Source: an uncultured Clostridium sp. (GTDB taxonomy: Bacteria > Bacillota > Clostridia > Oscillospirales > Oscillospiraceae). Taken from it: a DNA stretch of 33,153 nt. Below the pieces are notes generated by a model. The model saw only the letters and a list, made by a program, of their open reading frames with translations. It was not told where the DNA came from and searched no databases. The stretch is from assembly GCA_904420465.1 (NCBI GenBank), contig CAJFVL010000014.1:1-33153 (forward strand), in the 5' to 3' direction. Positions 1 through 33,153 of this stretch are shown here, in pieces. The translations under genes were made by a program, and so were the position numbers. Position 1 is the first letter of the stretch, and each line of letters begins with the position of its first letter.

Positions 1-77
1 GCGGGCTGCCGCCCCCTCGAGCTCCCCCGCCGTGAAAGGTCCCTGTTTTTCTGCTGACAGTTTTTTGACAAACTGAC

Positions 78-104
78 GGGGACGGCGCAATCTGCGCCGT
101 CCCC
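78..104. terminator. Perfect hairpin GGGGACGGCGCA-ATC-TGCGCCGTCCCC downstream of the hydrogenase gene
   Basis: 12-bp perfect inverted repeat with 3-nt loop; no long T-run immediately adjacent. Confidence 0.5.
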
Positions 105-119
105 GCATCATTCAGGACA

Positions 120-165
120 AAGAACGGGTCGGGAACCGCTGATCGGCGGTTTCGGACCCGTTCTT
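120..165 (-). terminator. Hairpin just downstream of the hydrogenase stop codon, probable terminator or 3' stabilising hairpin
   Basis: Long inverted repeat AAGAACGGGTC...GACCCGTTCTT with inner GGAACCGC/GGCGGTTTC pairing, 17 bp from the CDS end. Confidence 0.6.
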
Positions 166-181
166 GCGTCTTATGCCAACA

Positions 182-1924
182 TCACATCTGATTGGGCATA
201 TTCCAGGCATCGTGATCGGTGTGGAGCAGCTCTTCAGAGCGCTCGCTGAGGGGTTCTCCCAAAAATTCCCGGTACAGGGCCTGCACCTGAGGATTCTCGT
301 GGGAGAAGCGCATGGGGTTGGTTCGGTCCAGGGTATACAGCCGCTCCCCCCGGACGCCGTAGAGCTCCTCGTCCTCCGCCGAGACAGGCTGTCCGCCGCC
401 CCCCACGCAGCCGCCGGGGCAGGTCATAACCTCCACAAAGTCGTAGCGGACTCTGCCGGCCTTCAGCCGCTGGATCAGCTGCCGGGCATTGCCCAGGCCG
501 CTGACCACGGCGCACCGAACCGGCACTCCCGCGATCTCATACTCCGCCTCCCGCAGTCCGGGGCCGGTGCGCACGGCGGCAAAGGCGTCGGGCTCCGGGT
601 TCTCTCCGGTGAGCAGATAGGAGGCGGTGCGCAGGGCGGCCTCCATCACGCCGCCGGTGGCCCCGAAGATGGCTCCGGCTCCGGTGTGGACCCCCAGGGG
701 GCTGTCCAGTCCCTCCTCGGGCAGGGAGGCCGGGTCCAGCTTATCAGAGCGGATCATCCGCACCAGCTCCCGGGTGGTAAGCACCAGGTCCACGTCCGGC
801 CCGGCCTGGGTGGCCATGGTGGGCAGCTCGCTCTCCGCCTTCTTGGCTACGCAGGGCATGATGGAAACGCAGAAGATCTTCTCCGGCTCCACCCCCAGCT
901 TCTGGGCGAACCAGCTCTTGACCACGCTGCCGAACATCTGCTGGGGGGACTTGGCGGTGGACAACCGGCCGGTGAGCTCGGGGTACTGCCCCTTCAGGAA
1001 GCGCACCCAGCCGGGGCAGCAGCTGGTAAACATGGGGGCGTCCTTCAGATCACCCGCCTTCAGCCGGCGGAGGAACTCACTGCCCTCCTCCATGATGGTC
1101 AGGTCGGCAGTGAAGTTGGTGTCGAACACATAGCGGAAGCCCAGCCGGCGCAGGACGGCCGCCATACGCTCCATGGTGGCCTCCTCCCGTTTCAGGCCAA
1201 AGGCCTCCCCCCAGGCGGTGCGCACGGCGGGGGCCACCTGAACCACCGTGATCTTTTCCGGATCGGCCAGGGCGGCAAAGGCTTTCTGGGTATCATCCCG
1301 CTCCCGCAGGCCGCCCACGGGACAGTGGGTGATGCACTGGCCGCACAGAGAGCAGTCCGAGTCCTTGATGACCCGGTTGCCCGACACGTCGATGGTGGTC
1401 CGGCCACCGGTGCCCGACAGGTCCCAGATATTCAGCGACTGGACCTTGTCGCAGATCTGGATGCAGCGCATGCACTTGATGCACTTGTTGTAATCGTGGT
1501 ACAGGGGGAAGGTGGTGGTCCAGGCCTTTCTCAGACCCTGGGGCAGCTGAGTCTGATAAGGCAGCTCCAAAATACCCAGGTCGTTGGCCACCGCCTGCAG
1601 CTGGCAGCTGCCGCTCCGCACGCAGGTGGCACACTTGCAGTCGTGCTGGGACAAAATCAGCTCCACATTGGTGCGGCGGGTGGCCCGGGCCCGGGGGGAG
1701 TTGGTGTGAACCGCCATGCCCTCCCGCACGGGGGTGTTGCAGGCGGTGACCATGGCCCGCTCTCCCTCCACCTCCACGCAGCATACCCGGCAGGCCGCAA
1801 TCTCATTGATCCCCTTCAGATAGCACAGGTGGGGGATGCGGATATCCGCCAGCCTGGCCGCCTCCAGAATGGTGGCCCCCTCGGGAGCCTGGACAGCCCG
1901 CCCGTTGATGGTCAGATTTACCAT
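182..1924 (-). CDS. [FeFe]-hydrogenase catalytic subunit with N-terminal 2Fe-2S, His-ligated 4Fe-4S and two 4Fe-4S modules
   Basis: Translation has H-cluster motifs TSCCPGW, MPCVAKKAE and MTCPGGCVGGGGQP plus CxxCxxC...C ferredoxin motifs and HDCKCATCVRSGSC. Confidence 0.96.
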   Translation of the reverse strand: MVNLTINGRAVQAPEGATILEAARLADIRIPHLCYLKGINEIAACRVCCVEVEGERAMVTACNTPVREGMAVHTNSPRARATRRTNVELILSQHDCKCATCVRSGSCQLQAVANDLGILELPYQTQLPQGLRKAWTTTFPLYHDYNKCIKCMRCIQICDKVQSLNIWDLSGTGGRTTIDVSGNRVIKDSDCSLCGQCITHCPVGGLRERDDTQKAFAALADPEKITVVQVAPAVRTAWGEAFGLKREEATMERMAAVLRRLGFRYVFDTNFTADLTIMEEGSEFLRRLKAGDLKDAPMFTSCCPGWVRFLKGQYPELTGRLSTAKSPQQMFGSVVKSWFAQKLGVEPEKIFCVSIMPCVAKKAESELPTMATQAGPDVDLVLTTRELVRMIRSDKLDPASLPEEGLDSPLGVHTGAGAIFGATGGVMEAALRTASYLLTGENPEPDAFAAVRTGPGLREAEYEIAGVPVRCAVVSGLGNARQLIQRLKAGRVRYDFVEVMTCPGGCVGGGGQPVSAEDEELYGVRGERLYTLDRTNPMRFSHENPQVQALYREFLGEPLSERSEELLHTDHDAWNMPNQM

Positions 1925-3753
1925 TCCGTATCCCTCCCTCCCTTAAAGCTGCCAAAGCCGAAGTGGTCGCACCGCAGACAGCGGCTGGACTCCTGCCGGG
2001 CCTCCTCCAGGGTCATTCCCTCCTTCAGCAGGGTGAAGTCCCCCCGGTAGTCGGGCAGGTGGCGGTTGCGCAGGTTGACCCGGCCGCAGGGCGGCGTATT
2101 GGTCATGTGGGCGGGCGGAATCTCCACATCGGCGCGGATCTTGTGGTCGAAGCCCAGGAAGTTGTCAATGTTGGCGGCGGCCACCTTGCCCGCCGCCACC
2201 GCCCGGATCACGGTGGCCGGTCCGGAGACGGCGTCGCCTCCGGCGAACACGTTGTCCACCCCGGGCACCGAGCTGGTCAGGTCGGCCTGGATGGTTCCCC
2301 GGCGGGTGGTCACCCCCACCGACTCAAAGGGCTGGCTCTCGATGGCCTGGCCGATGGCCACAATCACATAGTCGCAGGGAATACGGAATTCCTTGGCGTC
2401 GGCGTCCGTCGGCTTGGGACGGCCGTCCCGGCCGTAAGTGCTGATGAGCTGGGGCCGGGTCCACAGGGCGGTCACCCTGCCCTCCTCGTCGGCCTCGATG
2501 CGGGCGGGGGCCTGGAGGGGCAGAATCTGGCATCCCTCGGCCGTGGCCTCTTCAATCTCCTCCGCCAGGGCGGTCATGTCCTCCACCCGGCGGCGGTACA
2601 CGCAGGTGACGTGCTCCGCACCCAGCCGCAGCGCGGTACGGGTGGCGTCCATGGACACATTGCCGCCCCCCACCACACAGACCCGCTTGCCGGAGAAGTC
2701 GGGCACCCTGCCCTCTCCCACATCCCGCAGCAGCCTGACCGCGCTGATGACATTTTCGGCGTTCTCTCCCTCCAGGCCCAGCTTCTTATCGGTGTGGGCC
2801 CCAATGGCGATATAGACCGCGTCATAGCTGCTCTGGATTTCCTTCATGGGTATGTCCGTCCCAATGGACACTCCGGTGCGGACCTGGATTCCAGCGGAGA
2901 CAATATGCTTAATATCCCGGTCCAGCACCTCCTGCGGAAGCCGGTAGTCCGGAATTCCATAGCGCAGCATTCCGCCCAGCTTGGGGCGCTGATCGTAGAT
3001 GGTGACCCGGTGTCCCATAAGCGACAGATAGTAGGCCGCGGTCAGGCCGCCGGGGCCGCCGCCGATGACCGCCACCGTCTTTCCCGTGTCCTCCGCCCGC
3101 TCCGGCGCCGGCTGGTCGGGGGTATGGTCCACGGCAAAGCGCTTCAGCCCGCAGATATTCACCGCGTCATCCACCATCCGCCGCCGGCACTGCCCTTCAC
3201 AGGGGTGCTCGCACACATAGGCACAGGCGGCGGGCAGCGGGTTGTCCTTTCGGATGAGCCGCACCGCGTCCCCGTACCGCCCCTCCCGGATCAGGGCCAC
3301 ATAGCCCGGCACATCCACATGGGCCGGACAGGTGGAAACGCAGGGCACCGGGCGGCTCAGCCCACAGATACAGCGGCCGTGAAGGACGTGCTCCTCATAG
3401 TCCTCCCGGAAGCCCCGCACACCCCGGAGCACCATGTGGGCCGCCTCATAGCCGATGGCGCAGTCGGCGGAATCCGCGATCACCTGGGCGGTCCGCTCAA
3501 TCAGATCAATGGTCTCCAGTCCGGCCGTGCGGTCCAGCACCTGCTCAATAAGCACGGCCAGCTGGCCCAGGCCCACCCGGCAGGGCACGCACTTCCCGCA
3601 GGTCTGGGCGTGACACAGGCGCAGAAAGTTCAGCGACATGTCCACCGGGCACAGTCCCGGCTGGCTGGCGTTGATCCGCCGCCCCATGTCCCGGTACAGA
3701 CCCTCCAGCACGGTTTGGGCCTGCCCCGGCGTCTCGATGGATAATCGGCTCAA
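1918..3753 (-). CDS. NAD(P)-binding FAD oxidoreductase (GltD/glutamate synthase small-subunit-like) with an N-terminal NuoF-type 4Fe-4S domain
   Basis: HAQTCGKCVPCRVG (NuoF-type 4Fe-4S), then CVSTCPAHVDVPGYVALIREGRYGDAVRLIRKDNPLPAACAYVCEHPCEGQC, VAVIGGGPGGLTAAYYLSLMGHRVTIYD, VCVVGGGNVSMDATRTALRLGAEHVTCVYRR; overlaps the hydrogenase start by 7 bp. Confidence 0.92.
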   Translation of the reverse strand: MSRLSIETPGQAQTVLEGLYRDMGRRINASQPGLCPVDMSLNFLRLCHAQTCGKCVPCRVGLGQLAVLIEQVLDRTAGLETIDLIERTAQVIADSADCAIGYEAAHMVLRGVRGFREDYEEHVLHGRCICGLSRPVPCVSTCPAHVDVPGYVALIREGRYGDAVRLIRKDNPLPAACAYVCEHPCEGQCRRRMVDDAVNICGLKRFAVDHTPDQPAPERAEDTGKTVAVIGGGPGGLTAAYYLSLMGHRVTIYDQRPKLGGMLRYGIPDYRLPQEVLDRDIKHIVSAGIQVRTGVSIGTDIPMKEIQSSYDAVYIAIGAHTDKKLGLEGENAENVISAVRLLRDVGEGRVPDFSGKRVCVVGGGNVSMDATRTALRLGAEHVTCVYRRRVEDMTALAEEIEEATAEGCQILPLQAPARIEADEEGRVTALWTRPQLISTYGRDGRPKPTDADAKEFRIPCDYVIVAIGQAIESQPFESVGVTTRRGTIQADLTSSVPGVDNVFAGGDAVSGPATVIRAVAAGKVAAANIDNFLGFDHKIRADVEIPPAHMTNTPPCGRVNLRNRHLPDYRGDFTLLKEGMTLEEARQESSRCLRCDHFGFGSFKGGRDTEW

Positions 3754-3952
3754 TGTGGGTTCCTCCTCACGTTCTGGTAATGGACCGCTCCCCTGCAGTC
3801 CCGGCGGCCCTCACGGCTGCCTCAGCCCCCATTATACCGTCCCCCCGCCGCCTCCGCAACTTTATTTTTTTACTCTTTCAACAAAAAGAGCTTGTTCTGT
3901 TTTTTCTTGATGGACAAACCCTACAACCCCCGGCCCAACCGGATAATAAAAA

Positions 3953-4195
3953 GGCGCCCTCCCGGGCACCTCAGCCTGTCAAAAAAGCCCTCCTGCAAGG
4001 AGTTCCGCCGTCCGCAGACGGCGGAATAAAATGAGATCCTGTCATTTCCGGCGGCATGTACGTCGGAAATGACGCCTCTCACGCAAGGCGGGACGACTTT
4101 TCCGCTCGGAATCGAGTCCCGCCTTGCGTGCTTACTTTCTCGAAAAAGCGGCTTTGCCGCTTTTTCGACAGCCACAGGCGCCCTCCCGGGCGCCT
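3953..4195. repeat. Repeat copy 1 (194-bp core 3977-4170) flanked by 19-bp direct repeats of a terminator-like hairpin core (3953-3971 and 4177-4195, 18/19 identical)
   Basis: Core shares near-identical internal sequence with 21562-21754; ends TGTCAAAAAAG...CTTTTTCGACA; multiple internal hairpins. Confidence 0.85.
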
Positions 4196-4206
4196 GTGTC
4201 CATGGA

Positions 4207-4743
4207 TCAATAGTTCTCTGCCTTCAGCTGGAAATAGTCCCTGGGGTGGGCGCAGACGGGGCAGACCTCGGGGGCCTGCTTCCCCACATGGATGTGGCCG
4301 CAGTTGCTGCATTGCCAGATCATATCGCCGTCCCGGGAGAACACCAGGCCGCCCTCCACATTGGCCAGCAGCTTTAAGTAGCGCTCCTCGTGCTCCTTCT
4401 CAATTTTGGCCACCTCTTCAAAGAGGTAGGCGATATGATCGAACCCCTCCTCCTTGGCCTCCTTGGCCATGGTGGCATACATATCGGTCCACTCGTAGTT
4501 CTCGCCCTCGGCAGCCGCCTTCAGGTTCTCAGCGGTGGTGCCGATGCCGCCCAGCAGCTTAAACCAGATTTCAGCGTGCTCCTTCTCATTGGCGGCAGTC
4601 TCCTCAAAAATCTTGGCGATCTGCACATAGCCGTCCTTCTTCGCCTTGGAGGCAAAGTAGGTATACTTGTTCCGGGCCTGGGACTCTCCGGCAAACGCGG
4701 TCCACAGATTCTGTTCAGTCTTGCTTCCCTTCAGTTCAGGCAT
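4207..4743 (-). CDS. rbr: Rubrerythrin
   Basis: Ferritin-like N-terminus ([37 protein letters not shown]) and C-terminal rubredoxin-like [29 protein letters not shown]. Confidence 0.97.
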
Positions 4744-4768
4744 TGTATGGTCCTCCTCATTCTTTATT

Positions 4769-4789
4769 TAATGATAATAGTTATCATTA
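4769..4789 (-). promoter_or_regulatory. Fur/PerR-family-like operator upstream of rubrerythrin
   Basis: 21-bp palindrome TAATGATAA-TAG-TTATCATTA about 26 bp upstream of the rbr start; inner TGATAATAGTTATCA matches the 7-1-7 TGATAATnATTATCA consensus at all but one position. Confidence 0.65.
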
Positions 4790-4806
4790 TTTACGATCTC
4801 ATCTTA

Positions 4807-5316
4807 TCACAGCCGGGCTTTGTTGTCAATCCATTTTCCCGCTTTTCTTCTTCGCCGGAGCCTTTCCCTCAACGCCCCCCAGTCAGCCGCCCCGGCCGGC
4901 CGCAGTCCCCGCTTGGAGAGCAGCTCCTCCAGCTTTTTTGCAATTTCCTCCACCAGGGCATAGCAGGGATTTTCCACCCCGATCATCTCCAGCCGCCGCA
5001 GTTCAGCGCAATGCAGCGTCCCAAAGAATCCCGCGAAAAATTCGGTCAGCTCATACACCATTTTGCAGCCGTCCAGATTGTCACAGTCTCTCTGCCCCTT
5101 CTTTGCCGTTACCAGCCCAATGATGCCGACGGCCACTGTAAATGCGCCGCAGCACGACTGCTCTGTCTGCATTCCGATTCCCATGATGGAAAACATCTTC
5201 CGGGTCTCCTCGGTCAGGTTAAGCTGATAATATTCGTTGCATGCCTGAAACATCGCCTCGGCACAGCTCAGCTCCGTTCCGACATGATATTGATTCACCA
5301 GTTCATACAGCCTCAT
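4807..5316 (-). CDS. C_GCAxxG_C_C-type putative redox-active cysteine protein
   Basis: Cys pattern CAEAMFQACNEYY...GIGMQTEQSCCGAFTVAVGIIG...CDNLDGCKMVYELTEFF; start set at MRLYELV, preceded by GGAG, rather than the ORF-track start at 5490. Confidence 0.7.
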   Translation of the reverse strand: MRLYELVNQYHVGTELSCAEAMFQACNEYYQLNLTEETRKMFSIMGIGMQTEQSCCGAFTVAVGIIGLVTAKKGQRDCDNLDGCKMVYELTEFFAGFFGTLHCAELRRLEMIGVENPCYALVEEIAKKLEELLSKRGLRPAGAADWGALRERLRRRRKAGKWIDNKARL

Positions 5317-5404
5317 AACCGACTCCATCCGCCATGATTTCGAACCTGCCGTGCAGCGCCGCTCCGCCGCGCCCGCCGATGTCAGGCAGCGTCTCCGCCC
5401 CGCG

Positions 5405-6937
5405 TCACGGCGTCCGGCTGAGACACTGACTGACAGAAAAGCCCCCCACCCCCTGGTTTTCCAGCACCCGTTCCCGGGTGTCCAGGTCATTGAAATGCCA
5501 CCACTCAGAGGCCAGCGGGGTCAGTCCCGCGCCGGTGCAATACCGCTGAAGGGCTTGAGCCGGCTCGTTCATGGTGTCGGACAGCCGGGCGCCGCGCCAG
5601 GCCGCGGGTGAATGGCTGTTGACCGGCGCGGTAAACGTAACCGCCAGCCGGCTCAACTCGTGCATTGCCGTTGGCATATCGTACAGGGAGTACTCGGACA
5701 CCGCCAAATAGGGGTATGCCCCGCAGTCGCGCCGCTCCGTCTCCCACACCTTGGCCAGACTGATGTCCACCGCATAGCCCCGCTGGTGGTTGGAATAGCC
5801 GACCGCGATAAACCATCCCAGGCTCCAGGGGGAGGTGTTCAGCCCCGCCTCCACCGCCGGGTCATCCGCCGACAGGGCGGACAGTCCCCGGTACACCGCC
5901 TGCTGGGTGCTGTGGGGGCGGTAGCCCTCATAGAGCACCAGGGTGTTTCCTTCCGCCAGCGCGGCCTGCTGGGCCTGACACAGCTTCAGGGCCATGGAAT
6001 ACAGCACAGGCATCATAAATTCCTCCCGGCCCAGGCGGGGGTTGTCCGCCTTTCCGGGATAAAGGGACTCCCCCGTCACGCCGGGGATCTCTTTCCCGCT
6101 GCTGCGGTACAGGGAATCATAGCTGTTGGTGGCGTCATATATCATGGACGGGATGACGTCGGGCAGGTTGATCATGCAGTAGAGATGCTCCACCCAGCCC
6201 TCGCCCTCCTGACAGCTCACCCGCCACCAGCCCTCCTCCTCCTCCAGGATGGTGAAGGCTGTCCCCGGCTCCAGCACGGCCAGCGCCCCCTCGAAGGGGT
6301 CGGGCTCAGGTTCCTCTGTCCCCGGCGTTTCGCCGCCCTCGCCGGAGGGGGCGGCTGTCTCGGTTCCGCCGGCGCCGGGCTGGACGGATTCCGTCCCCTC
6401 CGGGTCGGGCTGGACGCTCTCTCCCGCGGCCCCCGCGGAGCTGCCAGGGGCGGGCTGCCCCTCCTCCGGGGCCGCTGTCCCGCCGGCGGGCGCGCCCTCC
6501 TCCGGGGCCCCGCCGGTCTCTCCGCCGCCGGAGGGATCGGGGGAGGCAGTCCCCTCCTGTCCCTGGACTCCCTCTGTCCCCTGCTGCCCCGTCTGCGTGC
6601 CGGGAGTCTCTGCGGAAGGCTCCGTCTCCGGGTCCGGCTCGGGCTCCAGAGGAGTCTCCCACAGGCCCATGGCCACGGTGGTATATCCCGTCGCGCCCTG
6701 GACAGGCAGCTCCAGCCCGTTCTGCAGCTCGGGCCGCCAATCGGTGTCCAGGGTGTGCTTCTCATCCCAGGAGCGGTCCGGCTCCAGCACAGGCCTGGTA
6801 TAAACCCGCTCACCGTATTCCTTCTCCGTCCCCCTTGACACAGGGCCGGGTGCTGCACTCAACTGTACGCTACAGGAAGGCAGAGCGGCCAGCAGGCAGG
6901 CCGCCAGCAGCAGGGCAGTCAATTTACGACCTCTCAT
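5405..6937 (-). CDS. Lipoprotein-like M15/VanX-family D-Ala-D-Ala dipeptidase or carboxypeptidase with SH3-like region and a Pro/Glu/Gly-rich linker
   Basis: Signal sequence with lipobox-like AALPSC; SNHQRGYAVDIS and SEWWHFND metallopeptidase motifs; low-complexity linker; start MRGRKL preceded by GTGAGG. Confidence 0.8.
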   Translation of the reverse strand: MRGRKLTALLLAACLLAALPSCSVQLSAAPGPVSRGTEKEYGERVYTRPVLEPDRSWDEKHTLDTDWRPELQNGLELPVQGATGYTTVAMGLWETPLEPEPDPETEPSAETPGTQTGQQGTEGVQGQEGTASPDPSGGGETGGAPEEGAPAGGTAAPEEGQPAPGSSAGAAGESVQPDPEGTESVQPGAGGTETAAPSGEGGETPGTEEPEPDPFEGALAVLEPGTAFTILEEEEGWWRVSCQEGEGWVEHLYCMINLPDVIPSMIYDATNSYDSLYRSSGKEIPGVTGESLYPGKADNPRLGREEFMMPVLYSMALKLCQAQQAALAEGNTLVLYEGYRPHSTQQAVYRGLSALSADDPAVEAGLNTSPWSLGWFIAVGYSNHQRGYAVDISLAKVWETERRDCGAYPYLAVSEYSLYDMPTAMHELSRLAVTFTAPVNSHSPAAWRGARLSDTMNEPAQALQRYCTGAGLTPLASEWWHFNDLDTRERVLENQGVGGFSVSQCLSRTP

Positions 6938-7087
6938 TGCGCGGTACCTCACTTGATTGGGGACATTTCTCTTCTGCCCACAGGCGGGGCGCCGCCTGAA
7001 TGGGCCGCAGAGCGGCTGGTCCAGCAGAAATCATTATACCCCACTCCAAATTTTATGGCAAGTTCTTTCAAAAGTTTTTACAAGATC

Positions 7088-7115
7088 TTGACTTTTTTGT
7101 CGAATTTGATATTTT
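7088..7115 (+). promoter_or_regulatory. Candidate sigma-A-type promoter for the S11 carboxypeptidase
   Basis: TTGACT-N16-TATTTT in an AT-rich intergenic region, followed by AAGGAG and the ATG at 7152. Confidence 0.4.
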
Positions 7116-7151
7116 TTAAGTGTAAGTTTTTTCATAAGGAGATGTGTATTT

Positions 7152-8540
7152 ATGAAGTCTCTGCCCTTCAGACGTCTCTCCTGCGCCTCCCTTGTTCTGG
7201 TCCTGCTGCTGTCTCTCCTGCCTCTCCCCGCCCGCGCCGCCCAGGCGCCTGACATCTACGCCGATAGCGCCATCGTCATCGACTATGACACGGGTGAAAC
7301 CCTCTATGACAAATCCGCCGACGCCCTGATGGTCCCCGCCTCCATGACCAAGATCATGACCGCCTATATCATCTTTGAGGAGCTGGAGGCCGGACGCTTC
7401 ACCCTGGACACGCTGGTTCCCATCAGCCGGGAGAACGCCCGAATTTCCCGCAACTCCTCCTATCCCATGTCGGTTCCCCTGCCCTCCGGCGGGGAGGTGA
7501 GCGTGGACACCCTGCTGCGGCTGATCCTGGTCCCCTCGGCCAGCGCCAGCTGCATCGTCATGGCTGAATACATCGAAGGCACCGAGGCCGCTTTTGTGGA
7601 GCGGATGACTTCCACCGCCCGGGAGCTGGGGATGACCGCCCAGTTTGAAAACTGCCATGGCGCCTTCCCCCACTATACCACCGCCCGCTCCATCGCCATT
7701 CTGGTTCGGGAGTTTATTCAGCGCTTCCCCCAGGTCCTGGAATATACCGCCCTGACCGAGGTGGAATTCAACGGCCGCACCTATGAGAACACCAACAAGC
7801 TTCTTACGGACTATTATTATGAAGGCTGCGACGGCTTCAAGACAGGCACCATCACCGCAGCGGGCTACTGCCTGGCAGGCACCGCCGTCCGGAATGGGCA
7901 CCGGGTCATCTCTGTGGTCATGAAGTCGGACAGCGACCGCCACCGCCACACCGACTCGTCCGCCATTCTGGACTATGCCTTTGACTGGCTTGCCGACAAC
8001 TCCTATTACTTCGATGACATCGCACACCACTGGGCCCGGCTGGACATCGAGGAGCTCTCCCGCATCGGAGTGGCCCTCCACACGCGGGGCGGGGACTTCC
8101 GGCCCGACGCCCCCATCACCCGGGCCGAATTCACTGCCATGCTGGTCTCTGCCCTGGGCCCCCGCGGGGCTCTGGACGGCTTTGTCCCCGGCCCCGCCCC
8201 CAGCTTCCAGGACCTGGAGGACTGCTGGGCCCGGGCCGAAATTGAGCGGGCCGCCTCTCTTGGGCTGGTAACCGGGTCCTACGGTCAGTTCCGCCCTGAC
8301 GCCCCCATCAGCAGGGAGGAGGCCATGGTCATTCTGGACGCAGCCCTCTCTCTCCCTGACGGTGCGGCGGCCTCCTACCCTGACAGCGCCAGCATCTCCT
8401 CCTGGGCCGTCCAGGCCGTGGAGAACGCCACCGCCGCCGGTCTGTTCTCCGGGGACAGCAGCGGCAACCTGAACCCGGGCGGACAGTTCACCAGGGGCGA
8501 AGCCGCCGCCGTGTTCTGTGCCGTTCTGGAGCGCCTGTAA
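7152..8540 (+). CDS. D-alanyl-D-alanine carboxypeptidase (peptidase S11) with three C-terminal SLH repeats
   Basis: SMTK, SASC and KTG motifs (DGFKTGTITAAGYCLAGTA); three SLH-like repeats (FDDIAHHWARLDIEELSRIGV..., FQDLEDCWARAEIERAASLGLVTG..., YPDSASISSWAVQAVENATAAGLFSG...). Confidence 0.93.
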   Translation: MKSLPFRRLSCASLVLVLLLSLLPLPARAAQAPDIYADSAIVIDYDTGETLYDKSADALMVPASMTKIMTAYIIFEELEAGRFTLDTLVPISRENARISRNSSYPMSVPLPSGGEVSVDTLLRLILVPSASASCIVMAEYIEGTEAAFVERMTSTARELGMTAQFENCHGAFPHYTTARSIAILVREFIQRFPQVLEYTALTEVEFNGRTYENTNKLLTDYYYEGCDGFKTGTITAAGYCLAGTAVRNGHRVISVVMKSDSDRHRHTDSSAILDYAFDWLADNSYYFDDIAHHWARLDIEELSRIGVALHTRGGDFRPDAPITRAEFTAMLVSALGPRGALDGFVPGPAPSFQDLEDCWARAEIERAASLGLVTGSYGQFRPDAPISREEAMVILDAALSLPDGAAASYPDSASISSWAVQAVENATAAGLFSGDSSGNLNPGGQFTRGEAAAVFCAVLERL

Positions 8541-8596
8541 ACCAGTCAAGGGGGCGCCGCATCAGATACCTCCAAATTAAAGAACCCTTTTTCTCA

Positions 8597-8631
8597 GGGG
8601 GGCGGGCGGAGCATTGCTCCGTCCGCCCCCC
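8597..8631 (+). terminator. GC-rich hairpin downstream of the carboxypeptidase
   Basis: GGGGGGCGGGCGGAGCA / TTGCTCCGTCCGCCCCCC inverted repeat, no clear T-run after it. Confidence 0.5.
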
Positions 8632-8660
8632 TTGCATTGGCCGATGTTTCCTGCTATAAT
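8632..8660 (+). promoter_or_regulatory. Candidate sigma-A-type promoter driving the TraX-family leader
   Basis: TTGCAT-N17-TATAAT; -10 is a perfect consensus. Confidence 0.7.
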
Positions 8661-8666
8661 CGACGT

Positions 8667-8968
8667 GAAAAACAAAAATGCGGCAGTTTCCAGGTGGGGC
8701 AACACCTGGAAACCTGCGCAGGTGCCGAAACCACCTACACAACGGCCGAAAGGCCGCACCGCATGGAATATGATACGACAGTCCGGCCTTTTTGTAAAGG
8801 GCGGGTTTGTTGGCGTGTTCCATGTTTGTGTCGCATGAAGAGGCCTTTGCTTCTCGCGCTGTGTAGGCTTTGCCCTGCACGGCGTTTTTGTTTTTCGCCC
8901 AACCCCCGGGGGCGCAAGCCCCCTGGGCGGTTGCGGTGGAGAACAACCATAGATAAGGAGCGCAAAGC
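8667..8968 (+). ncRNA. Predicted structured 5' leader / possible regulatory RNA upstream of the TraX-family gene
   Basis: ~300-nt gap after a good promoter; ATGCGG(8678-8683)/CCGCAT(8759-8764) closes three hairpins (GTTTCCAGGTG/CACCTGGAAAC, AGGTG/CACCT, CGGCC-GAAA-GGCCG); further hairpins downstream. Confidence 0.5.
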
Positions 8969-9700
8969 ATGGACACAGAGACACAGACACAAGCACAGAC
9001 CCCGCGGCTGAAAACCAATCTGGACACCAGCTTCCTGAAGCTGATTGCCATCCTATGCATGGTAGCGGACCACATTGGCACCGTCTTTTTCCCCGGCTAT
9101 CCGGCCTTCCGGTGGGTGGGACGGCTGGCCTTCCCCATCTTCTGCTACTGCCTGACGGTGGGGCTGATGTACACCCGCGACATCAGGAGGTACCTGGGGC
9201 GGCTGGCCGTCTTTGCCGTCCTCTCCCAGCCCTTTTACGCGCTGGCCTTCCACCCCCGCGGCTTCTGGGAGAATCTGACCAACTGGAACATCTTTGTCAC
9301 CCTGTTTTTCAGCCTGCTGGCCATTTATGGGATCAAGTCCCGGAGGTGGTGGTGGTTTGTGGTCGGCGTGCTGGCCATCAACCTCCTGAACGCGGACTAC
9401 GCTAACACGGGAATCATCCTGACCCTGATCTTCTACCTGTGCCGGAACAGGCCCCGGCTGGGGGCGCTGCTCTATGTGCTGTCCTACCTCTCCGCGCTTT
9501 GGGGCGGCAGCCTGGAGGACCCGCTGGCCCTGGTGGTGGGCGGACACGCCGTTGGTTTCGAAATCTTTGCCATCCTGTCTGCCCCCCTGATCTTCCTGCC
9601 CACCCATGTGGAGCCCAAAATCCCCAAATGGTTCTTTTACGCCTTCTATCCCGGGCACCTGTTTGTCATCTTCCTGGTAAGAATGGCCCTGCATATCTGA
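8969..9700 (+). CDS. TraX-family integral membrane protein
   Basis: FLKLIAILCMVADHIGTVFFPGYPAFRWVGRLAFPIFCYCLTVGLMYTRDIRRYLGRLAVFAVLSQPFYALAF is typical of the TraX family; AAGGAG RBS upstream. Confidence 0.9.
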   Translation: MDTETQTQAQTPRLKTNLDTSFLKLIAILCMVADHIGTVFFPGYPAFRWVGRLAFPIFCYCLTVGLMYTRDIRRYLGRLAVFAVLSQPFYALAFHPRGFWENLTNWNIFVTLFFSLLAIYGIKSRRWWWFVVGVLAINLLNADYANTGIILTLIFYLCRNRPRLGALLYVLSYLSALWGGSLEDPLALVVGGHAVGFEIFAILSAPLIFLPTHVEPKIPKWFFYAFYPGHLFVIFLVRMALHI

Positions 9701-9717
9701 GACAGGGAGAAAAAACA

Positions 9718-9741
9718 GCCGCCCGGCGCCTGCCGGGCGGC
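9718..9741. terminator. Terminator hairpin between convergent TraX-family and cysS genes
   Basis: GCCGCCCGGC-GCCT-GCCGGGCGGC; A-tract on the left gives a T-run on the minus strand. Confidence 0.75.
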
Positions 9742-9764
9742 TTAGCTTCTATTTTAAATTAAGC

Positions 9765-11213
9765 TCAAATTTTCTTCCACACCGCTCCGCCGGGCACATC
9801 GGTGATCTCAATGCCCCGCTCCTTCAGCTCATCCCGGATGCGGTCGGCCTCGGCGAAGTTCTTGGCCTTCTTGGCCTCGCCCCGGGCCTTGACCAATGCG
9901 TCGATCTCCGGGTCGCCCTCGCCGGTGACGGTGTAGCCCGCCTGGGCCTGGGCAGCCTTCACCTTGGCCTGCTCCTCCCGGACGGCCGCCGCCTTCTCCA
10001 GCAGGGACAGGGAGAGCACCTGGTCAAAGCTGTCCAGGATGGCCAGCTTGGTGGCGCCGTTGGTCTTTGCCTTGAGGGCGTCGTACAGCAGGGTGACCCC
10101 CATGGAGGTGTTCAGGTCGTTGCCCACCTGCTGGAGGAACTTTTCCTTGTACTCGCCCAGCACGGCCTCGTCCACGGCCCCGTCCCCGGGGTCCAGGGCG
10201 GCAATGCGGGCCACCAGCTTCTGGTAGGCCTGGGCGGCGTTGTCCAGGTTCTCCCAAGAGAACACCAGGCCCTTGCGGTAGTGGCTCTGCAGGCAGAAGA
10301 AGCGGTAGGCCAGGGGGTCGTAGCCCTTCTCCTCCAGGAGGGAGACGGTGAGGAATTCCCCCTTGGACTTGGACATCTTTCCGCTGGTGGTGTTCAGGTG
10401 GTGGACATGAAACCACTGCCTGCACCAGGGGTGTCCGATGAAGCTCTCACTCTGGGCAATCTCATTGGTGTGGTGGGGGAAGGCGTTGTCGATACCCCCG
10501 CAGTGCAGGTCCAGGTACTCCCCGTTATACTTCAGGGAGATGCCGGAGCACTCGATATGCCAGCCGGGGTAGCCCACTCCCCAGGGGGAGTCCCATTTCA
10601 GGGCCTGGTCCTCAAACTTGGACTTGGTGAACCAGAGGACGAAGTCATTCTTGTTGCGCTTGTTGGTGTCCTCCTCCACCCCCTCGCGCACGCCCACGGC
10701 CAGATCCTCCTCGTCGTGGTCGTTGAAGATATAGTACCGCTCCAGCTTGGAGGAGTCAAAGTACACGTTGCCCCCCGCCTGATAGGCATAGCCCTTGTCC
10801 AGCAGCCCCTCAATAATCCTGATATACTCGTCGATGCAGCCGGTGGCGGGCTGAACGGTGTCTGGCTTTCGGATGTTCAGCTTCTCACAGTCCTGGAAAA
10901 AAGCGTCGGTGTAGAACTGGGCGATCTCCATGACAGTCTTGTGCTCCCGCTTGGCGCCCTTGAGCATCTTGTCCTCGCCGGTGTCCGCGTCGCTGGCCAG
11001 ATGGCCCACGTCGGTGATATTCATCACCCGGTTCACATCATAGCCGGAATAGCGCAGGAATTTTTCCAGCACATCCTCCATGATGTAGGAGCGCAGGTTG
11101 CCGATGTGGGCGAAGTGGTACACCGTGGGGCCGCAGGTGTACATCTCCACATGGCCTGGGGTGTGGGTGGTAAACTCCTCTTTTTTGTGGGTGGCGGAAT
11201 TATATAACAGCAT
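9765..11213 (-). CDS. cysS: Cysteinyl-tRNA synthetase
   Basis: CGPTVYHFAHIGNLRSYI (HIGH-like), HHLNTTSGKMSKSKGEF (KMSKS). Confidence 0.98.
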   Translation of the reverse strand: MLLYNSATHKKEEFTTHTPGHVEMYTCGPTVYHFAHIGNLRSYIMEDVLEKFLRYSGYDVNRVMNITDVGHLASDADTGEDKMLKGAKREHKTVMEIAQFYTDAFFQDCEKLNIRKPDTVQPATGCIDEYIRIIEGLLDKGYAYQAGGNVYFDSSKLERYYIFNDHDEEDLAVGVREGVEEDTNKRNKNDFVLWFTKSKFEDQALKWDSPWGVGYPGWHIECSGISLKYNGEYLDLHCGGIDNAFPHHTNEIAQSESFIGHPWCRQWFHVHHLNTTSGKMSKSKGEFLTVSLLEEKGYDPLAYRFFCLQSHYRKGLVFSWENLDNAAQAYQKLVARIAALDPGDGAVDEAVLGEYKEKFLQQVGNDLNTSMGVTLLYDALKAKTNGATKLAILDSFDQVLSLSLLEKAAAVREEQAKVKAAQAQAGYTVTGEGDPEIDALVKARGEAKKAKNFAEADRIRDELKERGIEITDVPGGAVWKKI

Positions 11214-11293
11214 AACAGAAAACCTCCATTGTTCTTTCTTTCGTAAGGGCGGATATTATCCGCCCGCGCTGCGGTTGTCCGCAGGGGAAAATC

Positions 11294-11947
11294 TTACGAT
11301 TTCTGCTCCGCAAACTTCTCATCCAGGAGCTTCTCCAAAAACTCCACCCGCTGGGAAAGGGCCTCCAGCCGCTCCACAGTCGGGTTTTTTACGCTGGTCT
11401 GGTCCACATCGTCCGCGTAATGGGTGGTGCGGCCGGCAATACGCACAATCTGAGCCGGGATGCCCACGGCGGTGGCATCCGGGGGCACCTCGCTGAGGAC
11501 CACGGCATTGGAGGCGATGCGGGCGTTGTCCCCCACCTTGAAGGGACCCAGCACCTTGGCCCCGCAGCTGATCAGCACATTGTTGCCGATGGTGGGGTGG
11601 CGCTTCCCCTGGTCCTTTCCGGTACCGCCCAGGGTGACCCCGTGATAGATCAGGCAGTCATCCCCCACCTCGGCGGTCTCGCCGATGACGATGCCCATGC
11701 CGTGGTCAATGACCAGCCGCCGGCCGATTTTGGCTCCGGGGTGAATTTCAATTCCCGTCCAGAAGCGGCTCCACTGGGACACCACCCGGGCCAGAAATTT
11801 ACAGCGATGGCAGTATAACCAGTGAGCCAGACGGTGATACAGCGTGGCATGGACCCCCTGGTAGAGCAGAAAGATCTCCAGCTTGGACCGGGCCGCCGGG
11901 TCCCGGCGCTGGTAGGCCTCCAGCGTCTCATTCAAGTGTTTGAACAT
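11294..11947 (-). CDS. cysE: Serine O-acetyltransferase
   Basis: Hexapeptide-repeat region EIHPGAKIGRRLVIDHGMGIVIGETAEVGDDCLIYHGVTLGGTGKDQGKRHPTIGNNVLISCGAKVLG. Confidence 0.97.
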   Translation of the reverse strand: MFKHLNETLEAYQRRDPAARSKLEIFLLYQGVHATLYHRLAHWLYCHRCKFLARVVSQWSRFWTGIEIHPGAKIGRRLVIDHGMGIVIGETAEVGDDCLIYHGVTLGGTGKDQGKRHPTIGNNVLISCGAKVLGPFKVGDNARIASNAVVLSEVPPDATAVGIPAQIVRIAGRTTHYADDVDQTSVKNPTVERLEALSQRVEFLEKLLDEKFAEQKS

Positions 11948-12003
11948 GGCTCCTCCTGTTCCCTCTCCAAATCAGCGGCATGGTTTTCGGGGGGCGGAGG
12001 ACA

Positions 12004-12230
12004 GCAAAAACGCCCCCCACGCCCACCCTGGGCATAAGAGGCGATGTGACTCGCGGTTCCACTCTCATTTCTCACTTGTCCGGCCGATATCGGGGCCGAC
12101 CCGGGCGGCATTGCCCGCCGCGCTCCCGGACGCACTTCACGCCCCGCCGCCGCAGGTCCCCTTTCAGCCGGTGAAGGACCCTCTCTGTTCTTTGACGCTG
12201 GCGCTACTTTTCCGTTCCTCGCGCTTACAG
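12004..12230 (-). promoter_or_regulatory. T-box leader (predicted Cys specificity) controlling cysE-cysS
   Basis: Minus strand carries T-box motif AGAGTGGAACCGCGA (12051-12065), followed by a GC-rich hairpin and T-run (about 12004-12043); upstream Stem-I-like region contains a candidate UGC specifier (GTGAAGTGCGTCC). Confidence 0.9.
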
Positions 12231-12236
12231 GACATT

Positions 12237-12265
12237 ATATTAGCATGCTCCGGTTTTGGTGTCAA
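12237..12265 (-). promoter_or_regulatory. Candidate promoter of the T-box/cysE-cysS transcript
   Basis: Minus strand TTGACA (12260-12265) - N17 - TAATAT (12237-12242). Confidence 0.65.
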
Positions 12266-12317
12266 GCGGTGGCCGGGAAAAATCGCCGGCTCCGGGAGAA
12301 CCCGGAGCCGTGCCTTT

Positions 12318-12794
12318 TTACTCCACCGCCCCCTGGGCGGCCTGTGTATCGCTGGCCACTGCCATCAGCACGGTGTTTCCCCGCTGGTCCAGCAGAGCGC
12401 TCTCCAGCTTGGGAATTTCCTCGGGGCGGTAGTTCTCATTCTCCGTAATCTGCCCCTGGATGTAGTCCTCCAAAGCAGTCACCGCCGACGCGGCCTGTTC
12501 CTCGGTGCTGAACACAAAGACGGCCCCAATCTCGCAGGTCAGCCCCATATCGCACAGGACGGCGCAGTCAGTCATATCCTCCCGGTTCAGGCCGGCGGAG
12601 GAGAGGCCGCAGAGCTGAAAGGCCGTGTCCCCGTCCACCTCCTCCAGAGCCACCGAGAAGGCTCCGGCATCCACCATGGCCTGGACGTCAGAGGTCTCAT
12701 ACACATCCTGCTGCTGACTTCCACAGGCAGCCAGGGCAAACAGACACATCAGGACGGCCAGCGCAGCTGTCATTCTTTTTCCCATGACACTCAT
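12318..12794 (-). CDS. DUF4358-type lipoprotein
   Basis: Lipobox-like LFALAACG; body resembles DUF4358 proteins; alternative start at residue 4 (12785) has better RBS spacing. Confidence 0.75.
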   Translation of the reverse strand: MSVMGKRMTAALAVLMCLFALAACGSQQQDVYETSDVQAMVDAGAFSVALEEVDGDTAFQLCGLSSAGLNREDMTDCAVLCDMGLTCEIGAVFVFSTEEQAASAVTALEDYIQGQITENENYRPEEIPKLESALLDQRGNTVLMAVASDTQAAQGAVE

Positions 12795-12802
12795 TCTCCT
12801 TT

Positions 12803-13747
12803 TTACTGGCCGGCCTGATCCGCTTCAGGCTGGGGCTGTTCCCGCCCCGCCTCCAGCGCGGCCGGGTCCACGGTGTGGGTCTGCAGGTAAGTCAGCCACT
12901 GCTGACAATACGCCTTGCTCAGATGCACCCCGTCATTGCTGGCGTCATAGGGCAGGGCGCCGTTCTCGTCGGCAAAGGCGGAATACAGGTCCAGAAACAC
13001 CACCTGCTTCTCCTGGGCGGCCTGGCGCATCAGATCGTTGTAAACCCGCAGGTGCTCGTTGGTCAGGTAGCTCCTGCCGGTGGTCTCAGCGATGCGCTGC
13101 TCGTTCAGGGGAATCAGGCCCTGTATGTAAATGATCGCATCGGGCTGCACCGCCCGGATGGCGTCGATCGCCTCCAGATAGCTCTCGTAAAAGCCTTGGT
13201 CATTGTAGTAGCCCAGCTCATTGACGCCCAGGGAGAGGTATACCTTGCCGTACTGCTTCAGACCCAGGGCCTCCAGCAGCGTGTACTGTGTCCCGTCGAT
13301 GGTCAGTGCCTTTTTCTCTGCCAGCTTGAAGATAGACAGCCCGTTGGAGGTCAAATTCTCACCGCAGCCGATGCCGCTGTAGATCAAAAAACCATCGGTG
13401 CGGGAATCGCCCACAAAGGCGGCGTCCTCAAAATAGCTGTTGTCCACCGCCTCTGTCTCCGGGGCGGGCTGGGTAAAGTCATAGACCTCCTGCACTTCAG
13501 CCCCATCACCGGATTCCACGGGCATATCAGCTCCGCCGGAGGCCTCCGCCGGGTCGGCGGGATCTGTTTCAACCGGCTTTGATTCGTGCAGCGCCACCAT
13601 TGGCGCGCTCTGCACCGGGACTGGCCGCAGAATACTCCACAGCATCCATCCCCCCGCCAAAAGCACCAGGGCGGCCGGCGCCGCGATCAGCCATAGATTC
13701 CAGCGGCCGCGCCGGGCGCGGTGTCCGCGATAACTCTGTTTCAACAT
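12803..13747 (-). CDS. SGNH/GDSL-family hydrolase with N-terminal membrane anchor
   Basis: FVGDSRTDG (block I), LSLGVNELG (block III-like), DGVHLSKAY (block V); N-terminal TM segment. Confidence 0.85.
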   Translation of the reverse strand: MLKQSYRGHRARRGRWNLWLIAAPAALVLLAGGWMLWSILRPVPVQSAPMVALHESKPVETDPADPAEASGGADMPVESGDGAEVQEVYDFTQPAPETEAVDNSYFEDAAFVGDSRTDGFLIYSGIGCGENLTSNGLSIFKLAEKKALTIDGTQYTLLEALGLKQYGKVYLSLGVNELGYYNDQGFYESYLEAIDAIRAVQPDAIIYIQGLIPLNEQRIAETTGRSYLTNEHLRVYNDLMRQAAQEKQVVFLDLYSAFADENGALPYDASNDGVHLSKAYCQQWLTYLQTHTVDPAALEAGREQPQPEADQAGQ

Positions 13748-13783
13748 GGGTTCCCTCCAAAAATAATACTGTGCGGCGGAATA

Positions 13784-15019
13784 TTATGACGTCATTGAAT
13801 GTCCGCTCCGAAGAATCCGGGGCGCCGCGGCCCGCAGCAGAGAGGACATCAGCATAGCCCCCACCGCCAGGGCGGCGGCAAAGCCCAGGGTATGCAGCAG
13901 GGCAGATAAAAACAGCTGAGTCTGTCCGGCCACGCAATACTGCATGGCGTGATAAATTCCCGCCCCAGGCACCAGAGGGAGCAGGGCCACCTGCAGATAG
14001 CCGGTGACAGGGCAGCGGCGCAGCCGGGCCATCAGCTCAGAGTAAGCGGATATGACCACTGCCGCCGCAAACGCGGCAAAGATGTCGCCGGCACCCAGGT
14101 TCATGGCCAGAAGATAGACCAGCCAGCCCAGCGCGGCCCCCAGGCCGCAGATCAGGATACCTCGCCCCTGGATATTGTACACCAGGCCAAACCCCACGCA
14201 GGCCAGGAAGGCCCACAGGCAGGCCGGAACGGACGCGGACAGGGCTGTGCTCCCTTCAACCGGCGCGTCTCCTCCCAGGGCCAGCGGCAGAGCGGTTCCC
14301 AGCGCAATGGCGGAAGCCGTCAGAATGACCTCTGCTGTCCGCTCCAGCCCGGAGAGGATATCCCCGGCCATAATCTCCCGCATGGCGCTGGTCAGCGCCA
14401 TGCCGGGTACCAGCACCATCAGGGTGCCAATGGTCACCGCTTCAGCGCTGGCTCCCAGACCGATTTCCGCCAGAAGCAGCGCCAGCCCCGCCGCCAGGGC
14501 GGCGGATACCGCCGTGTGAAAGAAGCTGTTCCCTCCGGTCAGGGTCTTTCCATAAATCAGACACAGCCCCACAGCCAGCCCGCACAGGGCGGCACACAGC
14601 CCATCTCCCGGTCCTCCGCCGAAAAACAGCGAAAAAAAGGCAGAGGCCGCCATATAGCCCAGCAGCAGGGCCGAGGGCGGATACCGGGGACTTTCCGGGA
14701 TCAGCCGGGCGGTCAGCTCCCGCGCCTCCTCCACCGGGAGGGGCTGCCGGCACAGCCGGCGGCACAGGGCGTTGCAGCGCTCCAGCAATTCAATGTCTGT
14801 TCCGTGGGCCGGGATGCGGCACATCCGGGTCAGGGCCCGGCCTTCCGGCGTGGCAATGCTGACAATCAGGCAATTTGGAATGGCAAACACCTGGGGGTCC
14901 AGACCATAGGCAGTGAGCAGCCGGCGCACCGACTCCTCCACCCGATAGATCTCCGCGCCGCTGGACATCAACTGCCGTCCCAGCTCGGTCCCCAGGTCGA
15001 GAAGTCTGTCGTAATCCAT
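13784..15019 (-). CDS. Threonine/serine exporter family protein (fused ThrE N- and C-domains)
   Basis: GTELGRQLMSSGAEIYRVEESVRRLLTAYGL...IPNCLIVSI followed by many TM segments; start at MDYDRLL with GGAGGA RBS rather than 15070. Confidence 0.87.
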   Translation of the reverse strand: MDYDRLLDLGTELGRQLMSSGAEIYRVEESVRRLLTAYGLDPQVFAIPNCLIVSIATPEGRALTRMCRIPAHGTDIELLERCNALCRRLCRQPLPVEEARELTARLIPESPRYPPSALLLGYMAASAFFSLFFGGGPGDGLCAALCGLAVGLCLIYGKTLTGGNSFFHTAVSAALAAGLALLLAEIGLGASAEAVTIGTLMVLVPGMALTSAMREIMAGDILSGLERTAEVILTASAIALGTALPLALGGDAPVEGSTALSASVPACLWAFLACVGFGLVYNIQGRGILICGLGAALGWLVYLLAMNLGAGDIFAAFAAAVVISAYSELMARLRRCPVTGYLQVALLPLVPGAGIYHAMQYCVAGQTQLFLSALLHTLGFAAALAVGAMLMSSLLRAAAPRILRSGHSMTS

Positions 15020-15201
15020 CGAATCTGTTCCTCCTTCTCCAAAGGATATCATGTTTATATGAAATTGCAAGTGACAAAATCGTTACAATTTTCCCCGTCT
15101 GTCCCAGCGGCAAACCCGGACGCAGGAGCCGGCGGGGCGGTATTCAGAAAATGGATGACAGGCGTGATCCCCGCGGATACAAAGGCGGGGAAGCACAGGC
15201 A

Positions 15202-15227
15202 AAGCGGCGCCGGAACCGGCGCCGCTT
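15202..15227. terminator. Hairpin terminator downstream of the degV-family gene
   Basis: AAGCGGCGCCGGAACCGGCGCCGCTT palindrome right after the stop at 15238. Confidence 0.6.
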
Positions 15228-15237
15228 CAGCTTGATT

Positions 15238-16143
15238 TCATCCCGATGTGCGCGCCGTCCGGCGCAGAATCCCCACCCCCAGGGGAGTGGGCCCGGTGTG
15301 CACCCCGATGGTGACACCGATCTGGTAGCGCTCTGACCGGGGAACCTGCTGTCCCCGCTGGGCCAGTCCTTCGAAAACCTCGTCCGTAAATTCCTCGTAC
15401 TCCTCTTCATCCAGGCCGAATCCGGTGACCACCCGCCACTGCCGCAGATCCAGCCCAAGCCGCTCCACATAGCGGAAAAACAGCTCCCGCACCCGCTGGA
15501 GGGATCGCTTGCGCCCCTGGGCAATGCCGTCAGACACCAGCCCGCCGTCCTGATATCCAATCAGCGGCTTGACCTTCAGCAGTGTGCCGGTGGCAGCCGC
15601 CGCCCTTCCGATCCGCCCCCCGTGGCGCAGGTATTCCAAATCGTTGGTGCTGAAAAAGATCCGTCCTGTGGGGCGGACCGCCTCCAGACGGAGCACAGCC
15701 TCCTCCAGACTGAGGCCCTGATCCCGCAGATCGGCAGCCTCCTCCACCAGCTGTCCCTGGAGCACCGTGGCCAGCTGGGAGTCCATCACATAGACCCGGG
15801 CATCGGGAAATTCCTCCCGCAGCTCCTCAGCCGCGTTGCGGGCCGATTGGATGGAGCCGCTGAAGGGGGCGTTGAGGCAGATGCACAGGATTGGCATCCC
15901 CTGGGCCGCCGCCGGACGGAAGGCGTCCAGATAGTCCTGCACCGTCGGCATGGAGGTCCGGGGAAAGATCCCCGGGTTGTCCGCCATGCGCTGATAAAAT
16001 TCATGGGTGGGAATGTCCTTCTCCTCCCGGTAGTAGCGGTCATCCCCCAGCGCCACATAATAGGACACCAGGTCCACATTCAGCCTCCGGGCCCGCTCTG
16101 CCCCCAGGTCACAGGAGCTGTCACTGACAATGTGAAATTTCAT
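15238..16143 (-). CDS. DegV family (fatty-acid-binding) protein
   Basis: MKFHIVSDSSCDLGAE, TSMPTVQDYLDAF, FSGSIQSARNAAEEL, STNDLEYLRHGGRIGRAAAATGTLLKVKPLI; start set at MKFHIV. Confidence 0.93.
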   Translation of the reverse strand: MKFHIVSDSSCDLGAERARRLNVDLVSYYVALGDDRYYREEKDIPTHEFYQRMADNPGIFPRTSMPTVQDYLDAFRPAAAQGMPILCICLNAPFSGSIQSARNAAEELREEFPDARVYVMDSQLATVLQGQLVEEAADLRDQGLSLEEAVLRLEAVRPTGRIFFSTNDLEYLRHGGRIGRAAAATGTLLKVKPLIGYQDGGLVSDGIAQGRKRSLQRVRELFFRYVERLGLDLRQWRVVTGFGLDEEEYEEFTDEVFEGLAQRGQQVPRSERYQIGVTIGVHTGPTPLGVGILRRTARTSG

Positions 16144-16437
16144 GTGGATACGGCTCTCCTTCTTCCGTTCTCCATGTCCAGACCCCGCCAGGCTCTGTCG
16201 GAAGTTTCGCATTGGTACAATTATATACCTGTACAGCAATAAGTCAACCAATTTTTATAAATTTTGTCTCATTTCTTCCTCTCCCCCCTATTTTCTCCGC
16301 TCGCTCCCTGTGATACAATATCGGCATCGGTTCTGACCCGCATCAGCCGAGGCCGGCAGTCTTTCAGATGGATTCAAGCTTCATGAAGTATAATAAAATT
16401 GATCTTTTATTTTATCTTGCCGCTGGGAGGCGATGCT

Positions 16438-17133
16438 ATGCGAATTTTGATCGTGGAGGACGAAAAGCGGCTGGCGGAAACCCTGTGCCAGCTGATGGAG
16501 GAGCAGCGCTATCAGGTGGACGTGGTGTATGACGGGGCGGACGGGCTGGACTATGGACTGTCCAATGCCTATGATCTGATCCTGCTGGATATTATGCTGC
16601 CCAAGCTGGACGGCTTTCAGGTGGCCCGACAGCTGCGGTCATCCCGCATTTCCACCCCTATTTTGATGCTGACCGCACGGGATGACATATCCGACAAAAT
16701 CAGCGGTCTGGACTGCGGCGCGGATGACTACATGACCAAGCCCTTTGACTCCGGGGAGCTGCTGGCCCGGGTCCGGGCGCTGACCCGCCGCCAGGGCGAG
16801 GTGCTGGGCGATGTGCTCACCCTGGGCGATCTCTCCCTGGACTGCGGTTCCCGCTCGCTCAACGCCCAGGGGCGTTCCGTCCGGCTGGGCTTCAAGGAGT
16901 TCGAGGTAATACGTCTGCTTCTGATCCACCAGGCCGGGGTGGTGGCCAAAGAGACCTTGATCGCCAAGGTGTGGGGCATTGACTCGGACGCCGAGGACAA
17001 TAATGTGGAGGTTTATATCTCCTTTCTGCGCAAAAAGCTGGCCTACCTGGGCAGCCGGGTGGTTATCAGCACCATCCGCAAGGTGGGCTACCACCTGGAG
17101 GACCTGGGAGACAAGGCGGCCGAGCCGTGCTGA
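16438..17133 (+). CDS. OmpR-family response regulator
   Basis: MRILIVEDEKRLAETLCQLM receiver, DLILLDIMLPKLDG, winged-helix C-terminus. Confidence 0.96.
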   Translation: MRILIVEDEKRLAETLCQLMEEQRYQVDVVYDGADGLDYGLSNAYDLILLDIMLPKLDGFQVARQLRSSRISTPILMLTARDDISDKISGLDCGADDYMTKPFDSGELLARVRALTRRQGEVLGDVLTLGDLSLDCGSRSLNAQGRSVRLGFKEFEVIRLLLIHQAGVVAKETLIAKVWGIDSDAEDNNVEVYISFLRKKLAYLGSRVVISTIRKVGYHLEDLGDKAAEPC

Positions 17134-18377
17134 AGCAGCTTCGTTTCCAGTTTATCCTGACCAACATGCTGCTGGTCTTTCTGGCTCTGCTGGCGGTGTT
17201 CAGCGTGCTGATGCTGTCCACCGCCCGGCAGCTGGAGCAGGAGAGCTACACCGCCCTGGAGCTGGCTCTGCGCTGGGAGGACCGGGACGGTCCCCCCTCC
17301 TTTCTTTTTGATCTGCCTGAGAACAATCTGGAGAACGAGCAGAACAACAGCCGCTTCATTCCCGCCTTTTGTGTCACGGTAAACGGAGATGGGGAGGTAA
17401 AGCGGCTGACCAGCGGCCGGGACACCCAGGTATCCGACGAGGTGCTGGAGCAGGCGGTGGAGCTGGCACTGGACAGCGGACAGTGCCAGGGTCTGCTGGG
17501 CAGCCTGGATCTCCGCTTCAAAACGTGGAAGGTCTCGGAGGAGGAAACCCGCATTGCCTTTTCGGATTTGGGGTGGGAGCAGGCGTCACTGACCCGGCTG
17601 CTTCTCAATTTGCTGCTGGTAGGAGTTGCCGCCTTGGCCGGCTTCTTCTTCATCAGCCTTTTCCTCTCCCGTCAGGCCCTGCGTCCGGCGGCCCGGGCCT
17701 GGGAGCAGCAGAACCAGTTTGTGGCCGACGCCTCCCACGAGCTCAAGACCCCCCTCACCGTCATCCTGGCCAACACCTCCATCGTCCTCTCCCACCCGGA
17801 CAAGACCGTCGCGGAAAACCGGAAGTGGCTGGATTACATCCAGGAGGAGGCCCTGCGGATGAAAATTCTGGTGGAGGACCTGCTGTTTCTGGCCAAAAAT
17901 GAGGGCAGCCGCCTCCCCTCCCCCCAGCCGGTTCCCTTCAGCGACCTGGTGGAGGGCTGTCTGCTGCGCTTTGAGCCGGTGGCATTTGAGCATGGGGTGG
18001 AGCTGACCTCCCAGGTTGATTCCGGCGCCGTTCTGTCGGGCGACCAGGACAGCCTGAAACGTCTGGTGATGATTTTGCTGGACAACGCCGTCAAATACGC
18101 CGGAGAAGGGGGACATGTCTCCCTCACTCTGGCCGTCCGCAGCGACCGGGTCCATCTGGAGGTACAGAACACCGGGGCCCCCATTCCCCCCGAGCACCTG
18201 TCTCACCTGTTTGAACGTTTCTACCGGGCGGACAGCTCCCGCAGCCGGGATCAGGGGGGCTACGGCCTTGGCCTTGCCATTGCCCAGGCTGTGGCAAGGG
18301 CGCACCGGGGGGAGATCTCGGTGTCCAGCGACAGCGTCAGGGGAACCGTCTTTCTTGTCTCTCTTCCTCTGTCCTGA
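17127..18377 (+). CDS. Sensor histidine kinase
   Basis: N-terminal TM segments, FVADASHELKTPLTVI H-box, HATPase with YGLGLAIAQAVARAHRG; GTG start overlaps the response regulator stop. Confidence 0.95.
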   Translation: MLKQLRFQFILTNMLLVFLALLAVFSVLMLSTARQLEQESYTALELALRWEDRDGPPSFLFDLPENNLENEQNNSRFIPAFCVTVNGDGEVKRLTSGRDTQVSDEVLEQAVELALDSGQCQGLLGSLDLRFKTWKVSEEETRIAFSDLGWEQASLTRLLLNLLLVGVAALAGFFFISLFLSRQALRPAARAWEQQNQFVADASHELKTPLTVILANTSIVLSHPDKTVAENRKWLDYIQEEALRMKILVEDLLFLAKNEGSRLPSPQPVPFSDLVEGCLLRFEPVAFEHGVELTSQVDSGAVLSGDQDSLKRLVMILLDNAVKYAGEGGHVSLTLAVRSDRVHLEVQNTGAPIPPEHLSHLFERFYRADSSRSRDQGGYGLGLAIAQAVARAHRGEISVSSDSVRGTVFLVSLPLS

Positions 18378-18437
18378 CAATCCGCCGGCCAGCTCTGTTT
18401 TCCCAGCTCCGGAGCCGAAATTTTATCCAGCCGCTCC

Positions 18438-18465
18438 TTGACTTTTTCCTCTCTTCTGCTATACT
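18438..18465 (+). promoter_or_regulatory. Candidate promoter upstream of the GNAT gene
   Basis: TTGACT-N16-TATACT. Confidence 0.55.
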
Positions 18466-18502
18466 AAATGTGTAATGTAATAGATAAACGTTTGGGTACC
18501 TA

Positions 18503-18537
18503 CCGTATACAAGGCTGTCCTTGTATACGGTTTTTTT
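18503..18537 (+). terminator. Strong intrinsic terminator/attenuator in the GNAT 5' region
   Basis: Perfect 12-bp stem CCGTATACAAGG-CTGT-CCTTGTATACGG followed by seven T. Confidence 0.85.
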
Positions 18538-18555
18538 ATCAGAAAGGAGATTGCC

Positions 18556-18987
18556 ATGGAGATCAAATGCTATGAGAGCCTGCCCCAGGCGGGAGCGGAC
18601 ATCCGCAGGGCTGTCTTTATGGAGGAGCAGGGCTTTCAGCACGAGTTTGATGACGCGGACGCCCTGGCCCGGCATCTGGTCCTCTACCAGGGCGGCAGGC
18701 CTGCCGGCACCTGCCGCCTGCTTCCTCTGGACGGGACCCGAACCTATCTTGTGGGCCGTATTGCGGTGCTGCCTCCGTTCCGCGGCCAGGGGCTGGGCGC
18801 CGCTCTGCTCCGCGCCGCGGAGCAGGACGGGGCGGCGCATGGCGGAACGGCCATTGTCCTTCATGCGCAGGTTCAGGCCCAGCCCTTCTATGAAAAGCAG
18901 GGCTACCGCCCCCGGGGAGAGGTGGAGCTGGTGGAAAGCTGTCCCCATATCTGGATGGAAAAGCAGCTGGGAGGTGCACTCCTGTGA
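18556..18987 (+). CDS. GNAT family N-acetyltransferase
   Basis: VGRIAVLPPFRGQGLGAALLRAAEQDGAAHGGTAIVLHAQVQAQPFYEKQGYRPRG. Confidence 0.95.
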   Translation: MEIKCYESLPQAGADIRRAVFMEEQGFQHEFDDADALARHLVLYQGGRPAGTCRLLPLDGTRTYLVGRIAVLPPFRGQGLGAALLRAAEQDGAAHGGTAIVLHAQVQAQPFYEKQGYRPRGEVELVESCPHIWMEKQLGGALL

Positions 18988-19415
18988 ACGGACTCTCTTA
19001 CATCGCCCCCCTGTTCCTGGTCATCCTGTCCAACACCGCCTATCACCTGCTCAGCAAGACCACCTCCGCCCAGCTCAACCCCTTTGCAGCCCTCACCGCC
19101 ACCTACGGCATGTCCTTTCTGGGCTGCATTGCGCTGTTCCTCCTCACCCACAAGGGCCCCTATCTGGCCGAGCTGTCCCAGCTGAGGCCGGCCAACTTCA
19201 TCATGGGGCTGGTCATCATCGGCATCGAGGGGGGATACCTGATGATGTACCAGAAGGGCTGGGAGATCAGCCGGGCCTCTGTGATGACCAACATCTGCGT
19301 GGCCATCCTGCTGTTCCTTTTGGGTGTCCTCCTGTTTCACGAGGGGGTCTCCCCCAAAAAGGTGGCGGGTATCATCCTGTGCGCCGCCGGGATCGCCCTG
19401 GTCAACCTGGGCTGA
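18984..19415 (+). CDS. EamA/DMT-like small membrane transporter
   Basis: Multiple TM segments, single EamA-like unit (GVLLFHEGVSPKKVAGIILCAAGIALVNLG); GTGA overlap with the GNAT stop. Confidence 0.8.
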   Translation: MNGLSYIAPLFLVILSNTAYHLLSKTTSAQLNPFAALTATYGMSFLGCIALFLLTHKGPYLAELSQLRPANFIMGLVIIGIEGGYLMMYQKGWEISRASVMTNICVAILLFLLGVLLFHEGVSPKKVAGIILCAAGIALVNLG

Positions 19416-19476
19416 ACGGCGGCCCCCTCGAATGGGCCGAATGCCCCGCAAAGCATTGCGGCCCGCGCAGCGGGGG

Positions 19477-19503
19477 CGTTTGTACCACGCAGTGGTACAA
19501 ACG
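19477..19503. repeat. Perfect 12-bp-stem hairpin CGTTTGTACCAC-GCA-GTGGTACAAACG between convergent genes
   Basis: Direct reading. Confidence 0.8.
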
Positions 19504-19517
19504 CAGCGGCATTGCAA

Positions 19518-19555
19518 AGCCTGTCAAAAAAGTCCGGGGACTTTTTTGACAGGCT
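19518..19555. terminator. Bidirectional terminator between the EamA-like gene and sfsA
   Basis: Perfect 18-bp inverted repeat AGCCTGTCAAAAAAGTCC-GG-GGACTTTTTTGACAGGCT between convergent genes. Confidence 0.8.
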
Positions 19556-19583
19556 GGGCTTGTTCTTCTGTTTTTGCCCCGGC

Positions 19584-20285
19584 TCACAGCCGGACGGGAA
19601 GGGGGCCGCTGATCTCCAGCCCCCGGGGCCAGACCCGGCACTCCAGGGCCATCACCTCCACCCCGGCGGCAGCGGCCCGCCGCAGCGCCGCTCCAAACTC
19701 CGGATGGGTGGCATCATTGGGCTCCATCCACTTCATCCCGGCCATCTGGACAATAAAACACACCGCCGCCCGGTAGCCGGCGGCCCTGGCGGACATCAGC
19801 TCCTCCAGATGCTTCACCCCCCGCAGGGTAGGGGCGTCGGGAAAGCGGGCCACTCCATTTTCCTCCAGGGTGACCCCTTTTACCTCTACAAAGCCCTCTT
19901 CCGGGCATTCGCCTGATGACTTCCAGTAGAAATCAAACCTGGAATTGCTGTATGTTGTCTCCGGCCGCAGGAGAAAGAGGCCCGGCACAAAATGTCCTCC
20001 CTTTGCCCACTCTCCAAAAACCCGGTTAGGTGCCTGGGAGTCCATGTTGATAAGCAGGGAGCCGGAGGGGGCGGCCTTCTCCACCGCCACCAGGTCAAAC
20101 CGGGTTTTCCGGGCGGGGTTGGCGCTCTCCTCCAGCCAAACTCTGGCTCCCGGCACCAGCAGCTCCCGGCAGCGGCCGGTGTTTTTCACATGGCACACCT
20201 CCAGGGTGCCCTCCAGCTCCACATGGGCAATGAAGCGGTTGGGCCGCTCCCGAAAGGTCCCGGCCCGAATACGCTGATACTCCAT
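19584..20285 (-). CDS. sfsA: SfsA family DNA/RNA nuclease (sugar fermentation stimulation protein)
   Basis: RPNRFIAHVELEGTLEVCHVKNTGRCRELLVPGARVWLEES, DFYW, FVEVKGVTLEENGVARFPDAPTLRGVKHLEEL. Confidence 0.96.
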   Translation of the reverse strand: MEYQRIRAGTFRERPNRFIAHVELEGTLEVCHVKNTGRCRELLVPGARVWLEESANPARKTRFDLVAVEKAAPSGSLLINMDSQAPNRVFGEWAKGGHFVPGLFLLRPETTYSNSRFDFYWKSSGECPEEGFVEVKGVTLEENGVARFPDAPTLRGVKHLEELMSARAAGYRAAVCFIVQMAGMKWMEPNDATHPEFGAALRRAAAAGVEVMALECRVWPRGLEISGPLPVRL

Positions 20286-20288
20286 GGC

Positions 20289-20591
20289 TCAGCCCAGGTC
20301 CTGGGCCTGCATCCGGCGCAGCCCGTCCCGCTCCCAGCGGCTCCTCCATAGGCGCGCCCCGGCCCACAGAATCAGCAGGACGGCGGCTGGGGCGCTGCCC
20401 TGAAGGAACACTTCCAGCGGCTGGGCCTGCCAGGTCCCATAAGATTCGCGGTAGCCCAGCATGGTCAGCAGGATCAGCCCCTCGTGGAGGGCGGGCAGCA
20501 CCAGTCCCGGCCAGAAGGGCCGCAGTCCGGACAACCAGGCCTGAAGGGCCATAGCCAGCAGAAATACAACAATGGCAGTGATGGTGGGCAT
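20289..20591 (-). CDS. Small integral membrane protein, unknown function
   Basis: Hydrophobic segments MPTITAIVVFLLAMALQAWLSGL and APAAVLLILWAGARLW; tightly packed between the 20608-21105 gene and sfsA. Confidence 0.65.
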   Translation of the reverse strand: MPTITAIVVFLLAMALQAWLSGLRPFWPGLVLPALHEGLILLTMLGYRESYGTWQAQPLEVFLQGSAPAAVLLILWAGARLWRSRWERDGLRRMQAQDLG

Positions 20592-20607
20592 TTCTTATTC
20601 TCCTCTC

Positions 20608-21105
20608 CTACCCCAAATCCTCAATTTTCATTTTCTTCAGATCCTCCTGAAAGTCCCGGCGGTTCTTGTAGTGGAGCCAGATTCCGCCGAACACCACAGT
20701 GGGAATGTTGGACACCAGGAACAGCACCACGACGGTCCCCACGGCGGCGGGGGTGATGGGCTCGGGGGGCTGATAGTTGGGGTCCTCATACTGGTCGATG
20801 ATGTTGCCATCCCCATCGTAGACGGTGACCATGCCGTCCTCATAGACTGTCTCCTGGATCACCTGGCCGCTCTGCTCCAGGGTCATGGAACCTCCGAAGG
20901 TCTGTCCGTTCAGCGCGGAAAAGGCCGCCACGCCGAACACCAGCAGCAGGGACAGAGCCAGGGACAAGGCGGGCAGGATCAGCCCCAGCTTCAGACTTCT
21001 CTTGCACAGCCACATCTGAAGCACAATCAGCAGGGCGATGGGGACCAGCAGAAAGAACAGCCAGAGCAGCAGGCCGAACACGCCGACAACAGATGCAAAT
21101 ACCAT
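20608..21105 (-). CDS. Integral membrane protein, unknown function
   Basis: Several TM segments; same operon as the DUF2089-type regulator. Confidence 0.75.
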   Translation of the reverse strand: MVFASVVGVFGLLLWLFFLLVPIALLIVLQMWLCKRSLKLGLILPALSLALSLLLVFGVAAFSALNGQTFGGSMTLEQSGQVIQETVYEDGMVTVYDGDGNIIDQYEDPNYQPPEPITPAAVGTVVVLFLVSNIPTVVFGGIWLHYKNRRDFQEDLKKMKIEDLG

Positions 21106-21129
21106 ACACGTTTCTCCTCTCCGCCCGGG

Positions 21130-21432
21130 TTACAGAGGCTGACCCCGGGTCTTTTTATATTCGGCAATCAACAGCTTGGCGGTGTCAAAGTCCAGCTTGT
21201 CGCCCACCACCAGCCGCTTGATGGTGGCGATGTAGGGGTCAGAGGCCGTATCCTCCCCGATTTGTATTTTTTGAATCAGCCGGTCCAGCCGCAGGCGCAC
21301 TGTGGGGTAAGTGACCCCGTACTGGTTTGCCATCTCTTTCAGGGAGCCGGAGGCCAGAATGAACTTTTTGATAAACACCACGTCCTCCTCCTCCAGCCCC
21401 GCCATCCACGCTGGCACCACATCCACCGACAC
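21130..21432 (-). CDS. DUF2089 family HTH-type protein
   Basis: LEEEDVVFIKKFILASGSLKEMANQYGVTYPTVRLRLDRLIQKIQ; GTG start with AGGAGAGGAGG upstream. Confidence 0.88.
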   Translation of the reverse strand: MSVDVVPAWMAGLEEEDVVFIKKFILASGSLKEMANQYGVTYPTVRLRLDRLIQKIQIGEDTASDPYIATIKRLVVGDKLDFDTAKLLIAEYKKTRGQPL

Positions 21433-21462
21433 CGCAATCCCTCCTCTCCTCTGGATAAGCTG

Positions 21463-21491
21463 ATTATATACTTTAATTTTATTAAAGTCAA
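21463..21491 (-). promoter_or_regulatory. Promoter with embedded palindromic operator upstream of the DUF2089 gene
   Basis: Minus strand TTGACT (21486-21491)-N17-TATAAT (21463-21468); perfect palindrome ACTTTAAT-AAA-ATTAAAGT at 21470-21488. Confidence 0.75.
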
Positions 21492-21530
21492 TATTTAATT
21501 TTATTTTTTATTTTTCTTTTATAAAACGAA

Positions 21531-21785
21531 AGCGCCCCGGCGAAAGCCGGGGCGCTCAGCTTGTCGAAAAAGCCCTCCTGCAAGGAGTTCCGCCGTCCGC
21601 AGACGGCGGAATAAAATGAAATCCTGTCATTTCCGGCGGCGTGTACGTCGGAAATGACTCATCTCACGCAATTTGATTCGACAATTTCTCAAGAAATCGA
21701 GAAACAAATTGCGTGCAGCCTTTCTCGAAAAAGTGGCTTGCCACTTTTTCGACAGTCCCAGCGCCCCGGCGAAAGCCGGGGCGCT
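21531..21785. repeat. Repeat copy 2 (193-bp core 21562-21754) flanked by exact 26-bp direct repeats of a terminator-like hairpin (21531-21556 and 21760-21785)
   Basis: AGCGCCCCGGCGAAAGCCGGGGCGCT on both sides; 11-bp perfect terminal inverted repeat TGTCGAAAAAG...CTTTTTCGACA; shares internal sequence with copy 1. Confidence 0.88.
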
Positions 21786-21830
21786 GGCTCTATTGACGGA
21801 ATCAATTTTCTGTGGAACCGGGCGGCTGTC

Positions 21831-24479
21831 TCAGCCCACAGGGCGAATATCCTGGGAGGGCGGGTTGGACTCGTCCCCGCCGGTCTCACCGCTGCCGCTT
21901 TCCCCGCCGGTTTCTCCGGGGTCTGTGGGCTGTTCGGGATCTGTCGGCTGATCGGGGTCAACGGGTGTATCCGGATCGGTCGGATCAGGCTCCACCACAG
22001 TGGGTTCCGTGTGGACAGTGCAGAGGCCATAGCCCTCCACCACACTCTTGCGGTAAATATTATCCTGGGCTGTGGCGTCGCCCACCGCCTCCCGCTCGTA
22101 GTCTGGCAGGCACACCTGCTGCAGGCTGGCCTCCGGGCAGTAAGGCCCGGCAATGTGGTACAGACCGGTGGCGTTTCCGTCCGCGTCCAGAATGGGACAG
22201 TCCACGCACACCGTAACCACGCTTTCCGCTGTGTGGATGGTGCATTGGCCGCTGGGCACATCGTCAGCGAATACCCGGTCACTGCTTACCCGGCTGCCCC
22301 GGGGGTCCATGGCGCAGTATTCATTGGCCGCCAGTCCGCTGTCCAGACAGTACTGCACGCTGGTCAGTCCGCTGGGCGCGGAGAAGGACTGGTCCTCCAG
22401 CCCCTCGTGGACCTGGCTCATCACCTGCTGCCACAGCACCACCGCGGGATTGGTGCTACCGCTGATGGTGGCGTTATAGGGATAGCCGGTCCAGACGGCC
22501 GCGGTGTAGTACGGGGTGTAGCCCACAAACCAGCGGTCGTAGTTGTCACTGGTGGTGCCCGTCTTGCCTGCCTCGTGCATACCGGACAGGTTGGCCCGGC
22601 CGCCGGTGCCGCTGGAAACCACATTCTCCAGCATGGAGGTGATATAGTAGGCGGTCTCGCCGGACAGCACGGCCTCCTGGCTGGATTCATTTTCCAATAT
22701 GACAACCTCTTCCCCGTCCACCAGCTGGGTCACCCGGGTGTAGGTGCGGGAGGGGGTGTAGACGCCGCCGTTGGGGAATACGGAGTAGGCCTGAGCCATC
22801 TGCCGGGTGGTAACGCCGTTGGTCAGGCCGCCCAGCGCCAGGGGAGAGATATCCATGTCGCTTCTGATCTGACCGTTGACCTCCACTCCGTCCTCCAGGT
22901 CGATCTTAAAGCGCTCCTCCACAAACTGGAAGCTGGCTGCCGGCGTCACCAGATCGGCCAGCACCCGCACCGCCACAGTGTTCACCGAGTGGGTCACCGC
23001 CGACCGGATGGTGGTACGGCCCTGATACCGGGCCGCCCCCGAGTTCACAGGCCAGGGGCTTCCTCCCAGAAGCTGGTAGGGATAGTCATCCGTTACAGTA
23101 ATGGGAGAGACATTGGACAGCTCCAGGGCGGGAGCATACACCGCCAAGGGCTTGAAGGAAGAGCCGGGCTGTCGGGCATACCGGGTGTCATTGGCATAAT
23201 TGCTCAGCAGATTGCCCTCTTTCTCTCCAAACTGGCCCACAATGGCCACCACATCGCCTGTGCTGTTGTCAATGATGGTAATGGAGGACTGCATCTGCTG
23301 TCCATCCCGGGAGGTATAGTCCAGATTGGCGCGGTCGGAATAGATCTCCTCGGCAATGGCCTGGAGCTCCGGGTCCACACAGGTATAAATCCGCAGTCCG
23401 CCCCGGGAGAGCATCTGGTCGATGCGGCTTTCCGACCACCCCAGCTGCTCCTCCAGATCCCGGCTCACATCGGCGATGACCGTCTCCTCGTACCAGGAGT
23501 AGATCTCCTGGGGGGCATCCTCTCCCTCGGCCCGCTGGAACACCAGCTCCTGGGCCACGGCCTCGTCATGCTCCTCTTGGGAGATCATCCCCTGCTCCAG
23601 CATGTTGGACAGCACCAGCTCCTGGCGCCACTTGTTCCACTGCCGGGCGGTCCACATCTCCCCGGTGCTGGTGGCCACCCGGGCGTCGGAATAGGGTCCG
23701 TACCGGGAGGGGTTGTTAGTGATGGCAATGAGACTGGCACACTCGGCCAGGGTCAGCTCGGACACCGGCTTGCCGAAGTAGGCCAGTGAAGCCGAGCCCA
23801 CTCCATCGCAGCCGGCTCCCAGGGGGATGATGTTGAGATAGTAGGTAATGGTATCCTCCTTGGAGTAGTTCTGGGTGAAGCGCAGGGCCCGGACGATCTC
23901 GGTAATCTTGCGCTTGACGGTGGTCTCGTTATAGCCGGTGATGTTCTTGATGAGCTGCTGGGTGATGGTGGAGCCGCCCTGGATATCTCCGCCGGTGAAC
24001 ATGGACAGCACCGCCCGCCCGGTGCGCAGCCAGTCCACACCGGAGTGGGTCCAGAAGCGCTGGTCCTCGATGGCCACAGCGGCGTTGATCAGATCCTCCG
24101 GGATTTCTTCAAAGTCCACCCAGATGGAGCTGGTGGTGTTCAGCAGAGTGGTCAGCTCCTGATACTGGCCGTCTGCATCCTGGTAATACATGATGCTGTT
24201 CTCACCGATCGGATAATCATCCAAGCTCATATCGGCAATGGGGATAATGACGGTCTGGATGTAGACGGCCGCGAAGCAGCACAAAATGGCCCCCGTACAC
24301 AGCCCCACCAAAAAGAGGGTGCCCAGCACCTTGAGCACCTTACGGCCGGTCCCGCCCCGGCCGTGGCCGCGCCGTGGACGCCGCTGGCGCTGGGATTGGG
24401 ACTGGCGGGTGGGCCTCCGCCTGGAAGGATATTCACTGTTTTCGTACAGGGAGCTTTGGTTCTGATTCTGATCGGACAC
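21831..24479 (-). CDS. Class A penicillin-binding protein (transglycosylase/transpeptidase, PBP1A type)
   Basis: AIEDQRFWTHSGVDW...GGSTITQQLIKN glycosyltransferase motifs; QPGSSFKPLAVY, SVN, KTGTTSD transpeptidase motifs; Glu/Gly/Pro/Asp-rich tail. Confidence 0.97.
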   Translation of the reverse strand: MSDQNQNQSSLYENSEYPSRRRPTRQSQSQRQRRPRRGHGRGGTGRKVLKVLGTLFLVGLCTGAILCCFAAVYIQTVIIPIADMSLDDYPIGENSIMYYQDADGQYQELTTLLNTTSSIWVDFEEIPEDLINAAVAIEDQRFWTHSGVDWLRTGRAVLSMFTGGDIQGGSTITQQLIKNITGYNETTVKRKITEIVRALRFTQNYSKEDTITYYLNIIPLGAGCDGVGSASLAYFGKPVSELTLAECASLIAITNNPSRYGPYSDARVATSTGEMWTARQWNKWRQELVLSNMLEQGMISQEEHDEAVAQELVFQRAEGEDAPQEIYSWYEETVIADVSRDLEEQLGWSESRIDQMLSRGGLRIYTCVDPELQAIAEEIYSDRANLDYTSRDGQQMQSSITIIDNSTGDVVAIVGQFGEKEGNLLSNYANDTRYARQPGSSFKPLAVYAPALELSNVSPITVTDDYPYQLLGGSPWPVNSGAARYQGRTTIRSAVTHSVNTVAVRVLADLVTPAASFQFVEERFKIDLEDGVEVNGQIRSDMDISPLALGGLTNGVTTRQMAQAYSVFPNGGVYTPSRTYTRVTQLVDGEEVVILENESSQEAVLSGETAYYITSMLENVVSSGTGGRANLSGMHEAGKTGTTSDNYDRWFVGYTPYYTAAVWTGYPYNATISGSTNPAVVLWQQVMSQVHEGLEDQSFSAPSGLTSVQYCLDSGLAANEYCAMDPRGSRVSSDRVFADDVPSGQCTIHTAESVVTVCVDCPILDADGNATGLYHIAGPYCPEASLQQVCLPDYEREAVGDATAQDNIYRKSVVEGYGLCTVHTEPTVVEPDPTDPDTPVDPDQPTDPEQPTDPGETGGESGSGETGGDESNPPSQDIRPVG

Positions 24480-24782
24480 TGTTGATACCTCCGGTCTGGG
24501 ACGGACCGTGCTCCGCCCCGGGACGGTCGCTGGTTTTTGGAACAGCCCGGCGCTCCGGGCCCCTGTTTTCCCCCGTTCAGCCCTTCAGGGCTGCAGAAAT
24601 ACGCATATCATTATACCATATTTTCACGGTTTGTCCACCCAAAAAGCCCGGGCGCTTCAGCGGCCGGGGAAAATTTACAAGCCGCGCCCCTTGCTTTTTT
24701 CTCCATGTCGGGGTACAATAGGGCTTGCAGAGGGCGGCACGCTTCCCCCGCCGCCCCATACCTGAGCAGGAGGTGCACTCCC

Positions 24783-25106
24783 ATGAGCGAGGACTTCGGC
24801 CCTGACTTCATCTCCGTCACCGACGAGGAGGGCAACGAATTCGAGCTGGAGCTGGTGGACTCCCTGGAGCACCAGGGCGTGACCTATTACGCCATGTTCC
24901 CCGCCGTGGCGGAGGACGAGGAAACCGGAGAGCCGGCCGATGTGGACGCCGATGACGAGGAGTACGGCCTGGTCATCATGAAGGTCATCCAGGAAAACGG
25001 CGAGGAAATGCTCTCCACCCCCGATTCCGACGAGGAGCTGGAGGAGGTATACCAGCTGTTCATGGAGCGCTTCTTCGCGGAGGATGACGGGGACGAAACT
25101 GATTGA
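24783..25106 (+). CDS. DUF1292 family protein
   Basis: ISVTDEEGNEFELELVDSLEHQGVTYYAMFP...YGLVIMKVIQENGEEMLSTPDSDEELEEVYQLFMERF; start ATG 24783 preceded by AGGAGG. Confidence 0.9.
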   Translation: MSEDFGPDFISVTDEEGNEFELELVDSLEHQGVTYYAMFPAVAEDEETGEPADVDADDEEYGLVIMKVIQENGEEMLSTPDSDEELEEVYQLFMERFFAEDDGDETD

Positions 25107-25111
25107 GCAAC

Positions 25112-25328
25112 TTGGCGTTGTTTCCTGCTCGGTGCGTGATGGGCTCTTTTAAACCCACATCTTTTAAACGGGACGCCCCCTCACGGCGCGGCTTGCAGGC
25201 CTCCCGGCCCCCTTTGAGGTCAGCTGGAAGTTGGAAGCAGTAAAACGTCGTGGAGGCGACCCACCTGCCACTTCGTGCAGGTTTTAAACGGGTCCACACG
25301 GCCAGAGCGGGGTTAGAAACGACGCTGG
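25112..25328 (+). ncRNA. ssrS: Probable 6S RNA
   Basis: Closing stem GCGTTGTTTC (25115-25124)/GAAACGACGC (25316-25325) continued by CTGCTC/GAGCGG, about 200 nt in length, followed by an intrinsic terminator; position after a DUF1292 gene; family assignment partly from recall. Confidence 0.6.
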
Positions 25329-25335
25329 AACTGGA

Positions 25336-25362
25336 CCGCGGCAGCTTGCCGCGGCCTTTTTT
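25336..25362 (+). terminator. Intrinsic terminator of the 6S-like RNA
   Basis: CCGCGGCA-GCT-TGCCGCGG followed by CCTTTTTT. Confidence 0.85.
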
Positions 25363-25542
25363 ATGTGCTGGCTCCTAAATTTTTTCCAAAACACCCGTGA
25401 ACAAACTGTAAAACCAACCCTTTTCTGTCTCATCGCCCCTTGCAACGGGGGAAAGTTTTTAGTATAATGTTTTGACGCGGCCTGTCCGGCCTCCGCCAGC
25501 GGCCGCGGACAGCTTCATCACGACGAGAGGAATGAACAAACT

Positions 25543-27129
25543 GTGAGTGCATCCAAAGAAAAAAAGACCCGCCAGGACGCCGACGAACCCGTCCTGTCCC
25601 AGCGGGCGCAGAAGAAGCTCCAGGAGGAACGCCAGGCCCGGCGCAGCACAATCCTGTATGCGGTTGTGGGCGTCATCTGCGTCGTATTCGCCGCTTTTCT
25701 GCTGATTTGGAACAGCGGAATCCTCCAGCGCACCCTGACTGCCGTCACCGTCAACGGCGTGAACTATACCACCGCCGACGTGCAGTATTATTTCAATACC
25801 AACCGCAACTCCATTGCAAACCTCTATTACAGCTACACCTACTCCTATCCCTTTGACACGTCCTCCTCCCTGAAGGACCAGGTTTATGACGAGGCCACCG
25901 GCCAGACCTGGTACGACTACCTGATGGAACAGACCATGAACTCTATCCGGACCAGCACCGCCCTGGCCGCCCAGGCCGAGGCGGAGGGGTACACCATGTC
26001 GGAGGAGACGCAGGCCGCCCTGGACGAGGAGCTGGCCGCTCTGGAGACTGACTGGATCGGCGCCGGCTTCTCCAGCCGGGACGCCTACCTGCGGGCCAAT
26101 TACGGCGCCTTCCTCTCCTATAGCCGCTACAAGGAGCTGCTGACTCAGGACTACCTGGCCTCTGACTACGCCGTCTCGGTCCAGGACAGCTTCACCTACA
26201 CCGACGAGGACTACCAGGCCTACTATGAGGAGCATGCCGACGAGCTGGACACCCTGGTCCTCACCACCTTCACCTTCCGTGCCCAGGCCCAGACCACCGA
26301 CGAGGAGGGCAACGACCTGGAGCTGACGGAGGAAGAGACCGCCGCCGCCCTGGAGAAGGCTAAGACCCAGGTTCAGGCCCAGGCCCAGGAGCTGATGGAC
26401 CGTCTGGAGGCCGGAGAGGACCCGGAGGCTCTGGCCGAAGAGTACGCCGATGCGCTGTCCAGCCACTCCGTCAGCAGCGAGACCCTGGGCTCCAGCGTAA
26501 ACAGTGCCTATTCTGAGTGGGCCCTGGATGCCGGCCGTCAGGACGGAGATGTCACCCTGGCTGAGTATGAATCGGGCACCACCTCCTATTATTACTATGT
26601 GGTCCGCTTTGAGAACCGCTATCTGGACGAGACGCCCACCGCCAACGTGCGGCACATCCTGGTGGCCGCCGAACAGGACGAGGGCGCTGACGAGCCCACC
26701 CAGGAGCAGTACGACGCGGCCTACGCCGAGGCCGAGGAGCTGCTGGCCCAGTGGCAGGCGGGCGAAGCCACCGAGGATTCCTTTGCCGCACTGGCCACCG
26801 AGCACAGCGCGGATACCGGCTCCGCTGCCAACGGCGGACTGATCACCAATATCAGCTCCCGCTCCGGCTATGTGGACACTTTCACTGACTGGGCCCTGGA
26901 CCCTGACCGTCAGCCCGGAGACACCGGCATCGTTCAGAACACTGGCAGCTCTGTCAAGGGCTGGCACATTATGTACTATGTGTCTGACAGCGACCCCTAC
27001 TGGATCGTAAACACCACGAACGGCGCGGATAGCTCTCTGCGCAGCGAGGACTACACCGCCTGGGAGGAGGAAGCCACCCAGGATTACGAGCCGGTCACCG
27101 GCATCGGCATGAACCTGCTGGAGGCCTGA
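25543..27129 (+). CDS. Membrane-anchored parvulin/SurA-like peptidylprolyl isomerase
   Basis: N-terminal TM; PTANVRHILVAAEQ...EELLAQWQAGEATEDSFAALATEHSADTGSAANGGLI...VKGWHIMYY; GTG start. Confidence 0.88.
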   Translation: MSASKEKKTRQDADEPVLSQRAQKKLQEERQARRSTILYAVVGVICVVFAAFLLIWNSGILQRTLTAVTVNGVNYTTADVQYYFNTNRNSIANLYYSYTYSYPFDTSSSLKDQVYDEATGQTWYDYLMEQTMNSIRTSTALAAQAEAEGYTMSEETQAALDEELAALETDWIGAGFSSRDAYLRANYGAFLSYSRYKELLTQDYLASDYAVSVQDSFTYTDEDYQAYYEEHADELDTLVLTTFTFRAQAQTTDEEGNDLELTEEETAAALEKAKTQVQAQAQELMDRLEAGEDPEALAEEYADALSSHSVSSETLGSSVNSAYSEWALDAGRQDGDVTLAEYESGTTSYYYYVVRFENRYLDETPTANVRHILVAAEQDEGADEPTQEQYDAAYAEAEELLAQWQAGEATEDSFAALATEHSADTGSAANGGLITNISSRSGYVDTFTDWALDPDRQPGDTGIVQNTGSSVKGWHIMYYVSDSDPYWIVNTTNGADSSLRSEDYTAWEEEATQDYEPVTGIGMNLLEA

Positions 27130-27145
27130 TCCCCAACAGAAACAA

Positions 27146-27182
27146 CCGCGCCCCCTGTCCATCAGACAGGGGGCGCGGTTTT
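27146..27182 (+). terminator. Intrinsic terminator downstream of the PPIase
   Basis: CCGCGCCCCCTGTC-CATCA-GACAGGGGGCGCGG followed by TTTT. Confidence 0.85.
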
Positions 27183-27202
27183 GTGCATCCAGCGGTGCTG
27201 AT

Positions 27203-27862
27203 TCAGTTCTGCCGCTCCCGGCGGGCCAGAGCCACCAGGGCGCTGGCCCCGATGCGGTCGGCCCCGGCCTCCAGCATGGCCTGGGCCTGCTCAAAGGTAC
27301 GGATGCCGCCGGCCGCCTTGATCCGCAGGTCGGGGCTGATGTGCTCCTTGAACAGCTTGACGTCCTCCACCGTGGCTCCCCCGGTGGAAAAGCCGGTGGA
27401 CGTCTTGATAAAGTCCGCCCCGGACATGGAGACCACCCGGCAGACCGCCACCTTCTCCTCCCGGGTCAGCAGGCAGGCCTCCACAATGACTTTCAGGATG
27501 CGGCCCTTGCAGGAGGCCTTGACCGCCTTGATTTCCTCCAGCACGCCCTCCCAATCGCCGGCCTTGGCCAGCCCCAGGCTCATGACCATGTCGATCTCGT
27601 CGGCGCCGTTTCGCACGGCGTCCTCCGTCTCGAACACCTTCACCTCCGGGGTGGAGTAGCCGTTGGGAAAGCCGATGACCGTACAGATTTTCAGCTGGTT
27701 CCCCACATAGTCCGCGGCCCGCTTTACATACCGGGGCGGAATACATACCGAGGCGGTGGAAAAGGCCAGCCCCTCGTCGCAGACCGCCTTCACCTGCTCC
27801 CAGGCGGCGGTGGGGGTCAAAATGGTGTGGTCCACCCTGCTTAAAATTTCCTGATGATCCAT
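27203..27862 (-). CDS. deoC: Deoxyribose-phosphate aldolase
   Basis: DHTILTPTAAWEQVKAVCDEG, CTVIGFPNGYS, LKVIVEACLLTREEKVAVC, DFIKTSTGFSTGGATVEDV. Confidence 0.97.
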   Translation of the reverse strand: MDHQEILSRVDHTILTPTAAWEQVKAVCDEGLAFSTASVCIPPRYVKRAADYVGNQLKICTVIGFPNGYSTPEVKVFETEDAVRNGADEIDMVMSLGLAKAGDWEGVLEEIKAVKASCKGRILKVIVEACLLTREEKVAVCRVVSMSGADFIKTSTGFSTGGATVEDVKLFKEHISPDLRIKAAGGIRTFEQAQAMLEAGADRIGASALVALARRERQN

Positions 27863-27996
27863 GTGATTCTTCCTCTCAGCGCCGGGTCCGGCCCGGCTTT
27901 TGGCGTTTGAACGGTTTATTTTACCTCAGCCGCTGGCCTTTGTCCAGTCAAAACTTGGCGCACCGGGCCGCTCCCTCCGTCCGGGACCCAGAATCC

Positions 27997-29178
27997 TTAC
28001 AGCGCCGCCCGCAGGGCCTCCGTCCGGTCCGTCTGTTCCCAGGGCAGGTTCAGGTCGTCCCGGCCGAAGTGACCGTAGGCGGCCAGCTGGCGGTAGATGG
28101 GGCGGCGCAGGTCCAGGTCCCGGATGATGGCCCCGGGGCGCAGGTCAAAGACCCGCTCCACCGCCTGCTCCAGCCTGCTGTCCTCCACCGTCCCGGTGCC
28201 GAAGGTGTCCACCCGCACCGACACCGGCCGGGCCACCCCGATGGCATAGGCCAGCTGCACCTGGCAGCGGGCGGCCAGCCCGGCAGCCACCACGTTTTTG
28301 GCCACCCAGCGGGCGGCATAGGCCGCCGAGCGGTCCACCTTGGTGGGGTCCTTGCCGGAGAAGGCCCCGCCCCCGTGGGGGGCGCTGCCGCCGTAGGTGT
28401 CCACAATAATTTTCCGCCCGGTGAGACCCGAGTCTCCCTGGGGCCCGCCCACCACAAAGCGGCCGGTGGGGTTGACATAGATTTTCGTCTGGCCATCCAT
28501 CAGCCCGGCCGGGATGACGGGCTGAATGACCAGCCGGATCATATCCTCACGGATCTGCTCCAGGCTGGCCTCCGGGCCGTGCTGGGTGGAGACCACCACT
28601 GTGTCCACCCGCAGCGGGTTGTCCTGCTCGTCGTACTCCACGGTGACCTGAGTTTTTCCATCAGGCCGCAGGTAGTCCGCCAGCCCCTCCTTGCGCACCT
28701 GGGAGAGCCTCCGGGCCAGCCTGTGGGCCAGGGAGATGGGCAGGGGCATCAGCTCCTCTGTCTCCCGGCAGGCGTAGCCGAACATCATGCCCTGGTCTCC
28801 CGCTCCGTTATCCAGTCCGTCGTCCTGCTCCCCCTCCTTGGCCTCCAGGCACTTGTCCACACCCAGGGCGATGTCGGGGGACTGCTCGTCGATGGAGGTG
28901 ATGACGGCGCAGGTATCGCAGTCAAAGCCAAACTTGGCCCGGTCATAGCCGATCTCCCGCACCACCTGTCGGGCAATTTTGGGGATATCCACATAGCAGG
29001 AGGTGGTGATCTCCCCCATCACATGGACCAGTCCGGTGGTCACCGTGGTCTCACAGGCCACCCGCGCCTGGGGGTCCTTGGCCAGAATGGCGTCCAGCAC
29101 CGCGTCAGAGATCTGGTCGCAGATCTTGTCCGGGTGCCCCTCCGTCACCGATTCCGAGGTAAACAGTTTTTTTGCCAT
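27997..29178 (-). CDS. metK: S-adenosylmethionine synthetase
   Basis: [54 protein letters not shown]. Confidence 0.98.
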
Positions 29179-29211
29179 ATATATGCTCCTTTCTCTGTCA
29201 GGGAGGATGAA

Positions 29212-29242
29212 AAAAGCGTTCCGCCGGCCTGGCGGAGCGCTG
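29212..29242 (-). terminator. Expression-platform terminator of the metK SAM riboswitch
   Basis: Minus strand AGCGCTCCGCCAGGCCGGCGGAACGCTTTTTT. Confidence 0.85.
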
Positions 29243-29256
29243 CGCTGTTTGACACC

Positions 29257-29377
29257 CTCATCTTGCGATACACCACCGCCGGATTTGGCACCTTGCCTTC
29301 CCGCCGCCCAAAGCAGGCGGCGACCAGGCAGGTTGCCGTGGCGTCACAGGGCCGGTCCCTCAGCCACTCTTGATAAG
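29257..29377 (-). promoter_or_regulatory. SAM-I (S-box) riboswitch upstream of metK
   Basis: Minus strand CTTATCAAGAGTGGCTGAGGGACCGGCCCTGTGACGCCACGGCAACC...AAGGCAAGGTGCCAAATCC...AAGATGAG matches the S-box core. Confidence 0.95.
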
Positions 29378-29408
29378 GTTATTTACTTGTACGATCAGGT
29401 ATAATAGG

Positions 29409-29436
29409 ATTATAGCAGGAATTCTTCCCTTGTCAA
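29409..29436 (-). promoter_or_regulatory. Promoter of the SAM riboswitch/metK transcript
   Basis: Minus strand TTGACA-N16-TATAAT. Confidence 0.75.
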
Positions 29437-29659
29437 CTGTTTTGCCCTTTTCAAGGCCAGCAGGGATGAAACCGTCCCCGCCAGCCTCCCCAAACATCGG
29501 GCATCCTGCCCCCGTTTTGACGAGAGAGACTTCTTATCCATATCCGCTTATCCATATCCGCACCCACAGCACCGCCTTGAAAGCGCCGAAAGGATGTGGA
29601 TTTGTTCACAGCCCTGTGATATCATCTTTTTTGGAAACAAAAACCGGGAGGCGATATGT

Positions 29660-30175
29660 GTGATCCATCTCTACTGCGGCGACGGAAAGGGCAAGACCAC
29701 CGCCGCCATGGGGCTGGCCCTGCGGATGGCGGGTCGGGGCCGCGGCGTGGTGATCGCCCAGTTTTTAAAGGGGGCGGACAGCGGTGAGCGGCGGGCCCTG
29801 GCCCTTCTCCCTCAAGTCACCCTGCTGGAGGTGCCCCAGCAGATCAAGTTCACCTTTCAGATGTCCCCGGAGGAGCGGGAAGCGGAGTGCCGCCGCGCAC
29901 TGGCTCTGCTGGGGCAGGCCGAGGCCCTGGCCTTTGAAAGCGGCTGCGGCCTGCTTGTTCTGGATGAGGCCTGCGGAGCAGTGGAGACCGGCCTGCTTCC
30001 CCTGTCCGCCCTGCTGGCGGCGCTGGACCGGCTTCCTAAGAAGCTGGAGGTGGCGCTTACCGGCCAAAATCCGGCCCCTGAGCTGCTGGAGCGGGCGCAC
30101 TACGTCACTGAGATGAAAAAAATAAAGCACCCCTATGACGCAGGCCGGGCGGCCCGGGCCGGAGTGGAATACTGA
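29660..30175 (+). CDS. Corrinoid (cob(I)alamin) adenosyltransferase, CobO/CobA type
   Basis: IHLYCGDGKGKTTAAMGLALRMAGRGRGVVIAQFLKG, LLVLDEACGAVETGLL, VALTGQNPAPELLERAHYVTEMKKIKHPYDAG; GTG start preceded by GGGAGG. Confidence 0.9.
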   Translation: MIHLYCGDGKGKTTAAMGLALRMAGRGRGVVIAQFLKGADSGERRALALLPQVTLLEVPQQIKFTFQMSPEEREAECRRALALLGQAEALAFESGCGLLVLDEACGAVETGLLPLSALLAALDRLPKKLEVALTGQNPAPELLERAHYVTEMKKIKHPYDAGRAARAGVEY

Positions 30176-30397
30176 TTTGCGTCTCCCTTAACCGCATTTC
30201 CATTTTATTTTACTTGAATTTCACCGGCATTTTTTTCAGGCTTGACAGTTAAGGCGCGCCCTGCTTGCTCTCCCCAGCCGCAAAAGCCCATTGCGCCGCT
30301 GTTTGCCTGATTTCGCAGGATTCTTAACAAAAAGCTAGATTTTTTTCATTTTACTTCTTTTTTCTTTGGATTTTTGTCAGAAAACGCGAAAAAAATC

Positions 30398-30425
30398 TTG
30401 CAATATCTCCTGCAAATGGTATAAT
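30398..30425 (+). promoter_or_regulatory. Candidate promoter of ppdK
   Basis: TTGCAA-N16-TATAAT about 115 bp upstream of the ATG. Confidence 0.55.
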
Positions 30426-30539
30426 AAAGCGCGCGGCCCTCCTGCCTGCTTTCAGGGGGGTCCTGCACATGTGATTTGCGAAGCGGTTTTGTGCGGGCCG
30501 TGCCGGTCCGCCGCCGTGAAAGAAGAAAGGATGGACGTA

Positions 30540-33153
<2,614 letters not shown>

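Follow-up and report, generated by a model that had tools for sequence, protein, structure and literature searches.

A short structured repeat that duplicates whole hairpins at gene ends in Oscillospiraceae and is probably moved by IS1182-family transposases

The element beyond rubrerythrin and its family

The window analysed here is a 33,153-nucleotide stretch of DNA from an uncultured Clostridium sp. (GCA_904420465.1, contig CAJFVL010000014.1, positions 1-33,153), whose genome (G000 below) is a draft of 133 contigs and 88.6% completeness. In this window, a minus-strand rubrerythrin gene is followed, 11 bp after its stop codon, by the first of two 20-bp hairpins, with an intervening element of 204 bp (Table 1). 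An element between two hairpins had been proposed from the sequence alone, and it is real, but its length had been put at 194 bp, whereas alignment to other copies sets its ends 204 bp apart. Direct reading bears out that the bracketing hairpins are direct repeats: they differ by one mismatch and their CTCCC loops run in the same sense. Likewise, in the rubrerythrin direction (minus strand), the T-run is kept after the distal hairpin only. The original prediction had added the caveat that the proximal hairpin is extended by extra pairing (CACA/TGTG). This holds, in the form CAC/GTG, because the window copy ends in CCAC where the family consensus has TCTC.

Table 1 Features of the window and of the two copies of the element that it contains
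Feature	Positions	Strand	Sequence and remarks
Left hairpin copy, distal to rubrerythrin	3952-3971		AGGCGCCCTCCCGGGCACCT; T-run next on minus strand
MITE copy, 204 bp	3972-4175	+	Left end CAGCCTGTCAAAAAAG, right end CTTTTTCGACAGCCAC; multi-copy; ends by copy alignment
Hairpin H1	3990-4002	+	CTCCTGCAAGGAG; then T6 when read on minus strand, terminator-like
Hairpin H2	4003-4026	+	TTCCGCCGTCCGCAGACGGCGGAA; covarying stem, loop CGCA
Hairpin H3	4041-4073	+	GTCATTTCCGGCGGCATGTACGTCGGAAATGAC; most conserved core, found across genera
Nested hairpin H4	4080-4130	+	CACGCAAGGCGGGACGACTTTTCC...GTCCCGCCTTGCGTG; all long-stem pairs covary
Right-end hairpin H5	4140-4168	+	TCGAAAAAGCGGCTTTGCCGCTTTTTCGA; symmetric A5/T5 round GC stem
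Right hairpin copy, rubrerythrin-proximal	4176-4195		AGGCGCCCTCCCGGGCGCCT
Rubrerythrin gene, its terminator the insertion site	4207-4743	-	PF02915
Left hairpin duplicate, second copy (L007)	21531-21556		AGCGCCCCGGCGAAAGCCGGGGCGCT
Second MITE copy, 203 bp	21557-21759	+	About 83% identical
Right hairpin duplicate, second copy	21760-21785		Exact
6S RNA	25119-25317	+	Rfam match at gathering score
SAM riboswitch	29255-29379	-	Rfam match at gathering score

The element region folds far better than shuffled versions on either strand (z = -11.7 and -10.8). Only chance ORFs overlap the 204 bp and no transposase is encoded there; the element may derive from the IS1182 family without being one of its autonomous members. 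The second copy in the window has an exact 26-bp hairpin duplicate at each side.

In G000, 46 matches correspond to about 30 separate copies, several of them cut by contig ends. Matches were found in 19 of the 60 genomes searched (G000 included), almost all of the same genus. When named genomes were scanned for the hairpin that is best conserved, the matches listed included more than 100 stretches, in several Clostridiales and Oscillospiraceae metagenome-assembled genomes (MAGs; one with dozens of copies) and in the isolate Sporobacter termitidis DSM 10068. The element family is widespread in the genus and present in other Clostridia, including Sporobacter termitidis. Many contigs end inside the repeat (L068, L053, L054, L012, L061 and contigs of MAG JAJUGN) and draft assemblies therefore undercount the copies. 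The family has the properties of a miniature inverted-repeat element (MITE): its copies are short (202-205 bp), numerous, intergenic, heavily structured and without a transposase gene. Four longer variants in G000 (L067, 1932-2235; L013, 2088-2366, minus strand; L017; L011) have in common an extra stretch of ~75-100 bp (CCCAGAAAACCATTTTATGGTTTTCTGGG...GGAGCATCGGAGG...), located at an identical position within H4. A second subfamily in G016 (L071-L077), 202-203 bp where measured, has the same architecture and right-end hairpin, with different stems.

Duplicated hairpins, empty sites and gene context

Alignment of the copies placed their left end at CAGCTTGTC and their right end at GACAGTCTC, after which the left and right flanks were compared. 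In the genus set, 34 of 38 copies have a direct duplication of a hairpin flush with both ends, the exceptions being L006, L031, L138 and L142. The same is seen in 25 of the 31 copies of a distinct-subfamily set from other genomes, i.e. in 59 of 69 copies over the two sets. When the flanks of different copies were paired instead, the same threshold was passed by 1 of 1406 pairings (genus set) and 0 of 930 (subfamily set). The duplicated piece extends from one foot of the hairpin to the other, measures 18-37 bp and has no common sequence; both gaps to the element are zero in most copies. Of 51 MITE copies whose loop could be oriented, 47 have it in direct sense and four (L164, L236, L286, L303) inverted, L164 having its hairpin duplicated with the loop turned round.

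Empty sites at the rubrerythrin locus itself are not clean, as synteny past the gene varies between species, and other loci were used. The genes around L069 recur in ten relatives, which carry a single 22-bp hairpin there, CACTCCCGGATTTTCCGGGCCT or a local version of it, and lack the element. The locus of L064 holds, in G014, a single terminator hairpin that still has its T-run. Thus, relatives have one hairpin and not two at both loci, from which it follows that the duplication arose together with the insertion. A target need not carry a T-run, as L069 shows, where a weak hairpin closing a coding region was hit. Locus-specific duplicates and single-hairpin empty sites therefore identify the element as a MITE with a whole hairpin as its target-site duplication. 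Two checks, bracketed copies elsewhere and empty sites in relatives, had been proposed for the reading that an element entered a terminator and duplicated the hairpin there; both have come out in favour of that reading.

These comparisons also bear on the idea that the two hairpins are pre-existing double terminators, for instance of convergent genes, with the repeat merely lying between them. About half of the copies do lie between convergent genes, and the MITE of G271 (L184) has different hairpins on its two sides, as this idea would have it. However, at almost all loci the two hairpins agree with each other, also in their loops, but not with those of other loci, and the relatives' empty sites have a single hairpin; the idea is refuted for most copies and we consider it extremely improbable as a general account.

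Context classes were obtained with a home-made gene caller. Among the 37 classified genus copies, 17 are flanked by convergent genes, 19 by tandem genes of either orientation and one by divergent genes, so that the 3' end of at least one gene adjoins 36 of the 37; the second set gave 15 convergent, 11 tandem and one divergent. The element is unbiased in its orientation relative to the gene, which indicates that the hairpin is targeted and not the direction of the transcript. For the same reason, co-transcription with the upstream gene was rejected as the reason for terminator targeting. The expectation that the element would always stand downstream of a gene in one fixed orientation was wrong: some copies have convergent genes as neighbours, and others follow a gene that may be on either side of them. 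In other species, the 3' end of rubrerythrin carries an IS1182-type end in G025 (start of contig C105, L181) and MITE or MITE-like pieces in G271 (L184) and G001 (L186), which suggests that it is a recurrent insertion target.

The structured interior

The interior consists of a series of hairpins (H1-H5, Table 1). Over 38 aligned copies and 56 base pairs, 97.5% of the alignment cells are paired, compared with 86.7% in shuffles, and 30 of the 56 pairs change on both sides; these measures were reached by none of 500 shuffles and by no slid version. Loops and linkers of the core are conserved while the stems change, and about 25 of 36 H4 loops are of the GNRA type by our own count from the alignment. 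H3 hardly varies from genus to genus, and neither do its flanks. H5 is terminator-like in both directions, and the same layout is found at the ends of IS1182-type elements.

The same structured core occurs with other terminal sequences in G124 (L337, L339, L347, L353, L355) and G042 (L086-L088), and at L337 the flanking hairpin is duplicated too. An RNA model of the core was run over the class; it added little on distribution, because strong matches among the 291 sampled genomes were confined to G000 and G124. No Rfam family matched the element at gathering score and nothing credible was found in that database; the window's only Rfam matches are the 6S RNA and the SAM riboswitch of Table 1, both away from the element.

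Group IIC introns insert at terminator hairpins, as this MITE does. A terminator-targeting retroelement, i.e. a group IIC intron or a derivative moved in trans by RNA-primed reverse transcription, would thus agree in target, and the covarying multi-hairpin structure, with its many GNRA-type loops on the plus strand, would also suit it. But such introns are retroelement ribozymes without inverted-repeat ends or target-hairpin duplication, whereas the element has inverted-repeat ends of the kind common to DDE transposons and duplicates the whole target hairpin. Its orientation to the gene is not fixed, and no Rfam intron model matches it. We regard a retroelement as very improbable.

What the core does is a separate matter: it may be a functional RNA, a binding site for a transposition protein or a set of palindromes perfected by mutation. 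The first of these would mean a conserved structured RNA (H1-H4, with H3 almost invariant), carried between transposon ends that can be exchanged and that seek out terminator hairpins, and so seeded as a module of 3' untranslated regions or a small RNA at many genes across Oscillospiraceae and relatives, termination being kept by the duplication. Mobility would then be its vehicle, and the proposal is compatible with transposition as described below. The two-sided changes, the high proportion of paired cells, the loops and linkers conserved among varying stems, the GNRA loops of H4 and the conservation across genera argue for it. Against it, the orientation to the neighbouring gene is unbiased, the surroundings of the window copy yielded no promoter-like site, and palindromes can also be perfected by template-switch repair without selection on RNA. 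We offer it as a tentative and rather doubtful possibility.

IS1182-family partners and the route of insertion

The link to IS1182-family transposons comes from the present analysis and was absent from the original prediction. The genome G010, from the same genus, contains an insertion sequence (IS) of 1.5 kb in about 12 copies, encoding a transposase of 476 residues, which scores 393.9 bits against the NCBIfam IS1182 model (NF033551; cut-off 270) and also matches PF05598, PF13751 and PF01609, i.e. a DDE transposase of the IS1182 type. These elements end in CAGCTTGTCAAARAA; ends CAGCTTGTCAAAAAAC and CAGCTTGTCAAAGAAC adjoin terminator hairpins, and in one copy (L096) an identical 33-bp hairpin stands on both sides. 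Relatives of the transposase in other genera (L105, L107) belong to elements with ends CAGACTGTCGAAAAAC or CAGTTTGTCAAAAAA and similar flanking hairpins, exact 31-bp duplicates in the case of L107. The MITE ends in CAGCTTGTCAAAAAAG at the left and, as reverse complement, in GAGACTGTCGAAAAAG at the right, the latter forming an imperfect inverted repeat of the former. Compared with the IS ends CAGCTTGTCAAAAAAC and CAGACTGTCGAAAAAC, these fit one consensus, CAGnYTGTCRAARAA, apart from small departures. MITE and autonomous element thus have terminal inverted repeats in common, and many termini of both have a subterminal hairpin made of an A-run, a GC stem and a T-run. IS1182-family elements of G010, G124 and G176 agree with the MITE in these ends, in the subterminal hairpin and in their whole-hairpin flanks; they differ from it in being about 1.5 kb long, in carrying a transposase and in their interiors, to which that of the MITE is unrelated in the elements examined. 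Nor does the core interior derive from any of the IS elements found in this analysis. G010 contains both a MITE (L032) and the IS. Five G010 IS copies (L094, L099, L100, L101, L102) have unlike hairpins on their two sides, and the one to the left of L094 is the same as the one to the right of L100; this swap suggests a rearrangement by recombination between copies.

No transposase with matching ends was found in the G000 draft, and no autonomous element in G000, G011, G022, G025, G030 or the MAG with dozens of copies. MITE-bearing G011 is a single contig, 97% complete, and the absence there is probably real. DUF772/IS1182 fragments in G000 (C124, C94), missed by a PF13751 search alone, were rejected as the parent, their element having different ends. 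Most copies could be relics, or else the drafts may lack the transposase; given that none was found in G000 and G011, many may be relics or may have been moved by another enzyme. A real hairpin-duplicating MITE could accordingly owe its mobility to a transposase of another family with a convergent choice of target. Several MITE-bearing genomes without an IS1182 transposase, single-contig G011 among them, and the occurrence of the core with other terminal sequences in G124 and G042 speak for such an enzyme, but IS1182-type elements from this genus and family agree with the MITE in terminal consensus, in the layout of the subterminal hairpin and in hairpin duplication, and we think it unlikely.

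The reading that we favour with good confidence is that of a ~203-bp non-autonomous DNA transposon with IS1182-type ends, most likely moved in trans by an IS1182-family DDE transposase that targets hairpins, the whole hairpin being duplicated. Multi-copy insertion, flush and locus-specific duplication, empty sites, and ends and target behaviour shared with autonomous IS1182 elements are all observed. IS1182-family elements of the same genus and family are the probable mobilisers.

DDE transposases join the 3' ends of their element to the target, and the offset of the two strand cuts becomes the duplication. DNA transposons mostly give short target duplications of fixed length; direct repeats of variable length are listed for IS1182 in ISfinder. 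We infer that the transposase acts on the MITEs at a cruciform target, with strand transfer at the 5' feet. What it recognises would be not a sequence but a hairpin in the DNA or an extruded cruciform, in most cases that of an intrinsic terminator. On each strand, one end of the element would be joined to the hairpin's 5' foot. Joining at the 5' feet would make the staggered cut cover the entire palindrome, and gap repair would leave a complete hairpin at both sides of the element. Occasionally, the folded hairpin itself would be transferred, giving a loop inverted between the sides. The minority of inverted loops (the four MITEs above and the IS copies L093 and L105) suggests such a folded-hairpin intermediate. 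Bases at the element ends pair with the outer flank in 23 of 44 cases when they depart from consensus and in 66 of 334 when they conform to it (p about 1e-5). This excess points to folded intermediates as a second sign and also accounts for the CACA/TGTG extension of the window copy; selection for stronger terminators could be an alternative source of such bases.

The staphylococcal IS1272/TnSha1, also of the IS1182 family, is described in two reports as inserting in hairpins, often intrinsic terminators, with no primary-sequence specificity (PMC4923244; PMC5678879), and is thus similar to the partners of the MITE in both transposase and target. Unlike IS1272, the element here is a MITE of 203 bp without genes. 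IS1272 deletes its target hairpin in part or entirely, without duplication, and its insertion likewise loses the hairpin in PMC4923244, whereas the element here duplicates the entire hairpin at both ends; replacement of the IS1272 type does not apply to most copies, in which a hairpin stands on both sides. Wan et al. 2017 (PMC5678879) derived on paper that joining at the 5' foot of each stem-loop of a cruciform would duplicate the whole stem-loop (their Fig. 13, pathway b), while joining at the 3' foot leads to its loss, as observed for IS1272. The MITE family behaves as their pathway b. Hypothetical there, this pathway is represented here by dozens of insertions, with a minority of inverted loops that their passages on the pathway do not mention. 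RUP, BOX, SPRITE, Correia and ERIC resemble the MITE in being short, non-coding, intergenic, structured and multi-copy; the parts on them of a review of small repeats (PMC10969869) contain neither whole-hairpin target duplication nor a terminator-hairpin target rule. The literature searched, which did not extend to the main IS reviews, where an earlier mention is possible, held no report of MITEs with whole-hairpin target duplication. The duplication of pathway b, earlier hypothetical, is observed here systematically in natural insertions.

Since the duplication is a structure of any sequence, 18-37 bp long and set by the feet of the hairpin, the transposase apparently reads the shape of DNA. 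A proposed pathway of structure-dependent transposition becomes directly testable, and mechanistic work can draw on a list of many insertions found in nature, for some of which the empty site is known. For the host, insertion just past genes, with the terminator copied and a hairpin left on both sides, suggests a way of spreading that does little harm.

Follow-up and report, generated by a model that had tools for sequence, protein, structure and literature searches.

Two copies of a multi-hairpin element

The window analysed here, a 33,153-nt stretch from an uncultured Clostridium sp. of the Oscillospiraceae (contig CAJFVL010000014.1), contains two plus-strand copies of a non-coding element, one of 204 nt (copy 1, positions 3972-4175), which adjoins a rubrerythrin gene, and one of 203 nt (copy 2, 21557-21759). 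The two share 83% identity over 193 nt. Only spurious mechanical open reading frames cross the element, which has no transposase gene and falls below the size limit of about 600 bp for MITEs. Both of its ends are inverted repeats of the type CAGnYTGTCRAAAAA. Copy 1 extends as a whole from CAGCCTGTCAAAAAAGC, the left terminal inverted repeat (3972-3988), to GCTTTTTCGACAGCCAC, and its limits are set both by the duplication of a host hairpin and by a boundary, T|CAG...CTG|A, that is also found in IS1182 copies. The host hairpin concerned is AGGCGCCCTCCCGGGCRCCT, present on the left at 3952-3971 (AGGCGCCCTCCCGGGCACCT), where it is terminator-like with its T-tract on the minus strand, and on the right at 4176-4195 (AGGCGCCCTCCCGGGCGCCT). 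Copy 2 lies between two identical copies of another host hairpin, AGCGCCCCGGCGAAAGCCGGGGCGCT, at 21531-21556 and 21760-21785.

Five hairpins occupy the plus strand of copy 1. Following the left terminal repeat are hairpin 1 (hp1, CTCCTGCAAGGAG, 3990-4002) and hairpin 2 (hp2, TTCCGCCGTC-CGCA-GACGGCGGAA, 4003-4026, 10 bp), succeeded by hairpin 3 (hp3, GTCATTTCCGGCG-loop-CGTCGGAAATGAC, 4041-4073), which has 13 bp, a conserved 7-nt loop and a conserved G.T wobble. Hairpin 4 (hp4, 4080-4130) has a 15-bp outer stem and a conserved asymmetric internal loop, GAC/TCGAG, whilst hairpin 5 (hp5, 4140-4168) consists of an A-run, a GC stem and a T-run, its 3' arm being the right terminal repeat. In copy 2, the arms of hp4 lie at 21665-21675/21705-21715 and hp5 at 21725-21752. 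The hairpins named in an earlier note, together with their coordinates in both copies, were all confirmed in the sequence; the extent of 4024-4168 that it gave proved too short, the true unit being the longer one delimited above. The element has no Rfam match at gathering level, nor, in L001, any at E<=1. Elsewhere in the window, ordinary RNA features were observed at 25119-25317 and 29255-29379, a 6S RNA and a SAM riboswitch upstream of an S-adenosylmethionine synthetase-like open reading frame.

The element occurs in dozens of copies in gut bacteria. In its own genome, a 2.35-Mb draft in 133 contigs that is 88.6% complete, 46 BLAST rows reduce to about 35 distinct copies, whether full, truncated or cut by a contig end, and many contigs stop within a copy. 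It was matched in 19 of 60 related genomes, and a scan for the hp3 pattern returned at least 114 loci in records of Oscillospiraceae and other Clostridiales. Carriers include Flavonifractor sp. An10, Pseudoflavonifractor capillosus An827 and Clostridiales bacterium CCNA10, the last of these a complete genome. In another record (G061, the record of L068, JAJUGN01), the terminal-repeat motif occurs 154 times in a 2.0-Mb genome, an abundance that suggests a recent burst of copies. The window also contains, on the minus strand at approximately 19425-19556, a remnant of a second element family with related ends, termed B. Members of this multi-hairpin family, with ends CAGCCTGTCRAAAAAGTC..., were found at L046, L049, L051 and L054; intact copies measure about 220-230 nt and are likewise located between duplicated host hairpins, and the window copy looks truncated.

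Covariation and strand-specific wobble

The earlier note had interpreted paired differences between the two copies as a mark of selected secondary structure. A set of 145 distinct hp3 loci yielded 51 copies belonging to the window's subtype, which were aligned by sequence alone, almost without gaps. Covariation among them was assessed by an APC-corrected G-test against 200 alignments simulated on an IQ-TREE tree, in which the gap pattern was preserved. Under this phylogenetic null, 15 of the 55 stem pairs co-vary at E<0.05, comprising three of ten in hp2, one of 13 in hp3, nine of 15 in the outer stem of hp4, one of four in its inner stem and one of 13 in hp5; invariant pairs are uninformative in either direction. 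When all 16,471 column pairs were tested, nine were significant, seven of which are stem pairs. The eighth joins the outermost bases of the hp3 loop (window 4054-4060), which exchange A..G for G..A, a non-Watson-Crick exchange. Covariation above phylogenetic expectation was therefore found with the tree-simulated null, in support of the view that the element's own hairpins are maintained by compensating mutations.

A second line of evidence comes from wobble pairs. When a G.C pair decays through a C->T change, the product reads as G.T on one strand but as A.C on its complement, such that selection on a single-strand fold would bias the wobbles, whereas selection on a duplex palindrome would not. 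Wobble origins were counted by parsimony on the tree. On the plus strand of hp3 and hp4 combined, G.T arose 35 times versus five for A.C (p=1.4e-6), whereas in hp2 and hp5 the two are balanced (15 versus 16 origins). This excess implies that the plus strand folds alone at hp3 and hp4, as a purely double-stranded palindrome would not yield such a bias, and indicates that these two hairpins evolve like a lone plus-strand fold and that hp2 and hp5 do not. Selection on the plus strand folded as a single strand is thus supported by the pattern of substitution, the strand being either RNA or ssDNA, which the wobble test does not separate. Together, the covarying stem pairs and the strand bias bear out the earlier reading of selected structure.

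Paired changes could also arise without selection, through replication slippage or template switching that copies one arm of a palindrome onto the other. Arm-to-arm copying of this kind is a known route by which long, perfect palindromes are corrected, and the entire arms of hp4 do differ among subtypes. However, arm copying predicts no strand bias, whereas hp3 and hp4 are strongly biased in the very copies whose hp2 and hp5 are not. Moreover, the asymmetric loop GAC/TCGAG and the G.T pair of hp3 have been retained rather than converted into a perfect palindrome. On balance, arm copying is an improbable source of the paired changes.

Duplicated target hairpins and IS1182-type ends

Most copies with two flanks sit between paired whole hairpins of about 20-40 nt, which are terminator-like and specific to each locus. 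A scan for stem-loop direct repeats, in which a hairpin flanks an interval of 150-350 nt on both sides, identified about 45 loci, nearly all of them the element or the related family B, with a few rows representing other repeats; the duplicated hairpin varies in sequence from locus to locus. The copies' own flanks reach a match score of 14 in 40 of 61 cases, or about 36 of 57 after removal by eye of four artefact rows with short flanks, compared with two of 181 for mispaired control flanks. The duplicated sequences are themselves inverted repeats, with a median stem score of 7.5 versus 4 for shuffles. About one third of the usable copies are without a hairpin duplication. Relatives without the insertion beside the rubrerythrin gene (L248, L249 and L259) have a single hairpin of other sequence after this gene, as would be expected of sites never hit by the element; since hairpin sequences are not conserved, these represent orthologous positions and not exact pre-insertion sequences.

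Autonomous insertion sequences (ISs) with the same ends are present in CCNA10 and An10, both of which carry the element. The DDE_Tnp_1 proteins of CCNA10 fall within terminal-repeat matches, and four such ISs in this genome begin with CAGCTTGTCAAAAAACC immediately after a host hairpin; their right end, CAGCTTGTCAAAGAAC, fails the exact terminal-repeat motif. In An10, the IS ends are CAGCCTGTCGAGAAAGG/CAGGCTGTCGAAAAAGTCC. Hairpin duplications of 34-37 nt flank three IS copies of CCNA10 (L270, L272 and L276) and one of An10 (L267), and L268 has a matching hairpin on the left side alone. Two transposases, of 476 and 465 aa, score 394 and 370 bits against NF033551, the NCBIfam model for IS1182 (cut-off 270). 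The left terminal repeat of copy 1, and likewise the element end CAGCTTGTCRAAAAA, matches both of the autonomous IS1182 ends, CAGCTTGTCAAAAAACC and CAGCCTGTCGAGAAAGG, and the boundary and the whole-hairpin duplication are common to the element and the IS1182 copies. This likeness covers about 15 terminal nt, with nothing recognisable in common in the interior, and the structured core is, as judged from sequence, unrelated to the IS1182 insertion sequences.

The element is most probably a non-autonomous MITE that relies for its movement on IS1182-family transposases acting in trans, which insert at, and duplicate, terminator stem-loops. The transposase would recognise the element ends and link them to a target stem-loop, extruded as a cruciform, at its 5' feet; joining at this position, followed by gap repair, would duplicate the whole stem-loop. 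Terminator function would survive such an insertion, and terminators would thus offer the element a safe place to land. That the element is mobilised, as had been suggested from the two window copies, is supported by its terminal inverted repeats, the whole-hairpin target duplications and the occurrence of its ends on autonomous IS1182 elements. A search for DDE_Tnp_1 proteins found none in the 88.6%-complete draft of the window's genome or in G011 and G061, all of which carry the element, and the partner in these genomes may therefore have been lost, missed or be a different one; for the window's own lineage, we infer such a transposase. Pairing of terminal repeats gave no convergent exact-motif pair at insertion-sequence distance in G016, G010 or G011, nor, among the matches listed, in G061 and G062.

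A precedent for the choice of target is provided by IS1272 and TnSha1 of staphylococci, members of the IS1182 family to which NCBIfam also assigns the partner ISs described here, whose targets are terminator stem-loops that have no consensus in primary sequence (PMC4923244, PMC5678879). In those systems, however, the hairpin is deleted or replaced upon insertion and no duplication results (PMC4923244, PMC5678879), whereas here the stem-loop is duplicated whole and the element is without a transposase gene. The alternative 'pathway b' drawn in PMC5678879 places the joining at the 5' feet of the stem-loops, a route proposed to duplicate the stem-loop whole, and the present loci look like that outcome. 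They offer a large natural data set for stem-loop-duplicating IS1182-type transposition, earlier only a hypothetical alternative for IS1272, and suggest how such elements exploit terminators as safe sites whilst leaving them intact.

It is very unlikely that this MITE is moved by some other enzyme, for example an IS30-type transposase such as that of IS1630 from Mycoplasma fermentans, even though copies of the element occur in genomes without detected IS1182. The targets of IS1630 have reportedly been attributed to transcription terminators. According to Calcutt 1999, as cited in PMC3317919 and PMC7648426, IS1630 targets inverted repeats of variable length and duplicates them; duplications of 16-26 bp are given for M64 (PMC3317919). 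Nevertheless, its transposase family differs from IS1182, and it is IS1182 copies that match the ends, boundary and duplication of the element. IS30 transposases were found in 15 of 40 relatives, without these ends or hairpin duplications at the loci examined, and none in the window's own genome. Among the rve-domain transposases of five genomes, none has the element's ends, and G011 carries copies yet has no rve match. A search for Y1/HUH transposases gave one sub-threshold Y1_Tnp match in the window's own genome.

A position at gene ends, the terminator-like composition of hp5 with its A- and T-runs on either side, and the terminator-like nature of the target hairpins would all suit a host-beneficial cis element, or an ordinary terminator or REP-like repeat, whose structure stabilises or terminates upstream transcripts with no transposon involved. 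Such a repeat does not account for the hairpin duplications, the terminal repeats common with IS1182 or the single hairpin at orthologous loci. Furthermore, insertion orientation relative to the terminator T-tracts is unbiased (16 versus 12) and no orientation bias towards upstream genes was found, making this explanation most unlikely. The least plausible alternative is a SINE-like element whose RNA is copied by a reverse transcriptase of the group II intron type, target nicking giving duplications of variable length. In its favour are the structured plus strand, the varying duplication length and the reverse transcriptases of some carriers. Against it, that length tracks the target hairpin, the element ends in inverted repeats common with a DDE insertion sequence, and an RVT_1 search found no match in the window's own genome or G061.

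The structured core and its possible role

On the sequence evidence, the element represents a family of MITEs that target inverted repeats and whose interior is under structural selection. In common with prokaryotic MITEs such as BOX, RUP, QMITE and BrickBuilt, the subject of a review (PMC10969869), it is short, non-coding and of high copy number, with terminal repeats, target duplications and a stable predicted fold. It differs from them in an interior with tree-tested covariation and strand-specific wobble, and in a core that is also found on different ends. The passages of that review on terminators, target sites and IS30 mention no stem-loop-duplicating MITE, and the open-access literature searched describes no Oscillospiraceae element of this kind. 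The element also resembles REP/REPIN sequences with their RAYT transposases in being palindromic, extragenic and present in many copies; however, it has whole-hairpin duplications and DDE-type ends, and its own genome has only the sub-threshold Y1_Tnp match.

The core was also found with other termini. Fourteen copies, most of them in metagenome genomes from rabbit gut (L072, L089, L099, L118, L127, L131, L136, L139, L140, L147, L153, L156, L166 and L172), have the same core on different ends (GCCTCGCAG ... CAAACGACT), beginning with GCCTCGCAGAG and ending in a CGTTTGAAAG...CTTTCAAACGACT hairpin. These copies are without the IS1182-type left end and have no evident hairpin duplication. The simplest reading is that the core is probably an older structured element that later gained ends of the IS1182 type.

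If the element were a passive deletion derivative, selection on the structure of one strand of its interior would not be expected; such selection prompts the question of a role for RNA or ssDNA in mobilisation. The core of hp1-hp4 may act as a structured RNA, which is the more likely form, or as ssDNA, in either case aiding the spread of the element. A more specific proposal, possible but rather doubtful, is that the element encodes a structured ncRNA with a part in the element's propagation, such as binding of the IS1182 transposase or the choice of target stem-loops. In this case, an older element that already bore the RNA would have captured the IS ends; if true, it would be a DNA-transposon counterpart of a SINE. 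A scan for sigma-70-like promoters at copy 1 found none and, given that orientation shows no preference either, an RNA function would need read-through or promoters that the scan missed. The core can also carry additional sequence: at L019, L027, L072 and L173, an insert of about 110 nt in hp4 contains a strong hairpin followed by the conserved motif GGGAGAGGAGGAGC, and a stretch resembling this insert also stands alone, without the element, at L156:5731.
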